Notes under the pieces: model-generated
Told to the model about the DNA's origin: nothing
The model's input: the letters and a program-made list of their open reading frames with translations, nothing else
Databases searched by the model: none
NCBI RefSeq assembly: GCF_017640745.1
Contig: NZ_JAEPQA010000007.1
Span: 62,001 to 126,000, forward strand
DNA length: 64,000 nucleotides
Source of the DNA: Nisaea sp.
Lineage (GTDB): Bacteria > Pseudomonadota > Alphaproteobacteria > Thalassobaculales > Thalassobaculaceae
Reading direction: 5' to 3'
In this document: positions 1 through 64,000 of the stretch, one piece after another
Position numbering within the stretch: the stretch's first letter is position 1
Layout: each line of letters starts with the position of its first letter
Made by a program: the position numbers and the translations under genes

Positions 1-29
1 GTCATGCAAGATCGCGTCTCGCGCGTCAT
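1..29 (-). CDS. 5' end of an unidentified gene under SAM-II control (partial, runs off the left edge)
   Basis: Two in-frame ATG codons lie on the minus strand at 27-29 and 3-5, downstream of the SAM-II riboswitch, and the frame stays open to the edge (it begins MTRETRSCM). A weak GGCGGG stretch precedes the first ATG. SAM-II elements normally control methionine or SAM synthesis genes such as metA, metX, metZ or metH. The neighbouring homocysteine methyltransferase fits that theme, but too little protein is visible to name it. Confidence 0.45.
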
Positions 30-49
30 GCCCGCCACTCGGTTCGGGC

Positions 50-69
50 CCACGGGAACGTCCCCGTGG
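50..69 (-). other. GC-rich hairpin between riboswitch and start codon
   Basis: CCACGGG and CCCGTGG can pair around a six-base loop directly after the riboswitch pseudoknot. There is no T-run, so it is not a simple intrinsic terminator. It could help hide the ribosome binding site as part of the expression platform; this is inference. Confidence 0.4.
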
Positions 70-122
70 CGCTTTAGCAGTTGGTGACGCGGATGCAAGC
101 TGCCCTGTCAAATCCCGCGGGA
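66..122 (-). ncRNA. SAM-II riboswitch
   Basis: Read on the minus strand the element shows the SAM-II core in order: a CGCGG arm at 115-119, GATTTGA, then CTTGCA, the matching CCGCG arm, and TGCTAAAGCG at the 3' side. GCAG in the loop can pair with CTGC just before TAAA to make the H-type pseudoknot. SAM-II aptamers occur mainly in Alphaproteobacteria and shut off translation of methionine or SAM genes when SAM is abundant. It lies about 40 bases upstream of the start codon at 29. The call is from conserved bases by eye; a covariance-model search would settle it. Confidence 0.85.
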
Positions 123-144
123 AGGATCACCCCTTCCGAGGATG

Positions 145-173
145 AAGGTAGGGATCGGGATTTGCAGGGTCAA
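145..173 (-). promoter_or_regulatory. Candidate promoter for the SAM-II-controlled gene
   Basis: On the minus strand TTGACC (168-173) and TACCTT (145-150) are separated by 17 bases, placing transcription start about 10-15 bases upstream of the riboswitch. The -35 box is good and the -10 box is only half matching. Confidence 0.4.
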
Positions 174-196
174 CGCATTGAAAAGGCTGGAAAGTC

Positions 197-223
197 AAAT
201 AAACCGAACCGTTCCCGGATCGG
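197..223 (-). terminator. Intrinsic terminator after the homocysteine methyltransferase
   Basis: On the minus strand CCGATCC, a six-base loop and GGTTCGG form a seven-base stem with one mismatch, followed by TTTATTT. It starts 12 bases after the stop codon of the methyltransferase, separating that gene from the SAM-II unit downstream. Confidence 0.65.
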
Positions 224-234
224 CTGTCGTCGGA

Positions 235-1260
235 TCAATTCCGTCTCCGGCCCCGGCGCTGACGAGTGGATTCTTTGCCCTCCCCGCCGCCGAGAAGCTC
301 CGCCGTCGAGCCGGTGAGCGTGCCGCAGGCGGCAATGATCGCCGGCATGTCGGGAGCGTCGCCCTTCGTGTGAGCGTCGAGCGCTTCGCGCATCGCGCGG
401 ATATGTGCCGGCGTGGTTCCGCAACAGCCGCCGATGATCCGGGCCCCGAGATTGACGGCGAGCCGGGCGCAGGCCTGCATCAGTTCCGGTGTGCCGGTGT
501 AGCGGATTTCGCCGTCCTCGTAGACCGGGATGCCGCAATTGGCCTTGGCGACCAGCACGTCACCTTCGTCCAGCTTGCCGGCGATGCTGAGCAGGCCGAC
601 GAGCAGGTCCGAGGCGCCGGTGCCGCAATTGCCGCCGAAGGCAAGCGGGCGGACCGGGCGGGCGTGGACCATCTCCACGAGGCGCTGCGGTGTCATCCCC
701 ATCATGGTGCGGCCGTTGGTGTCGAAGGAAAGCGTGCAGACCGCAGGCAACCCGACTTCGTCCGCAGCGTCGAGCGCGGCGGTCAGCTCTTCCTCGGAGG
801 AGATGGTCTCGACCCAGGCGACGTCCGCGCCGCCGTCCTTCAGGCCGCGCATCTGCGCTGCAAAGCTGTTCTTGCCGTCCTCGACGGTGAGCGGGCCGAG
901 CGGATGGTAGAGATCTCCGGTCGGCCCGACGCTGCCGGCATTGACGATCTTGCGGCCACTTTCCGCGATCTCGGCTGCCAGCAGTTCGGCGGCGGCCTTG
1001 TTGATCTCGTAGACCCGGTCTTCCGCCTTGTGCAGCTTCAGCCGGTTCGCCGTCCCGCCGAAAGTGTTGGTCAGCACGATGTCGCTGCCGGCCTCGATGA
1101 AGTCCCGGTAGTGCGCACGGATCTTCTCCGGCTCCTCAAGGTTCCAGAGCTCCGGTGCGTCGCCGTGTTGCAGGCCGCGCGCAAAGAGGTTCGTGCCGGT
1201 CGCGCCGTCGGTCAGCAGCCAGGGTTTTTCGGCGAGGAGTTCGGAGAGCAGATCGGTCAT
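235..1260 (-). CDS. Homocysteine S-methyltransferase domain protein (betaine-homocysteine methyltransferase / MetH N-terminal type)
   Basis: This 341-residue protein is a single homocysteine S-methyltransferase barrel (Pfam S-methyl_trans). It would move a methyl group to homocysteine to make methionine in the cytosol. DGATGTNL near residue 18 opens the barrel, and the zinc-binding cysteines of the family are all present: C212 in GGNCGTG and C279/C280 in GGCCGTT. The cobalamin and methyltetrahydrofolate modules of full MetH are absent, so it is either a betaine-homocysteine methyltransferase type enzyme or one subunit of a split MetH. I chose the ATG at 1260 because homology-like sequence begins there (MTDLL); the frame stays open to 1413 but that stretch looks non-coding. 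Its SAM-II neighbour fits a methionine locus. The methyl donor cannot be told from sequence. Confidence 0.85.
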   Translation of the reverse strand: MTDLLSELLAEKPWLLTDGATGTNLFARGLQHGDAPELWNLEEPEKIRAHYRDFIEAGSDIVLTNTFGGTANRLKLHKAEDRVYEINKAAAELLAAEIAESGRKIVNAGSVGPTGDLYHPLGPLTVEDGKNSFAAQMRGLKDGGADVAWVETISSEEELTAALDAADEVGLPAVCTLSFDTNGRTMMGMTPQRLVEMVHARPVRPLAFGGNCGTGASDLLVGLLSIAGKLDEGDVLVAKANCGIPVYEDGEIRYTGTPELMQACARLAVNLGARIIGGCCGTTPAHIRAMREALDAHTKGDAPDMPAIIAACGTLTGSTAELLGGGEGKESTRQRRGRRRN

Positions 1261-1396
1261 GGGGCAAGCCTGCAATTGGCAATGGCGCGTCGGCGCAGCA
1301 ATATGGAGCTCAATAGCGAAATGCAATCGCGTTGATTGCCCGGTGGGCGACACCAAGTGTCGTGGACCGAACCATTTTCGAGCGACAGGAGTTCCC

Positions 1397-2101
1397 ATGG
1401 CCGCGGACGTCATCGACTACAGGATCGAGGGGGATCACGCCCCGCTCTTGACCGTCACGCTGGATCCGGGCGAGGCGGTGCAGGCCGAGGCCGGAGCGAT
1501 GGTGATGATGGATCAGGGAATCCGGATGACGACCGAGCTCACCGGCGGTTTGCTGGGCGGCCTGTTTCGGAAATTCTCCGGCGAGAGCCTTTTCCTCACC
1601 TATTTCATCAACGAGGCGGACGAGCGCCAGGACGTCTGTTTCGCGGGCTCGATGCCGGGACAGATCCGCCCCATCGATCTCAGCAAGAACGGCGGGCTCT
1701 TCTACTGCCAGCGCGACGCCTATCTCTGCAGCGCCCGCGGCGTCGATGTCTCGATCGCGCTGACCCGCAAGCTCGGCGCGGGGTTCTTCGGAGGCGAGGG
1801 GCTGATCCTGCAGAAGCTCGAGGGCGACGGGTTCGCCTTTCTCAATGCCGGCGGCACCCTGGTCGAGCGGGAACTCGGCGAGGGACAGAGGATCACGGTG
1901 GATACCGGATGCCTCGTCGGCTTCTCGGGTACTTGCGACTACGACATCGCCTTCCAGAAGGGAATCCGCAATCTGGTGTTCGGCGGCGAAGGGATCTTCG
2001 TCACCCACGTGACCGGCCCCGGCCATGTCATCGTGCAGACGCAGCCGATCGCGGAGCTGGCGATGTCGCTCGCCCGGCTGATGCCGAAAGAAGAGAAGTG
2101 A
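1397..2101 (+). CDS. AIM24 / TIGR00266 family protein
   Basis: The 234-residue product matches the AIM24 family (TIGR00266), a beta-rich, glycine-rich cytosolic protein of unknown biochemical role named after a yeast mitochondrial biogenesis protein. Visible family traits are the AEAGAMVMMD segment near residue 35, repeated GGLLGG / FFGGEG glycine turns, and FSGTCDYDI near residue 177. There is no signal peptide. AGGAG sits six bases before the ATG. It diverges from the homocysteine methyltransferase and converges on rpsU through a shared terminator. The family call is firm; no function should be read into it. Confidence 0.85.
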   Translation: MAADVIDYRIEGDHAPLLTVTLDPGEAVQAEAGAMVMMDQGIRMTTELTGGLLGGLFRKFSGESLFLTYFINEADERQDVCFAGSMPGQIRPIDLSKNGGLFYCQRDAYLCSARGVDVSIALTRKLGAGFFGGEGLILQKLEGDGFAFLNAGGTLVERELGEGQRITVDTGCLVGFSGTCDYDIAFQKGIRNLVFGGEGIFVTHVTGPGHVIVQTQPIAELAMSLARLMPKEEK

Positions 2102-2116
2102 CGGGGGCACTATGGG

Positions 2117-2163
2117 AAAACACAAAAACCGCCGCTCGGTATGCGAGGGCGGTTCCGTGTTTT
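2117..2163. terminator. Bidirectional terminator between the AIM24-like gene and rpsU
   Basis: A long inverted repeat pairs AAAACAC (2117-2123) with GTGTTTT (2157-2163), AACCGCC (2127-2133) with GGCGGTT (2148-2154), and CTCG with CGAG around a GTATG loop. The outer A/T arms give a T-run on both strands, as expected between convergent genes. Confidence 0.8.
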
Positions 2164-2190
2164 GGACTGGGTAGATACCGCCGAAGCGGC

Positions 2191-2206
2191 AAAAGCCCCG
2201 AGGGCT
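2191..2206 (-). terminator. Short terminator hairpin at the rpsU stop codon
   Basis: Immediately after the rpsU TAG on the minus strand, AGCCC and GGGCT form a five-base stem followed by TTT. It is weak alone and is backed by the larger hairpin at 2117-2163. Confidence 0.45.
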
Positions 2207-2410
2207 CTAGAAGCCTTCGCGCTCCATGCGCTTGCGCATGAGCTTGCGATAGCGGCGCACCGCTTCGGCTTTCTCGCGCGCCCGCTTTTCGGACGGCTTT
2301 TCGAAGTTGCGACGCAGCTTCATTTCCCGAAAGACACCTTCGCGCTGCATCTTCTTCTTCAGCGCGCGCAGGGCCTGATCGATATTGTTATCGCGGACCG
2401 TTACATGCAC
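2207..2410 (-). CDS. rpsU: 30S ribosomal protein S21
   Basis: The 67-residue basic protein is ribosomal protein S21, a late-assembling 30S subunit protein that helps mRNA base-pair with 16S r[21 protein letters not shown] and the arginine/lysine-rich helix with [14 protein letters not shown] are diagnostic. The start is a GTG at 2408-2410: a strong GGAGG lies nine bases upstream, and the next in-frame ATG upstream would add a tail not seen in the family. It diverges from def-COQ9; nearness of rpsU and COQ9 is common in alphaproteobacteria. Confidence 0.95.
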
Positions 2411-2493
2411 GAAACCCGACCTCCAAAACAACTGTGCGAATTCAGAACACAAAGTGCCCCCAGGGATTGCGCTCCCCATGGGCAGGAGGCGGG

Positions 2494-2522
2494 TATGTAT
2501 CACAACCGTTCGCGACTTGCAA
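2494..2522 (-). promoter_or_regulatory. Candidate rpsU promoter
   Basis: On the minus strand TTGCAA (2517-2522) and TACATA (2494-2499) are separated by 17 bases, about 85 bases upstream of the GTG start of rpsU. The -35 overlaps the palindrome at 2518-2536. Confidence 0.5.
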
Positions 2523-2536
2523 AGCCCGGGTTTGCA
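2518..2536. repeat. 19-bp near-perfect palindrome between rpsU and def
   Basis: TGCAAA and TTTGCA flank a GC centre (GCCCGGG) with dyad symmetry apart from the centre base. It lies in the divergent intergenic region on top of the predicted rpsU -35 box, as an operator would. No regulator is identifiable. Confidence 0.45.
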
Positions 2537-2651
2537 TAAATCGCGCGGTTATCTGCAGAGCTGCTTTGCACAGCCCCTGATGCCGCCCGGGTGAAGGTCG
2601 AAAGCCCGAAGCGCGGTTTACCCTGCGATGTTAGCGCTCTATATCGAAGAC

Positions 2652-3215
2652 ATGACAGCACAAAAGATCGTTCGGATGGGAGATCCGGTCCTGCGCCGGC
2701 GGGCGGAGGAGATTGCGGATCCTGCCGCGGAAGAGATTTCCGCGCTCGCGGAGGACATGGCCGACTCGATGGCCGCCGCCGGCGGTGTCGGCCTCGCGGC
2801 ACCGCAAATCGGTATCTCGAAACGGATCATTGTCTTCAAGGTCCCGGCCGAACGGGCGACTGCGGAGACGAATGACGGGCCGCTCGACCTGCAGGTTCTG
2901 GTCAACCCGGTGATCGAGCCGCTCTCTGGCGAGTTGGAGCTCGGCTGGGAGGGGTGCCTTTCCATTCCGGGCCTCAAGGGCGAAGTGCCGCGCTATCGCA
3001 AGATCCTTTACCGGGGCTATGATCTGAACGGCGAGAAGGTACTGCGCCAGGCGGAAGGTTTCCACGCACGTGTGATCCAGCACGAGGTCGACCATCTGGA
3101 CGGCATTCTCTATCCGGAGCGCATGACGGACATACGGCGATTCGGCTATGGCGAGGAGCTGCTGCGCGCGGCGGCGGACATCCCGGCGCGTGAAGAAGAA
3201 GGAGACGGCAGATGA
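2652..3215 (+). CDS. def: Peptide deformylase
   Basis: The 187-residue enzyme removes the formyl group from the N-terminal methionine of new proteins. All three active-site motifs are intact: GVGLAAPQ (45-52), EGCLS with metal ligand C102, and QHEVDH (143-148) with H144, catalytic E145 and H148. An in-frame ATG at 2628 would add eight residues; I prefer 2652 because the family normally begins a few residues before the MGDPVL-like segment. The stop overlaps the start of the COQ9 gene (ATGA), so the two are probably co-translated. The charged C-terminal tail is typical of longer alphaproteobacterial forms. Confidence 0.95.
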   Translation: MTAQKIVRMGDPVLRRRAEEIADPAAEEISALAEDMADSMAAAGGVGLAAPQIGISKRIIVFKVPAERATAETNDGPLDLQVLVNPVIEPLSGELELGWEGCLSIPGLKGEVPRYRKILYRGYDLNGEKVLRQAEGFHARVIQHEVDHLDGILYPERMTDIRRFGYGEELLRAAADIPAREEEGDGR

Positions 3216-3892
3216 GCGACGATACCGGTCTCGACAAACGCGAGGCGGAGCGCGACCGGGTGCTGGACAGCATCCTCCCGCACGTCATGTTCGACGGCTG
3301 GAGCCGCAAGGCGCTGAAGCACGGCGCCGAGGATGCCAGCATTTCGGCCTCGGAGCTCGACCGGCTGTTCCCGGCGGGCGTCGGCGATTGCATCGGGCAT
3401 TTTCTCGACCGCGCCGACCGCGAGATGGTGCGGGAATTCCAGCGCCGCAATCCGTCGCAGATGAAGATCCGCGACCGGATCGCCGCCGCAGTCCGTATCC
3501 GTCTCGAGCAGGCCGAGCCGCATAAGGACGCGGTGCGCCGCACGCTGGCCTATATGGCGGTTCCGGGGCAGGGCGGTCTCGGCACCCGCAGCCTCTACCG
3601 GACCGTGGATGCGATCTGGAAGGCGGCGGGCGATACCTCGACCGATTACAATTTCTATACCAAGCGCGGGCTGCTCGCGGCGGTCTACAGTTCGACCCTG
3701 CTGTTCTGGCTGAACGACAGTTCCGAGGACCATGTCGAGACCTGGGACTTCCTCGACCGGCGGATCCGCAACGTCATGGCCATACCGAAGCTGACCGGGC
3801 GTCTGAAGGAAGCGGCCGAAAAGGTAAAGAACCCGTTCGAGGCGCTGAAGACCTGCGCCCCGAAACGGCGTCCTTTCGCCGGCGCGCGGTAG
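3212..3892 (+). CDS. COQ9 family ubiquinone biosynthesis protein
   Basis: This 226-residue protein matches the COQ9 family, helical TetR-like-fold proteins that bind isoprenoid lipid and help the ubiquinone hydroxylation steps at the membrane. The family pattern is visible: HVMFDGWSRKAL near residue 24, a helix around PAGVGDCIGHFLDRAD, and the C-terminal KRGLLAAVYSSTLLFWLND with a hydrophobic face thought to meet the membrane. It overlaps the def stop by four bases. It converges on the amidase with a 3-base gap. Proteobacterial COQ9 homologues are less studied than the mitochondrial protein, so the precise role is inferred. Confidence 0.88.
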   Translation: MSDDTGLDKREAERDRVLDSILPHVMFDGWSRKALKHGAEDASISASELDRLFPAGVGDCIGHFLDRADREMVREFQRRNPSQMKIRDRIAAAVRIRLEQAEPHKDAVRRTLAYMAVPGQGGLGTRSLYRTVDAIWKAAGDTSTDYNFYTKRGLLAAVYSSTLLFWLNDSSEDHVETWDFLDRRIRNVMAIPKLTGRLKEAAEKVKNPFEALKTCAPKRRPFAGAR

Positions 3893-3895
3893 GCC

Positions 3896-5242
3896 TCAGC
3901 CCGCCAGAGCCGCTTCGATCCCGGCGGCGACCGCCAGCGTTTTCGCGTCGCCCATCGTCTCGCCGACGACCATAAGCCCGACCGGACCCGTGCCCGCCTC
4001 ATGGCAGGGCAGGGAAACGGCCGAGCGGTCGAGGAAATTGCCGAGCGACGGGTTGCGCAGCATCAGCATGTTGGTGGTGTGATAGAGGTGCTCGTCCGCC
4101 TCAAGGCTGGCGATGCTCGGCGCGACGGCCGGTACGCTCGGCATCAGCACCGCGTCGTAGTCCCGCGTCGCGGCGTTCGCGATGGCCTGGATCTCCGCCC
4201 GGCGGCGCTGCAGGATCACATAGTCCGCCGCCAGCATCTTCGCGCCGCCCTGGATTCGTGTTCCGACCCGGGGGTCGTAATCCGCTTCCTTGCGCGACAA
4301 CAAATCGCGGTGGATCGCATAGGCCTCCGTCGGGGCGAAACCGCCGGCCCGGTTCGAGGCCGGGATCTCCAGCAGCCACTCGAAACTCTTCTCTTCCAGG
4401 ATCGCACCTGCCTTGGAGAGCCGGTCGAGCGCGGCCTCGAATGTCTTCGCGACATGCTCGTCCATATCGTCGAGCACGAGCGTGCCCGGCACGACAAGGC
4501 GCATGCCCTTGACCGGGAACGGCTTGACCGGCTTCGGCGTCTCGCCCGCCATGATGGCGTCGAGCAGGGCGCAGCAGGCGACCGAGCGGGCGAGCGGGCC
4601 GATGGAATCGAGACTCCAGGACAGTGGGAAGGCGCCTTCGGTCGGGACCCGGCGCGCCGTCGGCTTGAAGCCGGTGAGCCCGTTCAGAGCCGAGGGGATG
4701 CGGACCGAGCCGCCGGTGTCGGTGCCGATGCCGGCCGCCGCCATGCCGTCAGTGACGGAGATCGCGGCGCCGGAGGAGGAGCCGCCCGGAATCCGGCCCG
4801 TCGCACGGTCATAGGGGTTCTTCGGGGTGCCGTAATGCGGGTTCAGCCCGAGGCCGGAGAAGGCGAACTCGGTCATGTTGGTAAGCCCGACGATGACCGC
4901 GCCTGCGGCCCTGAGACGGGCGATAGCCGGCGCGTCCGCGGTGGCGGCGGGTTCGTCCTTGCGGGCGACGGAACCTGCCATCGTAACCTTGCCGCGGATA
5001 TCGAACAGGTCCTTCACGGAAATCGGGATGCCGGCGAGCGGCGAGGGAACAATGCCGGTGGCCCGGAGCGCGTCGCTCGCCTTGGCCTCGGCCCGCGCCG
5101 CGTCGGAGAAAACGCTCGTGAAGGTGCGGGAGCCTTCGCCTTTCGGGTCTTCGATCCGCGCCAGCGCTTCTTCGGTCAGTTTCTCGGAGGTCGTCTTGCC
5201 GGCGGCGAGGTCGGCGGCGAGGTCTTTGAGGGGGGCGAACAT
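3896..5242 (-). CDS. Amidase (amidase signature family)
   Basis: The 448-residue enzyme belongs to the amidase signature family, which hydrolyses amide bonds with a Ser-cisSer-Lys triad. All three residues are in place: K77 in SVKDLFD, S155 in GGSSSGAA and S179 in GTDTGGSVRIP, with the usual 24-residue spacing between the serines. There is no signal peptide, so it is cytosolic. It is the last gene of a three-gene minus-strand set, four bases after the DUF2848 gene. The length is that of a stand-alone amidase rather than GatA, and gatB/gatC are not nearby. The substrate is unknown; pairing with DUF2848 suggests catabolism of an amide or carbamoyl compound. Confidence 0.9.
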   Translation of the reverse strand: MFAPLKDLAADLAAGKTTSEKLTEEALARIEDPKGEGSRTFTSVFSDAARAEAKASDALRATGIVPSPLAGIPISVKDLFDIRGKVTMAGSVARKDEPAATADAPAIARLRAAGAVIVGLTNMTEFAFSGLGLNPHYGTPKNPYDRATGRIPGGSSSGAAISVTDGMAAAGIGTDTGGSVRIPSALNGLTGFKPTARRVPTEGAFPLSWSLDSIGPLARSVACCALLDAIMAGETPKPVKPFPVKGMRLVVPGTLVLDDMDEHVAKTFEAALDRLSKAGAILEEKSFEWLLEIPASNRAGGFAPTEAYAIHRDLLSRKEADYDPRVGTRIQGGAKMLAADYVILQRRRAEIQAIANAATRDYDAVLMPSVPAVAPSIASLEADEHLYHTTNMLMLRNPSLGNFLDRSAVSLPCHEAGTGPVGLMVVGETMGDAKTLAVAAGIEAALAG

Positions 5243-5246
5243 GGTC

Positions 5247-5936
5247 TCAACTCACAAGTGGAAGGGTATGGATGTCGTAGGCATGGGAGATCTTCGCCCC
5301 GCGCACCGGGTCCTCGATCTCCATCGAAAAACGGTCCGCCGGGCGGATGCCGCCGATCGCGGCGAAAGTCCCGAGCAGCATGACGGTCCCGGGGGCGAGG
5401 TCGCCCTTCGCGTATTTTTCCATCATGGTCTCCGGCCGGTGGATCGCGCCGAGGGTCCCGTCCTGGTAGAGCACTTCCTCGCCGCCGATCACGACGCGGG
5501 AGCGCAGCCGGATCTGGTCCCAATGGTCCAGCAGTTCCTCCAGCGGCCAGGCCTCTCGGGCCAGCACCTTTGGGCACATCTGTTTCGAGGCGGCGACGGA
5601 ATAGGCCTCGGCGGCGCGGTCGGTATGGTCGGAGCCGACGGTCACCCATAGCCCTTCGTCGCTGGCGATCAGGACCGCCTCGACCTCTCCCGAGGTCTCG
5701 GTTCCGACCACCTGGATCGCATCGTCCTGCATGAGAATATTGACCGCGTTCCGGTAGAAGAGGGGCGTCTGGCTCGGCGGTGCGACGCCGATCGCCTTCA
5801 GCTCGTCGATATGGTGTTGCAGGGCTTCGGCATCCCGGCCGCTCCAGCCGCCGACAACCAGGTTTGAGACGCTGACGGCGAGCATTCCGCCGTCGGGTTT
5901 TTCGAAGCGGAGCGTGACATGGGCGCCGTCGCGCAT
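5247..5936 (-). CDS. DUF2848 family protein
   Basis: The 229-residue soluble protein resembles the DUF2848 family, which has no proven activity. Its C-terminal half (a GTLGAIHRP segment, then PGTVMLLGTFAAIGG near residue 190) recalls the fumarylacetoacetate hydrolase fold, so a metal-dependent lyase or hydrolase role is plausible but inferred. It starts with ATG at 5936 and its stop lies four bases before the amidase start, pointing to translational coupling. DUF2848 genes are often found next to amidases, which supports a shared pathway. Confidence 0.75.
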   Translation of the reverse strand: MRDGAHVTLRFEKPDGGMLAVSVSNLVVGGWSGRDAEALQHHIDELKAIGVAPPSQTPLFYRNAVNILMQDDAIQVVGTETSGEVEAVLIASDEGLWVTVGSDHTDRAAEAYSVAASKQMCPKVLAREAWPLEELLDHWDQIRLRSRVVIGGEEVLYQDGTLGAIHRPETMMEKYAKGDLAPGTVMLLGTFAAIGGIRPADRFSMEIEDPVRGAKISHAYDIHTLPLVS

Positions 5937-5947
5937 GATCTGGTTCC

Positions 5948-6499
5948 CTATCTGGTCTGGTCGGATGCCGGAACGGCGAGAGCGGAAACGATATCCGCTT
6001 CCGCCGCGCCGGGAAAGGCGGCGCGAACGAGTTTCAAAAGACTGTCTTGAATTCCATCTCCGGCGCCCGGCGCCGCAAGCGAAAGGTAGAGCCGCAGATT
6101 GCCGACTGCCGCTCGGACAGGGTCGTCTCCGCTCCCGGACAGCCCTTCAAACGCCGCGTGAAGCCGCGCCTGCTGGATCTGTTCCGCGGACAGTTCGAGG
6201 GCAGCGACCTGCTCACGGAACGCGGCAATTTCCGAGTCCACAGCGAGCGGCTTCAGGTGGCGCCGGACCGCTCTCAGAGGCGCGATGACGGGTCCGGCCC
6301 ACTCATCGGCAAGCTGGATCGCCCGCCGGACCGTCTCGGAATCGAGTGCGACGCCTTCGGTCCCGAGCCAGCAGCACAACAGCAGGAGATTGACGTCGAC
6401 GTCGTATTGGTCCTGCAGATCGAGGCATGCGGCAGCCGCGCCGTCCCTGGCGTAGGTCGTGAGGGAGTAGGTCCAGAACGGATTGTCGAGTGCGCACAT
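5948..6499 (-). CDS. DUF2390 / TIGR02444 family protein
   Basis: The 183-residue acidic protein carries the TIGR02444 pattern at its N-terminus: FWTYSLTTYARDGAAAACL followed by LQDQYDVDVNLLLLCCWLG. The family is widespread in proteobacteria and has no known function. The ATG at 6499 is followed directly by the conserved region, and a second ATG a few bases upstream is out of frame. It sits 11 bases before the DUF2848 gene and heads the minus-strand trio, but its partners elsewhere differ, so a common function with the amidase is not assured. Confidence 0.8.
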   Translation of the reverse strand: MCALDNPFWTYSLTTYARDGAAAACLDLQDQYDVDVNLLLLCCWLGTEGVALDSETVRRAIQLADEWAGPVIAPLRAVRRHLKPLAVDSEIAAFREQVAALELSAEQIQQARLHAAFEGLSGSGDDPVRAAVGNLRLYLSLAAPGAGDGIQDSLLKLVRAAFPGAAEADIVSALAVPASDQTR

Positions 6500-6594
6500 T
6501 GGTCATGCCTAGCATGCAAAAGCGCCCTACCAAACGGGATCGCTTTGCGATATGACAAATCTATTCAGCATATGGACGGCTACGGAACACCGCG

Positions 6595-6798
6595 TTGGAA
6601 GCAGACCGCGAAGAACTGTCACGCAGGCTCGAAGAGCTCAAGGTGGAGCACCGCGATCTTGACGACGTGATCGCCCGCCTGGCGGAAGACGGCCCGTTCA
6701 ACCAGCTCCAGATCCAGCGTCTCAAGAAGCGCAAGCTCCTGCTGAAGGATCAGATCATCCGGCTCGAGAGCGAGCTCCTGCCAGACATCATCGCCTGA
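6595..6798 (+). CDS. YdcH / DUF465 family small coiled-coil protein
   Basis: The 67-residue charged, wholly helical protein fits the DUF465 (YdcH) family: EELKVEHRDLDDVIARL followed by LQIQRLKKRKLLLKDQI. Members are about 70-80 residues, of unknown role. The start is probably TTG at 6595: the frame is blocked by a TGA at 6553 and contains no ATG or GTG before the conserved region. CGGA lies about eight bases upstream. It is 17 bases ahead of the GT8-like gene and may be co-transcribed with it. Confidence 0.75.
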   Translation: MEADREELSRRLEELKVEHRDLDDVIARLAEDGPFNQLQIQRLKKRKLLLKDQIIRLESELLPDIIA

Positions 6799-6815
6799 GC
6801 GGGCCCCGGCGTCCG

Positions 6816-7712
6816 GTGTCCGCCAGAACCATCATCTGTACGGCAAGCGACGACCGCTTCTTTCAGGTATCGCTCAGCCTTCTGCGCTCGATCAGGGATC
6901 AGCAGAGCGCCGATATCGACATCGGCTATCTCGATCTCGGATTGTCCAAGGAGAACCGAGAGACCCTGGCAAAGTTTGCGCCGGAAATCGCCTTACCAGG
7001 CTGGGACATCGACTTCGCGCCACAGAGCGGTGATCGATCGACGATCGGGGCCGGTTTCAAGGCGATGGTCTCACGCCCGTTCCTGCGCGACCACTTCCCC
7101 GGATACGAGATTTATATCTGGATCGACGCGGACGCCTGGGTTCAGAACTGGTGGGCGATTGAGTGGCTCCAGAATGGCGCTTCCGGCGGCCGGCTCTGCA
7201 TCGCGCCGGAACTGGACCGTGCCTACAAACATTGTTTCGAGATCAAACCTTACGTGCGCTGGATCTTCGAGAAGCAGAAGACCTATTTCGGCGAAGATGT
7301 TGCGCGGCGCTTCGGGTACAGCCCTGTTCTGAATAGCGGTGTGTTCGCCATGCCCGCTGCGCACGGAATCTGGAGTATTTGGCGGGAGGCGCTGGCAGAG
7401 GCGCTTTCGCGTGACGTCAGTTTTCATGTTGAACAGATGGCGCTCAATTACGCTGTTTACAGTTCCGACCATCCACGGTGCTTCTTGCCAGCGACTTTCA
7501 ACTGGATTGCCAACATGGCGCTTCCAGCCTTCGATCCCGAGTCCGGTGAGTTCGTTGAGCCCGATATCCCCCATCGCCCGATCGGGGTCCTGCATCTGAC
7601 CGGCAATACCAAGCTCGCCAATCAGAGGATCGCGCTGGTCGGGCGCGAGGAAACGATGGAATCGCGGCTCTTCTACGATCCTCGGCGGCGGAAGAAGGCC
7701 ACGGTCAAATGA
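6816..7712 (+). CDS. GT8-like glycosyltransferase (copy A)
   Basis: The 298-residue cytosolic protein looks like a retaining, metal-dependent glycosyltransferase of the GT8 type. A DxD motif is present in IWIDAD (D104, D106), and HLTGNTK (H260, G263, K266) near the C-terminus matches the HxxGxxK signature of GT8. It starts with the family-like IICTASDDRFF after a GTG at 6816. A clear paralogue lies at 41255-42178, sharing for example DHFPGY, YIWIDAD, LCI.PE.DR.Y.H and LNSGVFA. There is no signal peptide or membrane segment. It ends in an eight-base convergent overlap with the aminotransferase. The sugar donor and acceptor are unknown. Confidence 0.7.
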   Translation: MSARTIICTASDDRFFQVSLSLLRSIRDQQSADIDIGYLDLGLSKENRETLAKFAPEIALPGWDIDFAPQSGDRSTIGAGFKAMVSRPFLRDHFPGYEIYIWIDADAWVQNWWAIEWLQNGASGGRLCIAPELDRAYKHCFEIKPYVRWIFEKQKTYFGEDVARRFGYSPVLNSGVFAMPAAHGIWSIWREALAEALSRDVSFHVEQMALNYAVYSSDHPRCFLPATFNWIANMALPAFDPESGEFVEPDIPHRPIGVLHLTGNTKLANQRIALVGREETMESRLFYDPRRRKKATVK

Positions 7713-8934
7713 AACCGGACCCGGCTTCTGCAAGGATGCCGATGGCGAACCGGAAGTCCTCTTGCGAGATGTTCAGCGGCGGGGAGAGGGTGAGATAGCG
7801 GCCGTCCGCGGTACCTGTATTGAGCCCCAGCCTGTAGCAGCCGTTTTTCAGTGCTGACAGGTTGTCGTGATCCGCGCACTCCACCGCCATGGCGCAGCCA
7901 ATGCCCCGTGCGCCCGCATAGACGGGGAGTTTATTCGAGAGCGACTTCAGTTCTCCGAGCGCCCAACGGCCCATGCTTGCGGATCTTTCGACAAGTTTCT
8001 CGTCATCGATGATCCTGAGCGTCTCGATCCCCGCGCGGGCCAGCATCGGATTTTTCTGGTGGGTGTAGTGACCGATCCCGAGATGCTGCGCGACGTCGAG
8101 CTCCGCATTGGCGATCACGGCCGATAGGGGCAGGATGCCGCCGCCAAGCGATTTGCCAAGCACGGTGATGTCCGGCACGGCTTCGAAATGCTCGCTGGCG
8201 AAAAAGCGGCCGGTCTTGCCGAGACCCGTCGGGATCTCGTCGAAGATGAGCAATGTTCCGGTGCGGTCGCAGAGTTCCCGGACCTCCGGCCAGAACCAGT
8301 CGGGCGGCAGATGGGGTGTCGCGCGGATCGGCTCCGAGAGGATGGCCGCGATGTCGCGTGCCGCGAGATAATATTCCAGCGCCTCGAACGCGGTCTGCGC
8401 CGCCGCCTCGGCGGTTTCCCCGATGTTCCGTGGCCAGAAGGCATGGACGTGATGGCAGCCTTCGAGAGCGGGAAATTCCTCCCGCTCCGCAGCGGTGCCA
8501 CCGACCGAAAGCGCCCCGAGTGCCGCGCCGTGCCAGCTGCCGTCGAAAGCGATCGTCTTCGTGCGTCCCGTTGCGACATAGGCGAGCTTGAGCGCCATCT
8601 CGATAGCGTCTGTGCCGGATACGCCGAGCAGAACGCGCGCATTTCCGTAAGGCCATCGCGCGGCCAGCATCTCCGCGAGTTCGACCGCCGGCTCCGAGGT
8701 GAAGAGCCGCGGGGTGAAGGTCAGCGTGTCGAGCTGCTGTTTCAGCGCCGCAACCATGCGGGGGTGCGCGTAGCCGATATTGTGGCAAGTGTTGCCGTGG
8801 AGATCGAGGAAGCGGTGACCGGTCTCGTCCACCGCCCAGGCGCCCCGGCAAGAGGCGAAAGCATGAGCGACCGGGGTGGAGCCCGCCTGATGAAGAAACG
8901 CGGCGGCATCCCGTCTGCTGATGGACTCAGTCAC
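7705..8934 (-). CDS. Class III PLP-dependent aminotransferase
   Basis: The 409-residue enzyme belongs to the class III (fold type I) aminotransferases, such as those acting on 4-aminobutyrate, acetylornithine or diamines. The PLP lysine is K261 in VLGKSLGGG, and D232 in IFDEIPTG contacts the pyridine nitrogen. GSWHGA near residue 132 supplies the stacking aromatic region. I chose the GTG at 8934, with AAGGGA about eight bases upstream; an upstream extension to 8991 has no family resemblance. It diverges from purE and its last eight bases overlap the GT8-like gene. The substrate cannot be fixed; the PLP chemistry is clear. Confidence 0.88.
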
Positions 8935-9008
8935 GAACCGTTCCCTTCTGCTTACTCCCTTACGACTCAACCACAAAGCGCGCCCCGACAAAAGCCGTCA
9001 GTCCGCGC

Positions 9009-9036
9009 TTGTAACTGAAAGCTTCGCTCCTATAAT
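9009..9036 (+). promoter_or_regulatory. Promoter of purEK
   Basis: TTGTAA (9009-9014) and a perfect TATAAT (9031-9036) are spaced by 16 bases, about 60 bases upstream of purE. This is the best housekeeping-type promoter seen in the window. Confidence 0.65.
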
Positions 9037-9097
9037 GCCGCGCTTCTTTGACCCGCTCCGCCGCAGACGCGGGGCCGTTGGAAGCAGGATGGCGCAT

Positions 9098-9595
9098 ATG
9101 GCCGAGGCCGCGACACCATTGGTCGGCATTATCATGGGAAGCCAGTCGGACTGGGAAACCATGAAGGAAGCCGCCCTCATTCTCGAAGCCCTGAAGGTTC
9201 CGCACGAAACCCGCATCGTCTCCGCACATCGCACGCCGGCGCGCATGACGGACTACGCGGCAACGGCGAAGCAACGGGGTCTCAAGGTCGTCATCGCCGG
9301 CGCGGGTGGCGCGGCGCATCTGCCGGGCATGGTCGCGGCGCAGACGACGCTTCCGGTGCTTGGCGTGCCGGTCGAAAGCAAGGCGCTGAAGGGCATGGAC
9401 AGCCTGCTCTCCATCGTGCAGATGCCGGGCGGTATTCCAGTCGGCACGCTCGCGATCGGCAAGGCGGGAGCCAAGAATGCCGGCCTTCTGGCGGCGGCGA
9501 TCGTGGCCAACGAAGACGACGCCCTGCACGCCCGTCTCGCGGCCTGGCGGGAAGCCCAGACCGACTCGGTCGGCGACGTTCCGGTGGATTCCTGA
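9098..9595 (+). CDS. purE: N5-carboxyaminoimidazole ribonucleotide mutase
   Basis: The 165-residue class I PurE converts N5-CAIR to CAIR in purine synthesis. GSQSDW (14-19) binds the nucleotide phosphate, SAHRTP holds the catalytic histidine H44, and [11 protein letters not shown] forms the active-site loop. ATGs at 9089 and 9098 are both in frame; 9098 is preferred since AGGA then sits eight bases upstream. Its TGA overlaps the purK ATG (TGATG), so the two enzymes of the pathway step are translationally coupled. A strong promoter lies upstream. Confidence 0.95.
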
Positions 9596-10668
9596 TGCCT
9601 GAGGTTCTGGCGCCCGGAGCCGTCATCGGAATCATCGGCGGAGGGCAGCTCGGCCGGATGACGGCGCTTGCCGCTGCTCCCCTCGGCTACCGCTGCCATA
9701 TCTTCACCCCGGAAGAAGACAGCCCGGCATCGCAGGTCGCCGAACGCACGACGGTCGCGTCCTACGACGACGAAGCTGCGCTCTCTGCGTTCGCCGCCAG
9801 CGTCGATGTCATCACCTACGAGTTCGAGAATATTCCTGTCGACACGGTGGAGCGGCTTTCGAAGCTGGCTCCCGTGCGGCCGCGTCCGAGCGTGCTGGCG
9901 GTCTCACAGCATCGGGTCGCGGAGAAGGACTTCGCGCGCGATGCGGGGGCGGGAACGGCGCCTTACAGGCATGTCACCAGCCTTGAGCAGTTGCGCACGG
10001 CGGTCGAGGAGATCGGCCGTCCGGCGGTCCTGAAAACCTGCCGTTTCGGGTATGACGGCAAGGGGCAGGTTAAGATCGTGGCGGAGACGGACCTCGCGGA
10101 AGCCTGGGGATCGCTGAACACGGACGACGCGGTCCTGGAAGGGTTCGTGGACTTCGAGAAGGAGATTTCCGTCATCGTCGCGCGCGGTGTCGATGGAACC
10201 TCGCGCGCGTTTCCGGTCGCCGAGAACCATCATGTCGACCATATCCTGAGCACCAGCACAGTCCCCGCGGCGATCGCCCCGGCGACTGAAAGCGCAGCGC
10301 GTTCGGTCGCGGAAGCGCTTGCGAAGCGTCTCGATCTCGTCGGTCTGCTCGCGGTGGAGATGTTCGTGACCTCCGACGGCAAGGTCCTTGTCAACGAGGT
10401 TGCGCCCCGGCCGCACAATTCCGGTCACTGGACCCAGGACGGCTGCGCCACCAGCCAGTTCGAGCAATTCGTCCGCGCCGTGACTGGGTTGCCGCTCGGC
10501 CCGGTCGATGTGCGCTTTCCGACGGTGATGCAGAACCTGATCGGCGATGAGGTCGAGCAGTGGAAGACGATCGTCGCGGAGCCGGATGCCAAACTGCATC
10601 TCTACGGCAAGTCCGAAGCGCGTCCCGGCCGCAAGATGGGCCATGTAAACCGGATCAGGGTTTCCTGA
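9595..10668 (+). CDS. purK: N5-carboxyaminoimidazole ribonucleotide synthase
   Basis: The 357-residue ATP-grasp enzyme makes N5-CAIR from AIR, bicarbonate and ATP, feeding Pur[11 protein letters not shown] near residue 10 is the N-terminal glycine-rich loop, the central ATP-grasp region includes [13 protein letters not shown], and [13 protein letters not shown] near residue 267 carries the metal and substrate contacts. It starts inside the purE stop codon. Its end overlaps the convergent TPR gene by 14 bases. Length and motifs are fully typical. Confidence 0.95.
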
Positions 10669-12628
10669 TCGGGAGCGATCCGGTTTCGATAAAATGTCGA
10701 ACGGCGGCGCCCATTCTCGCTGCGCGGCCGTTCGTGAGGGTGGGTTCCGAGGGCTTTCTTACCGGCAACAGGTTTCCGAACAGCGGATCCCAGCCGTCGC
10801 CAAACCGGAAATAGGATTTCTCAAGACCGATAACCGGGACGCCTACGGAACAGGCGAGTGCGAGTGCAGCCGTCGCCGGGGCCACAACGAGATCCAGGCA
10901 GGACATCAGGGCGGCAACGCGGTCGAGTTCCCTGACCTGATCGAGATCGGCGAAATCATGGACCGTCACATCCATCGTCTCGCGGATTTCGAGAAGCTCC
11001 TCTGTGGCGTCGCCATATTGCAGGTTGATCAGGGTAAATGTGCGGTTCGGGATCGCCCCGACCAATTCGGCCGCGGTCAGGTAACCGGTTCGTCTGTGGC
11101 CGGTCAGGAGCGTCCCGCTGCGCCAGCAAAGCCCGAAATACGGGCCCGGCCCGAGTGTCCCGAGGCGGTTCTTCCAATCACGGACGAGTTCGGGGTCCGG
11201 CTGCAATGCTCCGGTGGGCGCGGGAGCCGCGCTTGCATCCCTGCGGAAGAAGGCGGGAAGATCGCCGCTGAAGACAGCGTGAGAGAAATCTCTCTCGCTG
11301 CAAACAACCGAATAATCGTAGGCGGGCGATCCATCCTGAGATGCCCGGAGTTGCTTTTCGATCAGGTCGATCTCGGGATAGGTGCGTTTCAGCAGCGGGT
11401 GGAGCCGTGTATCGGTCTCGACGGTCAGTTTCTCGGCTCGACCAAGCAAATCAGGCAGGCAGCTGAGGAACGCGATATCGTCCCCGATGCCCTGCTCCGA
11501 TGCTACAAGGAGGTGCCGCGCCTCACCCCTTTCAGGTGTCCAGCGCGGTGGCATTGCAATCCGTCCCGGGATCTTCCGCATTTTCAGGCGGTGGCCCCAA
11601 AAGCGCCAGCCCAGCTCAATTTTTCCGGCACTGAAAGCCGAAAGTGACAGATTGTACCCGATGTCTCCGAAGTTCGGATCGGCAGCCAGGCCGTACCTCG
11701 CCGCGCGAATGGCGCCCGTGAAATCGCCGAGATGGAAAGCTGCTGTTCCCAGCGAATTGTAGGGTGGTGCCAGTTCCGGCGCCAAAAGGATCGCGTGCTT
11801 GGCGGCGCTCAATGCTCCCGGATAATCGAGATTGCCGTATCGCGAGGAGGCGAGTTGGTCCCATCCGCGAGGGGCGGCAGGCTGGAGCACGACGGCCAGA
11901 CGCCTCGGTGTTTCTCCGCGCCAGCGGGTGACGTCGGAGATGTCGCCATCGCGGAAGTTTGCGTAAAACTCGTGCTGTTGCGGCGCCAGCATGATCCCGC
12001 GCTTGGAGGCGGTATCGGCCGCGCGGGTTGCGCCGAGAGCGCTCTGCACTTCCTTCAGATGAAAATAGGTCTCGATCAGATCCGGTGCGCGGGCCCGGGC
12101 GATTTCAAGGACAGGAAGCGCTTCCTGAAGTCTGCCCGCTTTGCGGAGAGCGCTTCCCAACCGTAGCCAGGTCGCCGGATCCTGAGGCAAGAGTTCGGTG
12201 GCCCGCCTCGCCCGTTTGACGGCGATGTCGGCCTGATCGCTTTCCAGGTGAACGATCGCCGCATTCAGGAATGCCGTGCCGGACTGAGGGTTTACAATGC
12301 AGGCGCGTTCGTAGGCCCACATCGACCTGGGAGCTCTGCCCATTGCCCGAGCCGCGCTGCCGAGATGGTCGTAGTAACTGCCCGCGTCCGGACGCTGGAG
12401 AATGGCCTTGGAGATGCAGCGTGCCCCGAGAGAAGCAACTCCCGACTGAAACAGCAGCGTCCCGTACAGGTGGAGAATATCTGGATTGGGGCCAATATTG
12501 TCGAGCAGGCATTCATATAGCGGCCGCGCCGCCTCAAGCTTGCCGGATTCGTGAAGAGAGAGCGCCTCTCTGAACAGACGATCAGGATTTCTCAGGGCGT
12601 CCGTCGCCGCTTCTGAAGAACTGTTCAT
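10655..12628 (-). CDS. Large TPR protein with possible glycosyltransferase-like C-terminal domain
   Basis: The 657-residue protein has TPR-like helices through the first 350 residues (for example YDHLGSAARAMGRAPRSMWA and YNSLGTAAFHLGDFTGAIRA). The remainder contains EQGIGDDIAFLSCLPDLL near residue 395 and VVAPATAALALACSVGVPVIGL near 605, which resemble the nucleotide-sugar half of GT-B or heptosyltransferase-like domains often fused to TPRs. No signal peptide is seen. The start is ATG at 12628; a TTG directly upstream is the only alternative. A candidate promoter lies upstream. A flagellin- or surface-glycan-modifying role would fit similar architectures, but that is inference and no acceptor gene is nearby. 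Confidence 0.65.
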   Translation of the reverse strand: MNSSSEAATDALRNPDRLFREALSLHESGKLEAARPLYECLLDNIGPNPDILHLYGTLLFQSGVASLGARCISKAILQRPDAGSYYDHLGSAARAMGRAPRSMWAYERACIVNPQSGTAFLNAAIVHLESDQADIAVKRARRATELLPQDPATWLRLGSALRKAGRLQEALPVLEIARARAPDLIETYFHLKEVQSALGATRAADTASKRGIMLAPQQHEFYANFRDGDISDVTRWRGETPRRLAVVLQPAAPRGWDQLASSRYGNLDYPGALSAAKHAILLAPELAPPYNSLGTAAFHLGDFTGAIRAARYGLAADPNFGDIGYNLSLSAFSAGKIELGWRFWGHRLKMRKIPGRIAMPPRWTPERGEARHLLVASEQGIGDDIAFLSCLPDLLGRAEKLTVETDTRLHPLLKRTYPEIDLIEKQLRASQDGSPAYDYSVVCSERDFSHAVFSGDLPAFFRRDASAAPAPTGALQPDPELVRDWKNRLGTLGPGPYFGLCWRSGTLLTGHRRTGYLTAAELVGAIPNRTFTLINLQYGDATEELLEIRETMDVTVHDFADLDQVRELDRVAALMSCLDLVVAPATAALALACSVGVPVIGLEKSYFRFGDGWDPLFGNLLPVRKPSEPTLTNGRAARMGAAVRHFIETGSLPIRKP

Positions 12629-12682
12629 CAATCTGCCGTCCGCTCCGGAAAGCGCGTTCCAATCTATTCGATCCGCGATCCG

Positions 12683-12710
12683 GTCATAGTAGAGCGGTCG
12701 AACTCAGCAA
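12683..12710 (-). promoter_or_regulatory. Candidate promoter of the TPR gene
   Basis: TTGCTG (12705-12710) and TATGAC (12683-12688) on the minus strand are spaced by 16 bases, about 55 bases upstream of the TPR start. The rest of 12629-12791 shows nothing else recognisable. Confidence 0.35.
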
Positions 12711-12791
12711 CGTCCAGAGGTCAGTCACAGGCAAAGCCTTGGTTCCGGGTGTTTCGCCGAGAAAGTCGAGCGGTGTTGTTCAGGTGCGAGA

Positions 12792-14585
12792 TCAGCTCCG
12801 CCCGAAGAGCGCATCGAGCCGCTGCCAATAGGCCTCGCGGATCTTGTGGCGCCGGATCTTCAGGGTCGGCGTCATCATCGCGTTCTCGGTCGTGAACGGG
12901 CCGTCGGCGAGCATGAAGCGGCGGACCTTCTCGATCTGCGACAGCCGGCCGTTCGCCCGGTCCATCGCGGCGGCGATCGCCTTGATGAAGTCCTCGTTGC
13001 CGGAAAGCTCCGCCAGGTCGGGTGCCGCGCCGTTGGTCTTGGCCCATTCCTCGACAAAGGTCTGGTCGGGGACCAGAACGGCGACGAGATAGGGGCGCTT
13101 GTCCCCATATGTCATCGCCTGGGCGATTTCCGGTTCGACCGTGATCTGGCCCTCGACCCGCGCCGGCGAGATATTGTCGCCGCCGGAATTGACGATGATG
13201 TCTTTCTTCCGGTCGGTGATGACGATGTAGCCGTCCTCGTCGATCTTCCCGATATCGCCGGTATGCAGCCAGCCGTCGACAATCGTCTTGGCGGTGGTCT
13301 CAGGATCGAGCCAGTAGCCCTTCATCAGCAGCTCGCCGCGCACCAGGATCTCGCCATCGGCAGCGATCTTGACCTCGACATCCTTCAGTGGCGGGCCGAC
13401 GGTGTGGATCTTCACCAGCTTGCAACGGTTGCAGCTTACGACCGGGGAGGCTTCGGTCTGGCCGTAGCCCTGCAGGATGCGGACACCGAGGGCGAGGAAG
13501 AAGGTGCCGATATCCGGATTGAGGGCGCCGCCGCCGGAAACGAAGGCCTTGAGGCGCCCGCCGAAGCGAGTCGAGACCTTCTTGCGCACGAGCGCGTCCA
13601 GCAACAAGTTCTCCGCTTTTTCCCGGAGCGAAAGACTGGCTGGATCGCGGTAAGCCTTGGTGCCGAGCTCGACCGCGCGATGGAACAGTTTGGCGCTGAG
13701 CCCGCCCTTGGCATCGACTCCGCGCCGGATCCGGTCATGCAGGACCTCGTAGAGCCGGGGGACCGCGGTCATGATTGTCGGCTTCGCCTCGGCCAGGTTC
13801 TGCGCGACCTTGTCCGGCCCCTCCGCATAATAGATCTCTGCGCCGATCGAGATCGGGAAATGCAGGCCGCAGGCATGTTCGTAGGAGTGCGACAGCGGAA
13901 GCAGCGAGAGGAAGACCTCGTGCTCCAGGCCGAGTTCCGAGAGCAGGTCGTGCGCGCCGTCGCAGTTCGTCAGCAGGGAGCCGTGGGTCAGCATGACGCC
14001 TTTCGGACGTCCCCCGGTGCCGGAAGTGTAGATCAGGCTGCAGACCTCGTCGCGCTTCAGCTCCGCAGCCCAATCCGCGGGATTTCCCTCGACGCTCTCC
14101 CCGCGTTTGCAGAGCTCCTCCCATCCGACGACATTGACGCCGGCCTGGGTCGCGCCGCCGGTATTCTCGATCGTGACAACGGTCTCGCAGGCATCGGAGC
14201 TGCGGGCGGCAGGCATCAGTTTCTTTGCAAGCCGGTCGGTCGAAACGATGGCGGCCTTCGAACCGCTATGGTCCAGCACGAACAGTATGTCGTCGCTCGT
14301 CGCGGTGGTGTAGGCGGGGACCGCGATGGCGCCGACGGCCATGATCGCGAGGTCGGCGATCACCCATTCGGGCCGGTTCTCGGAGAGCAGCAGGACCCGG
14401 TCGCCCTTGCCGATACCGATCGCGCGCAGACCCTTGGCGCAGCGCGCGACCTCAGCGCGGGTCTCGCCATAGGTGAGAGACTGATAAACCCCGTCGCGTT
14501 TCGCCCAGAGAAAGGGGCGGTCCGCCAGACGGGAGGACTGGTCGAAGAACAAAGTTGCGAGATTACGAACTGCCTTGTAGTCCAT
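12792..14585 (-). CDS. Long-chain acyl-CoA synthetase (AMP-forming)
   Basis: The 597-residue ANL-superfamily enzyme activates a carboxylate, probably a long-chain fatty acid, through an acyl-AMP to acyl-CoA. The P-loop is YTSGTGGRPKG (186-196). GYGQTEASP near residue 373, LHTGDIG and DRKKDII are the adenylation and hinge motifs, and KIRRHKI near the end carries the C-terminal lysine region. The length and N-terminus match bacterial FadD/FACL proteins without a membrane anchor. GGAGGAG lies close upstream of the ATG at 14585. It diverges from the oligoendopeptidase. Chain-length specificity is unknown. Confidence 0.9.
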   Translation of the reverse strand: MDYKAVRNLATLFFDQSSRLADRPFLWAKRDGVYQSLTYGETRAEVARCAKGLRAIGIGKGDRVLLLSENRPEWVIADLAIMAVGAIAVPAYTTATSDDILFVLDHSGSKAAIVSTDRLAKKLMPAARSSDACETVVTIENTGGATQAGVNVVGWEELCKRGESVEGNPADWAAELKRDEVCSLIYTSGTGGRPKGVMLTHGSLLTNCDGAHDLLSELGLEHEVFLSLLPLSHSYEHACGLHFPISIGAEIYYAEGPDKVAQNLAEAKPTIMTAVPRLYEVLHDRIRRGVDAKGGLSAKLFHRAVELGTKAYRDPASLSLREKAENLLLDALVRKKVSTRFGGRLKAFVSGGGALNPDIGTFFLALGVRILQGYGQTEASPVVSCNRCKLVKIHTVGPPLKDVEVKIAADGEILVRGELLMKGYWLDPETTAKTIVDGWLHTGDIGKIDEDGYIVITDRKKDIIVNSGGDNISPARVEGQITVEPEIAQAMTYGDKRPYLVAVLVPDQTFVEEWAKTNGAAPDLAELSGNEDFIKAIAAAMDRANGRLSQIEKVRRFMLADGPFTTENAMMTPTLKIRRHKIREAYWQRLDALFGRS

Positions 14586-14685
14586 TAAATCAGGTCTCCT
14601 CCCTCCGCCCCGAATTGTCGCACGGGGCTGGAAACGACATGCCGGCGACCGACATGGATGAGCTGTTCGCTCTTCAGTTACTTGA

Positions 14686-16482
14686 ATGGATACCGATATG
14701 GCCGAAGCCGCACAATCCGAACTTGGCGCTCTCCCTGAATGGGATCTCTCCGATCTCTATCCCGGCCCCGACTCCGACGCTCTGAAGCAAGATCTCGAGA
14801 AACTGGCCGCGGACGCGAAGGCTTTCAAGGCGCGCTATGCAGGAAAGATCGCGGGACTGGACGGCGGCGAGCTGGGCAAGGCGGTGCAGGCTTACGAGCG
14901 CATGGACGAGGTCATGGGGCGCATCATGTCCTACGCCTATCTCGTTTATGCGGGTGATATGGGCAGCGCCGAGAACGGCCGCTTCTTCCAGTCCATGCAG
15001 GAAAAGGTCAACGCTGCCGGCACCGACCTGCTGTTCTTCACGCTTGAGATCAACCGTATCGAGGAAGCGGATATCGAGGAACGGCTGAAGGCAGCGGAGC
15101 TTGCCTTCTACAAGCCGTGGCTGCGCGATGTCCGCGCCTTCCGCGAGCATCAGCTTTCCGACGAGATCGAGGAGAAGCTGCACGAGAAGTCCGTGACCGG
15201 GAAATCCGCCTGGGTCCGGCTGTTCGACGAGACCTTCGCGCGCCTGCGTTTCCCGTTCGACGGCAAGCAGCTGACCTCGGCCGAGGTGCTCGACAAGCTG
15301 AGCCACAAGGACGGCACGGTGCGCGAGAAGGCGGCGAAGAGCTTTGCCGGCGTGCTGAAGCAGAATATCGGGCTCTTTGCGCTCATCACCAATACGCTCG
15401 CCAAGGACAAGGCGATCGAGGACAAGTGGCGCGGCTACGAGTCGCCCATCTCGTCGCGCAACCTCGCCAATCAGGTCGAGGGCGAGGTGGTGCAGGCGCT
15501 CTCGGACGCGGTCACCGGCAGCTATCACCGGCTGTCGCACCGCTATTACGCGCTGAAGGCGAAATGGTTCGGCGTCGAGGCCCTGAACTACTGGGACCGC
15601 AACGCGCCGCTGCCGGACGATGACGACACCACGATCACCTGGGACCAGGCGACGAAGACGGTCCTGGATGCCTACGGCGCCTTTTCGCCGGAGTTGGCCG
15701 AGGTCGGCAAGCGCTTCTTCGACAATGCCTGGATCGACGCGCCGGTGCGTCCCGGCAAGGCGTCGGGCGCCTTCGCCCACCCGACGGTACCGAGCGCGCA
15801 TCCCTATCTGCTGCTGAACTACCAGGGCAAGACGCGGGACGTGATGACGCTGGCGCACGAACTCGGGCACGGGGTGCATCAGGTGCTTGCCGGCAAGCAG
15901 GGACAGCTGCTCTCCGGTACGCCACTGACTCTTGCCGAGACCGCCTCGGTCTTCGGCGAAATGCTGACCTTCCGCGCGGTGCTGAAGAGCAAGACCGACC
16001 CGAAACAGCGCCGCACGATGCTGGCGAGCAAGGTCGAGGACATGCTCAACACGGTGGTCCGGCAGATCGCCTTCCACCAGTTCGAGACCAAGGTGCATGC
16101 GGCGCGCCAGGACGGTGAGCTGATGCCGAACGATCTCGGAGACATCTGGATCGAGACCCAGAAGGCGAGCCTCGGCCCGGCGATCAAGTTCGACGAGGAT
16201 TACCGGAGCTTCTGGTCCTACATCCCGCACTTCATCCACTCGCCGTTCTACGTCTACGCCTACGCGTTCGGCGATTGCCTGGTGAACTCGCTCTACGCGG
16301 TCTATCAGGACGCGGAGGAAGGCTTCGCGGAGAAGTACCTGGAGATGCTGTCCGCCGGCGGGACGCTCCGGCACAAGGAACTGCTCGCGCCCTTCGGGCT
16401 CGATGCCAGCGATCCGGCGTTCTGGTCCAAAGGGCTCGATGTCATCGACGGCTTCATCACCGAACTCGAGGCCATGGAGTGA
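14686..16482 (+). CDS. pepF: M3 family oligoendopeptidase F
   Basis: The 598-residue cytosolic zinc peptidase belongs to the M3B (PepF/TIGR02290) branch, which trims short oligopeptides. The gluzincin motif HELGH is at residues 391-395, with the downstream glutamate in the LAETASVFGEML helix. The N-terminal WDLSDLYPGPDS is the family opening. ATG codons at 14686 and 14698 are both possible and neither has a strong ribosome site. Its TGA overlaps the ATG of the next gene, so the peptidase and the desulfhydrase-like enzyme are translationally coupled. An internal peptide recycling role is usual. Confidence 0.92.
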   Translation: MDTDMAEAAQSELGALPEWDLSDLYPGPDSDALKQDLEKLAADAKAFKARYAGKIAGLDGGELGKAVQAYERMDEVMGRIMSYAYLVYAGDMGSAENGRFFQSMQEKVNAAGTDLLFFTLEINRIEEADIEERLKAAELAFYKPWLRDVRAFREHQLSDEIEEKLHEKSVTGKSAWVRLFDETFARLRFPFDGKQLTSAEVLDKLSHKDGTVREKAAKSFAGVLKQNIGLFALITNTLAKDKAIEDKWRGYESPISSRNLANQVEGEVVQALSDAVTGSYHRLSHRYYALKAKWFGVEALNYWDRNAPLPDDDDTTITWDQATKTVLDAYGAFSPELAEVGKRFFDNAWIDAPVRPGKASGAFAHPTVPSAHPYLLLNYQGKTRDVMTLAHELGHGVHQVLAGKQGQLLSGTPLTLAETASVFGEMLTFRAVLKSKTDPKQRRTMLASKVEDMLNTVVRQIAFHQFETKVHAARQDGELMPNDLGDIWIETQKASLGPAIKFDEDYRSFWSYIPHFIHSPFYVYAYAFGDCLVNSLYAVYQDAEEGFAEKYLEMLSAGGTLRHKELLAPFGLDASDPAFWSKGLDVIDGFITELEAME

Positions 16483-17540
16483 TGCGGACGCCCGAGGCGC
16501 TGCGGCACCGTCTGAACGGATTTCCGCGGGTCCGCCTCGGGCATTTTCCGACCCCGCTGGAAGAGATGGAGCGGCTCGGCGCCCATCTCTCTGAAGAACT
16601 CGGCCGCAAGATCCCCGCGCTCTGGGTGAAGCGGGACGATTGCACCGGCGTCGCCACGGGCGGCAACAAGGTGCGCCAGCTCGAATACTCCTTTGGCGCT
16701 GCGAAAGCCGCAGGCGCCGATACGGCGGTGATCACAGGCGCGGTGCAGTCCAATTACATGCGCACCGCCGCCGCCTTCGCGGCGAAACTCGGCATGGAGT
16801 GCCACGTTCAGCTCGAGAACCGCGTGGAGGGCATGGGCGAGGAGTACCACAAGTCGGGCAACGTCCTGCTCGACCGGATCTTCGGCGCCCGCATGCATCA
16901 TTTCCCCCTCGGCGAGGACGAGAAGGCGGCCGACACCAACCTGGCGCGCATCGCCGAGCGGCTGAAAGGGGAGGGCCGGAAGCCGTATCTCTTCACTCTT
17001 TCCCCTGACACCAAGCCGACCGGAGCACTTGGCTACATGCAAGGGGCGGTCGAGCTATTGGAACAGGCCGCCGCGGACGAGATTGCCTTCGACGCGGTGG
17101 TCGTGCCGACAGGCAGTGCGGCCACCCATGTCGGGACGCTGCTCGGCCTCCGGCTCGCGGGTTATGAGGGGCCGGTGCATGGAATCTGCGTCCGGCGTGA
17201 CGCTGCCAGCCAGTCCGAGCGGGTGCGCTCCATCCTCCGGCTCGCCGAGGAGATGCTCTCCTGCGGCAGGATCGTCGAGGACGACGAGGTGATCTGCCGC
17301 GACGACTGGCTCGGTCCTGGGTACGGCAAGCTGGTCGACAGCACCCGCGAGGCGATCGATCTCGCCGGGCGCCTTGAGGCCCTGATCGTCGACCCGACCT
17401 ATACGGCCAAGAGCCTCGCCGGCCTGATCGGTCTTACCCGCGCCGGAACCTTCGCGGGGATGGACAATGTCCTCTACATCCATACCGGCGGCCTGCCGGG
17501 GCTCTTCGCCTACAGGTCCGCGCTTTATCCGGAAGATTGA
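16482..17540 (+). CDS. D-cysteine desulfhydrase / ACC deaminase family PLP enzyme
   Basis: The 352-residue fold type II PLP enzyme is related to D-cysteine desulfhydrase, 1-aminocyclopropane-1-carboxylate deaminase and L-cysteate sulfo-lyase (CuyA). The PLP lysine is K63 in GGNKVRQLEY, and AVQSNYMRTAA contains the serine/asparagine loop that binds the substrate carboxylate. PTGSAATHVG is the phosphate-binding loop, and HTGGLPGLFAY closes the C-terminus. It starts in the pepF stop codon. The sub-family decides whether the substrate is D-cysteine, cysteate or another beta-substituted amino acid, and that cannot be settled by eye. Confidence 0.85.
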   Translation: MRTPEALRHRLNGFPRVRLGHFPTPLEEMERLGAHLSEELGRKIPALWVKRDDCTGVATGGNKVRQLEYSFGAAKAAGADTAVITGAVQSNYMRTAAAFAAKLGMECHVQLENRVEGMGEEYHKSGNVLLDRIFGARMHHFPLGEDEKAADTNLARIAERLKGEGRKPYLFTLSPDTKPTGALGYMQGAVELLEQAAADEIAFDAVVVPTGSAATHVGTLLGLRLAGYEGPVHGICVRRDAASQSERVRSILRLAEEMLSCGRIVEDDEVICRDDWLGPGYGKLVDSTREAIDLAGRLEALIVDPTYTAKSLAGLIGLTRAGTFAGMDNVLYIHTGGLPGLFAYRSALYPED

Positions 17541-17558
17541 TCCCTATCTTTCAAGTAC

Positions 17559-17586
17559 TTGCATTAACAGAACCTGTAGTTACAAT
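17559..17586 (+). promoter_or_regulatory. Candidate promoter of the DUF1835 gene
   Basis: TTGCAT (17559-17564) and TACAAT (17581-17586) are 16 bases apart in an AT-rich patch about 120 bases before the gene at 17709. A small hairpin (CGCCTG/CAGGCG) lies in the leader. Confidence 0.4.
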
Positions 17587-17708
17587 GTGGGCATCGCCTC
17601 ACGGCGTCCTGTCCGCGGAAAGGGCTGCGCCCAAATCCGAGTGATCGTCATCTGATCGATTTCCTCGCCTGTCAGGCGGACACAGGCGGTAGATGACGAG
17701 GGAATCGT

Positions 17709-19004
17709 ATGACAGCTTCCAACGCACCGGCCTCCGCCGGTCCGCGCGAGTTTTTCGGCGGACGGCTCAATCTCGAACAGCAGCGCAAGTGCGCGAAAGA
17801 GCTGCTGGAACTCGTGCGCGACGGCGACCCGCAGGCCTGCGGCCGGGTCAATACCCATCACCCGAACGCAAACATCGACGACTTCAAGCTCGCCGAGGCG
17901 CAACTCGTGATCGCGCGGGAAAACGGGTTCCTCAGCTGGCCGCGCATGAAGGCGCATATCGAGCGCCTCCGCTTCGACCAGCTTCGTATCGAGGCGGGCA
18001 AGCCGGATCTGCCCGATACGCCCGAGACGACGCATATCCGCTGCGGCGAGGATATCCGGCACAGCCTTGAGGTCGGAGGCTTCAAGGGACGCTTCCTCGA
18101 ATTCTCCGATCCCTACTGCCAGGGGCCTGTTCCGCGGGTGCCGCAGGCCGAGTTCATTTCGCGCCGGGCGGACTTCATCGCGGGAGCCTACGGCCGCGCG
18201 CAGGAAGAAGCGGAGGCCCGCCTAAAGGCCGAATACGCCGCCGTAGAGAAGCTGGCGGAGGGCGCGCCGGCGGTGCTCTGGTTCGAGCATGACCATTACG
18301 ATCAGCTGATTCTGGCGCGTCTTCTTTCGTCCTTCCACCGGACGGAGACGCGGCCGGATCTGAAGATGATCTGCGTCGGTCAGGTGCCGGGCGTGCAGGA
18401 CTTCGTCGGCCTCGGCCAGCTTCACCCGGAAGTGCTGCTCTGGCTCTGGGAATACGAACAGCGTCCGGTGACGGAGGAGCAACTCGCGCTCGGCGCGCGG
18501 GTCTGGGACGCGGTGACCGATGCGAGTCCGTCGGCGCTGGCGGAGATCGCCGCCGCCGGGACCCCGGCATTGCAACTGATGGCGCCGGCGCTCCGGCGCC
18601 ACCTGGCGGAGCTTCCGGCCCCCAAAACCGGGCTCGGCATGACCCAGCGGATCACCCTGTCGATCCTGGATGACCTCGGTGACATGCCGGCCGGCCAGAT
18701 CTTCCAGATCCTGATGGCGCGGCGGGAGCCGTTGCCGTTCCTCGGCGACCTGATGTTCTGGCACGTGCTGACCGAACTCGCGAAGAGCACCGATCCGGTG
18801 ATCCTGATGGACCCGGAGAGCGCGGGTCAGCCCTGGCCGAAGCGGGTCTTCTCCCTACGCGATGCGGGCCGGCGCGTGCTCGCCGGCGAGGAGGATTACG
18901 TCTCGATCCAGCGCGGTGTGCGCTGGGTCGGCGGGGTCGAGATCCGCCCGGGCCGCTCGGCCTGGCGTTGGGACGAGGAAAAGGGCGAGGTGCTGAGGGC
19001 CTGA
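17709..19004 (+). CDS. DUF1835 domain-containing protein
   Basis: The 431-residue soluble protein has the DUF1835 pattern from about residue 95: HIRCGEDIRHSL, then FSDPYCQGPVP, LWFEHDHYDQLILARLL and a C-terminal part resembling DUF3658 (a RPGRSAWRWDE end). The family is of unknown function; the aspartate- and histidine-rich motifs look catalytic or ligand-binding. The first 90 residues form an extra helical region (NTHHPNANIDDFKLAEAQL) reminiscent of an ankyrin-like repeat often fused to this domain. GAGGGA precedes the ATG by about seven bases. Confidence 0.75.
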   Translation: MTASNAPASAGPREFFGGRLNLEQQRKCAKELLELVRDGDPQACGRVNTHHPNANIDDFKLAEAQLVIARENGFLSWPRMKAHIERLRFDQLRIEAGKPDLPDTPETTHIRCGEDIRHSLEVGGFKGRFLEFSDPYCQGPVPRVPQAEFISRRADFIAGAYGRAQEEAEARLKAEYAAVEKLAEGAPAVLWFEHDHYDQLILARLLSSFHRTETRPDLKMICVGQVPGVQDFVGLGQLHPEVLLWLWEYEQRPVTEEQLALGARVWDAVTDASPSALAEIAAAGTPALQLMAPALRRHLAELPAPKTGLGMTQRITLSILDDLGDMPAGQIFQILMARREPLPFLGDLMFWHVLTELAKSTDPVILMDPESAGQPWPKRVFSLRDAGRRVLAGEEDYVSIQRGVRWVGGVEIRPGRSAWRWDEEKGEVLRA

Positions 19005-19045
19005 TCCGGCTTGGAGTGCCGCGCCCTCCGCATTAGCATTGGCGA

Positions 19046-19825
19046 ATGCTGCGCGAAGCTTTCACCTATCTGACGACCCCGTGTCCGCAGCCTTATCGGC
19101 GCATGGGGTTCCTCACCGAATGCGTCGGGATCGAGAGCCGCTACCGGCGAAACCGGGACGCGTGGGCGCCGCATCTCGATCGGAGCCGGAAGCTGATTCT
19201 CGCTGCGGCCGAGCGGTGCGAAACGAGGGACACGGTTCTCATCTTCGGCGCCGGGCTGCTCTACGACATCCCGCTTTCCGCTCTACTCGGGCGTTTCGAC
19301 AGGATCGTTCTGGCGGACCTGCTTTTCATGGGGCCGGCAAGACGTGCGGCCAGGAGCAATCCGCGGCTGGAACTCGCGACGCTGGACGTGACCAATTCCC
19401 TGGATGCGCTTGCGGACGGCAGGAGGGATCTGTCGGTGCCGACGGCCTATCTCGACGACCCGTCGATCTCCCTTGTCGTCTCCGCGAACGTGCTCTCCCA
19501 GCTCTCGATCGTGCCGAACGAGTATCTTGAACGCAGGTTTTCCCAGAGCGAGGCGGCGGGCGAGGACCTGGGCCGGGGTCTGGTGCGCGCCCATCTCGAC
19601 TATCTCGGGTCCTTCGCCTGCCCGGTGGCGCTGATCACCGATGAGGCCCGCATCATCCGCGACCGTTCTGGCGCCGTGAGCGGAACGGTCTCTGCGCTCC
19701 ACGAGGTTCCCTTGCCGGAGGGCGGGGAAAGCTGGAACTGGGATATCTGCCCGCTCGGCGAGATCGACCGGGACCATTCGGTGACGCATCGGGTACGGGG
19801 ATATTCGGGCTATCCAAAGAACTGA
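19046..19825 (+). CDS. Conserved-looking protein of unknown function, Rossmann-like
   Basis: I do not recognise this 259-residue protein with certainty. VLIFGAGLLYDIPL near residue 64, followed by a VLADLLF strand about 25 residues later, looks like the nucleotide-binding start of a Rossmann or SAM-methyltransferase fold, and SLVVSANVLSQLSIVP near residue 141 is in the place of a methyltransferase motif IV. There is no signal peptide or membrane segment. Codon use matches the neighbours, so it is a real gene. It begins 41 bases after the DUF1835 gene and converges on the DUF1028 gene with an eight-base gap. A SAM-dependent methyltransferase is the best guess, with low certainty. Confidence 0.6.
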   Translation: MLREAFTYLTTPCPQPYRRMGFLTECVGIESRYRRNRDAWAPHLDRSRKLILAAAERCETRDTVLIFGAGLLYDIPLSALLGRFDRIVLADLLFMGPARRAARSNPRLELATLDVTNSLDALADGRRDLSVPTAYLDDPSISLVVSANVLSQLSIVPNEYLERRFSQSEAAGEDLGRGLVRAHLDYLGSFACPVALITDEARIIRDRSGAVSGTVSALHEVPLPEGGESWNWDICPLGEIDRDHSVTHRVRGYSGYPKN

Positions 19826-19833
19826 GGGGAATC

Positions 19834-20538
19834 TCAGCGACCGCGGTGCGCCAGTACGAATCTTTCGCGCTCAGCATGATCCACGATCCCGGCGAAATCC
19901 TGTGTCCTGCCCATGGTCTGCATATAGGCGCGCCGCGTGTCGGCGTAGATCGTGAACAGCCGGCGCAGTTCGGCGATCGGCTCCGCATGGTCGTCGACGC
20001 GGATGTCGGCCTCCCGGTAGGGCTCGCTGCCCTGGATGATGAGTGCCGCGGACTGCTTGCCGCGCTTGTCGCCGCCGGCGGCCTCGCCGGCTTCGAGCGC
20101 GGTCAGCAGGCGGTCGCCGAATTCCTGGCCGGCGGAGGCCTCGTAGCGCGCGAGTGTCTCGGCGACGACCGCCGGGCCGGCCAGCATGTTGCCGGCGACG
20201 GTGACGTTCTCGCCCGAGGCGTGTCCGCACCAGTCGACGCAGGCGGCTCCGGTGTGGGTGAAAGTGTCGCCACGCGCGTCGACCCCGTGCACCTGCCGGA
20301 TATCCCGGCCTTCGTCATGGCCAAGGGTCATCCGGAGCGCGTCCCCGACCGGCAGGCCTTTTGCCATCAGCTCGATGCCGAGCGCGCCATGCATCGGATT
20401 GGTATGGGCCTGTGTCGAGAGTGCGCCGGTTCCGGCCCGCGCCCAGGGGCAGATCGCGCCGACGGCGAAGGCGCAGGTGGAGATGGCGATGCCGAACCGG
20501 CCTGTCTCCGGTTCCCGTGCGACGATAGACCACGTCAT
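19834..20538 (-). CDS. DUF1028 family protein (Ntn-hydrolase-like)
   Basis: The 234-residue protein matches the DUF1028 family, which has an Ntn-hydrolase-like fold and unproved activity. TWSIVAREPETGRFGIAISTCAFAVG at the N-terminus and the SENVTVAGNML-like segment (here GENVTVAGNML near residue 112) are family hallmarks; the catalytic position after the first methionine is a threonine. The ATG at 20538 is preceded by AGG-containing sequence. Members are often encoded beside peptide transporters or amino-acid catabolic genes; here the importer lies 1.7 kb away, which may be chance. Confidence 0.85.
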   Translation of the reverse strand: MTWSIVAREPETGRFGIAISTCAFAVGAICPWARAGTGALSTQAHTNPMHGALGIELMAKGLPVGDALRMTLGHDEGRDIRQVHGVDARGDTFTHTGAACVDWCGHASGENVTVAGNMLAGPAVVAETLARYEASAGQEFGDRLLTALEAGEAAGGDKRGKQSAALIIQGSEPYREADIRVDDHAEPIAELRRLFTIYADTRRAYMQTMGRTQDFAGIVDHAERERFVLAHRGR

Positions 20539-20617
20539 GACCTGTTCCCGTTTTCGCTGTTTCGGGCGAGAGTGCGCCCGGAACTGATATCGGTCAAATC
20601 CGTAAGGGTCTCGGACG

Positions 20618-20860
20618 ATGCGCAACATCATCCTTCTCGCGGTCTCGCTCTTCGCGCTGCTCGGCTTCTCGCTCTGGGGTGTGTGGGAGCTCTGGTTCTC
20701 GGTCGATGGCGAGGCGGTGATGAGCATTCATGGCTTCATCGCGCTCGCTTTAGGCTCGGTGTTCACGCTGCTGCTCGGCGGTGGTCTGATGTGGCTCGCC
20801 TTCTACAGTTCGAAGCATGGCTACGACGAGCGCGAGATCGATCCCGACGACGAGCGTTAG
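20618..20860 (+). CDS. Small two-helix membrane protein
   Basis: The 80-residue product has two clear membrane helices (about residues 3-25 and 39-63) and an acidic, charged C-terminal tail (DEREIDPDDER). I recognise no named family, but the hydrophobic pattern and codon use support a real gene. It lies between DUF1028 (divergent) and the MerR gene (convergent). The stop codons of this gene and the MerR gene share four bases (TTAG). Confidence 0.65.
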   Translation: MRNIILLAVSLFALLGFSLWGVWELWFSVDGEAVMSIHGFIALALGSVFTLLLGGGLMWLAFYSSKHGYDEREIDPDDER

Positions 20861-21327
20861 GCCGTGGCCTTGTAGGGCATGGTCTCCACGGGCTCGTGCT
20901 CCTCGGCGCAGCATTTCTCATGATCTGACAGCACGCTGATCACCCTGCAATCGGCGACGGTGCCGTGCGAGCAGGTCTCGACCATCCGCTTCAGTTCTCC
21001 CTCCAGCGCCTGCAGCCGGCCGATGCGCCGCCGGACTTCCGTCAGGTGCCGGCGGCAGATGGCATCCGCCTCGGCGCAGGAGGCGGCGGGCCGGTCGGTC
21101 ATTTCCAGCAGTTCGCGGATCGCGTCCAGCGGAAAGCCGAAATCGCGTGCATGCTTGATGAAGGCCAGCCGGTCGAGCTGGTCCTGCCCGTAGATCCGCT
21201 GGTTCCCCGAGGTCCGGGCCGGTTCAGGCAGCAGGCCGATGCTCTCGTAATAGCGGATCGTCTGCACCTTGGTGCCGGTGCGCTTCGCCAGATCGCCGAT
21301 CGGGTAATGCGGGGCGGTGTGGGTCAT
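20857..21327 (-). CDS. MerR family metal-responsive regulator
   Basis: The 156-residue protein is a MerR-type activator. The winged-helix part is YPIGDLAKRTGTKVQTIRYYESIGLLPEPART at 8-40, followed by the dimerisation helix. Metal-sensing cysteines occur at CAEADAIC-like (near 83-89), in TCSHGTVADC (near 118-127) and a CC pair near residue 139 with nearby histidine. The pattern resembles CadR/PbrR/ZntR-like sensors of divalent metals. It diverges from a CDF exporter across a typical MerR operator. The ATG at 21327 is chosen from the conserved opening. Confidence 0.88.
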   Translation of the reverse strand: MTHTAPHYPIGDLAKRTGTKVQTIRYYESIGLLPEPARTSGNQRIYGQDQLDRLAFIKHARDFGFPLDAIRELLEMTDRPAASCAEADAICRRHLTEVRRRIGRLQALEGELKRMVETCSHGTVADCRVISVLSDHEKCCAEEHEPVETMPYKATA

Positions 21328-21341
21328 GGCGGATTTCCCTC

Positions 21342-21373
21342 TTGAACCTACAGTCGCTGTAGCTCCCATATTG
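21342..21373 (+). promoter_or_regulatory. MerR-type operator-promoter of the cation exporter
   Basis: TTGAAC (21342-21347) and CATATT (21368-21373) are separated by 20 bases, longer than normal, as MerR-regulated promoters require. The spacer contains the perfect dyad CTACAG-TCG-CTGTAG (21348-21362). It lies between the divergent MerR gene and the exporter. Confidence 0.75.
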
Positions 21374-21406
21374 GACCCATCGAAGGAAAAGTCGAGGAGC
21401 GGACCG

Positions 21407-22033
21407 ATGTCCGGCTGTTGCGGTCACGATCATGACAATGTGGTTTTCGAGGGCATGTCGCCCGCCTACCGGCGCGCGCTCTGGGCGGTGATCCTGATCA
21501 ACGGTGCCATGTTCGTCATCGAGATGGCGGCAGGGTTCGGCGCGGGCTCTATGGCGCTGAAGGCGGACGCGCTCGACTTCCTCGCGGACACCGCGACCTA
21601 CGCGCTCAGCTTCTATGTCATCGGCAAGGCGGCGAAAGTGCGCGCCAGCGCGGCTCTCTTCAAGGGTGTTTCGCTTGCCTGCATGGGGCTCTGGGTGTTC
21701 GGCTCGACGGCCTATCAGGTGCTGGTGGTCGGGGTGCCGGAAGCCGCGATCATGAGCACGGTGGGCGTGCTCGCCTTCGTCGCGAACATGGCGAGCGTCG
21801 GCCTGCTGTTCCGGTTCCGCGACGGGGATGCGAATGTCCGCTCGGTCTGGCTCTGTTCGCGCAACGACGCGATCGGCAACATCGCCGTGGTGCTGGCCGC
21901 GGCCGGTGTCTGGCAGACCGGAAACGGCTGGCCCGATCTGATCGTCGCCGGAATCATGGCCGGTCTGTTCTGCTGGTCCTCGTTCCAGATCATCCGCCAG
22001 GGCGTCGGAGAAATGCGGGCTGTGGAGGCCTGA
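21407..22033 (+). CDS. Cation diffusion facilitator (CDF) type efflux transporter
   Basis: The 208-residue inner-membrane protein has about six transmembrane helices and matches the short CDF exporters that swap protons for divalent cations. Metal-site residues are visible in KADALDFLAD (helix II) and CSRNDAIGN (helix V). The N-terminus (GCCGHDHDN) offers soft metal ligands. The cytosolic C-terminal domain of full-length CDFs is missing, as in other small family members. GAGGAG lies eight bases before the ATG. It is controlled by the divergent MerR gene; the metal is likely zinc, cadmium, lead or cobalt. Confidence 0.88.
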   Translation: MSGCCGHDHDNVVFEGMSPAYRRALWAVILINGAMFVIEMAAGFGAGSMALKADALDFLADTATYALSFYVIGKAAKVRASAALFKGVSLACMGLWVFGSTAYQVLVVGVPEAAIMSTVGVLAFVANMASVGLLFRFRDGDANVRSVWLCSRNDAIGNIAVVLAAAGVWQTGNGWPDLIVAGIMAGLFCWSSFQIIRQGVGEMRAVEA

Positions 22034-22105
22034 TCCGTGTCTCGTGCTGCTTGTGCGCGATCAGACTATTTCCGCTTTACGTGTGCTTGGACACCCCGGG
22101 TTTCA

Positions 22106-22135
22106 TTGACTCGGTGATGGTGCGATGCAAAAAAT
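22106..22135 (+). promoter_or_regulatory. Candidate promoter of the ABC importer operon
   Basis: TTGACT (22106-22111) is followed 18 bases later by AAAAAT (22130-22135), about 75 bases before the binding-protein gene. The -35 is good and the -10 matches four of six bases. Confidence 0.35.
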
Positions 22136-22207
22136 ATTGTCACTAACCGGTAAAGACGGGGCCAACCCCGCGCTCTCCGAGTAAAAATCAGAACAGGGGA
22201 TAAAAAC

Positions 22208-23788
22208 ATGATTGGTTGGACACGACGCAGCCTTCTGGCTCTCGTCGCCATGGCCCTGCCATTGGCAGGCGCGCCGACGCTGGCAAGCGCTGAAAAGGTA
22301 CTGCGGGTCATCCCGCACGCGGACCTCAAGAACCTCGATCCGATCTGGACGACGGCCTATATCACCCGCAACCATGCCTATCTCATCTATGACACGCTCT
22401 TCGCGATGGATGAGAACTTCAAGCCGCAGCCGCAGATGGTCGACACCTGGGAGACCTCCTCGGACGGCAAGGTCTGGACCTTCAAGCTCCGCGACGGGCT
22501 GAAGTTCCATGACGGCGCACCGGTGACCTCGACGGACGTGATCGCCTCCCTGAAGCGCTGGGGCGCGCGAGACGGCATGGGCCAGAAGCTCATGGAGCAG
22601 ATGGACGAGATGGTCGCGGTCGACGACAAGACCTTCCAGTTCAAGCTGAAGACCGCCTACGGCCTGGTTCTGGAGTCGATCGGCAAGATTTCCTCCAACG
22701 TGCCGTTCATCATGCCGGCACGCATCGCTGCGACCGACCCGTTCGAGCAGATCTCCGAGCATATCGGCTCCGGCCCGTTCAAGTTCGAGGCCGACCAGTG
22801 GGTGCCCGGCTCGACGGTCGTCTACACCAAGTTCGCGGACTACGTCCCGCGCAAGGAAGCGCCGTCCGCGGCCTCCGGCGGCAAGATCGCCAAGGTGGAC
22901 AAGGTCATCTGGACCTACTTCCCGGACCAGACCACGGCAATGAACGCGCTGATCGCCGGCGAGATCGATTACTTCGAACAGCCCTCGACCGACCTGATGC
23001 CGCTGCTTTCCGCGGCGGAAGGCGTGACCGTCGAGGTCAATGACCCGCTCGGCAATATCGGCTTCGCGCGCTTCAACCACCTGCTGCCGCCGTTCGACAA
23101 GGTCGAGATCCGGCAGGCTGCGATCATGGCCATGAAGCAGGAAGACTACCTGGCGGGTGCGATCGGCGATCCGCAGTTCTGGAAGACCTGCTACTCGGTC
23201 TATCCGTGCGGCACGCCGCTGGCGTCCGAAGTCGCCGCCGAGAACATCAAGACCGGTGACACGGAGAAGGCCGCCGCCGCACTCAAGGCCGCGGGCTATG
23301 ACGGCACGCCGGTCGTGATCATGCATCCGACCGACATCCCGGTGCTCTCCGCCTTCACGCTGATCACCGGCGAGAAGCTGCGCAAGGCCGGCTTCAATGT
23401 CGACATGCAGGCGATGGACTGGTCCACGCTGACCTCCCGCCGGGCCAAGCGCGATCCGGTTTCCGAGGGCGGCTGGAACATCTTCCACACCTGGTGGATC
23501 GGTGCCGACGTGATCGACCCGATGGCCATCGCCTTCTCCGGCGACCCGGCCAAGGGCTGGTTCGGCTGGCCGACGGACGAGGAACTGGAAAAGGCGCGCG
23601 CCGCCTTCGCCAACGCCTCGAGCCAGGAAGAGAAGATCGCCGCCGGCCACAAGGTGCAGGAGCGCCTCTGGAAGATCGGTGCGTCCGGTCAGCTTGGTCA
23701 GTTCTTCGTTCCGGTCGCCTACCGGAACAATGTGAAGGGCCTGATCAAGTCGCCGGTCCAGTTCTTCTGGAACCTGTCGGTCGACTGA
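22208..23788 (+). CDS. ABC transporter substrate-binding protein, peptide/SBP_bac_5 family
   Basis: The 526-residue periplasmic protein captures the substrate for the importer encoded downstream. The signal peptide ends near ASA at residue 28; TRRSLLAL resembles a twin-arginine motif, so Tat export is possible. The body carries the SBP_bac_5 landmarks: NLDPIWTT, YDTLFAMDENFKPQPQMVD, WTFKLRDGLKFHDGAPV near residue 90 and a C-terminal PVAYRNNVKGL. AGGGG precedes the ATG. A perfect hairpin follows the gene. Substrates of this family include peptides, opines, nickel and glutathione; none is indicated here. Confidence 0.92.
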   Translation: MIGWTRRSLLALVAMALPLAGAPTLASAEKVLRVIPHADLKNLDPIWTTAYITRNHAYLIYDTLFAMDENFKPQPQMVDTWETSSDGKVWTFKLRDGLKFHDGAPVTSTDVIASLKRWGARDGMGQKLMEQMDEMVAVDDKTFQFKLKTAYGLVLESIGKISSNVPFIMPARIAATDPFEQISEHIGSGPFKFEADQWVPGSTVVYTKFADYVPRKEAPSAASGGKIAKVDKVIWTYFPDQTTAMNALIAGEIDYFEQPSTDLMPLLSAAEGVTVEVNDPLGNIGFARFNHLLPPFDKVEIRQAAIMAMKQEDYLAGAIGDPQFWKTCYSVYPCGTPLASEVAAENIKTGDTEKAAAALKAAGYDGTPVVIMHPTDIPVLSAFTLITGEKLRKAGFNVDMQAMDWSTLTSRRAKRDPVSEGGWNIFHTWWIGADVIDPMAIAFSGDPAKGWFGWPTDEELEKARAAFANASSQEEKIAAGHKVQERLWKIGASGQLGQFFVPVAYRNNVKGLIKSPVQFFWNLSVD

Positions 23789-23804
23789 TACCCCATCTGA
23801 AGGA

Positions 23805-23830
23805 GCCGCCCGGGCCTGATCCCGGGCGGC
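23805..23830 (+). terminator. Strong hairpin after the binding-protein gene
   Basis: GCCGCCCGGG and CCCGGGCGGC form a perfect ten-base stem around a six-base loop. There is no T-run, so it more likely stabilises or partly terminates the binding-protein mRNA, letting the binding protein exceed the membrane parts. A weaker GC hairpin follows near 23852-23868. Confidence 0.6.
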
Positions 23831-23904
23831 CCCTCTGCAATGCCTCCGCGAGGCCGCCTTTCCGGGCGGATCTCGCGCGACGGCTTTGAGGAGTGAGCAT
23901 CTCC

Positions 23905-24849
23905 ATGCTGACCTATGTGCTGAAGCGCGTGCTCTCGACCGTCCCGGTGATGGCAATCGTCGCGGTCCTCGTCTTCATGCTGCTGCGCCTCGCGCCGGGC
24001 GATCCGGCGGCGGTGATCGCCGGTGACTACGCGACGGCCGAGGATGTGGAGCGGATCCGCACCCAGCTCGGCCTCAACGATCCGATCCCGGTACAGCTCT
24101 GGCACTGGCTGATGCAGCTGGCCTCGGGCGATCTCGGGACCGCCATCTTCTCGAAGAAATCCGTGGTCGAACTGATCGGCCAGCGTATCGAGCCGACGTT
24201 GCTGCTGTCGCTCTGCACCATCGTCTTCGCAGTCGCCGTGGCGGTGCCGCTCGGCACCATTGCAGCCTGGAAATCGGGCTCGATCGTCGACCGCGTGGTC
24301 ATGCTGTTTTCCGTCGGGGGCTTCTCGGTTCCCGTCTTCGTGCTTGCCTATTGCCTGATCTATGTGCTGGCGATGTGGCTGAAGATATTACCGGTACAGG
24401 GCTACAAATCGCCCTTTGACCACGGCCTGCTGACCTTCCTCAGGCACATGGTGCTGCCGGTGATGGCGCTCTCCGTGATCTTCATCGCCCTGATCGCGCG
24501 CATGACCCGCGCTTCCGTCATGGAGGTGCTTGAAGAGGATTACGTCCGCACCGCCCGCGCCAAGGGGCAGTCGGAATGGAAGATCCTGATTCATCACGCA
24601 CTCCGGAACGCGGCGGTGCCGATCGTCACCGTGATCGGCGTCGGCATCGCACTCCTGATCGGCGGCGTCGTGGTGACCGAGTCGGTCTTCAACATACCCG
24701 GGCTCGGGCGCCTCGTGCTGGATGCCGTGCTGGCGCGCGACTATCCGGTGATCCAGGGGCTGATCCTGTTCTTCAGCTTCATCTACATCCTGATCAACCT
24801 GCTGATTGACCTGTCCTACACGCTCTTCGACCCGAGGATCCGGTACTGA
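23905..24849 (+). CDS. ABC transporter permease, DppB type
   Basis: The 314-residue inner-membrane protein is the first permease of the peptide-type importer, with about six helices. LRLAPGDPA near residue 30 and the EAA-loop region DYVRTARAKGQSEWKILIHHALRNA near residue 210, which contacts the ATPase, are typical of DppB. ATG at 23905 is favoured over GTG at 23893, as GAGGAG (23888-23893) lies 11 bases before the ATG. The stop overlaps the next permease (TGATG). Confidence 0.92.
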   Translation: MLTYVLKRVLSTVPVMAIVAVLVFMLLRLAPGDPAAVIAGDYATAEDVERIRTQLGLNDPIPVQLWHWLMQLASGDLGTAIFSKKSVVELIGQRIEPTLLLSLCTIVFAVAVAVPLGTIAAWKSGSIVDRVVMLFSVGGFSVPVFVLAYCLIYVLAMWLKILPVQGYKSPFDHGLLTFLRHMVLPVMALSVIFIALIARMTRASVMEVLEEDYVRTARAKGQSEWKILIHHALRNAAVPIVTVIGVGIALLIGGVVVTESVFNIPGLGRLVLDAVLARDYPVIQGLILFFSFIYILINLLIDLSYTLFDPRIRY

Positions 24850-25742
24850 TGGCTGCCGCAGAGACACCCGAGCTCTCCGCCGAGGCGGACCTCTCCGAAA
24901 AGACGCAGCCCTCGACCCTCAGGCTGGTGCTGCGCAACAAGGCCGTCTTCTGGGGCGGCTTGCTGCTGCTGGCGATGGTCGCAATCGCGATCATCGGTCC
25001 GTTCTTCACCGTCGCCCCGACCGAGCAGAACGTGATGAGCAGGCTCAAGGCGCCGTCCTCGGCCTTCTGGTTCGGGACCGATTTCCTCGGCCGCGACGTC
25101 TTCTCGCGCGTGGTTCACGGCGGGCGGATCTCGCTTGTCGTCGGCATCTCGGTCGCCCTGATCGCCACAGCCATCGGTATGGTGACGGGCATGATCGCGG
25201 GATATATCCGCTGGCTTGATGCCCCGGTCATGCGGGTGATGGACGGGCTCATGGCGATCCCGGCGATCCTGCTCGCCATCGCGATGATCGCGATCTCGGG
25301 TGCGACGCTGACCACGGTCATCGTCGCCATTACCATCCCGGAAGTACCCCGCGTCGTGCGTCTGGTGCGCTCCGTCGTGCTGACGGTCCGCGAGGAGCCC
25401 TATGTCGAGGCCGCCATCGCTGCCGGGACGCGGCTGCCCTTCATCCTGATCCGTCATATCCTGCCCAACACCATCGCGCCGATGATCGTGCAGGCGACCT
25501 ATATCTGCGGTGCGGCGATGCTGACGGAATCGATCCTGGGCTTCCTCGGGGCCGGCATCCCGCCGGAAATCCCGAGCTGGGGGAACATCATGTCGGAGGG
25601 CCGGACCTACTTCCAGCTCACCCCCTGGATCATTTTCTATCCCGGTGTCGCGCTGGCGCTGACCGTGCTTGCCGTCAATATCGTCGGCGACGGGCTGCGT
25701 GACACGCTCGATCCCCGTATTGCGAGGAAGATGCGCGCATGA
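24849..25742 (+). CDS. ABC transporter permease, DppC type
   Basis: The 297-residue second permease begins in the stop of the first and ends overlapping the ATPase (ATGA). It has a soluble N-terminal segment, then six helices. [21 protein letters not shown] near residue 75 is the DppC signature, and the EAA loop is [14 protein letters not shown] near residue 182. The C-terminal WGNIMSEGR segment is also typical. It forms the channel with the DppB-type subunit. Confidence 0.93.
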
Positions 25743-27355
25743 CCGGCTCCACTCCCGTTCTGGAAATCCGCAATCTCTCGGTGGCCCTGCCTAAAGGCGC
25801 CGACCGTCCCTTCGCGGTGGAGGACATCAGCTTCACCGTCGGGGCGAAGGAGATCGTCTGCGTGGTCGGCGAGTCCGGTTCCGGCAAGTCCGTCACCGCC
25901 TTCACCACGATGGGCCTCAATCCGAAGGAGGTGAAGGCCGTCAAGGGCGAGATCATTCTCCAGGGCGAGGACCTGCTGAAGAAGTCCGTCGCGGAGATGC
26001 GCCGTCTCCGCGGCGAGAAGATGGCGATGATCTTCCAGGAACCGATGACGGCGCTGAACCCGGTGATCAAGGTCGGCGAGCAGATCCGTGAGATGCTGGA
26101 GATCCATACCGAGCTTTCTCCGGCGGAGCAGAAGGCCCGCGTGCTCGAGGTGATGGAAGACGTCTCCCTGCCCGATCACGTGAAGATGTACGACAGCTAC
26201 CCGCATCAGCTTTCGGGCGGGCAGCGCCAGCGCATCATGATCGCCATGGCGCTCGCCCTGGAGCCGGGTCTGCTGATCGCCGACGAGCCGACGACCGCGC
26301 TCGACGTGACGACGCAGGCGCAGATCCTTGAGCTGATCAAGGATATTCAGCAGCGCCACGGCACCGGCGTGCTCTTCATCACCCACGATTTCGGCGTGGT
26401 GGCGGAGATCGCCGACCGCATCGTGGTGATGCAGAAAGGCAAGGTGGTCGAGCAGGGCACGCGTGACGAGATCCTGCTGCGCCCGCAGCACCCCTATACG
26501 AAGATGCTGATCGCTTCGGTCCCCTCGATGGAGCCGAGCCATCGGGCCGAGATCGACAAGACGGCGCCGGCCCTGATCGCGCAGAAGGTGAACAAGACCT
26601 ACGGCGGCGTTGGCCTGTTCCGGAAATCGCGCGAGGTGCATGCGAACAAGGACGTGAACCTGGTGGTGCACCGGCGTGAGACCCTTGGCGTCGTCGGCGA
26701 GTCAGGCTCCGGCAAGTCGACGCTGGCGCGCTGCATCGTCCGCCTGCAGGACCCGACGTCCGGCCATATCGAGGTGGAGGGCGCCGATATCGCGACGATC
26801 TCGGAAAGCGCGATGCGGCCGCACCGGCGCGACATCCAGATCGTTTTCCAGGACCCGTACCGCTCGCTCAATCCGCGCCGCACGGTCGGTCAGTCCATCG
26901 TAGAGGGGCCGATGAATTTCGGCGTCTCCGCGGCGGAGGCTGAGGCGCGGGCGAAGGAGCTGATGGAGATCGTCGGCCTCAGCGCCGAGGCGCTCGACCG
27001 CTTCCCGCACCAGTTCTCGGGCGGCCAGCGCCAGCGCATCTGCATCGCCCGCGCGCTCGCCATGCAGCCCAAGGTGCTGATCGCGGACGAGGCGGTCTCG
27101 GCGCTCGACGTCTCGGTGCAGGCCCAGGTGCTCGACCTGCTGGACGACGTGCGTGAACGCTACGACCTTGCGATGCTTTTCATCACCCACGATCTCCGGG
27201 TCGCGGCGCAGATCTGCGACCGCATCATGGTGATGCAGAACGGTGTCGTGGTGGAGGAGGGCGAGACCGCAAAGGTCTATGCCAACCCGCAGCACGAATA
27301 TACCCGCACGCTGCTCGCCGCCGCGCCGGGCCGGGATGTCGCCTTCGCGAAGTAG
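25739..27355 (+). CDS. Fused double ABC ATPase of a peptide-type importer
   Basis: The 538-residue protein joins the DppD and DppF-type ATPases in one chain, as in GsiA. Domain 1 has Walker A GESGSGKS (44-51), signature LSGGQ (158-162) and Walker B/D-loop DEPTTALD (182-189). Domain 2 repeats these at about 320-327, 426-430 and 447-454, where the Walker B glutamate is in DEAVSALD. The oligopeptide-transporter C-terminal extension follows the first domain. It completes the operon begun at 22208 and converges on the PaaI gene 15 bases away. All catalytic residues look intact in both halves. Confidence 0.94.
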
Positions 27356-27370
27356 TGCACTCCCGCGGGT

Positions 27371-27805
27371 TCAGCCGGCGGATGTCACCTTGCTGGCGAG
27401 TGCCTTGTAGGTCCCTTCGCCCATCGCGATGAGAGTTCCCTCGGGACTGTAGACCTCGCAGCTGGCGAAGAAGACCGAGCGGCCGCCGCCGCGGCGCTTG
27501 GCCGTCGCGTAGATCCGGCCCTGCTTGGTCGTGCCCATGAAACTCGTCGTGAGAGAGAGGGTCAGGGCACGTTTCTTTTCCGAGCCTTCCGGAACCCAGA
27601 CGCCGCAATAGCCGCCGACCGCGTCGATCATCGTCGCGACCACGCCGCCATGCAGGATGCCGCTGCGGTTGAGGTGCTTTTCCGTCAGGTCGAGTTCGAG
27701 TTTCGCGTAGCCGTCGGCCCATTCGGTCAGGCGGAAACCGATATCGGCGTTGAAGCCCAGCATGGTTTCGAGGGACGGGGCGGTCACGTCGGCCGATTGA
27801 CTCAT
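27371..27805 (-). CDS. PaaI family hotdog-fold thioesterase
   Basis: The 144-residue protein has the hotdog thioesterase pattern, with LNRSGILHGGVVATMIDAVGG around residues 45-65, where the asparagine and HGG loop bind the acyl-CoA. LSLTTSFMGTTKQGRI and GRSVFFASCEVYSPEG complete the sheet. It would hydrolyse an acyl- or aryl-CoA in the cytosol. I chose the ATG at 27805. It diverges from imuA, and the LexA box of imuA is only 17 bases from this start codon, so SOS control is possible. Confidence 0.85.
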   Translation of the reverse strand: MSQSADVTAPSLETMLGFNADIGFRLTEWADGYAKLELDLTEKHLNRSGILHGGVVATMIDAVGGYCGVWVPEGSEKKRALTLSLTTSFMGTTKQGRIYATAKRRGGGRSVFFASCEVYSPEGTLIAMGEGTYKALASKVTSAG

Positions 27806-27821
27806 GAGCAGGGATATCCTA

Positions 27822-27836
27822 GAACAAATCAAGAAC
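27822..27836. promoter_or_regulatory. LexA box upstream of imuA
   Basis: GAAC-AAATCAA-GAAC is an exact GAAC-N7-GAAC alphaproteobacterial LexA site, 14 bases before the imuA start. It differs from the imuB box by one base in 15. Confidence 0.9.
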
Positions 27837-27850
27837 ATTCAGGTGATTGG

Positions 27851-28666
27851 ATGGGCGATCCTAAGCACAGGGACGAAACAGGGCAACGGGCCGATTTGGC
27901 ATCTCTGCGTGCGCGGGTCCGGGCCATTGAGCGCGGCGGCGCCGAGGAGGGGCGGGGGACGCGCTTTCCGCTCGGCCATGCCGCGCTGGACGGTCATCTG
28001 GACGGCGGTCTGCCCGCGGGCCGGGTGCACGAGCTTGTCGGCGAGACCCGCAGCGAGCTGCGCGACGGCAGCGTCTTCGGCTTCGCGGCCGCTTTGCTGA
28101 CACGTCTGCTGGCCTCTCCGGCGGCCTGCCGGGGCGGGGAGATCCTCTGGTGCGCGCGGGATGCCAACATGTTCGGCGGCACGCCCTACGGCTGGGGCCT
28201 GAAGGTCCTCGGCCTCGACCCGGAGCGCGTACTGTTCGTCCGCGCGCGGGACGAGGCGGACCGGCTCTGGGCGATGGAGGAGGGGCTGCGCTGCGGCGGG
28301 CTCGCCGCCGTCGTCGCGGAACTCGGTCCGGCGCGTCCGGGAGAGGCCGGGAGGGTGGCGGAGCGGCGCCTGCAGCTCGCTGCCGAGGCGAGCGGTGTCA
28401 CCGGCTTCCTGCTCCGTCCACTTGCGGGCACGGTCACGACCGGGGCGGCGGAGAGCCGCTGGCGCATCTCTGCCGCCCCCTCGGGCGGGAGTCTCGAACC
28501 CTCCTGGTCGGTTTCGCTCGAGCGTCTGCGCGGTGGCAGGTCCGGTGCCTGGCAGCTGCTCTGGGACGCATGTGGCGGCCGATTCCGCGACGCCGAAGAG
28601 TTCGTTCCGGTGCCGGAAGAGGTGCCGGAAACGAGGCCCGCGGCGGGACGAAGCGCTGCCGCGTAA
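27851..28666 (+). CDS. imuA: ImuA, RecA-like mutasome protein
   Basis: The 271-residue protein is ImuA, a RecA-related partner that works with ImuB and DnaE2 in damage-induced translesion synthesis. FPLGHAALDGHLDGGLPAGRVHELVG at about residues 40-65 is the family hallmark; LWCARDANMFGGTPYGWGL and LRCGGLAAVVAELG follow in the places of RecA core strands. A full Walker A is not visible, which is normal for ImuA. AGGTG lies just before the ATG at 27851, and a perfect LexA box overlaps the promoter region. Unlike common imuA-imuB-dnaE2 operons, it is followed by a PilZ-domain gene. Confidence 0.88.
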   Translation: MGDPKHRDETGQRADLASLRARVRAIERGGAEEGRGTRFPLGHAALDGHLDGGLPAGRVHELVGETRSELRDGSVFGFAAALLTRLLASPAACRGGEILWCARDANMFGGTPYGWGLKVLGLDPERVLFVRARDEADRLWAMEEGLRCGGLAAVVAELGPARPGEAGRVAERRLQLAAEASGVTGFLLRPLAGTVTTGAAESRWRISAAPSGGSLEPSWSVSLERLRGGRSGAWQLLWDACGGRFRDAEEFVPVPEEVPETRPAAGRSAAA

Positions 28667-28796
28667 CCCCATATGTACATTTGGCTTCATCTGCCGTAAC
28701 TATTGATTCTGTGCTGAAAAATGCTGTGCGGCTGTTTCCTTTCCGGGATGTGGCAAAGATCATCGCCAGCAGTTTTCTCGGCGGCGATGGTGTAGA

Positions 28797-28846
28797 CTGT
28801 CGCCGAGGCAAACGGAGGCTGGGGAATGAGTGCTGTCGCCGAGGCA
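28797..28846. repeat. 14-bp direct repeat flanking the PilZ gene start
   Basis: CTGTCGCCGAGGCA occurs at 28797-28810 and again at 28833-28846, 36 bases apart, bracketing the ribosome site and start codon. It probably marks a small past duplication. Confidence 0.6.
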
Positions 28847-29308
28847 GCGATCGGGCAGGAGAGGCGGAGGCACGGACGCTGGTCCGTCAGCGGTGCCTAT
28901 GCCGCCGTGCAGGGCCGCAAGATTCCGCTCATCGATATTTCCATCGGCGGCTTTTTCGCCCGTCTGCCCGACGAGGGCGGGCATGTGAGCTCGCCGATTG
29001 AGGGGACGATCTACTGGCGCGGCGTGCGCGAGACGATCGAGTTTTCCTTCGGCGCGGATATCGTGCGACGGCCGGACGAGGGGGGGCGTTTTGCCGCCCA
29101 GTTCCATTCGCTTGAGGGCGAGTCCATCGATACCCTGCTGCGCTTTCTCAGCGCCATCGAGGCCGAGCGGCGCGAGCGGATCGAGCGCCAGCAGCGCGAT
29201 GCCAGACGCCGGATCCTGCTGCGCAAGCTGGCGCTCTGGGGCGTCGTCGGGGGCAGTCTCCTCGCCGCGCTCTGGCTGGTCTGGCAGTTCGGCCTGAGCG
29301 GCGCCTGA
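28826..29308 (+). CDS. PilZ-domain protein with C-terminal membrane helix
   Basis: The 160-residue protein carries a PilZ domain, the common c-di-GMP receptor: RRRHGRW at 13-19 supplies the RxxxR motif and DISIGG at 37-42 the (D/N)xSxxG motif. A long arginine-rich helix follows (ERRERIERQQRDARRR), then one membrane helix near residues 136-155 (ALWGVVGGSLLAALWLVWQF). The ligand motifs look complete. GGAGG lies seven bases before the ATG. It sits between imuA and imuB with 159 and 102 base gaps and no LexA box of its own in the 159-base leader, so its link to SOS mutagenesis is uncertain. Confidence 0.8.
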   Translation: MSAVAEAAIGQERRRHGRWSVSGAYAAVQGRKIPLIDISIGGFFARLPDEGGHVSSPIEGTIYWRGVRETIEFSFGADIVRRPDEGGRFAAQFHSLEGESIDTLLRFLSAIEAERRERIERQQRDARRRILLRKLALWGVVGGSLLAALWLVWQFGLSGA

Positions 29309-29363
29309 AAATCCCGTCTTTCCAGAGGTTTGAGCACGCGTTTCAATGCTGTGTTGACAATAA

Positions 29364-29378
29364 GAACAAAACAAGAAC
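29364..29378. promoter_or_regulatory. LexA box upstream of imuB-dnaE2
   Basis: GAAC-AAAACAA-GAAC is a perfect alphaproteobacterial LexA site 32 bases before imuB. A TTGACA -35 box lies at 29354-29359, so LexA would sit directly downstream of it on the promoter. A further GTTC half-site is at 29384-29387. Confidence 0.92.
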
Positions 29379-29410
29379 ATCATGTTCTGGCTCATAGCGG
29401 GAGACGGATA

Positions 29411-31027
29411 ATGGCACGGCGATTCCTCTATCTCTACATTCCGGATTTTTCCTTCGACTGGCGCCGCCGGGAGGCGGACGGGAATACTGCGGCTGTAATG
29501 GCAGGCGATGTCCGGCCCGCGGTTCTGACCCGGCGCCTCGTCGGCACGGAGACCGTCGCGGCGGTCAATCAGGCGGCGGCGCTCCAGGGGATCGCGGTCG
29601 GCCGTCCGCTGGCCGATGCCCGCGCCATGGTTCCGGATCTTGGCGTGACGGAGGCGGATCCCGCGGCGGACCGCAAGCGGCTGGAACGCCTGGCCGCCTG
29701 GTGCCAGCGCTACACGCCGATGGTCGCCGTCGACAGCACGGCCGCGCCCTTCGCGGGCGACGGCGGCAGCGCCGGCCTTACGCTCGATATCACCGGATGT
29801 GCCCATCTCTTTCGCCGCCAGGGCGCGGCGGATCTCGCAACGGAGGAGCAGGCGCTCGGGCGCGATTGCCTCGCAGCCCTGAACCGGCTCGGCTTCAGTG
29901 CACGGCTCGCGGTGGCGGACGCCCCTCTCGCCGCCCGGGCCGTCGCCCGCTTCTCCGCCCCCTTGCTTACTCTGGTGCCGGAAGGAAAGCTCCGGCTGGC
30001 CCTCGAGGCACTGCCGGTGGCGGCGCTCGGACTTTCTCCGGCGACCGTGGAGGCGCTGGACCGGGTCGGGCTGCGCCGTATCGCGCAACTGCTCGACCAG
30101 CCGCGGGCCCCGCTCGCCAGCCGGTTCGGCATGGGGCTGATCGAGGCGCTCGACCGCGCCCTCGGGGACCGGGCAACGGCGCTCGACATGAAGCTGCCGG
30201 AGGAGCCGTTCCAGGAACGCATCGCCTTCGCCGAACCGATCGCGCTCCGCGAGGATCTGGAGGGCGCCGCACGGCGCACGCTCGGTGCGCTTTGCCGCCG
30301 TCTGGAGCGCGAACAGGCCGGCGCCCGGCGGGTGCGCCTGCGCTTCTTCCGGGTCGACGGGGAGGTGCTGCAGGTCAGCGCCGGGACCAGTCGGGCCTGC
30401 CGCGACGCAGACACGCTGTTCCGGCTGCTGGCGCAGCATTTCGACAAGCTCGATCCGGGTTTCGGCATCGACATGGTGCTGGCGGAGATGCTCGAGGGCG
30501 ACCGCGCGGAAGGCGTGCAGGCGGCTCTCGGCAGCACAGAGATGCGGGACCGGGACGCGGTCATCGATCTCGGCGACCGGCTCGCGAACCGGCTGGGCGC
30601 CGATGCGGTGCACCGCCTGCAACCGGTCGAGAGCCATCTGCCCGAACGGGCCGAGAAGCGCAGCGTGGGCCGGCCGGGCCGCAAGGCGCTGACCTGGACC
30701 AATGTGCGTCCTCCGGCACCGGAGCGGGCGGCCCGTCCGGTGCGCCTGATGCGGCGTCCGGAGCCGGTCGAGGCGACGGCGCTGCTGCCGGATCATCCGC
30801 CGGCCCGCTTCCGCTGGCGCGGTGCGGACTATCGCGTCGCCCATGCCGCGGGACCGGAACGGTTGGCGCCGGAATGGTGGCGCGACGGCAGCGACGATGC
30901 CTCGATGTCGACCCGGGACTATTTCCGCGTCGAGGACGGGGACGGCCGCCGGTTCTGGCTCTACCGGGACGGGCTCGCCGAACGGGGCGAGGCGCCGGGC
31001 TGGTTCCTGCACGGGATCTTCTCCTGA
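29411..31027 (+). CDS. imuB: ImuB, Y-family polymerase-like mutasome protein
   Basis: The 538-residue protein is ImuB, the hub of the ImuA-ImuB-DnaE2 mutasome that links to the beta clamp. It keeps the Y-family layout (palm, fingers, HhH thumb near VEALDRVGLRRIAQLLDQP around residue 215, little finger) but the catalytic acidic residues are lost: the N-terminal motif reads LYLYIPDFSFDW rather than the metal-binding DMDAFF type. The extended tail (LTWTNVRPP, MSTRDYFRVEDGDGRRFWLYRDG) is typical of ImuB. GGGAGACGG precedes the ATG at 29411 and a LexA box lies upstream. dnaE2 follows after 31 bases. Confidence 0.92.
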   Translation: MARRFLYLYIPDFSFDWRRREADGNTAAVMAGDVRPAVLTRRLVGTETVAAVNQAAALQGIAVGRPLADARAMVPDLGVTEADPAADRKRLERLAAWCQRYTPMVAVDSTAAPFAGDGGSAGLTLDITGCAHLFRRQGAADLATEEQALGRDCLAALNRLGFSARLAVADAPLAARAVARFSAPLLTLVPEGKLRLALEALPVAALGLSPATVEALDRVGLRRIAQLLDQPRAPLASRFGMGLIEALDRALGDRATALDMKLPEEPFQERIAFAEPIALREDLEGAARRTLGALCRRLEREQAGARRVRLRFFRVDGEVLQVSAGTSRACRDADTLFRLLAQHFDKLDPGFGIDMVLAEMLEGDRAEGVQAALGSTEMRDRDAVIDLGDRLANRLGADAVHRLQPVESHLPERAEKRSVGRPGRKALTWTNVRPPAPERAARPVRLMRRPEPVEATALLPDHPPARFRWRGADYRVAHAAGPERLAPEWWRDGSDDASMSTRDYFRVEDGDGRRFWLYRDGLAERGEAPGWFLHGIFS

Positions 31028-31058
31028 TCCCGACCGGCCAGAGATCCGCGATGGCGCC

Positions 31059-34000
31059 ATGCAGGGCTATGCCGAACTCCAGGTCACGAGCAATTTCAGT
31101 TTTCTCCGGGGTGCCTCGCACCCGGAAGAACTGGTGGAGATGGCGGCCCGGCTCGGCCATGCCGCTATCGCCATCGCCGACCGCAACAGTCTCGCCGGTG
31201 TGGTCCGCGCCCATATCGCGGCCAGAAACCACGGCATAAGGCTGCTGATCGGCGCCCGGCTGGTGCTGGAGGAGGGCGAGGAACTGCTCGCCTTCCCGCA
31301 CGACCGTGCCGCCTATGCCCGGCTCTCCCGGATGCTCAGCCTCGGCAAACGCCGGGCGGAAAAGGGCGCCTGCCTGCTCCGCCGCGCCGATGTGGTGGAC
31401 TATGCCGAAGGACACGATCTGGTTCTGATCCCGCCGAAGGATCTGGCCGCTATCCGTCCGGAAGATCTCCGCTTCTGGGCGGAGAGCTTCCCCGGCCGCG
31501 TCTCGCTCGCCGCCACGCTGCTTTATCACGGGGACGATGCCGGACGACTCCGGCGCCTCGCCGCACTCGCCGCCGCGGCGGAACTGCCATTGGTCGCGAC
31601 CAACGACGTGCATTACCACCTGCCGGAGCGCCGCCCGCTGCAGGACGTGCTGACCTGCATCCGGGAGCATTGCTCGGTGGACGAGGCGGGCTGGCGGCTC
31701 GATGCAAATGCGGAGCGTTACCTGAAACCGCCGGGAGAGATGGCGCGGCTCTTCCGGGACCGGCCGGAGGCGATCGCCCGAACCGTGGAGATCGCCGGGC
31801 GCTGCAGCTTCTCGCTCGACGAGCTGGCTTACGAGTATCCGGACGAGATCTCGCCGGACGGCCGCCCCGTGCAGGAGGAGCTGGAGCTGCGCACTTTCGA
31901 GGGCGCGGGGGAGCGATATCCGGACGGCGTGCCGCCGAAGGTCGAGGCCCAACTCCGTCACGAACTCGGCCTGATCGCGCGGCTGAACTACGCGCCCTAC
32001 TTCCTCACCGTCTACGACATGGTCCGCTTCGCCCGCAGCCAGGACATTCTCTGCCAGGGGCGCGGCTCGGCGGCCAATTCCGCGGTCTGCTACTGCCTCG
32101 GCATCACCGCGGTCGACCCTTCGCGCGCCGATCTGCTGTTTGAGCGTTTCGTCAGCGAGGAGCGCGGCGAGCCACCCGATATCGACGTCGATTTCGAGCA
32201 CGAGCGGCGCGAGGAGGTGATCCAGTACATCTACCGGAAATACGGCCGCGAGCGGGCCGGGCTGGCGGCGACTGTGATCAGCTACCGCTCGCGCAGCGCG
32301 TTGCGCGACGTGGGCAAGGCGATGGGGCTCTCCGAAGACGTCGTCGGCCTGCTCTCCTCCCAGGTCTGGGGCCGGCACGGCGACGCGGTGGCGGACGAGC
32401 GGATCCGCGAGGTGGGGCTCGACCCTGCCGACCGGCGCCTCGCCATGACCATGAACCTCACCCGTCAGCTCATGGGCTTCCCGCGTCATCTCTCCCAGCA
32501 TGTCGGCGGTTTCGTCATCACCCGTGGCCGGCTCGACGAACTGGTGCCGATCGAGAATGCAGCAATGCAGGACCGCACCGTGATCGAATGGGACAAGGAC
32601 GATCTCGATGCGCTCGGCATGCTGAAGGTCGATGTGCTGGCGCTCGGCATGCTCACCTGCGTGAAGAAGGCCTTCGATCTGCTGCAGCGGCATTACGGCA
32701 TCGCCCACGACCTCGCGACCGTTCCGCCGGAGGATCCGGGCGTCTACGACATGCTCTGCCGGGGGGACAGTCTCGGCGTCTTCCAGGTCGAGAGCCGGGC
32801 GCAGATGGCGATGCTGCCGCGGCTCCGCCCCCGCTGCTTCTACGACCTCGTGATCGAGGTGGCGATCGTGCGCCCGGGACCGATCCAGGGCGACATGGTG
32901 CATCCCTATCTCCGCCGCCGCGACGGTATCGAGCCGGTCGAATTCCCATCCGAGGAACTGCGCGGCGTGCTCGGCAAGACCCTCGGTGTGCCGCTCTTCC
33001 AGGAGCAGGCGATGAAGATCGCCATCGTCGCCGCCGGCTTCACCCCGTCGGAAGCGGACAGGCTGCGGCGCGCCATGGCGACCTTCAAGAAGACCGGCCA
33101 GATCGGCCAGTTCCAGGGCAAGATGATCGAGGGCATGGTCGCGCGGAATTACGAGCGCGAGTTCGCCGAGCGCTGCTTCCGGCAGATCGAGGGGTTCGGC
33201 AATTACGGCTTTCCGGAAAGCCATGCCGCCAGCTTCGCGCTCCTCGTCTATGTCTCGAGCTGGTTCAAGCGGCGCTATCCCGCCGTCTTCGCTGCGGCCC
33301 TGCTGAATTCCCAGCCGATGGGCTTCTATGCCCCGGCGCAGATCGTCCGCGACGCGCGCGAGCACGGCGTCACCGTGCTGCCGCCGGACGTGAACCGCAG
33401 CGGCTGGGACTGCGATCTCGAACCTGACGGCAGGGGGGGGCAGGCGCTCCGCCTCGGGCTCCGGCAGATCAAGGGGATGCGGCAGGAGGAGGCGGAGCTG
33501 ATCGTCGCCTGCCGGGGGCGGGGCTACGGCGATCCGGGCGAACTCTGGCGCCGTGCCGGGATCACACCCGCGGTACTGGAGGTGCTGGCGCGCGGCGACG
33601 CCTTCGCCTCCATGGGGCTCGCCCGGCGCGAGGTGTTCTGGGCTGTGCGCGGCCTTGCCCGGGCCGTGACCGGCCCTGTACGGGCCGAACGGGACCGCGA
33701 GGGGCTGCCGCTCTTCCTCGCCGCCGAGGCGCGGGAGCAGAAGCTTTTCACCCCGAGGGAGGCGGCGGTGCTGCTGCCGGAGGCGCCGCTTGGCGAGCAG
33801 GTGGTGGAGGATTACGCCGCGCTCCATCTCTCCCTGAAGGCCCATCCGGTCGCCCTGCTGCGGCCGAGCCTCGACGGCGACGGCTGCATCCGCTGCGAGG
33901 ATCTGGAGCGCACTCGCGACGGGCGCCGGATTCGGCTCGGCGGCCTCGTGCTGGTGCGCCAGCGGCCGGGCACCGCCAAGGGCGTGATCTTCATCACGCT

Positions 34001-34397
34001 GGAGGACGAGAGCGGGGTCGCCAACCTGATCGTCTGGCCGGACAAGTTCGAGGCCTTCCGGCGTATCGTGCTCGGCGCCAAGTTCCTCGGCGTCACCGGC
34101 CTGGTGCAGCGCGAGGGACGGGTGGTGCATGTCGTGGTCGAGAAACTGGAGGACCTGACCTGGCGCCTCGGCTGGCTGACCGACGGGACGGTCGACGAGG
34201 CCGGTTTCAAGGGTGCGATCGCCAATGCCGACGAGGTCGCGCGCGGACAGGAGGATTACCGTCAGAAGCCGCCGCGCCCGAAACTGCCGCCTGCTCCGAA
34301 ACCCAATCCGGAACAGATCAAGCCGTCGCGCCCGCTGCATACCCATCCCCGCAACATGAAGCCGGACCTGCGCGTCGTCAGCCGGGATTTCCACTGA
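31059..34397 (+). CDS. dnaE2: Error-prone DNA polymerase III alpha-type DnaE2 (ImuC)
   Basis: The 1112-residue polymerase is the catalytic part of the mutasome and copies past lesions. It opens with a PHP domain (YAELQVTSNFSFLRGASHPEE), in which several metal ligands are retained. PDIDVDFEHERR at about 373-384 carries two of the catalytic aspartates, and the third lies in the KVDVLALGML segment near 525. PGPIQGDMVHPYLRRR near 605 and an OB domain after residue 960 follow. It shares the imuB promoter and LexA box. The ATG at 31059 gives the normal family N-terminus; the ribosome site is weak, so translation may depend on imuB. Confidence 0.95.
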   Translation: MQGYAELQVTSNFSFLRGASHPEELVEMAARLGHAAIAIADRNSLAGVVRAHIAARNHGIRLLIGARLVLEEGEELLAFPHDRAAYARLSRMLSLGKRRAEKGACLLRRADVVDYAEGHDLVLIPPKDLAAIRPEDLRFWAESFPGRVSLAATLLYHGDDAGRLRRLAALAAAAELPLVATNDVHYHLPERRPLQDVLTCIREHCSVDEAGWRLDANAERYLKPPGEMARLFRDRPEAIARTVEIAGRCSFSLDELAYEYPDEISPDGRPVQEELELRTFEGAGERYPDGVPPKVEAQLRHELGLIARLNYAPYFLTVYDMVRFARSQDILCQGRGSAANSAVCYCLGITAVDPSRADLLFERFVSEERGEPPDIDVDFEHERREEVIQYIYRKYGRERAGLAATVISYRSRSALRDVGKAMGLSEDVVGLLSSQVWGRHGDAVADERIREVGLDPADRRLAMTMNLTRQLMGFPRHLSQHVGGFVITRGRLDELVPIENAAMQDRTVIEWDKDDLDALGMLKVDVLALGMLTCVKKAFDLLQRHYGIAHDLATVPPEDPGVYDMLCRGDSLGVFQVESRAQMAMLPRLRPRCFYDLVIEVAIVRPGPIQGDMVHPYLRRRDGIEPVEFPSEELRGVLGKTLGVPLFQEQAMKIAIVAAGFTPSEADRLRRAMATFKKTGQIGQFQGKMIEGMVARNYEREFAERCFRQIEGFGNYGFPESHAASFALLVYVSSWFKRRYPAVFAAALLNSQPMGFYAPAQIVRDAREHGVTVLPPDVNRSGWDCDLEPDGRGGQALRLGLRQIKGMRQEEAELIVACRGRGYGDPGELWRRAGITPAVLEVLARGDAFASMGLARREVFWAVRGLARAVTGPVRAERDREGLPLFLAAEAREQKLFTPREAAVLLPEAPLGEQVVEDYAALHLSLKAHPVALLRPSLDGDGCIRCEDLERTRDGRRIRLGGLVLVRQRPGTAKGVIFITLEDESGVANLIVWPDKFEAFRRIVLGAKFLGVTGLVQREGRVVHVVVEKLEDLTWRLGWLTDGTVDEAGFKGAIANADEVARGQEDYRQKPPRPKLPPAPKPNPEQIKPSRPLHTHPRNMKPDLRVVSRDFH

Positions 34398-34442
34398 CCA
34401 AGCTTGCCGCTCCGGGCGGGCCGGTGCATCTTCAGCCGCATC

Positions 34443-36518
34443 ATGCTGGACACGTTGCCGGAACGAGAACGCCTTGAAATCGCCCGCCTTTGGCAGCGTG
34501 CGGAACAGCGTCGTGCGGCTGGAGAGCTGGGCGGGTCGGAGTCGGATCTCAAACGTCTTTGCTGCTTCCTGCCGTCGGTTCCCGACATTCTCGTGCGTCA
34601 TGCCGGTGTTCTTGCCGCACTGGCACGCAATCACTGTGCGGCACGCGCCTACGGCCGTGCCGCAGCCCTTCTGCCGGAACAGGATGAACTCGCTCGCGGT
34701 GCCGCCGAATATCACTGGCTCGCCGGAGATCGGGATGGCGCCCTCCGGATGCTCGACCGTTGCCTCAGGCACGCGCCGATGAATGCGGCGGCCTGGCTGA
34801 CGCGCACCCATTTCTGCCGGGACGCGGGCGATCGGGCGGGGGCGGGCCGGGCGCTCCGACGGGCCCTGTTGCTGGTGCCGGAAAACTGGCAGCTCGCCTG
34901 CCAGACCGGGATCGATCTCGCGGATGCCGGGGAGAGTGCGGGTGCCATACGCTGGCAGCGGCGCGCGATGCGCCTCGCTCCGGGGGAACAGCTCCCGCGC
35001 GCCGCACTCTCGGACGCCGTCCGGGGCGGCGTTCCCGACCGGCAGGACAGTCCGCTCCGCCGTGACCTGCTGGGCCTCGTCGAGACATTGACGATCCGGC
35101 CGAGGGGGCTGGTCCGCGCCCTTTCGACCCTGATCCTGCGTGAGCCGACCTGCCTGCGGGCAGAGATGCTGCTTGCGGCGGGCGCGGACGGAGCGCTCAA
35201 GGAAATCTGTGATCTGATCCGGGAAACCGGCCTGCCGCGACTGATGGGCCTTGAGATCCTGCCGGACCAACGCCTCGAAGCTTTTCTGACGGCGTTTCGC
35301 CGGCGTCTGCTCGAAGCATGGGCCGATGGCGGGTTTCCGGACGGTGCGGAGGACATGGTTCAGGCTCTCGCCGCGCATTGCCTGCTGCACGAATACAGTC
35401 TCGCGGAGAGCCCTGCTGAAAAGCAGGTGCGTGCAGGTCTTCGCGTGGCGGCCGTCTCGGGCGATGCTCCCGAGCTGCTGATGCTGCTCGCCTGCTACGA
35501 ACCGGTCGCCGAGCTCTGGACCGGGCGTCCCGCGCTGCCAGAGGGCTGCGCAGCGTTCCGGGACAGACATATCGACTTCCCGCGCCGGGTCCGGGCGGCA
35601 GCCGAGAGCATGGATCGCCTGACGGATCTTTCGCCCGGCGTCTCAGAAGCGGTCGGACGGCAGTATGAGGAAGATCCCTATCCGCGCTGGACCCGCCCGC
35701 CGGCACAAGGCTCGGTGACCTTGCGCGCGCGCCTGCGGGCGCTGGCCCCGAGCCGGGCGGAGGCCTTTGTGGCGGCTCTGGAGACTCCGGACGTGCTGAT
35801 CGCAGGTTGCGGGACCGGTCAGGAGGCCTGCGCCCTTGCCGCCGGCTACCCGGATGCCGCTATCACCGCGGTCGATCTCAGCCGGGCGAGCCTCGGTTAC
35901 GCGCGCTGCAAGGCGGAGGAATTCGGGCTCCGGAACATCCGTTTCGGACAGGCCGACATCCTTAAACTCGCGGAACTGGGAACGGATTTCGATTTCATCG
36001 AGTCGGTGGGCGTGTTGCACCATATGGAGCATCCCGAGGAGGGGCTCGGGGTTCTGGCGTCTCTGCTCCGTCCGGGTGGGGTGATGCATCTCGGTTTTTA
36101 CAGCCGGCGAGGCCGGGTCGCCGTCAATGCCGCGCGCGAGATGATTGCGGAATGGGGGCTGGAGCCGACGCCAGAGGGCATTCGCGACGCCCGCCAGCGC
36201 CTCTTCGCGCTTCGGGAGAGCCGGCCGGATCTCGGCGGTCTTTTCGTCTCGCCGGATTTCTATTCGCGTCCCGCCTGCCGCGACCTGATCTTTCACGTGC
36301 AGGAGCATCAGTACGACGTTCCGGGCCTGCACGCGCTGGTGGAGGGGGCCGGTCTCGAGCTGCTCGGCTTCGAGCTGCAGGCGGACCGGAGGGCGAGTTA
36401 CCGGACGCAGTTTCCTGAAGATGTGGAGGTACGGGACTGGGACAAGGTCGACGCCTTTGAACGTGGCATGCCCTGGGCTTTTTCCGAGATGTACCGTTTC
36501 TGGCTGATCAAGCCCTAG
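34443..36518 (+). CDS. TPR protein with C-terminal SAM-dependent methyltransferase domain
   Basis: The 691-residue protein begins with helical TPR-like repeats (through about residue 190), has a middle helical region, and ends in a class I methyltransferase domain. YEEDPYPRW near residue 408 is a linker seen before such domains. Motif I is VLIAGCGTGQEACALA near 452, motif II ITAVDLSRASLGYA near 475, and motif IV ESVGVLHHMEHPEEGL near 520. The target is unknown; similar TPR-methyltransferases are found in several alphaproteobacteria. It starts at ATG 34443, 46 bases after dnaE2, and overlaps the convergent TetR gene by 11 bases. Confidence 0.8.
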   Translation: MLDTLPERERLEIARLWQRAEQRRAAGELGGSESDLKRLCCFLPSVPDILVRHAGVLAALARNHCAARAYGRAAALLPEQDELARGAAEYHWLAGDRDGALRMLDRCLRHAPMNAAAWLTRTHFCRDAGDRAGAGRALRRALLLVPENWQLACQTGIDLADAGESAGAIRWQRRAMRLAPGEQLPRAALSDAVRGGVPDRQDSPLRRDLLGLVETLTIRPRGLVRALSTLILREPTCLRAEMLLAAGADGALKEICDLIRETGLPRLMGLEILPDQRLEAFLTAFRRRLLEAWADGGFPDGAEDMVQALAAHCLLHEYSLAESPAEKQVRAGLRVAAVSGDAPELLMLLACYEPVAELWTGRPALPEGCAAFRDRHIDFPRRVRAAAESMDRLTDLSPGVSEAVGRQYEEDPYPRWTRPPAQGSVTLRARLRALAPSRAEAFVAALETPDVLIAGCGTGQEACALAAGYPDAAITAVDLSRASLGYARCKAEEFGLRNIRFGQADILKLAELGTDFDFIESVGVLHHMEHPEEGLGVLASLLRPGGVMHLGFYSRRGRVAVNAAREMIAEWGLEPTPEGIRDARQRLFALRESRPDLGGLFVSPDFYSRPACRDLIFHVQEHQYDVPGLHALVEGAGLELLGFELQADRRASYRTQFPEDVEVRDWDKVDAFERGMPWAFSEMYRFWLIKP

Positions 36519-37107
36519 GGCTGGTCCCGGCCAGGGCATCGAGCAGCCGGTTCATGGCGGTCTCGTAGTCGCTGAGGGATCGGCCATGGGCAATCGCGAG
36601 GGCGCCCCGATCGAAGGCGGCGGAAAGCATGTCCGCCAGGGCTTCCATTTTTCCGTCGGCGGCTTCTCCAAAAAGTGCCGCTAGCCCGTCCAGCAAAGAT
36701 CCGCCGCCGGTTTCCCTATCGATGCACGACATTTCCTCCGGTCCAAGCACGGCGGGGCCGTCGAGCAACAAAAGGCGCGCCCGGCCGGGCGCGGCCATGG
36801 CGTCGAAATAGGCCTTGGAGCCTTCCTTCAGGGCGGCCAGCGGCGACTTTGCCCGGTTTGCGGACCGTTCGATCTCCGCGGAGACCGTCTTCGCCTCCTG
36901 CTCGACGACGGCGCGGAACAGGTCCTCCTTGTCCCGAAAGTGATGATAGAGCGCGCCCCTGGTGACGTTCGCCGCTTTCACGATCTCGGGCGTGCCTGTC
37001 CCGGCATAGCCCTGCTCGACGAAAAGCCCCCGTCCCGCCGCGAGCAGAGCCGCGCGGGTTTCCTCCGTGCGTTCGCGGTTGGAGCGTCGTCCGGATTTAT
37101 CTTGCAT
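36508..37107 (-). CDS. TetR family transcriptional repressor
   Basis: The 199-residue regulator has the TetR helix-turn-helix in its first 60 residues: EETRAALLAAGRGLFVEQGY then VTRGALYHHFRDKEDLFRAVV. The C-terminal ligand domain is helical and not assignable to a ligand. ATG at 37107 gives the expected short arm before the DNA-binding domain. It diverges from the VOC gene, and two dyads fill the space between them, so it probably represses both itself and the VOC gene. Confidence 0.9.
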   Translation of the reverse strand: MQDKSGRRSNRERTEETRAALLAAGRGLFVEQGYAGTGTPEIVKAANVTRGALYHHFRDKEDLFRAVVEQEAKTVSAEIERSANRAKSPLAALKEGSKAYFDAMAAPGRARLLLLDGPAVLGPEEMSCIDRETGGGSLLDGLAALFGEAADGKMEALADMLSAAFDRGALAIAHGRSLSDYETAMNRLLDALAGTSPRA

Positions 37108-37124
37108 ACATACAGCCTGTATGT
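37108..37124. promoter_or_regulatory. Operator dyad 1 for the TetR regulator
   Basis: ACATACA-GCC-TGTATGT is a perfect 17-bp palindrome directly before the TetR start codon, matching the style of TetR/AcrR operators. Confidence 0.65.
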
Positions 37125-37134
37125 TTATTGAATT

Positions 37135-37153
37135 TACATGCACAGTGTATGTA
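37135..37153. promoter_or_regulatory. Operator dyad 2 for the TetR regulator
   Basis: TACATGCACAGTGTATGTA is an imperfect 19-bp palindrome sharing the TACAT/ATGTA ends of dyad 1, 27 bases away centre to centre, and 22 bases before the VOC start codon. Confidence 0.5.
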
Positions 37154-37175
37154 AAAACCGATCGGAGACAAAGCC

Positions 37176-37601
37176 ATGAAATGCACGCAGTTCTATCCGG
37201 TGATCCTGACCGGCGACGTCGCGGAAACCGCGCGATTCTACAGGGATCGTTTTCGCTTCCGAGCCGCGTTTGAGAGTGACTGGTATGTCCATCTTCAGTC
37301 CGCGGAGGACGAAGGCGTGAACCTTGCCATTTTGAAAGGCGATCACGAAACCGTTCCGGAAAGCGGAAGAGGGCGCACGGCCGGACTGATCCTGAATTTC
37401 GAAGTTGAGGACGTGGATGCGGAATATGCCCGGGCGGAGGCTTCGGGGTTGCCGGTTCTCCTGCCGCTCCGTGACGAGCCGTTCGGGCAGCGCCATTTCA
37501 TCACGCAGGATCCGAACGGGGTGCTGATCGACGTCATCACTCCGATCCCGCCAAGCGCGGAGTTTCTCGCCCAGTACGCGCCGGATGCCGTCCCGTCCTA
37601 G
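37176..37601 (+). CDS. VOC (glyoxalase/bleomycin resistance) family protein
   Basis: The 141-residue protein has the paired beta-alpha-beta-beta-beta units of the vicinal oxygen chelate superfamily. [19 protein letters not shown] opens module 1, and [21 protein letters not shown] with [19 protein letters not shown] makes module 2. A histidine and a terminal aspartate/glutamate could bind metal, but not all ligand positions are certain. It may detoxify or sequester a small molecule sensed by the divergent TetR protein. Its stop codon is shared with the convergent TauE gene through a CTAG tetranucleotide. Confidence 0.82.
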
Positions 37602-38338
37602 AGCGCCGGGATGAGCAGACCGATCCCGGACGCGCCCAGCATCCAGAGCAGGATCTTCTTGAACTGGGCGTCGTTGATCCGGCGGTAGAGCGCGAAGCCG
37701 ATGCCGGTGCCGACGATCATCGCCGGCGCCGAGGCGCCGAGCAGGGTCAGGATATTCTCCGGCAGACGGTCCTGCGCGATGTAGAGCGTCAGGCTGGCGC
37801 TGTGCATTGCACCGTTGAAAAGCTGGAAGGTGCCGCGCTGGCGGTCCTTCGGCCATTTCATCAGGCTGCACCAGATCGTCGGCAATACGCCGGAGAGACC
37901 GGAAAAGCCGCCCATCACCCCACCGCCGAAGCCGACCAGAGCGTCGATCACCCGGTATCTGCCGGTGATCGCCGGCATGCGCCCGGAAATGATGAAGGCG
38001 GCGCAATAAAGAATGAGCGTCGCGCCGACGAAGATCCGGAACGGCCCGGGATCGGCATAAGGCAGGAGCGCGACGCCACCCGGCACGCCGATCAGGCCGC
38101 CGACCAGGAAGACCCAGACCGAGCGGAAATCGATCGCCCGCCAGATCGCGCCGATGGTGCCGAGCACGATGAGCAGCGAGCAGATGATCACCATCGGCGC
38201 CGCCTCGGCCGGACTCAGCACATGGGCCCAGATCCCGAGCGAGGTGATGCCGAAGGCAAATCCCGCGAGACCGGTCGCCAGCGCACCGGCGAAAGCGCCG
38301 AGGGCGACGATTGCGTAGTAGGCGAGTTCGTGTTCCAC
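37598..38338 (-). CDS. TauE/SafE (TSUP) family sulfite-type anion exporter
   Basis: The 246-residue inner-membrane protein has about eight helices and the TSUP family features: [15 protein letters not shown] near residue 15, a [13 protein letters not shown] hairpin near residue 80 and a [21 protein letters not shown] segment near residue 142. The family moves sulfite, sulfoacetate, taurine-derived or other organic anions. No sulfonate gene lies next to it apart from a cysteate-lyase-like enzyme 20 kb away. It converges on the VOC gene and is 240 bases from the divergent DUF3604 gene. Confidence 0.85.
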
Positions 38339-38578
38339 GGTCAGGGGCGCTCCACGGACATGCCGGAACGGGGACGGGACCGTCCTTGTAGGACGCGACC
38401 GCCGGACCTGCCAGCATTGCGTTGACCGGCTGGTGGAAAGGCGGGACGGATAGGTCGCGGAGCGGCATCAGAACCGTCCGCTAAACGGGTGCTGCCGCTT
38501 GCCTTGGTTCTGCTACGCTGTAGAGCTCCGGTCGACCGGGACCGGTGTCGAGGTGGCCCATCATCAAAGAGGCTTGCG

Positions 38579-40903
38579 ATGAACGAACAGGCAGCGACGG
38601 CAGGGCATGGCAACCGTCCCTGGGAGGATATGAACAGCGGGGTGATCCTGGCGCCGATCGCCGAAAGCGATCTCGGCCGGGCCGAACTTTCGCCGACCGG
38701 AAGTTTCGAGGCGGGCTCCTACGCCTCCTTTACGCTGGTCTACACGGCGGGAACTTTCGGGATCGACGATTCCGGCAGTCTGCGCGTCTGCTTCCGCTTC
38801 GCCTCGGATCAGGGCAATCCGCAGTTCGACGATCCGATGGGCGCGAACTACTGCACGGTCGAGGCCTCGAACGGCGCGGTGCTGCAAGTCCGTTGGGACC
38901 AAAAAGCGAATGTCCGGCCCTGGGACCGCACGCTCTGGATCAAGGTCGTGAAGGGCTACCTGAAGGAAGGCGACACCATCACCATCCGTTTCGGCGTGAC
39001 CGACCATGGTGGGCCGGGGATGCGGCTGCAGACCTTCTGCGAGAAAAGTTTCGAGTTCCGCGTGCTGGTCGACCCGATCGCGACCTTCAACTTCCAGACC
39101 CTTCCGGTGCAGCCGGAAATCGCGATCGTGCCCGGTGCGCCGGAAAGCTATTCCGCCGCGCTGCCGACCCTGCGCCGTCCCGGAGAACGCTTCGAGTTGA
39201 AGCTCAAGGGCAATGACAGGTGGGGCAATCCGTCGGACCGATGCTCCGGCACCTTCCGTCTCGAGGCGGAAGGCGACATCGAGGGACTGCCGGAGACGGT
39301 CGAGATGGTGGAAGGCAGCTTCACCACCACCGTTTCCGGTCTCCGCGTGACGGCGCCCGGTCGGGTTTCCGTTGCGGTCAGGAACCGGGAGGGCCGGGTC
39401 GTCGCCCGGACCAATCCGCTGATCGTCGAGCAGACCGATCTCGTGCATTACTGGGCCGATCTGCACGGGCAGTCGGAGGAGACCATCGGCACCGGCAGCG
39501 CGCGGGACTATTTCGCCTTCGCGCGCGACAAGGCCTGGGTCGACGCCTGCGGGCACCAGGGCAACGATTTCCAGATCACCGACGAATTCTGGGCCGAGCT
39601 GAACCGGATCACCGCAGAGTTCGACGAGCCGGGACGGTTTGTCGCCATGCCGGGCTACGAATGGTCCGGCAATACAGCGCTCGGTGGTGACCGCAATGTC
39701 TTCTTTCCGAACGAAGGACGCACCATTCGCCGGTCCTCCCACGCGCTGATCGAGGACCGCAGCACGGCGCACCACGACTGTACGACGGCGGCCAGGCTGT
39801 TCGAGGCCTTCCATGAGCATGGCGAGCATGACGTGGTCTGCTACGCCCATTGTGGCGGGCGCTATGCCGATATCGCCGTCGCCCATGACGGACGGTTCGA
39901 AAAGTCGGTTGAGGTGCATTCCTCCTGGGGCACGTTCGAATGGCTGCTGGACGATGCCTTCAGGCTCGGCTATCGGGTCGGCGTGGTCTGTAATTCGGAC
40001 GGCCACAAGGGCCGTCCAGGGGCGAGCTATCCCGGTGCCGGCAAATTCGGCGCAATCGGAGGATTGACCTGCTTCAGCACCGCGGAGCTCAGCCGGGAGG
40101 CGCTGCTCGATTGCATGCGCAAGCGCCGGCATTACGGCACGACCGGTGGCGACGGAGGGCGGATGGTGATCCGTCTCAAGGGCTGGTTCGAGGGGGAGGG
40201 CGCGCTCTACCATGACGATCCCAAGATCATGGACAGCGCCCCGAGCCTCACCCACGAGGCCTCCATGGGCGATATCGTCCATCTGCCGAAAGGCGGGATG
40301 GAGCTCTCCGTCGCTGTCGACAGCAACTCTCCGATCATCCGGGTCGATATCTTCAACGGTCTCGAACTGGTCGAGACCGTACGGCCTTATGCGGAGACGG
40401 ATCTCGGATCACGCATCCGACTGCACTGGGAGGGCGCGGAATATCGAGGCCGTTTCCGCGAGGTGATCTGGGACGGCACGGCGGAAATATCAGGCAACGC
40501 CGTGGAAAGCGTAACGCCGGTGAACTTCTTTAACCGGGACAAGACATTCGATCGCGTGAGCGAGACCGCGCTCGCTTGGAAGGCGCTGACCACCGGTAAT
40601 TTCGGGGGAGCGGACATCCGGTTGAGGGAGCGGAAGGCCGGCAGTCTCAGGATCGACACGCCACTTGTGAAGACGGAAGTGCTGGTCTCGGGGATCGGTT
40701 ATGAGGATAGAATCTTCGACGCCTCGGGTGAGCTGCCGCGCTTCCTGAAGCTCACCCGGCTGCCGGATAACAACCCTCATACCTCCTTCTCGTTCACCCG
40801 GAAGATCGACCTGAAGCCCGAGGGCGATAACCCGATCTTCATCCGGGTCGAGCAGGAGGACGGGACCAGGGCCTGGACCAGCCCGATCTATGTCTACCGC
40901 TAG
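38579..40903 (+). CDS. DUF3604 family protein
   Basis: The 774-residue protein matches the DUF3604 family, related to PHP-type metal hydrolases but biochemically uncharacterised. A beta-rich N-terminal third is followed by a metal-site-like region: HYWADLHGQSEET near residue 286, ACGHQGNDFQITD, GYEWSGN near 361, CYAHCGGRYADIA near 422 and CNSDGHKGRPG near 472, all rich in histidine and aspartate. There is no signal peptide, so it is probably cytosolic. AGAGG precedes the ATG at 38579. The last base quartet CTAG is shared with the stop of the convergent gene. Confidence 0.8.
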   Translation: MNEQAATAGHGNRPWEDMNSGVILAPIAESDLGRAELSPTGSFEAGSYASFTLVYTAGTFGIDDSGSLRVCFRFASDQGNPQFDDPMGANYCTVEASNGAVLQVRWDQKANVRPWDRTLWIKVVKGYLKEGDTITIRFGVTDHGGPGMRLQTFCEKSFEFRVLVDPIATFNFQTLPVQPEIAIVPGAPESYSAALPTLRRPGERFELKLKGNDRWGNPSDRCSGTFRLEAEGDIEGLPETVEMVEGSFTTTVSGLRVTAPGRVSVAVRNREGRVVARTNPLIVEQTDLVHYWADLHGQSEETIGTGSARDYFAFARDKAWVDACGHQGNDFQITDEFWAELNRITAEFDEPGRFVAMPGYEWSGNTALGGDRNVFFPNEGRTIRRSSHALIEDRSTAHHDCTTAARLFEAFHEHGEHDVVCYAHCGGRYADIAVAHDGRFEKSVEVHSSWGTFEWLLDDAFRLGYRVGVVCNSDGHKGRPGASYPGAGKFGAIGGLTCFSTAELSREALLDCMRKRRHYGTTGGDGGRMVIRLKGWFEGEGALYHDDPKIMDSAPSLTHEASMGDIVHLPKGGMELSVAVDSNSPIIRVDIFNGLELVETVRPYAETDLGSRIRLHWEGAEYRGRFREVIWDGTAEISGNAVESVTPVNFFNRDKTFDRVSETALAWKALTTGNFGGADIRLRERKAGSLRIDTPLVKTEVLVSGIGYEDRIFDASGELPRFLKLTRLPDNNPHTSFSFTRKIDLKPEGDNPIFIRVEQEDGTRAWTSPIYVYR

Positions 40904-41250
40904 AACTTCTCCTGGCCGCGCTCGCGCTGCGCGTCGGGAAAGTCGCGGTAGAGCGTGAAGCGGACGTTCTGGACTTTCGAGTTCACCGCGTGATGGAAAC
41001 TCTCGACCGGCTCGCTCCGGCTCGAGACATGGGCGAAGGCGGCGTCGAGCTGGGCGAGGTCGCGGGTCTCGAGCCACATGTGGAACTCGGTTCCGTCCGC
41101 GGGTCCGAGCCCGAGTTTGCGCCGGGTGATGCGGGAGTCTTCGATCAGGCCCTGGTCCTTCAGATAGGCGAAGTAGCTTTGGACGGAATCCGCAAATTCG
41201 ATATCCTTCACTTCGGGCTTCAGATCGCAGTAGATGTGGTAGAAATCCAT
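40900..41250 (-). CDS. Small conserved protein, DUF6614-like
   Basis: The 116-residue protein begins MDFYHIYCDLKPEVKDIEFADSVQ-like and contains ITRRKLGLGPADGTEFHMWLETRDLAQLD, which I recall, with limited certainty, from the DUF6614 family. It looks like a ferredoxin-fold dimeric alpha-beta barrel (strand, helix, two strands). Function is unknown. The ATG at 41250 is preferred over the TTG just upstream. It follows the GT8-like gene by four bases, so the two are one transcription unit. Confidence 0.65.
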   Translation of the reverse strand: MDFYHIYCDLKPEVKDIEFADSVQSYFAYLKDQGLIEDSRITRRKLGLGPADGTEFHMWLETRDLAQLDAAFAHVSSRSEPVESFHHAVNSKVQNVRFTLYRDFPDAQRERGQEKF

Positions 41251-41254
41251 CAAA

Positions 41255-42178
41255 CTAGCCTTTGACCTTCAGGTCGTAGCGCTTCGGGTCGTATCGCAGA
41301 TGCGTTTGTAGAATTCGGTTTGAACGCAGAGCTCGCAGGCTATGTACCTTGGATTTTGAATCGCCCGAAAGGTGAACGATGCCAAGCGGCCGATAGGGAG
41401 GATTCGGTTCGACAAACAATCCGTTTTCCGCGTCGTAGAGCGGCTGTCCCCGGTTGACCAGCCAATTGCAGGTAGCCGGCAGGATTTTGCGGGGAAAGTT
41501 TTCTCCGTAGACGACCTTGTTAAGGCCGAATTGTTCGGCATAGAAATCGGTGGCTTTATGCAGCCCCTCGGAAAGGGCGGCTCGCCATTTTGTCCAAAGC
41601 GGTGAATTGCCGAGCAGCGCAAAAACGCCGGAATTGAGCAGCGGAAAATTCCACATCTGACGCGCCGTCTCCTTGCCGAAGAAAGCCTGAATATTCTTGT
41701 TGAACCAACGGTTCATCGCGCCGTGATCGTAGGTGTGAACATAGGATCGATCCATTTCAGGGACTATGCAAAGAGACCCGTCTGCAGCTCCGTCTATCAA
41801 CCATTCCATTGTCGTCCAATCCTGAAGCCAACAATCCGCATCGATCCAGATGTATGTCTTGTATCCAGGGAAGTGGTCGTTGAGGAACGGGCGCGCGGTC
41901 ATCGCCATGTATCCTCGGTTATTTGCAAGGAACTTTTCGTCCGCAGTACGCGGCACACCATCCACGATCAGTGGAAATGAAAAATCCCAAACCGGTTCAA
42001 CTATGTGATCTGCGAATTTGTCGATTTCCGCGCGCTTGTCGGCGGGCAAGCCCAGATCGAGGACACCGATCGCAACTTCGCCGCCACGGGGCTTTGTGCG
42101 GATCGATTGCAGAAGCTGAACCAAGAGAGATGAGAAGCTCTTGTTTGAGGCAGTGCAGATTACGGTTTCGATCGACAT
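41255..42178 (-). CDS. GT8-like glycosyltransferase (copy B)
   Basis: The 307-residue protein is the paralogue of the enzyme at 6816-7712, similar along its whole length. It keeps the putative metal site: WIDAD (D113, D115) and HLSGDSK (H269, G272, K275). VICTASNKSF at the start and LNSGVFALLG in the middle align with copy A. No signal peptide or membrane segment is present. The gene looks richer in A and T than its neighbours, hinting at transfer or relaxed codon use, though I did not compute this. It ends four bases before the small DUF6614-like gene. The acceptor is unknown. Confidence 0.7.
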   Translation of the reverse strand: MSIETVICTASNKSFSSLLVQLLQSIRTKPRGGEVAIGVLDLGLPADKRAEIDKFADHIVEPVWDFSFPLIVDGVPRTADEKFLANNRGYMAMTARPFLNDHFPGYKTYIWIDADCWLQDWTTMEWLIDGAADGSLCIVPEMDRSYVHTYDHGAMNRWFNKNIQAFFGKETARQMWNFPLLNSGVFALLGNSPLWTKWRAALSEGLHKATDFYAEQFGLNKVVYGENFPRKILPATCNWLVNRGQPLYDAENGLFVEPNPPYRPLGIVHLSGDSKSKVHSLRALRSNRILQTHLRYDPKRYDLKVKG

Positions 42179-42275
42179 TTGTGACTTCGCCCCAAATCCG
42201 GTTCGATTGCCGCCAAACGTGGCCCATTCTGAATGACCATTTTACTGCATATTCGGTCATCGGGCCCCCAACGAA

Positions 42276-42301
42276 AACGGGCCGCACGAAGGCGGCCCGT
42301 T
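42276..42301 (-). terminator. Intrinsic terminator after icd
   Basis: AACGGGCCGC and GCGGCCCGTT form a perfect ten-base stem with a six-base loop, followed on the minus strand by TTCGTT. It lies 25 bases after the icd stop. Confidence 0.8.
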
Positions 42302-42325
42302 CGAAGATCACATGTGGGTGTGCTC

Positions 42326-43540
42326 TCAGCTCATCGCCTTCTGCAGGTTCTCGTCCAGCTTGGACAGGAACTGCTGGGTGGTGAGCCAGGGCTGGTCCGG
42401 GCTGATCAGCAGCGCCAGGTCCTTCGTCATGTCGCCGGCCTCGACAGTGTCGACGCAGACCTTTTCCAGGGTCTCGGCGAACTTCAGCACTTCCGGCGTC
42501 TCGTCGAACTTGGCCCGGTAGGCGAGGCCGCGGGTCCAGGCGAAGATCGAGGCGATCGGGTTGGTCGAGGTTTCCTTGCCCTGCTGGTGCTGGCGGTAGT
42601 GACGGGTCACGGTGCCGTGGGCGGCTTCCGCTTCGACCGTCTTCCCGTCCGGCGTCATCAGCACGGAGGTCATCAGGCCGAGCGAACCGAAGCCCTGGGC
42701 CACGGTGTCGGACTGCACATCGCCGTCGTAGTTCTTGCAGGCCCAGACGAAACCGCCGGACCACTTCATCGCGGCCGCGACCATGTCGTCGATCAGGCGG
42801 TGCTCGTAGATGATGCCCTTGGCTTTGAACTTCGCCTCGAACTCTTCCTCGAAGACTTCCTGGAACAAGTCCTTGAAGCGGCCGTCATAGGCCTTGAGGA
42901 TGGTGTTCTTGGTCGAGAGATAGACCGGCCAGCCGAGATCGAGGCCGTAGTTCATGCAGGCCCGGGCGAAACCGCGGATGGAATCGTCGAGGTTGTACAT
43001 CGACATGGCGACGCCGCCGCCCGGGAAGTCGAACACCTCGTGGGTGATCGCCGGGCTGCCGTCGGCCGGCTGGAAGGTCATGGTCAGCTTGCCCGGACCC
43101 TTCACCACCATGTCGGTGGCGCGGTACTGGTCGCCGAAGGCGTGACGGCCGATGACGATCGGCTGGGTCCAGCCCGGCACCAGGCGCGGGACGTTGTTGC
43201 AGATGATCGGCTGACGGAACACGGTGCCGCCGAGGATGTTGCGGATCGTGCCGTTCGGCGAGCGCCACATCTTCTTAAGACCGAATTCCTCGACCCGGGC
43301 CTCGTCCGGCGTGATGGTCGCGCACTTGACGCCGACGCCGTATTTCTTGATCGCATTCGCGGAGTCGATGGTGATCTGGTCATCCGTCTCGTCGCGCTTT
43401 TCCATGCCGAGGTCGTAATACTTGAGATCGACATCGAGGTACGGGAGGATGAGCTTTTCCTTGATCATCTTCCAGATGATCCGCGTCATCTCATCGCCGT
43501 CGAGCTCGACGATAGGATTCTTGACCTTGATCTTGGCCAT
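42326..43540 (-). CDS. icd: NADP-dependent isocitrate dehydrogenase
   Basis: The 404-residue enzyme converts isocitrate to 2-oxoglutarate in the TCA cycle. It is of the eukaryotic-like, dimeric NADP type: [13 protein letters not shown] near residue 11, [21 protein letters not shown] with the isocitrate-binding serine and arginines near 90-110, and [16 protein letters not shown] with metal aspartates near 260. [17 protein letters not shown] near 305 is the NADP-binding region. AAGGAG precedes the ATG, and a promoter and terminator are both visible. Confidence 0.97.
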
Positions 43541-43585
43541 CTTCCTGGCTCCTTTGTGGATGGAATCTTGTGAGCAGCGGGCGGC

Positions 43586-43613
43586 AAAATATCAGGTGGG
43601 CGCGGCAATGCAA
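43586..43613 (-). promoter_or_regulatory. Candidate icd promoter
   Basis: TTGCAT (43608-43613) and TATTTT (43586-43591) on the minus strand are separated by 16 bases, about 45 bases upstream of icd. Confidence 0.5.
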
Positions 43614-43670
43614 GATGTGCGCGCGGCACAGATCTCCTGACGCCGCGGGCAGACGGGTAAAATCAGCCCG

Positions 43671-44255
43671 TCAGACCCATTTGGATTCGACCTTGCCGTG
43701 GGTGACCGGCGCTGCCGTCAGGAAAGGGAACACGTCCTCGAGCGTGTTCGCGACCTGAATGATGTTGCGGTTTTCCGGCCTTGCAAAGCTGGTCGCGACG
43801 AGATGGTCGACGAGTCCGATCAGCGGGTCCCAGAAGCCGTTCACGTTGGCAAGGACCACCGGCTTCTTCGACAGGCCAAGCTGGGTCCAGGTCACGACCT
43901 CGAAGGTCTCGTCCATGGTTCCGAGCCCGCCCGGAAGGATCACGAAGGCATCGGCCTTCTCGTACATGATCCTTTTCCGGTCATGCATGTTGTCGGTGAT
44001 GATCAGCTCGTTCAGCCCCTGGTGCCCGACCTCGTAATCCTCGAGGAACTTCGGGATCACACCGGTGACAGAGGCGCCGGCCGCCAGAGCGGCGTCGGCG
44101 GTCAGGCCCATGAGGCCGACGCGCCCGCCGCCATAGACGAGGTTGTAGCCGCGCTCGCCGATCAGGCTGCCGAACTTGGTCGCGGCATCCCGGTAGGCCT
44201 GGTCGACCTTGCCGGAGGAGCCGCAGAATACGCAGATGGATTTTTTCTCGCTCAT
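43671..44255 (-). CDS. LOG family protein (TIGR00730)
   Basis: The 194-residue Rossmann protein belongs to the LOG family, several of which hydrolyse nucleoside 5'-monophosphates (cytokinin-activating type). The family signature is intact: the PGGLGTMDETFE motif near residue 109 with the catalytic glutamate, the preceding MHDRKRIMYEKADAF with the arginine, and ICVFCGSSG at the start. YGGGRVGLMG near 40 is the nucleotide loop. It diverges from the LysM gene. Cytokinin production should not be assumed from this family in a free-living bacterium. Confidence 0.9.
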   Translation of the reverse strand: MSEKKSICVFCGSSGKVDQAYRDAATKFGSLIGERGYNLVYGGGRVGLMGLTADAALAAGASVTGVIPKFLEDYEVGHQGLNELIITDNMHDRKRIMYEKADAFVILPGGLGTMDETFEVVTWTQLGLSKKPVVLANVNGFWDPLIGLVDHLVATSFARPENRNIIQVANTLEDVFPFLTAAPVTHGKVESKWV

Positions 44256-44319
44256 GCGCTCGTCTATCCCACCACGCCGGGGTCCGGTCAAGCGGCTAAA
44301 AAGGGCGGTTCCCGCTGCA

Positions 44320-44348
44320 TTGCGCACGGGTTTGTAAGGGTTTATTGT
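44320..44348 (+). promoter_or_regulatory. Candidate promoter of the LysM gene
   Basis: TTGCGC (44320-44325) and TATTGT (44343-44348) are 17 bases apart, about 30 bases before the LysM start codon. Both boxes are only partial matches. Confidence 0.3.
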
Positions 44349-44378
44349 CGACCGAGCGCGTATTGGAGCCCCGAGAAC

Positions 44379-45521
44379 ATGCTGACTAAGCCATACCTCA
44401 TTGGCGCCGCCGGAGTCCTGGTGCTGGCTATGGCTGGCGGGCTGTTCTACCTGACATCGGAAGAAGACGTCCGGCCGGTTCCGGTCGAGACCGCGGCGGC
44501 GCCGAAAGAGGCGCCCGCACCGGCAGCTCCCGCGCCGAGCGCCGAAACTCCGGCTCCCGCGCCAGCCGAACCACCGGTGGCGGCCGCCGAGAGCGGTGAC
44601 GACAAGCCCGATCTCTCCCAGCCGAGCTTCGACGTCGTCCGCGTCGATCCGGAGGGCAACACGGTCATCGCCGGCAAGGCTCTGCCGAACGCGACCGTCC
44701 GGATCATGGACGGCGACAAGCAGATCGGCGAGGTCAAGGCCGACGACAAGGGCGACTGGGTCTTCCTGCCGGAAGAGAAGCTGCCGTCGGGGAGCAGCGT
44801 CCTGACGCTTGAGACGCCCGCCGAAGGCGACAAGGAAGCCAAGAAGTCCGGCAATGCGGTCGTCGTCGTGATCCCCGAGAAGGGCAAGGACATCGCCGGC
44901 CGGGACAATACAGAGACCCAGAAGCCGCTCGCGATGGTCGTGCCGCGCGAACAGGCACCGAGCAAGCCGACGAAGATCCTGCAGGCTCCGGCCCCGGCGG
45001 CCGAGGTCGCGAAGGCCGAAGCGGAACCCGCATCGAACGCGCAGTCATTTCCGGAGAAGACAGCTTCGGCGAATGCCGGCGTGTCGCTGGACGTGATCGA
45101 TTACGACGAGAAGGGCGCGGTGGTCTTCAGTGGCAAGACCGAGCCTGACACCGAGGTCCAGATCTATGTCGACAACAAGCTCGCGGCACGGACCCGATCC
45201 GGCCCCGACGGTTCCTGGTCGGTAAAGCCGGAAGAGAACATCGTGGCCGGCACCCACCAGGTCCGGGTCGACAAGGTGTCCACGGACGGACAGGTCCTGG
45301 CGCGGATCGAACTGCCTTTCGTCCGGGCCGTGCCCTTCACGGGGTTGCCCGAGGATTCCGTTGTCATTATACAGCCCGGCAACAATCTCTGGCGGATCGC
45401 GAGCCGAGTCTACGGCTCCGGCTTCCGCTACACGGAGATCTATCAGGCGAACAGCGACCAGATCCGCGATCCGGACCTGATATATCCTGGCCAGGTATTC
45501 GGTCTGCCGGCCCTGAACTAA
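44379..45521 (+). CDS. LysM-domain protein with Ig-like repeats, membrane-anchored
   Basis: The 380-residue protein has an N-terminal membrane helix (residues 7-25), an Ala/Pro/Glu-rich linker, two bacterial Ig-like modules (around 78-130 and 232-290, each with a VxxGxxxPxxxVxI...xDxxGxW pattern), and a C-terminal LysM domain near residue 328 ([19 protein letters not shown], then [11 protein letters not shown]). It is a periplasmic, peptidoglycan-binding protein of a layout common in Alphaproteobacteria. It precedes psd by 31 bases and may share its transcript. Confidence 0.85.
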
Positions 45522-45552
45522 GCCGCCTTCAACTCAATCGGACGGACAAGCA

Positions 45553-46263
45553 ATGTTGAATCAGCAGGACGACGGCGTTCTGAAAGGCGTTCTGGTCCCC
45601 GTTGCGCGCGAGGGATATCCCTTCATCGCCGCCTTCGCGGTCCTCACGCTGCTGCTTTACGCGGTCTGGGAGCCGCTCGGCTTTGTCGGCGTGGTGCTGA
45701 CGCTCTGGTGCGTCTATTTCTTCCGCAATCCGGACCGGGTGACGCCGGTGCGCGAGGGGCTGGTGATCACGCCCGCCGACGGCGTGGTGCAGATGATCGT
45801 CGACGCGCCGCCGCCGAAGCAGCTTGAGATGGGCGACAAGCCGATGTGCCGGGTCTCCATCTTCATGAACGTCTTCGACTGCCACGTGAACCGGATCCCG
45901 GTCGACGGGCAGGTCGCCAAGCTGGCCTATGTCCCCGGCAAGTTCGTCAACGCCGCCTTCGACAAGGCGAGCGAGGAGAACGAGCGCCAGCTGGTCTCGG
46001 TCGAGATGAAGGACGGGCGCAAGGTCGCCTTCGTGCAGATCGCCGGTTTGGTCGCCCGCCGCATCATCTGTTACCTTCAGGAAGGCCAGCCGGTACGCGC
46101 CGGCGAATGCTTCGGCCTGATCCGCTTCGGCAGCCGGGTGGACGTCTATCTGCCGGAAGGCGTCAATCCGCTGGTGACGGTAGGTCAGCGCGCGGTGGCC
46201 GGTGAAACGGTGATCGCCGACCTCAAGGCGACGGAGGCGGCACGCAGGGGCGAGGTCCGCTAG
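45553..46263 (+). CDS. psd: Phosphatidylserine decarboxylase proenzyme (short form)
   Basis: The 236-residue protein makes phosphatidylethanolamine from phosphatidylserine. It is the compact type common in Alphaproteobacteria. A hydrophobic N-terminal part includes [16 protein letters not shown] and [16 protein letters not shown] follow. Self-cleavage would occur between G193 and S194 in RFGSRVD, making the pyruvoyl cofactor. It is followed 40 bases later by pssA, which makes its substrate, so the two steps of PE synthesis are encoded together. Confidence 0.94.
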
Positions 46264-46303
46264 GGGCACGCCGGACACGGCAACGGGAAACGGACAAGAG
46301 ACG

Positions 46304-47137
46304 ATGATCAGGGGCAAACGGCGCCGGCTTCCGGTGATTTCGATCAGCAAGCTGATCCCGAACATGATCACGGTCATGGCGCTCTGCGCCGGCCTCTCGG
46401 GCGTCCGCTTCGCGCTCAATGAGCAATGGTCGCTGGCGGTCGGCGCGATCGCCGTCGCCGCTATTCTGGATACGCTCGACGGCAGCATGGCGCGCCTGCT
46501 GAAAGGCCAGAGCAAGTTCGGCGCCGAGCTCGACTCGCTCGGCGACTTCATCAGCTTCGGCGTCTCGCCGGCGCTGATCCTGTTCCTCTGGTCGACCCAT
46601 GACCTGAAAAGCTTCGGCTGGATGGCCGCGCTGTTTTTCTCGACCTGCATGGCGCTCAGGCTCGCCCGCTTCAACACCAAGGCGGATGATCCGACTCTGC
46701 CGCCCTTTACCTACCGCTTCTTCACCGGCGTTCCGGCGCCTGCCGCGGCCGGCCTCGGCCTGCTGCCGTTGATCCTCAGCTTCGAGGCGGATTTCGCGTT
46801 CCTGCACCAGCCGCATTTCCTTGCCGTCTGGCAGGTCGTGGTAGGTCTGCTGATGGTCTCGCAGGTCCCGACCTACAGCTTCAAGGGCGCCCGCGTGCCG
46901 CAGAAGCTGGTGCTGCCGCTGTTGATCGTCTTCGGGATCTGCGTCGCGTGGCTGGTCAGCGCGCCCTGGCAGTTCTTCGCGGCCCTGCTGTTCTCGTATC
47001 TGGTCTCGCTGCCCTTCAGCTACCGGTCCTATCTGCGGCTGCAGCGGACGGTGGAGCCCGAGAGCGAGACAGCCGATGAAACGTCGGACCCTGATGGAAA
47101 GGTCACGCCGTTCGGCAAAGCCAAGGGCGAGAACTGA
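46304..47137 (+). CDS. pssA: CDP-diacylglycerol-serine O-phosphatidyltransferase
   Basis: The 277-residue membrane enzyme makes phosphatidylserine. The CDP-alcohol phosphotransferase signature is complete: DTLDGSMAR followed by GAELDSLGD, near residues 63-87, giving the four metal-binding aspartates. About seven to eight helices follow; the C-terminal tail is hydrophilic. It is the type II, integral-membrane PssA rather than the E. coli phospholipase-D-like form. It follows psd in the same direction. Confidence 0.94.
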   Translation: MIRGKRRRLPVISISKLIPNMITVMALCAGLSGVRFALNEQWSLAVGAIAVAAILDTLDGSMARLLKGQSKFGAELDSLGDFISFGVSPALILFLWSTHDLKSFGWMAALFFSTCMALRLARFNTKADDPTLPPFTYRFFTGVPAPAAAGLGLLPLILSFEADFAFLHQPHFLAVWQVVVGLLMVSQVPTYSFKGARVPQKLVLPLLIVFGICVAWLVSAPWQFFAALLFSYLVSLPFSYRSYLRLQRTVEPESETADETSDPDGKVTPFGKAKGEN

Positions 47138-47188
47138 CTGCTTCCCTGTGTCGCGGCACACGCTATGGTGCGAATTATCCTCTCTTGG

Positions 47189-47220
47189 CCGTCATCCGAC
47201 CTTCGTCGGGAAGACGAAGG
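47189..47220. repeat. Palindromic intergenic repeat, copy A
   Basis: CCGTCATCCGACCTTCGTCG followed by GGAAGACGAAGG forms an inverted repeat around a TTCG-like centre. It shares the CCGTCATCC start and CGTCGGG core with copy B at 48015-48044. The two lie on either side of the spermidine synthase-like gene. The rest of 47138-47268 shows nothing else. Confidence 0.6.
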
Positions 47221-47268
47221 GGGCGGAGGGGCTGGTTTAACAAGACCGTTCGCCCGACAGAGGCTTTG

Positions 47269-48021
47269 TCAGGAGCTTTTCCGCGCGAGATAGACCGTCT
47301 GTGTAAATGGCCGGTCCTGTAGCGGATTGTGAAAGGTCACCGGTTCCGCCCAGGCTTCCGTGAAGACGCTTTTGAGACGCTCGGTGAAGGCACCATCAGG
47401 GTCGTCGTCTGACCAGAGGCCGAATATGCCGCCGGGTTTCAGATGGGCGGAGAGAGCTTGGAGGCCTTCGGCGCGATAGAAACCGGAACTCCGTTCGTTC
47501 AGCAGCACTTCTGGCGAATGGTCGATATCCACCAGGATCGCATCGAACCGGCGCCCGGCCATATCCGGATCGAAGCCGTTTTCACTGTCCGCACCGGCGA
47601 AGAAATCTCCCTGCACCAGTCTGCAGCGCGGATCGTCCGCGAGCTTGGATCCCATGGGGACAAGGCCGGTGCGGTGCCAGTCGATCACCGGCTCCAGCAT
47701 GTCCACCACGACCAGAGCGCCGACCTCGTCGTGTGCGAGAACGGCCTCGGCCGTGTAGCCGAGGCCGAGGCCGCCGACCAGGACCTCGAGCCCGTCTCCG
47801 CCGAGCGCCGCGATCCCCAGGTCGGCGAGAGCGATTTCGGACGCGGTGAACAGGCTCGACATCAGATGTTCGTCGCCGAGCATGATCTCGAAGACATCGA
47901 CATCGAGCCGGAGCTCGCGCCGCCGCCGGAGGCTGACGGGACCGATCGGGGTCGGACGGTAATCGAGTTCCTCGAAGAAAGCGCTGATAGGGGTAGCTCC
48001 TCCCGTCTCTTTCGCCGTCAT
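47269..48021 (-). CDS. Spermidine synthase-like / methyltransferase-fold protein
   Basis: The protein (250 residues from the ATG) has the Rossmann fold of spermidine synthase-like proteins. FEELDYRPTPIGPVSLRRRRE is the recognisable N-terminus, VLVGGLGLGYTAEAVL near residue 80 is the nucleotide loop, and DAILVDIDHSPEVLL near 160 is the DxxD region. It lacks the full polyamine-binding signature, so true spermidine synthase activity is doubtful. The ATG at 48021 lies inside a palindromic repeat and has no ribosome site, whereas GGAGGAG sits eight bases before an in-frame ATC at 47988. The true start is therefore unsure. Confidence 0.75.
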   Translation of the reverse strand: MTAKETGGATPISAFFEELDYRPTPIGPVSLRRRRELRLDVDVFEIMLGDEHLMSSLFTASEIALADLGIAALGGDGLEVLVGGLGLGYTAEAVLAHDEVGALVVVDMLEPVIDWHRTGLVPMGSKLADDPRCRLVQGDFFAGADSENGFDPDMAGRRFDAILVDIDHSPEVLLNERSSGFYRAEGLQALSAHLKPGGIFGLWSDDDPDGAFTERLKSVFTEAWAEPVTFHNPLQDRPFTQTVYLARKSS

Positions 48022-48044
48022 CCCGGCCTGCGTCGGGGTGACGG
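48015..48044. repeat. Palindromic intergenic repeat, copy B
   Basis: CCGTCATCCCGGCCTGCG continuing to TCGGGGTGACGG is an inverted repeat (CCGTCA/TGACGG ends). It lies between prfB and the next gene and contains that gene's only upstream ATG (48019-48021, minus strand). Confidence 0.65.
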
Positions 48045-48057
48045 ATATTGGCGTGGC

Positions 48058-49183
48058 TTACCCCGCGGCCTTGGCCTTGTCCCCGTCCCCGAGCTTCTGC
48101 GCCAGCGAGGCTTCGAGGAACAGGTCGATATCGCCGTCGAGCACGGCCCCCGTCGCCGAGGTTTCCACGCTGGTGCGGAGATCCTTCACCATCTGGTAGG
48201 GCTGCAGGACGTAGGAACGGATCTGGTGGCCCCAGCCGATATCGGACTTGGTGGCCTCGACCGCGTTCGCCTCTTCCTCGCGGCGCTGCAGTTCCGCTAC
48301 GTAGAGACGGGCGCGAAGCATGTCCATGGCGGTCGCCCGGTTGCGGTGCTGCGAGCGGTCGTTCTGGCACTGCACGACGATCCCGGTCGGGATGTGGGTG
48401 ATACGCACCGCGCTGTCCGTCCGGTTGACGTGCTGCCCGCCGGCGCCGGAGGCGCGGTAGGTATCGACGCGCAGGTCCTTTTCCTCGATCACGATGTCGA
48501 TGCTGTCGTCGATCACCGGATAGACCCAGACGCTGGAGAAGCTGGTATGGCGGCGCGCGGCGCTGTCATAGGGCGAGATCCGGACCAGGCGGTGCACGCC
48601 ACTCTCGGTCTTCAGCCAGCCATAGGCGTTGTGACCGTTGATCTTGATGGTGGCCGACTTGAGCCCGGCCTCTTCGCCCTCGCTCTCTTCCAGCCAGTCG
48701 ACCTTGTAGCCATGCGCGTCGCACCAGCGGGTGTACATGCGCAGCAGCATCGAGGCCCAGTCCTGCGCCTCCGTACCGCCGGCGCCGGCATGGACTTCGA
48801 GATAGCAGTCGAACCCGTCGGCCTCGCCGGAGAGCAGGCTCTCGATCTGGCGCTTCTCGCAGATCTCCTTCAGCGCGAAGAGAGACTTCTCGGCCTCGTC
48901 GACGACGCCCTGGTCCTCTTCCATCTCGCCGAGCTCGATCAGTTCCAGCGCGTCGGCGAGGTCCTGTTCGAGCTGCTTGACGTCGTTCAGGCTCTTTTCG
49001 AGCTGGGTGCGCTCGCGCATCAGTTTCTGCGCGCGCTCGGCATCGTCCCAGAGGCTCTGGTCCTCGACGAGGGCGTTCAGCTCGGAAAGGCGGACTTGCG
49101 CGGCATCCCAGTCAAAGATGCCTCCTCAGCAGCTCGATCGACTGCTTGATCTCTTCGGCGGTCTGGGTGATCTCGGCACGCAT
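48058..49183 (-). CDS. prfB: Peptide chain release factor 2, expressed by +1 programmed frameshift
   Basis: RF2 (374 residues after the shift) ends translation at UGA and UAA. Frame 1 runs from ATG 49183 for 23 codons to CTT then an in-frame TGA at 49114-49112; skipping one base resumes at GAC 49113-49111 and continues to 48060. The GGQ catalytic loop is in [10 protein letters not shown]. The stop-reading motif is SPY ([14 protein letters not shown]) where E. coli has SPF, which I recall as normal in Alphaproteobacteria. It lies 44 bases after mrcA. It should be annotated as one joined gene, not two fragments. Confidence 0.95.
49111..49126 (-). promoter_or_regulatory. prfB autoregulatory +1 frameshift site
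   Basis: AGGAGG, a three-base spacer, then CTT TGA C reproduces the classic RF2 site: the internal Shine-Dalgarno pushes the ribosome on CTT forward when RF2 is scarce and TGA is read slowly. Confidence 0.95.
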
Positions 49184-49227
49184 TGCCGACGCACTCCCTC
49201 GATGGGTTGGAAAATCCGTGGGCGCTC

Positions 49228-51669
49228 TTAATAAAGCCCGGAGCCGCGTCCCGCAACCGGCGCGGTGTTGCCGGGACCCCGGGCGTCCCAGCCGGCCGCG
49301 TCGCCGCCGAACACGATCTCGCTCTCGCCGGTCGGCTCGGTGCCGGCCTTGAAGGCCTCGACCATGACGTCCCGGTCGCCCGGCTGGGCCAGCGCGCCGG
49401 TCGCCACATTGATCCGCACATTGCGGACGCCCGGCGGAATCCGGAATGGAATCGATGGTTTGTCGACCAGCGCTTCCTCCATGAACTTCTTGAAGATCGG
49501 CGCGGCGACGTTGGAGCCGGTATCGCGCGGGCCGAGGGTCTTCGGCTGGTCGAAGCCGACGAAGGCGCCGACTGCGAGATCGGGTGTGAAGCCGACGAAC
49601 CAGGTGTCGATATTGTCGTTGGTGGTGCCGGTCTTGCCGGCGAGCGGCTTGCCGATTTCGGAGATCCGCCGGCCGGTGCCGCGCTGTACCACGCCTTCCA
49701 GCATGCTGACCATCTGGTAGGCCGACGCCGGATCTGCGACCTGCTCGCGGGTGTCCGGAATCGTGGGCGCGGGCTCGCCCCGCCAGCGCGCGGCGACGCA
49801 GCCGGCGCATTCGCGGGTGTCGTGGTGATAGATGGTCCGCCCGTTGCGGTCCTGCACCCGGTCGATCAGGCTCGGCACCACGCGCTTGCCGCCATTGACC
49901 AGCATGGAATAGGCGGTGGTCATCTTCAGCAGGGTGGTCTCGCCCGCGCCGAGCGCCATGGAGAGATGCTTCGGCATGTTGTCGTCGATCCCGAAACGGC
50001 GGGCATAGTCGGTCACCAGATCCATGCCGATGGTCTGGGCCAGGCGCACGGTCATCAGGTTGCGCGATTTCTCGATGCCGAGGCGCATCGGGCTCGGGCC
50101 GTAGAACTCCTTCGTATAGTTGGCCGGCTTCCACTTGCCGAGGCCGGGGCCCTGATCGATCACGAAAGGCGCGTCGAGGATGCGGGTTGCCGGGGTGAAG
50201 CCGTTCTCCAGCGCGGCCAGATATACGAAGGGCTTGAAGGATGAGCCCGGCTGCCGGTTCGCCTGGGTCGCCCGGTTGAACTGGCTCTCCTTGAAGCTCC
50301 AGCCGCCGGAGAGGGCCAGAACGCGGCCGGTATGCGGGTCCATTGCGACAATGCCGCCGTCGACATTCGGGATCTGCCGCAGCGCGAAGGTGCCGTCCGG
50401 ATACGGTTTCCCCTCGTCGTCCTTTGCGACGGGTTCGACGAAGATCACGTCGCCCGGCTGCAGCACGTCGGATGCCTTCTTCACGCTCGGGCCGAGGCGC
50501 TGTTCTTCCCGCCACGGGCGTGCCCAGGTCAGCTCGGCGAGCGGGATCTCCCCGAACGAGCCGTCCGGAAAGCCGATCTGCACGCGTTTGTCCTCGACGA
50601 TCAGCGCAAGGGCCTTTTGCCATTCCGTCGGCGCGGTCGGGGGAACCGCGAAGGCGTCCAGCGCATCGCCCCAGCCGGCGACGATCTCGATCCTGCCGAG
50701 CGCGCCGCGCCAGCCGTGACGCTGGTCGTAATGCATCAGACCCCATCGGAGGGCCTCGTCGGCGATGCGCTGTAGTTTCGGGTCGAGTGTCGTCCGTACC
50801 GAAAGACCGCCCTCGTAAAGCCCGTCCTCGCCGAAACGGTCGACGAGCCAACGCCGGACTTCCTCAGCGAAGTAATCCGCCTCCGCAACCTCGGTGACGG
50901 AGCGCTCATGGATCGTCAGCGGTTCGGCCTTGGCCTGTTCGGCGTCCTCGGCACTGATAAAGCCGTTCTCCTCCATCTGCCCGATGACCCAGTTGCGGCG
51001 GGCGAGGGCGGCATCGTGCTGGCGCACCGGATGATAGTTGTTCGGCGCTTTCGGCAGGGCCGCGAGATAGGCGCTCTCCGCGATCGTCAGTTCGTCCAGG
51101 CTCTTGTCGAAATAATTCAGCGCTGCCGCCGCCACGCCGTAGGAGCGCAGGCCGAGATAGATCTCGTTCAGATAGAGCTCGAGGATCCGGTCCTTGCTGA
51201 TCGCGCGTTCGATGCGGAGCGCGAGGATTGCTTCCTTCGCCTTCCGCTCTATCGAGACCTCGTTGGTCAGCAGGAAGTTCTTCGCCACCTGCTGGGTGAT
51301 CGTGGAGGCACCACGCGGCCGGCGGTTCTGCGCAAGGTTACGCACGTTGTCGATCATCGCCTTGGCGAGGCCGAAGAAGTCGATCCCCGGATGGCTGTAG
51401 AAATTCTTGTCCTCGGCCGAGAGGAACGCCTTGATCACGCGTCGCGGCATTGCCTCGATCGGCACAAAGACCCGGCGTTGACGGGCATATTCGCTGAGCA
51501 GGCGGCCGTCGCCGGCATGCACGCGGGTCATTACCGGAGGCTCGTAATCCGCCAGCTGCTTGTAGTCCGGAAGCCCACGCCCGAAATGGTGCAGGCCCCA
51601 GAGCACGCCGCCGACGGCGACAAGGCCGCCGAGCAGAACGGTCGAGAACAGGATCAGAAGCCAGCGCAT
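49228..51669 (-). CDS. mrcA: Penicillin-binding protein 1A, bifunctional peptidoglycan synthase
   Basis: The 813-residue class A PBP polymerises and cross-links peptidoglycan. After a single membrane anchor (residues 3-25) comes the glycosyltransferase domain with catalytic E86 in AEDKNFYSHPGID and TITQQVAKN. An OB-like insert follows, then the transpeptidase domain with SSFKP near residue 475, SRN near 535 and KTGT near 678. The C-terminal tail is glycine-rich. It lies between amiC and prfB on the same strand, a common alphaproteobacterial order. Length and motifs are complete. Confidence 0.95.
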   Translation of the reverse strand: MRWLLILFSTVLLGGLVAVGGVLWGLHHFGRGLPDYKQLADYEPPVMTRVHAGDGRLLSEYARQRRVFVPIEAMPRRVIKAFLSAEDKNFYSHPGIDFFGLAKAMIDNVRNLAQNRRPRGASTITQQVAKNFLLTNEVSIERKAKEAILALRIERAISKDRILELYLNEIYLGLRSYGVAAAALNYFDKSLDELTIAESAYLAALPKAPNNYHPVRQHDAALARRNWVIGQMEENGFISAEDAEQAKAEPLTIHERSVTEVAEADYFAEEVRRWLVDRFGEDGLYEGGLSVRTTLDPKLQRIADEALRWGLMHYDQRHGWRGALGRIEIVAGWGDALDAFAVPPTAPTEWQKALALIVEDKRVQIGFPDGSFGEIPLAELTWARPWREEQRLGPSVKKASDVLQPGDVIFVEPVAKDDEGKPYPDGTFALRQIPNVDGGIVAMDPHTGRVLALSGGWSFKESQFNRATQANRQPGSSFKPFVYLAALENGFTPATRILDAPFVIDQGPGLGKWKPANYTKEFYGPSPMRLGIEKSRNLMTVRLAQTIGMDLVTDYARRFGIDDNMPKHLSMALGAGETTLLKMTTAYSMLVNGGKRVVPSLIDRVQDRNGRTIYHHDTRECAGCVAARWRGEPAPTIPDTREQVADPASAYQMVSMLEGVVQRGTGRRISEIGKPLAGKTGTTNDNIDTWFVGFTPDLAVGAFVGFDQPKTLGPRDTGSNVAAPIFKKFMEEALVDKPSIPFRIPPGVRNVRINVATGALAQPGDRDVMVEAFKAGTEPTGESEIVFGGDAAGWDARGPGNTAPVAGRGSGLY

Positions 51670-51803
51670 AGGGAGGTCAGAGTCTCCGGTTGAGCCGCGA
51701 TCGGGCGGCGGAACGGGCGTACAATATCACGATCAATGTGTCATGATTGTGCGCGATGTCATGCAGACGATGCCCATCATAACGTCCGAACACGCGTTAT
51801 TGT

Positions 51804-53036
51804 TCAATTGGCGCGGGCGGCCGACTGAACAAGATCGAAATAGTCGTCGATGGCCCGCCGTAAAGCGGCAGCGACGCGTGTCAGATGCGCGTTCGAGCGC
51901 AGCAGCTTCTCGTCGTGATTGTTCGAGAGAAACCCGAGTTCGATCAGGACCGACGGGATGTCGGGGGCTTTCAGCACGGCGAATCCGGCAAACCGGTGGG
52001 CTGTCTTCAGCAATTTGACCTCGCCGCGCATCTCCCGCACCAGCATGCCGGCGAAGCGGGCCGAATGGTTCATCGTCTCGCGCTGGGCGAGATCGATCAG
52101 GATGCTGGTGACCTCCGGAGTTTCGGTGCCGAAATCCATGCCGGCGATGATGTCCGACTTGTTTTCGTTCTGCGCCAGCAGATCCGCTTCCTTGTCCGAG
52201 GCGGTTTCGGACAGGGTGTAGACGGAGGCGCCCCGCAGGTTGCGGTTCGGAATTGAATCGGCATGGAGCGAGAGGAACAGGTCGGCGCCTTCCCGGCGGG
52301 CGATGGCGATACGCTCGCGCAGTTGCAGGAAGACGTCCCGGTCGCGGGTCAGAACAACCTCGTAGCGCCCGGTCCGCTCCAGCTCGCTCTTCAGCACGCG
52401 GGCGGCATTCAGCACGATTTCCTTTTCATAGATCCCGGAAACGCCGATGGCGCCGGGGTCGACGCCGCCATGTCCGGCATCGATGGCGACGATGATCTTC
52501 TCGTTCACAAGGCGTGGCGGCCGTGTCAGCAATGGCGGTGCGGCAGACTCCGGCGCCGTGAGCCGCGGCTGTCTCTTCGCCTGGAAGGCGGCGACCGACT
52601 TCTGCGACTCCTCGAGGAAGGCGGCCCGCGTTGTCGGCTTCAGATCGATCACGATCCGCGGACCGTACCCCTCTTTGGCGGGCAGCTTGAAGGCGGAGGC
52701 AACGGAGAACGGTTTTGCGGTATCGATTACCAGACGCGACGTTCCCGGACGGAACAGGCCGAAACGAAATCCCTTTATTTCGGCCGGACGTGTCTTGTCC
52801 GGCCCGGCGCCCGGCTCGAACTTCACTTCCGGTAGATCGATCACCACGCGATAGGGGTCGGCAAGGCTGAAGACGGTAAAATCCAGATCCTGCGAGAGAT
52901 CCATCACGAAGCGGATCTTGTCCGGATGCTGGCCGATTCGGATGTCCCGCACCGCGCCGTCGACGGCCATTGCATGCTGCGGCGCCGCAATGGCGCCGAG
53001 CAGGAGCGTCAGGAGGATGAACAGGCGTTGTATCAC
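51804..53036 (-). CDS. amiC: N-acetylmuramoyl-L-alanine amidase with AMIN domain
   Basis: The 410-residue periplasmic enzyme cuts the bond between muramic acid and the stem peptide during cell separation. A signal peptide ends near AMA at residue 24, an AMIN domain follows (about 28-130), and the Amidase_3 catalytic domain starts with IVAIDAGHGGVDPGAIG near 183. The zinc ligands and catalytic residues are visible: H in DAGHGG, E in YEKEIVLN, H in LSLHADS, and the terminal E in SVLIELGFLSN. It is 134 bases before mrcA in the same direction, and diverges from rne. Confidence 0.93.
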   Translation of the reverse strand: MIQRLFILLTLLLGAIAAPQHAMAVDGAVRDIRIGQHPDKIRFVMDLSQDLDFTVFSLADPYRVVIDLPEVKFEPGAGPDKTRPAEIKGFRFGLFRPGTSRLVIDTAKPFSVASAFKLPAKEGYGPRIVIDLKPTTRAAFLEESQKSVAAFQAKRQPRLTAPESAAPPLLTRPPRLVNEKIIVAIDAGHGGVDPGAIGVSGIYEKEIVLNAARVLKSELERTGRYEVVLTRDRDVFLQLRERIAIARREGADLFLSLHADSIPNRNLRGASVYTLSETASDKEADLLAQNENKSDIIAGMDFGTETPEVTSILIDLAQRETMNHSARFAGMLVREMRGEVKLLKTAHRFAGFAVLKAPDIPSVLIELGFLSNNHDEKLLRSNAHLTRVAAALRRAIDDYFDLVQSAARAN

Positions 53037-53620
53037 GAGCTACACCCGGTTGACGCGTCGCTGCCGCTGAGCGTCGATGCCGCAATTCCCACTATTTTTA
53101 GCGGCGGACGAACGAGATTGCAATAATATCCCGGCGAATCAGACAATTGCAGCATGGTTTTTGAGCGTCACATGAATTTGGCCGTGCCTGCAGGAAATGA
53201 TTGTTCCGAAAATACAAAGTGACTATGTTACGCGAGTGCTGGACCGTTGCGGTCAGCGCGGATTTCCGCCTCAGATACTTCGGAAACGCGGATATGAGGC
53301 TCCCCATTTGGCGCGGGATTGCGCCTTATTCTACACAACGGGACCTGTTCCGACCGTGATCCACACTCGCTCAAATCTGTCCGTTCCTGCTCGGTGCCGC
53401 GCTGCGGCATTGCCGGGTGACGGCGGGCGCGAGGATGACGGACTGGGCCGGACGGTCAGGATCTCGACCACCGAACGGAAACGCGATGCCGGAGCCTCAC
53501 TTGCTCCCCAGCACGTTTCGCCCTCACAGAACATGCCCGCGAACGCGGCGCCGGTATCGATCGGGAGAGTGAATCTCGCGATGCGGCGCGCGACCCGCGT
53601 GGCCCAGGAGTCACCTTTTA
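53037..53620. other. 584-base divergent region between amiC and rne, mostly rne leader
   Basis: The first 150 bases are AT-richer than the surroundings and hold candidate promoter elements. The rest, about 385 bases from the predicted start site to the rne ATG, is probably an untranslated leader; long leaders on rne are known to mediate autoregulation by RNase E. An open frame at 53197-53736 crosses into rne and has no coding look. I see no tRNA, small-RNA terminator or riboswitch motif here. Confidence 0.5.
53201..53229 (+). promoter_or_regulatory. Candidate rne promoter
   Basis: TTGTTC (53201-53206) and TATGTT (53224-53229) are exactly 17 bases apart in an AT-rich patch. This would give a leader of about 385 bases. 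Confidence 0.45.
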
Positions 53621-56212
53621 ATGTCCAAACGCATGTTGATCGATGCCACCCAAGAGGAAGAGACCCGGGTGGTCCTTCTCAGTGGCAATCGTGTCGAAGA
53701 CTTCGACTTCGAGACCGAATCACGCAAGCAGCTTAAGGGAAATATCTATCTCGCCCGGGTCACCCGGGTAGAGCCTTCGCTGCAGGCGGCCTTCGTTGAA
53801 TATGGCGGAAACCGTCACGGTTTCCTGGCCTTCAGCGAAATCCATCCCGACTATTATCGGATCCCGGTCGAGGACCGCGAAGCCCTGCTCGCCGAGGAGC
53901 GGGAAGGCGGTGCGCCTGCCGAGGAGCCTTCCGACGAGTCCGTTGCCGAGGTTCCCGACGTTCCGGTCGACGCCGCCGGCGACGACGATGACGAAGACGC
54001 CCCGCCGGCACCTCCGCCGGAAAGCGTCGGCGGCGACGATACCGACGACGCCGAGGACGAACGCCCGCGGAAGAACCTTTCCCGGCGCTACAAGATCCAG
54101 GAAGTCATCACCCGGCGCCAGATCATGCTGGTGCAGGTCGTAAAGGAGGAGCGCGGCAACAAGGGCGCGGCCCTCACGACCTATCTCTCTCTCGCCGGCC
54201 GCTATTGCGTGCTGATGCCGAACACGGCGCGGGGCGGCGGGGTGTCCCGCAAGATCACCAATGTCGCCGACCGCAAGCGTCTGAAGCAGGTGGTCGAGGG
54301 GCTGGACGTGCCGGAAGGCATGGCGGTCATCGTGCGCACGGCGGGGAGCCAGCGCACCAAGACCGAGATCAAGCGCGACTACGAATATCTGCTCCGGCTC
54401 TGGAGCCAGATCCGCGAGAAGACGCTGACCTCGTCGGCCCCGTGCCTGATCCACGAGGAAGCGAACCTGATCAAGCGCTCGATCCGTGATCTCTATACGA
54501 GCGATATCGGCGAAGTGCTGGTCGAGGGCGAGGACGGCTACCGGATCGCCAAGGATTTCATGCGCACGCTGGTGCCGAGCCATGCCAAGCGGGTGCAGCC
54601 CTACAAGGAACAGACGGTTCCGCTGTTCCACCGCTACCAGATCGAGGGGCAGCTCGACGCGATTCACAATCCGGTCGTGCAGCTGAAGTCCGGCGGTTAT
54701 CTGGTGATGAACCAGACCGAGGCGCTGGTCGCCATCGACGTCAACTCCGGCCGCGCGACGCGCGAGCGCAATATCGAGGAGACGGCGCTCAAGACCAATC
54801 TCGAGGCCGCCGACGAGGTCGCCCGCCAGCTCCGGCTGCGCGATATGGCCGGTCTGGTCGTCATCGACTTCATCGATATGGACGAGTCGCGCAACCAGCA
54901 TGCCGTCGAACGTCGCATGAAAGAGGCGATGAAGAACGACCGGGCGCGCATCCAGCTCGGCCGGATCAGCCATTTCGGCCTGATGGAACTGTCGCGCCAG
55001 CGGCTGCGTCCGAGCGTGTTTGAGGCCTCGACCCAGGTCTGCTCGCAGTGCAGCGGCAGCGGCCGCGTCCGCTCCACCGACTCGACGGCGCTGCATGTCC
55101 TGCGCGCGATCGAGGAAGAGGGCATCAAGCAGAAATCGAACGAGATCGCTGTCTTCGTGCCGTCCGAGGTCGGTTTCTACATCCTGAACAAGAAGCGCGA
55201 CGCACTGGCGGCGATCGAGCTGCGCTACGGTTTCCGGGTCTTCCTCGAGGCCGACGACACTCTGATCCCGCCGGACATGCGGATCGAGCGGATGATCCCG
55301 AAACCGGCCAGCGAAAAGCTCGACCTCGCGGCGCCGATTACGGCTGCGCCGACTTACGATGAGGACGAGGACGAGGTTTCCGAGGAGCGGGACGACGAAC
55401 GCCGTTCCAAGCGTTCCCGCCGCCGCCGCCGCCGTGGCGGCGACAAGCGCGCCGCGGAGCAGCAGGATCAGGGCGACAGTGTCTCCGAGGACGCCGAGAC
55501 CGGCGATGAGGCCGCGGCTGAGGCTGCGGGCGGCGAGAACGCACCCGCAGGCGGCGAGGACGAAGACGGTGCCCGGAAGCGTCGCCGGCGCGGCAAGCGC
55601 GGTGGACGGCGCCGCTCGCGGCGCGGAAATGGCGAGGAAGGTGCAGCGGCGCAGGAAAATGCGGACGACGCCGAGCAGCCGGCCGACCAGGCTGCCGCGT
55701 CGGATGAGGATGTGGGGGGTGAAAGCTCCACGCCTGCCGAGGAACCTGTGACCGCCGAAACGCCGGCGGAAGCTCAGCCCGAAGAGGCGGCTGCCGAAGA
55801 GGCCAAGCCGAAGCGCAAGCCGCGCACCCGGCGCAAGAAGGCAGCCGACGCCGAGGCGGAAGCTCCTGCCACTGAAGAGGCGGTAGCCGACAGTGCGGAA
55901 GCAAAGGAAGAGGCGCCTGCGCCGAAGCCGCGCCGCCGCAGCCGTGCGAAGAAAGCCGAACCCAAGGCCGAACCGGAAACCGCCACGACCGAGCCCGCGG
56001 CTCCGGCCGAGGAGGCTGCACCGGAAGCCGCAGCGGCGGCCGAAAGCGCGCCGCAGCCGGTATCGTCCGGCAGTGCTGCGGACAAGGTCGAGGAACCGGC
56101 TCCGGTCAGCCCCGCCGAAAGTGCTGGCGAGACAGTGGTCAATGTCGACGACAAGCCGACGGGGGACAAACCGCGCCGCGGCGGCTGGTGGAACCGGCTG
56201 ATCCCGTCCTGA
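53621..56212 (+). CDS. rne: Ribonuclease E/G family endoribonuclease
   Basis: The 863-residue enzyme is RNase E, the central mRNA-decay and rRNA-processing nuclease. The S1 domain (from about residue 35) is split by a long acidic insert around 90-150, as in other Alphaproteobacteria. The catalytic aspartates are D373 in VAIDVNSG and D416 in VVIDFIDMDE, 43 residues apart as in E. coli. The zinc-link cysteines are C474 and C477. From about residue 575 the chain is a disordered scaffold alternating acidic and arginine-rich blocks, ending in a conserved-looking GGWWNRLIP. A terminator follows. It diverges from amiC. Confidence 0.95.
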   Translation: MSKRMLIDATQEEETRVVLLSGNRVEDFDFETESRKQLKGNIYLARVTRVEPSLQAAFVEYGGNRHGFLAFSEIHPDYYRIPVEDREALLAEEREGGAPAEEPSDESVAEVPDVPVDAAGDDDDEDAPPAPPPESVGGDDTDDAEDERPRKNLSRRYKIQEVITRRQIMLVQVVKEERGNKGAALTTYLSLAGRYCVLMPNTARGGGVSRKITNVADRKRLKQVVEGLDVPEGMAVIVRTAGSQRTKTEIKRDYEYLLRLWSQIREKTLTSSAPCLIHEEANLIKRSIRDLYTSDIGEVLVEGEDGYRIAKDFMRTLVPSHAKRVQPYKEQTVPLFHRYQIEGQLDAIHNPVVQLKSGGYLVMNQTEALVAIDVNSGRATRERNIEETALKTNLEAADEVARQLRLRDMAGLVVIDFIDMDESRNQHAVERRMKEAMKNDRARIQLGRISHFGLMELSRQRLRPSVFEASTQVCSQCSGSGRVRSTDSTALHVLRAIEEEGIKQKSNEIAVFVPSEVGFYILNKKRDALAAIELRYGFRVFLEADDTLIPPDMRIERMIPKPASEKLDLAAPITAAPTYDEDEDEVSEERDDERRSKRSRRRRRRGGDKRAAEQQDQGDSVSEDAETGDEAAAEAAGGENAPAGGEDEDGARKRRRRGKRGGRRRSRRGNGEEGAAAQENADDAEQPADQAAASDEDVGGESSTPAEEPVTAETPAEAQPEEAAAEEAKPKRKPRTRRKKAADAEAEAPATEEAVADSAEAKEEAPAPKPRRRSRAKKAEPKAEPETATTEPAAPAEEAAPEAAAAAESAPQPVSSGSAADKVEEPAPVSPAESAGETVVNVDDKPTGDKPRRGGWWNRLIPS

Positions 56213-56237
56213 TGGTCCAGGGCTTATTTTGAGAGAG

Positions 56238-56267
56238 CGGGGTGGCGTCAGCCGCCCCGTTTCGTTT
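56238..56267 (+). terminator. Intrinsic terminator after rne
   Basis: CGGGGTGGC and GCCGCCCCG pair (one G-U) around GTCA and are followed by TTTCGTTT. It lies 25 bases after the rne stop and before the end of convergent rsmA. Confidence 0.85.
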
Positions 56268-56273
56268 GAGGCG

Positions 56274-57116
56274 CTACTTACGGGCCACGGCCCGGGCGAG
56301 GGCGCAGAACTGCTCGACGCTCAGGGTTTCCGGCCGCGCCGTCGGATCGATCCCTGCGGCTTCGAGGAACTCGACCCCGCCGAAGCTCTTCAGCGAGGCG
56401 CGCAGCATCTTGCGGCGCTGGGAGAAGGCGGCCGCGGTGATTTTTTCCAGCACGTCCGGATCGGCTTCGGCAAGCGGCTCTGACCGCGGACGGAGCTGGA
56501 TCACCTGAGACGTGACCTTCGGCGGCGGCGTAAAGGCGCGCGGAGGGATGTCGAAAAGCGGGAAGATTTCCACCCGCCAGCGGGCCGCAATACTGAGCCG
56601 GCCGTAATGCTCCGTTCCGGGTGAGGCGGCGATCCGCTCGGCCACTTCCTTCTGGAACATCAGCGTGAAGCTCTCGAACGCCTCGGCTTGCTTCAACCAG
56701 GAAAGCAGCATCGGTGTGCCGACATTGTAAGGCAGGTTCGCGACCACCCGCCGGGGAGCATCCCCGAGACTGGCGAGATCGATGTCGAGGGCGTCCGCCT
56801 CGATGATCTCCAGCCGGCCATCGGCGGCATCAACGAGGTCCTGAATGGCTTCGATCGCCCGGCGGTCGCGTTCGATGGCGATCACCTTTCGGGCGCCTTC
56901 CAGCAGCAGCGCGCGGGTCAGGCCGCCGGGACCCGGTCCGACCTCGATGCAGGTTCCGTTGGCGAGGTTGCCTGCCGACCGGGCGATGCGCCGGGTCAGG
57001 TTCAGATCGAACAGGAAGTTCTGGCCGAGGGATTTCTTGGCCGAGAGCTGGTAGCGGCCGATCACATCGCGCAGCGGCGGCAGAGCCTCGATCGCCTGGA
57101 TCACCGGATCGGTCAT
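56274..57116 (-). CDS. rsmA: 16S rRNA dimethyladenosine transferase
   Basis: The 280-residue KsgA/RsmA enzyme dimethylates two adjacent adenines near the 3' end of 16S rRNA late in 30S assembly. [10 protein letters not shown] near residue 28, [14 protein letters not shown] near 58 (SAM binding) and [10 protein letters not shown] near 126 (the catalytic NLPY motif) are all intact. It is the last gene of the lptF-to-rsmA operon and overlaps pdxA by four bases. Confidence 0.96.
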
Positions 57117-58123
57117 GCGCGGGCCCGCGCCTTCGCCATCTCGCCGGCCATGACGAGGGCGGCAATCAGGCTGTCCGCATGGGCCCTGCCGGTTCCGGCG
57201 AGCTCGAGCGCGGTTCCGTGATCCGGCGAAGTCCGAATGAAAGGCAGGCCGAGGGTCACGTTCACACCGCCCCAGAAATTGACCGTCTTGATCGGGATCA
57301 GCGCCTGGTCGTGATACATGCAGATCGCCGCGTCGTAGCTCTTGCGCGCTTCCGCGTGGAACATGGTGTCGGCGGAAAGCGGTCCGACCGCATCGACCCC
57401 CTCGGCGCGGAGCGCGGCAACGGCAGGGGCGACGATATCCCGGTCTTCGGTCCCGATTGTGCCGTCCTCTCCTGCATGCGGGTTGAGGCCGGCGAGGGCG
57501 AGCCGCGGCCGCGCGCAGCCGAAGTCCCGCTTCAGCGCCTCCGCCGTGATCCGCGCCTTTGCGACGATCATCTCCGTCGTCAGCACGTCCGGCACCCGCT
57601 TCAGCGGAATGTGAATGGTGACGGGCACGACCCGAAGCTCCGGGGCGGCCAGCATCATCACGGGCGTGACGTCAGGGCCCGCGAGGGCGGCGAGGAACTC
57701 GGTGTGTCCCGGATAACGGAACCCTGCTTCGTAGAGCACGCTTTTCTGGATCGGCAGAGTGACGACCGCAGAGGCGCTCCCTTCTGCCGTCATTCGGACC
57801 GCGCGTTCGATCGCGTCGATTACCGCAGGGCTGTTTGCCGGATCCAGCCGGCCGGCTTCGGGCGGGACGGCATAGGAAATCGGCAGGACCGGGAGGCCGT
57901 TTTCGAACGCATCGCGGGCCGCTTCGGGGGCGCTGATCTCGATGATCGGGGTATCGATGCCGAGCCGGCTGGCGAGGCCGGTCAGACGGTCAGGTTCTTC
58001 CAACAGGAAGAACGGCGGTAGCCGGTTATGCGCGGTGGCCCAGGCCTTGAGAGCGATCTCGGCTCCCGCTCCGGCTGGTTCTCCCGGCGTCAGGACAAGG
58101 GGCGCGGCGGCGCTGTCGGACAT
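57113..58123 (-). CDS. pdxA: 4-hydroxythreonine-4-phosphate dehydrogenase
   Basis: The 336-residue enzyme oxidises 4-phosphohydroxy-L-threonine in DXP-dependent pyridoxal phosphate synthesis. [14 protein letters not shown] is the N-terminal family opening (here AGAGAE where PGIGPE is commoner). YPGHTEFLA holds a metal histidine, NPHAGEDG and MYHDQALIP supply further ligands, and [15 protein letters not shown] is the C-terminal signature. Its ATG is 12 bases after surA, and it overlaps rsmA. The gene order surA-pdxA-rsmA is ancient and shared with E. coli. Confidence 0.94.
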
Positions 58124-58135
58124 CTCTCCAATGCC

Positions 58136-59440
58136 TCAGATGCGCGTGTCTATGAAGGCATCCCGGCGGATATCCCGCAGATAGCGCTGAGCGAAGGTCT
58201 CGAACTTGATCGCGCGCAGCCGCTCGGCAATCTCCTCGCGTCCCGGAAGGTCGCTCTCGGGTTCGACCTTCTTGCAGACCATGATGGTGCTGAACCCGGA
58301 GGGCAGGCGGATGGGTTTTGTCAGTTCGCCCTCGTTCAGGCCGGCCACAGCTTCTTGCAGCTGCTGCGATAGCTCGCCGATCTTGAGGGTGCCCAGGTCG
58401 GTTCCTGCCGGCGAGTTCAGCTCTGATGCGAGAACGTCCATGTCATCGCAGCTCTGCGCCGTTTCCGATACCGCCGTGGCGATGCTTTTCTGGCTGCTTT
58501 CGGCATCCGCTCCGGCATCGGGCGGCACCGGGAGAAAGACCTGCTTCAGGGTGACTTCGGATTTCAGCGGGTCGGGACCGCTGAGGATCTGCCGATCGCT
58601 CAACTGGATGATCTGGTAGCCGAAGATTGTCTTGATCGGATCGCTGATGTCGCCCGGCTGCATCCGGTCGACCAGTTCGGCGACTTCCGGGGTGAGCTGT
58701 TCCTTCGTGGTCCAGCCGATATCTCCGCCGGTCGCCGCCGTCGCTCCCTGGGAAAATTCGCGGGCGATAGCATCGAACTGGGCGCCGGAACGCAATTGCT
58801 GCACCAGCCGCTTCGCGATTTCCTCCTCATCCGCAGCCGGATCGTCCGAGTCGATGACGATTTCCCTCAGACGGTACTGCGGCGCGCCCTTGTTCCGCTC
58901 CAGCCGGTCCAGCGCATCGTCGATCTCGTCGATCGTCACCTCGACCGTGCTCTGGAAGCGGCGGCGGACGAGTTTCGCCCAGGCGATATCGGCGCGGATC
59001 TGACGGATCACGGTTTCCAGCGGGATGCCTTCCTTTTCAAGCTGGCGGTCGAAGCTTCCCGGCTGCATCTTGTTGCGCTGCTCCATGCTCCGCTTCGCCC
59101 GATTGAGGTCGTCATCGGTAACCTCTATCGAGAGCCGTTCGGCTTCCTGGAGTTTCAACTGCTCGTCGATGAGCCCCCTTAGGACCTGCGGCCAGACGCG
59201 CTGATAGGTCTGCTGATTGCGCGGCAGATTCGAGGACAGGACCACCATGCGCACGCGGGCATCCAGATCGCGCACCGTGATGACGTCGTCATTCACGATG
59301 GCCGCGATGCGAAGAGCGTTCTGAGCATCCGCGCGGTGGGGCGTTCCGGCTGTCCAGATCGTCAGGATGCACAGCGCCAAGCCCACCCGCAGCAGGACCG
59401 GGAAGTGCAATTTGATGGAACTCAATCGAGATCTCGCCAT
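58136..59440 (-). CDS. surA: SurA-type periplasmic peptidyl-prolyl isomerase and chaperone
   Basis: The 434-residue protein helps outer-membrane proteins reach and fold in the outer membrane, with LptD a major client. The signal peptide ends near ADA at residue 39. The SurA N-terminal helical domain follows (VNDDVITVRDLDARVRM). The first parvulin domain is clear (YRLREIVID, FSQGATAATGGDIGW); a second, more divergent one lies around residues 285-390. It is encoded 33 bases after its client lptD. Confidence 0.92.
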   Translation of the reverse strand: MARSRLSSIKLHFPVLLRVGLALCILTIWTAGTPHRADAQNALRIAAIVNDDVITVRDLDARVRMVVLSSNLPRNQQTYQRVWPQVLRGLIDEQLKLQEAERLSIEVTDDDLNRAKRSMEQRNKMQPGSFDRQLEKEGIPLETVIRQIRADIAWAKLVRRRFQSTVEVTIDEIDDALDRLERNKGAPQYRLREIVIDSDDPAADEEEIAKRLVQQLRSGAQFDAIAREFSQGATAATGGDIGWTTKEQLTPEVAELVDRMQPGDISDPIKTIFGYQIIQLSDRQILSGPDPLKSEVTLKQVFLPVPPDAGADAESSQKSIATAVSETAQSCDDMDVLASELNSPAGTDLGTLKIGELSQQLQEAVAGLNEGELTKPIRLPSGFSTIMVCKKVEPESDLPGREEIAERLRAIKFETFAQRYLRDIRRDAFIDTRI

Positions 59441-59473
59441 AAGCCTACATATATGCCTTGAAAGCGTAGCCCG

Positions 59474-61693
59474 CTAGTTGCTCGCAAATCCGCCGAGATG
59501 CTTGAAGGCGATCTGCAGCATGACGCGTTGCTCCGGTTCAATGTCGTCATCTTCGAGCTCGCTTCTTTCATAGACGAGACCGAAAGTGAAGCATTCATCG
59601 GAATAGACCAGCCCGGTCGACGCGATCAGCGTGCGGTTCGCATCGTCGGAGAAATCCTGAACGACCCGCCCGTTGACGCTCCAGAACTCGCTCAGATTGA
59701 CGCTTCCCGAGAGATCGAGCTGCTCCCGTTCGAGGAATGATGCTGCACCGGCGATGTTATCCGAATTCGTCTGATCGTCGAGCAGTACATAATCGGCGAT
59801 AAGCGAAAAGCGCGGGTGGAAATAGCGCATCCCGATTTCGCTCCGCCGGGGGGTGAAATCGTCCTTGTCGAGCCGGAAGCGGAAGAGGAAATCGAGGTTG
59901 TCGTTCGGGCTGACGCTCACACGTCCGACATAATCCGATAGATCGTCCTCCAGACCGGATCCTTTCTCGAAGGGACCGTCCCCGTAGAACCGGAAACTCT
60001 GTCCGAACAGCAGGCTGGAGGACCCGCCGCCGTTCCCGTAAACCCCGGTCTTGAAACCGTAGTCGACACGGCTGCCGCTGGTCACCCGGTCACTGCCGGT
60101 GAAGCGGTTCATCCGGAAAAGGTTGGTATCGTCGAACAGGAAGGACTGGCTGTCCTCGTTGGAAATCTCGTCCGGGTTGCCCCAGTCCGGGGCGAGTACC
60201 ACGTTCACGATCGGCTCGACCATCTGGTGGTAGTTCTCACCCGCGCGCGCGAACGGATAGCGCCAGTTCAGACCTAGCTGGGGAAAGACCCGGCCGGTGT
60301 CTCCGTTGTTGCCGCTCTCCAGGCCATCGCTGTGGAAGTAGTCGGTATCGAGCGTTGCGTTGAGTGTATAAATGTCGCCGGCGGGAGCGGTGTAAGGTAG
60401 AGACCAACCGCTTCGGACCGCGATTTTCTTGCTGTCGGCCCCCGTCTGGCGGGTCAGCGACATGACCGACGAGTCGATCTGGAAGCGGCCCCCGGCGCGG
60501 TCCGGCTCTCCGACGAAACTGTACTCCATCAACGGCGCGACCGTCGGGGACTTGTCCCGGGAGTCACCGGGGTTCAGGCCTTGGAACTTCAGGGCTTCGA
60601 CCGAAGCGTAGTTGCGGCTGCGGAAGCCTTCTGTGAAGGCCCGGGTCGTCAGGACTTCCCGGCTGTCGAGACGGTACCGGCGCAAATAGGTCCGTGCGCT
60701 TGCCTGCTCGAAATCCAATCCGCCGCGCCAGGTGCGGTCGAAATCGAACCGGGCTTCGAGGTCGACACTGCCTTCGAAATCCTTGTCGCCGGTTTCGCGG
60801 TCGTTCTCGCGCTGGTCGAGCACGCCGGCGGTTCCCTGAAAGTCTATTTTGCCCTGCGTGAAGTGCTGCCGGTAGCGACCCTTGAGGATACCGCCGTCGG
60901 AGGAATAAACGATCGGCATGACCTCGAGATCGCGGGACTCGTCGATGACCTGGTAATAAGGCTGGCCGTAAATGGCGCCGAGTTCGTCGGAGTATCCGAT
61001 CGTCGGCGCGAGGAAACCGCTGCGCCGGTCGACGGTCGGATCCGGATGGGAAAGGTACGGCGTATAGAGAACCGGAACCCCGAACATCTCCAGCGTCGCA
61101 TCGTTGTAGATGATGTCCCTGGCCTTCTCGTCATGGACGATCTTGCGGGCCTTCAGCTGCCAGAGCGGCGGGCGGTTCGGATCTTCCTTGCAGCTGTCGC
61201 AAGGTGTAAAGACGGCGCGGGACAGGATCTTCCGGTTGTCCTCGGTCCGCAGGCCGCGATTTGCCGCGAGGCGGGAGCCGTCGGTCATGCGCAGGCGGAG
61301 ATTGTCGATGAAACCGGTCTTCAACTCGTTATGGAGCTCGACATAGTCACTGAAGATCACTTCGCCGGTGGGCTCCAGCAGGGAAATGTTTCCGGCGGCG
61401 ATCACGGTATCTTCGCGCTGGTTGTATGTCACGCTGTCGGCAAGCAGCGTGCGTTCGCCCTGGGAGAGTTCGACGGAGCCGCGTGCGGTGATCGTGCCCA
61501 GGGTCTCGTCATGCACCAGTTGGTCCGCGACCATCAGGACCGGCTCGTCGCTGATCCCGCGTTCCTGGGCGTCGGAAGGCTCGGCGGAGGTCAGCAGGCA
61601 GGCAATTCCCGCGGCCAGGGCTATCAGGACTTTCCAGGCGGTCCCCGCTTGCCGGCCTTCTGCCCGCCTCCATGAATTGCGACCTGATTTCAT
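59474..61693 (-). CDS. lptD: LPS-assembly protein LptD
   Basis: The 739-residue outer-membrane protein inserts LPS into the outer leaflet. A signal peptide (to about SDA at residue 42) is followed by the OstA beta-jellyroll (DQLVHDETLGTITARGSVELSQGERTL-like, residues 55-150) and a large beta-barrel. FTPCDSCKEDPNRPPLW near residue 170 carries the conserved cysteine pair and aromatic motif. C-terminal cysteines are fewer than in E. coli, so the disulfide pattern may differ. It follows lptG by three bases and precedes surA. Confidence 0.94.
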   Translation of the reverse strand: MKSGRNSWRRAEGRQAGTAWKVLIALAAGIACLLTSAEPSDAQERGISDEPVLMVADQLVHDETLGTITARGSVELSQGERTLLADSVTYNQREDTVIAAGNISLLEPTGEVIFSDYVELHNELKTGFIDNLRLRMTDGSRLAANRGLRTEDNRKILSRAVFTPCDSCKEDPNRPPLWQLKARKIVHDEKARDIIYNDATLEMFGVPVLYTPYLSHPDPTVDRRSGFLAPTIGYSDELGAIYGQPYYQVIDESRDLEVMPIVYSSDGGILKGRYRQHFTQGKIDFQGTAGVLDQRENDRETGDKDFEGSVDLEARFDFDRTWRGGLDFEQASARTYLRRYRLDSREVLTTRAFTEGFRSRNYASVEALKFQGLNPGDSRDKSPTVAPLMEYSFVGEPDRAGGRFQIDSSVMSLTRQTGADSKKIAVRSGWSLPYTAPAGDIYTLNATLDTDYFHSDGLESGNNGDTGRVFPQLGLNWRYPFARAGENYHQMVEPIVNVVLAPDWGNPDEISNEDSQSFLFDDTNLFRMNRFTGSDRVTSGSRVDYGFKTGVYGNGGGSSSLLFGQSFRFYGDGPFEKGSGLEDDLSDYVGRVSVSPNDNLDFLFRFRLDKDDFTPRRSEIGMRYFHPRFSLIADYVLLDDQTNSDNIAGAASFLEREQLDLSGSVNLSEFWSVNGRVVQDFSDDANRTLIASTGLVYSDECFTFGLVYERSELEDDDIEPEQRVMLQIAFKHLGGFASN

Positions 61694-61696
61694 CTG

Positions 61697-62791
61697 TTAG
61701 CCATCCTCAAGATGCAGCAGGCTGGCACATCCGAGCAGTGCCGTGACGGTCGCCGGTGTCCAGGCGGCGAGTACCTCGGGAATACGGGCCGAAAGGCCAA
61801 GCGCGAAGACGAGGTCGGACGCGAAATAGAGGAAGAAGCCAGAGAACAGTCCGGCGCTGACCCAGACCAGGGTTCCACCGCGCCGTGTGAGCCGGAGGGA
61901 GAAGGTGGCGGCTATCAGAACCATCGCACAGAGCAGCAGCGGCGAGGCCAGCAGAGCGTGCCAGTAAAGCCGGTGCCGAACCGCGGAGAAACCCGCGCTC
62001 TCGAGGATCGCGATGAATTTCGGCAGCTCCCAGAACGACATGGTCTCGGGCGGCGAGAAGCTGTCCTGAATGTTGTCGAGGGTAAGGGCGGTCGGCAAAC
62101 GATAGATCTCGCGGACTTCGGGAATTGCGTTCTTTGTCGTGAGTACGGCGTTCTGCATTTCCCAGAAGCCTGACCGCAACATGGCTTCCTCGGCGTCGAC
62201 GCGGGCTTCGAAGCGGTCCTCGCCGAGGAAGAAGAGGATGGTGAGACCGGAGAGGCTCGCGCCGTCGGCTGCTACACCGGTGGCATGCAGCACGAAGTGA
62301 CCGGTGCTCGTCTGCTCCCGGAGCCAGAGACCGCCGTCGGTCAGGGCGAGGAAATTGCCCTTGTCGCGCAATACGCGGTTTTCCAGCGCCTCGTACTTTG
62401 CCGTCATCACCGAGGCCACCGGATTGAAGACCGCGATCTTGAAGATGCCGATGAGGAAGGCGATGGTGATGGCCGGCAGCAGGAACTGCCAGACAGAGAC
62501 CCCGGCGGCGCGGGCCACCACGAGTTCGTTCGTCCGGGTCATGCGGGTGAAAGCGAGCATGGCGCCGAAGAGGGTCGCGAAAGGCAGGATGGTCTGGCCC
62601 ATCTGTGGTGCCTTCAATGCCGCCATCTGCAGCATCAGGCTGAGCGTCGCGTCTTCCCTGTCGGCACCCCGGCGCAGCAGTTCGATGGAATCGAGCAGGA
62701 ACACGATGGCCATGATCGCGAGGAAAGTGCCGAGCACCCAGAGCAGGAACTGCTTTCCGAAATAGAGCGAGAGGGTTCCGGAAAGCTTCAT
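61697..62791 (-). CDS. lptG: LPS export ABC permease LptG
   Basis: The 364-residue inner-membrane protein pairs with LptF in the LptB2FG extractor that pulls LPS from the inner membrane. The three N-terminal helices (KQFLLWVLGTFLAIMAIVFLLDSIELLRRG onwards), the jellyroll of the periplasmic region (about 120-260) and three C-terminal helices match the YjgP/YjgQ family. TRTNELVVARAAGVS near residue 95 is the coupling-helix region contacting LptB. It starts four bases inside the lptF stop (ATGA). LptB is not in this window. Confidence 0.94.
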   Translation of the reverse strand: MKLSGTLSLYFGKQFLLWVLGTFLAIMAIVFLLDSIELLRRGADREDATLSLMLQMAALKAPQMGQTILPFATLFGAMLAFTRMTRTNELVVARAAGVSVWQFLLPAITIAFLIGIFKIAVFNPVASVMTAKYEALENRVLRDKGNFLALTDGGLWLREQTSTGHFVLHATGVAADGASLSGLTILFFLGEDRFEARVDAEEAMLRSGFWEMQNAVLTTKNAIPEVREIYRLPTALTLDNIQDSFSPPETMSFWELPKFIAILESAGFSAVRHRLYWHALLASPLLLCAMVLIAATFSLRLTRRGGTLVWVSAGLFSGFFLYFASDLVFALGLSARIPEVLAAWTPATVTALLGCASLLHLEDG

Positions 62792-63912
62792 GCCGGGGTC
62801 CCCTCGGCCGGAAGAGTTCCGGGTTTCGGACGCCGCATCTTCTGCCGTGCGAGCAGGAGGAGGCAAAGCAGGATCGGGCCAATGGCCGAGGCATACATTA
62901 TCGGCATCAGACCGAGCTCTTTCGCCGCAAGGTACTTCGAACCGAGGACCGCGGCCTGGACGAGACCGACCAGAAGCACGGCGGCCACCAGCCGGCTGCT
63001 CCGTCCACGGCGGCTGAATTCTCCGCGCAGCACCACGACGAGGCCGATCAGCGGGAGGGCGAGGCCAAGCAGCGGGGTTACCAGCCGGCTATGGCCCTCG
63101 GCCATGTACTTGCCGAAATTCCTCGGTTGCGTGATCTGTTCGGTCGGATTCAGGAGTTCGTCGATAAAAAGTTCGTTCTGGTCGCGCGTGGTCCGCTGCA
63201 CGGCTTCCTGCAAGCCTCCGAGATCGACTGTGTAGCGATCGAAATAGAGGATGCTGATGCGGCCGGTTTCGGTGTTTCGAGCCTGCCGGTTGCCGTTGAC
63301 CATGAGGACCTTCGGGCTGGTGTCGTCGAGGATCAGGGCGCCGCTCTCCGCCAGCAGAGTGACCGACTCGTCATTCTCCCGGTCGTCCTGGACGATGATC
63401 CCCGACAGCTCTCCGCTCGGCTGCCGTGCCCGGACGAAGACGGTCACGTCGTCCCCCATCGAATTGAACACGCCCTCGCGCAACAGCACGTTGGTGTAAT
63501 TGTGCCGGATCTGGAACTGCAGCTCCTTGAAGCCGCGGTAGGAGACGGGGACGAGATAGAGACTGAGCAGGTAGCCGAGCAGGGTCACGCCGAGCGCCAC
63601 GATCAGGGCCGGGCGGGCGAGCCCCATAGGTCCGAGGCCGGATGCGGTCAGGACCACGAGTTCGCGGTCGCTCGACATCCGGCTGTAGACGAACATGGTC
63701 GCCGCGAAACATGCGATCGGCAGCACGAGCGACAGCCAGGTCGGCATCAGCAGAACGGTGAAATAGATGAAGGTCGCGAGCGGCAGTCCGCGGTTCACGA
63801 TCATGTCGATGAAGCGCAGGGATTGGCTCAGCCAGATGACGCAGGTCAGCGACACCACCACGATGATCATCGCGGCCAAAATCTGGCGAATGACGTAGCG
63901 GTCGATCCTCAT
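62788..63912 (-). CDS. lptF: LPS export ABC permease LptF
   Basis: The 374-residue partner of LptG has the same six-helix plus jellyroll layout. RYVIRQILAAMIIVVVSLT is the first helix and SSDRELVVLTASGLGPMG near residue 78 is the LptB-contacting region. A long charged C-terminal tail follows the last helix. ATG at 63912 is chosen over an upstream extension because it matches the normal N-terminus and has GGGA seven bases upstream. It heads the operon; a possible TATCAT -10 box lies at 63990-63995 with its -35 outside the window. Confidence 0.94.
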   Translation of the reverse strand: MRIDRYVIRQILAAMIIVVVSLTCVIWLSQSLRFIDMIVNRGLPLATFIYFTVLLMPTWLSLVLPIACFAATMFVYSRMSSDRELVVLTASGLGPMGLARPALIVALGVTLLGYLLSLYLVPVSYRGFKELQFQIRHNYTNVLLREGVFNSMGDDVTVFVRARQPSGELSGIIVQDDRENDESVTLLAESGALILDDTSPKVLMVNGNRQARNTETGRISILYFDRYTVDLGGLQEAVQRTTRDQNELFIDELLNPTEQITQPRNFGKYMAEGHSRLVTPLLGLALPLIGLVVVLRGEFSRRGRSSRLVAAVLLVGLVQAAVLGSKYLAAKELGLMPIMYASAIGPILLCLLLLARQKMRRPKPGTLPAEGTPA

Positions 63913-64000
63913 GGTCCCGTTCGACTGGATTGTTCCGTTTGGCCGGAGCCGCTCCGGCGGGTCCTTGCGCAACCCGCGTTTAAAGGCGCATGATAGCGAT

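Follow-up and report, generated by a model that had tools for sequence, protein, structure and literature searches.

A PilZ gene between two LexA-boxed units of the imuA-imuB-dnaE2 locus in Nisaea

In Nisaea a gene for a PilZ-domain protein lies between imuA and imuB, and each of these two mutagenesis genes is preceded by a LexA box. This raises the question of how the locus came to be divided in this way, and whether the PilZ gene takes part in the SOS response. We addressed it in a 64,000-nucleotide stretch of DNA (the window) from a 4.5-Mb Nisaea genome (genus g1 in our comparisons). The genes imuA, imuB and dnaE2 are all present at the locus and in order; a single uninterrupted operon is absent, as the PilZ gene and a second box lie between imuA and imuB. 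The positions of this gene and of the two boxes, reported in a preliminary description to differ by one base, were confirmed. The features of the locus are as follows.

27371..27805, minus strand: hotdog-fold thioesterase gene (matches 4HBT and TIGR00369)
27797..27825, plus strand: likely imuA promoter (TTGACT, 17-nt spacer, TAGAAC), read from the sequence
27822..27836, plus strand: LexA box of imuA, GAACAAATCAAGAAC, an exact GAACN7GAAC
27851..28666, plus strand: imuA (NCBIfam NF033429 and homology)
28667..28825, plus strand: imuA-pilZ gap of 159 nt with two conserved blocks
28826..29308, plus strand: pilZ, 160 aa, with a PilZ domain and a C-terminal hydrophobic anchor
29354..29383, plus strand: likely imuB promoter (TTGACA, 18-nt spacer, CATCAT), from a consensus scan
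29364..29378, plus strand: LexA box of imuB, GAACAAAACAAGAAC, an exact GAACN7GAAC
29411..31027, plus strand: imuB (domains IMS, IMS_C and DUF6504)
31059..34397, plus strand: dnaE2 (imuC; NF004225, 1437 bits)

ImuA scores 65.8 bits against NCBIfam NF033429 (E 4.6e-18), below the cut-off of 150, and a Pfam search with it returned no match; despite the low score, position and homology leave little doubt about the identity of the gene. The start of imuB was set at 29411, and not at the first TTG of its open reading frame (29330), because homologues align from there, which leaves 102 nt between the pilZ stop and the imuB start. At the left end of the locus the thioesterase gene diverges from imuA, with its start codon overlapping the imuA -35, and the two genes adjoin in all five Nisaea genomes, in G006, and in G047 and G048, which share the divergent thioesterase.

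The preliminary description had proposed a comparison of related imu loci for the PilZ gene, and this reveals the same order and orientation in five of five Nisaea genomes, each with a GAACN7GAAC box before imuA and another before imuB. The absence of conservation among sister species that it had named as a refutation is not observed. On its own the bare GAACN7GAAC pattern is weak evidence, because its three occurrences in the window are equalled or exceeded in 28 of 100 shuffles. A tighter pattern, GAACAWNNNNNGAAC, returns 13 sites in the genome and 1 for its reversed control, and GAACAAAWCAAGAAC occurs five times among these 13 sites, where base composition predicts about 0.0016. An early, looser pattern was dropped because it matched 12 times and its control 13 times. 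In the genome as a whole GAACAAATCAAGAAC occurs three times and GAACAAAACAAGAAC twice; the sites outside the imu locus lie upstream of a mraZ-like gene, next to conjugation-like genes and ahead of a radical-SAM-like gene, and recA has a related box before it (gene names assigned by eye). Since both sequences recur elsewhere in the genome, the imu boxes look like its preferred LexA sequence. LexA presumably binds both.

The PilZ gene most probably encodes a c-di-GMP receptor anchored in the membrane. The protein matches Pfam PF07238 at 26.7 bits, above the gathering cut-off of 22.5, and its 160 residues contain, as first described, an RxxxR motif (R14-R18), a DxSxxG motif (D37-G42) and a hydrophobic membrane segment, which spans residues 135-153 at the C-terminus. 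A hydrophobic C-terminal segment is present in 18 of the 18 PilZ proteins compared and is weakest in G009. The structure model, built with 3 sequences, is poor (pLDDT 65, pTM 0.41); the nine solved structures that match it best are Pseudomonas PilZ domains with c-di-GMP, all at a Foldseek E of 0.013 or weaker and none at 0.001. The ligand itself is probably made, since the host genome has 13 GGDEF matches, 12 of them above the cut-off. Within Nisaea the gene is under purifying selection, with dN/dS values of 0.07-0.24 in four genome pairs; the values for imuA, imuB and dnaE2 in the Nisaea comparison are 0.18-0.33, 0.08-0.17 and 0.07-0.11, respectively. PilZ is presumably not itself a subunit of the mutasome.

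The gene sits on the same strand as imuA at a distance of 155-159 nt in all five Nisaea genomes, and the gap holds two blocks that are conserved in all five, CCCNATATGTACNTTT at 28667-28682, directly behind the imuA stop, and AAAGATCATC further down. A consensus scan of the window reported no terminator-like or sigma-70-like site in this gap, a silence that carries little weight because the scan also missed the imuA promoter and shuffles expect 1.3 terminators. The RNA fold of the gap is unremarkable (z -0.84). As no terminator is reported, some read-through from imuA into pilZ is likely, and the chances that PilZ is SOS-induced in this manner appear about even. The conserved blocks may also be a promoter of pilZ's own, of another type than sigma-70.

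To place the arrangement in context, we compared 36 genomes of the family Thalassobaculaceae, in which the PilZ model matches 20 and the imuA model 26; 10 of the 26 genomes with imuA have no PilZ-model match, several of those ten being incomplete. Seven of the 20 best PilZ matches lie directly behind imuA, five of them in Nisaea and the other two in G006 and G009, which are metagenome bins from other genera. In both of these bins imuA-pilZ stands behind one box, and imuB-dnaE2 is found on another contig with a box of its own and other gene surroundings. All seven imuA-linked copies retain RxxxR and six retain both motifs; the G009 copy is without DxSxxG, its Pfam score falls below the cut-off, and an upstream ATG frame does not join its PilZ frame, so that it looks decayed. 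G044, which belongs to the same genus as G009, keeps imuA and has no match to the PilZ model; the sequence following its imuA at first resembles that of G009 and then diverges. Three weak PilZ matches (G010, G018 and G043) were excluded from the count, and G010 and G043 were not placed. The match in G018 (E 1.3e-4) shares the strand of imuB, from which about 2.3 kb and two genes separate it on the upstream side; it was excluded because the reading frame is short and apparently has no C-terminal anchor.

A further ten of the 20 best matches adjoin an Iso_dh gene and have a TauE gene close by (G005, G007, G008, G016, G017, G024, G045, G046, G047 and G048), neighbors that were tested with Pfam in G005 and recognized via BLAST family or by eye in the others. 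The related PilZ genes of genera g2, g4, g5 and g12 come after the Iso_dh gene, and DUF350 and trypsin-like genes neighbor the g2 locus, with similar genes in g12. As the PilZ gene is present in G005 and G007, where neither imuA nor imuB has a match, its basic role is probably not SOS-bound; relatives of this kind suggest a role independent of the mutasome. In Nisaea the best Iso_dh match (54%) lies in a different context and does not reveal an emptied donor site.

The cassette itself differs between the two parts of the family. In an rpoB tree of 29 genomes, for which we chose g2 as the root, g2, g4, g12 and g5 are separated from a group formed by g1 (Nisaea), g3, g6, g7, g8, g9 and g10, the inner order of which is partly open. 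G009 was left out of this tree for want of an rpoB match and was placed from the dnaE2+imuB tree and its genus mates; in the imuB+dnaE2 tree the deep branches (g1, g3, g10, the group of g5 with G047/G048, and the rest) are not separated. Outside the group that holds Nisaea the cassette is contiguous wherever present, and in the outgroup genomes G008, G017, G016, G024, G045, G047 and G048 a box precedes imuA (in the opposite orientation in G016) and none precedes imuB. A small gene lies between imuB and dnaE2 in G048. Among the genomes of the Nisaea group, G006, G009, G011, G012, G019, G020 and G021 carry imuA and imuB on separate contigs. A box of its own precedes imuB in G006, G009, G018, G014, G011 and G019; the exception is G021, with no exact box before imuB. 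Promoters and boxes were compared in one orientation and within 200 nt of the match, with the boxes of G016 and G024 taken from the full box lists.

The promoters of the two units are built differently. The imuA box overlaps the second hexamer of the imuA promoter, and the imuB box sits in the spacer of its own. For imuA, the box begins 25-26 nt after the first base of TTGAC in all five Nisaea genomes and in G006, G009, G008, G017, G047 and G048, and this setting is probably the old one, since it is common to these six genomes of other genera. A different imuA setting is found in G045, G012 and G021, and G044, G011 and G020 have no TTGAC within 45 nt. For imuB, the corresponding distance is 10 nt in four of the five Nisaea genomes, and the fifth, G001, has TTGGC there.

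Because the outgroups have contiguous cassettes with a box before imuA only, and have PilZ at the Iso_dh/TauE locus, the cassette probably came apart within the clade that holds Nisaea and PilZ moved behind imuA. The explanation that we favor, and regard as reasonably probable, is that the Nisaea locus consists of two neighboring LexA-controlled units derived from one ancestral operon, which divided, and that pilZ settled behind imuA. The ancestral state would have been a single-promoter operon, imuA-imuB-dnaE2. In the clade that holds Nisaea this operon would have divided, with imuB-dnaE2 gaining a LexA promoter of its own, and a tail-anchored PilZ gene, long present in the family at another location, would have come to sit behind imuA. 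The halves would have stayed side by side in Nisaea, as imuA-pilZ followed by imuB-dnaE2, and come to lie apart in the sister genera. Several observations count against this account: the PilZ gene occurs in G005 and G007 without imuA or imuB, a PilZ-model match is missing from 10 of the 26 family genomes with imuA, and imuA and imuB are adjacent in G022, whose congener G013 belongs to the clade that holds Nisaea. The PilZ tree, in which a g2 paralogue falls among the imuA-linked genes, does not prove that these genes form one clade, and a single clade is not rejected (p-AU 0.48).

In such a locus LexA would repress both units and damage would free both, so that ImuA, ImuB and DnaE2 would be made together without needing a shared transcript. 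Read-through from the imuA promoter would then provide a PilZ transcript after damage, and SOS would thereby raise, along with the mutasome, a PilZ protein that is bound to the membrane and probably serves as a c-di-GMP receptor. We put forward only tentatively, as somewhat doubtful, the wider proposal that read-through from the LexA-controlled imuA promoter makes a membrane-tethered c-di-GMP receptor directly damage-inducible, in Nisaea and in one or more other genera, so that a surface or motility response would accompany mutagenic repair. If true, this would be a simple wiring between the SOS response and c-di-GMP signaling. The locus further illustrates how a mutagenesis operon may come apart, with a LexA box for each half and an unrelated gene behind the first unit, and the Thalassobaculaceae would offer a before-and-after series of operon splitting.

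How common such splitting is can be seen in a wider sample of 385 alphaproteobacterial genomes, of which the PilZ model matches 26 and the imuA model 170. Among the matches listed, PilZ and imuA are close together in Nisaea (G000 and G003) and otherwise only in G128; the G128 match was rejected as unrelated, since it is on the strand opposite to imuA, about 1.2 kb away and with two intervening genes. G334, G348 and G411 are PilZ-positive, and the place of their imuA is not among the matches listed. We read 60 class imuA loci, the best-scoring 60 of 167 imuA genomes outside the family, with G128 kept apart. The view that the imu genes usually form one compact operon held up here, with imuB within 270 nt of imuA in 53 of the 60 loci (measured between HMM edges; G288 was judged by reading), and no imuB was found on the stretch in three. 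A PilZ match occurs at none of the 60. Genes on the opposite strand separate imuA from a boxed imuB in four loci, and a box precedes imuB in five (G033, G177, G355 and G035, together with G182), so splitting with a second box recurs in the class.

The chief alternative to the favored explanation makes PilZ a neutral tenant, transcribed from a promoter of its own within the 159-nt gap, situated between two SOS units and not induced by damage. This is possible, though we think it the less probable course. The gap of 155-159 nt with its two conserved blocks in all five Nisaea genomes would fit this reading, as would the occurrence of related PilZ genes in G005 and G007 without imu genes and the absence or decay of PilZ in relatives that keep imuA; against it, the scan, albeit a weak one, reported no sigma-70-like site or terminator in the gap, and G006 and G009, whose imuB lies elsewhere, still have PilZ behind imuA. 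A second alternative holds that PilZ is a working partner of ImuA, such that c-di-GMP gates the mutasome through a membrane-bound PilZ. The linkage of imuA and pilZ in three genera, in two of them without imuB beside it, is in its favor. However, ImuA does not need PilZ, because the PilZ copy of G009 looks decayed, 10 of the 26 imuA-bearing family genomes, G044 among them, are without a PilZ match, and the sampled class loci likewise have imuA with no PilZ match; a necessary partnership is thus rejected, and a partnership of any kind is very improbable. Finally, the suggestion in the preliminary description that one box was copied from the other, here a recent copying of the imuA box to imuB when PilZ was inserted, draws on the single base between the two 15-mers of the window and is scarcely credible, as both 15-mers recur at unrelated loci, their flanks are not shared, their distances from the -35 differ (25-26 and 10 nt), the two boxes of G001 and of G003 differ at three positions, and imuB is boxed in G011, G014 and G019 with no PilZ-model match. 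The related idea that the insertion of PilZ forced a duplication of the box is too simple, because a separate imuB box accompanies the split of the cassette whether or not PilZ is there. The earlier interpretation as a whole is partly supported.

With its three genes in order and its LexA boxes, the Nisaea locus resembles the LexA-controlled imuA-imuB-dnaE2 (imuABC) cassette, which in many alphaproteobacteria is one operon according to the accessible part of a published review (PMC3901139), and it is unlike this cassette in having a PilZ gene on the same strand between imuA and imuB. The same portion of that source records almost every imu arrangement, down to genes that each occupy a separate locus under an SOS box of their own, and for Deinococcus deserti a hypothetical gene between imuY and imuC; a split imu architecture with separate SOS boxes is already published. 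In our search of the open-access literature we found no paper that combines imuA, imuB, dnaE2 and PilZ, and a PilZ gene inside an imu locus seems unreported there. The loci of G033, G177, G355 and G035 are closest in layout, as imuB has its own box and is separated from imuA by other genes. Unlike pilZ, these intervening genes (small lipoprotein-like and RidA-like, named by eye) are on the opposite strand, and therefore cannot be read through from imuA. For the protein, the nearest relative is the PilZ domain of Alg44 (4rt0, 4rt1 and 4xrn), which has the same motifs and strand pattern and gives the best structure and sequence matches, although the scores are weak (Foldseek E 0.013; sequence E 0.02) and the Nisaea protein stands alone with a C-terminal anchor. 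A link between LexA and c-di-GMP control also has a parallel in Dinoroseobacter shibae, where, in the part of the study available to us (PMC6473078), the authors found no PilZ gene and predicted, in silico, a LexA site ahead of a gene for a c-di-GMP phosphodiesterase. Both bacteria would connect LexA with c-di-GMP, D. shibae, as far as the same part of that study describes it, through a turnover enzyme outside the imu cassette and Nisaea through a predicted receptor within it.

In sister genera of Nisaea, the predicted LexA box of imuB was found by eye to lie within the first codons of the gene, at loci L096 (genome G009), L165 (G018), L099 (G014), L174 (G011) and L178 (G019). At each of these five starts, an ATG or GTG is followed directly by AGAACAAA....GAAC, and in-frame translation across the box, also read by eye, gives (M/V)RT(K/N)xE. 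The same frame is open across the imuB box of the window, but here inspection shows ATA in place of ATG. The placement in the sister genera suggests that the operator sits inside the coding start, and perhaps that the mRNA is leaderless.

At L227, L229 and L243 (G033, G177 and G355, respectively), imuA and imuB are separated by a pair of short genes of lipoprotein-like type, both encoded on the opposite strand, with a box located between this pair and imuB. At L093 (G021) and L095 (G012), a 189-aa gene lies behind imuA, overlaps its end and could be a further tenant of that unit. In G021 this gene matches cupin and cysteine-dioxygenase models weakly, with scores under the cut-off. The G018 locus (L165, contig C220) contains a weak match to the PilZ model at about 3300–3560, two genes upstream of imuB, in which a membrane anchor is not evident.

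A further observation in the window concerns a gene next to dnaE2:

34404-36518, TPR-methyltransferase gene, between dnaE2 and the TetR gene

This gene looks lineage-specific, as BLAST found no relative in the other loci compared, including the four other Nisaea loci.

Separately, a GAACAAATCAAGAAC box occurs in the Nisaea genome G000 (C15:81990-82004, L104), ~390 nt upstream of an mraZ-like gene that is followed by an rsmH-like gene (both named by eye). If functional, this box would tie the SOS response to the division cluster.
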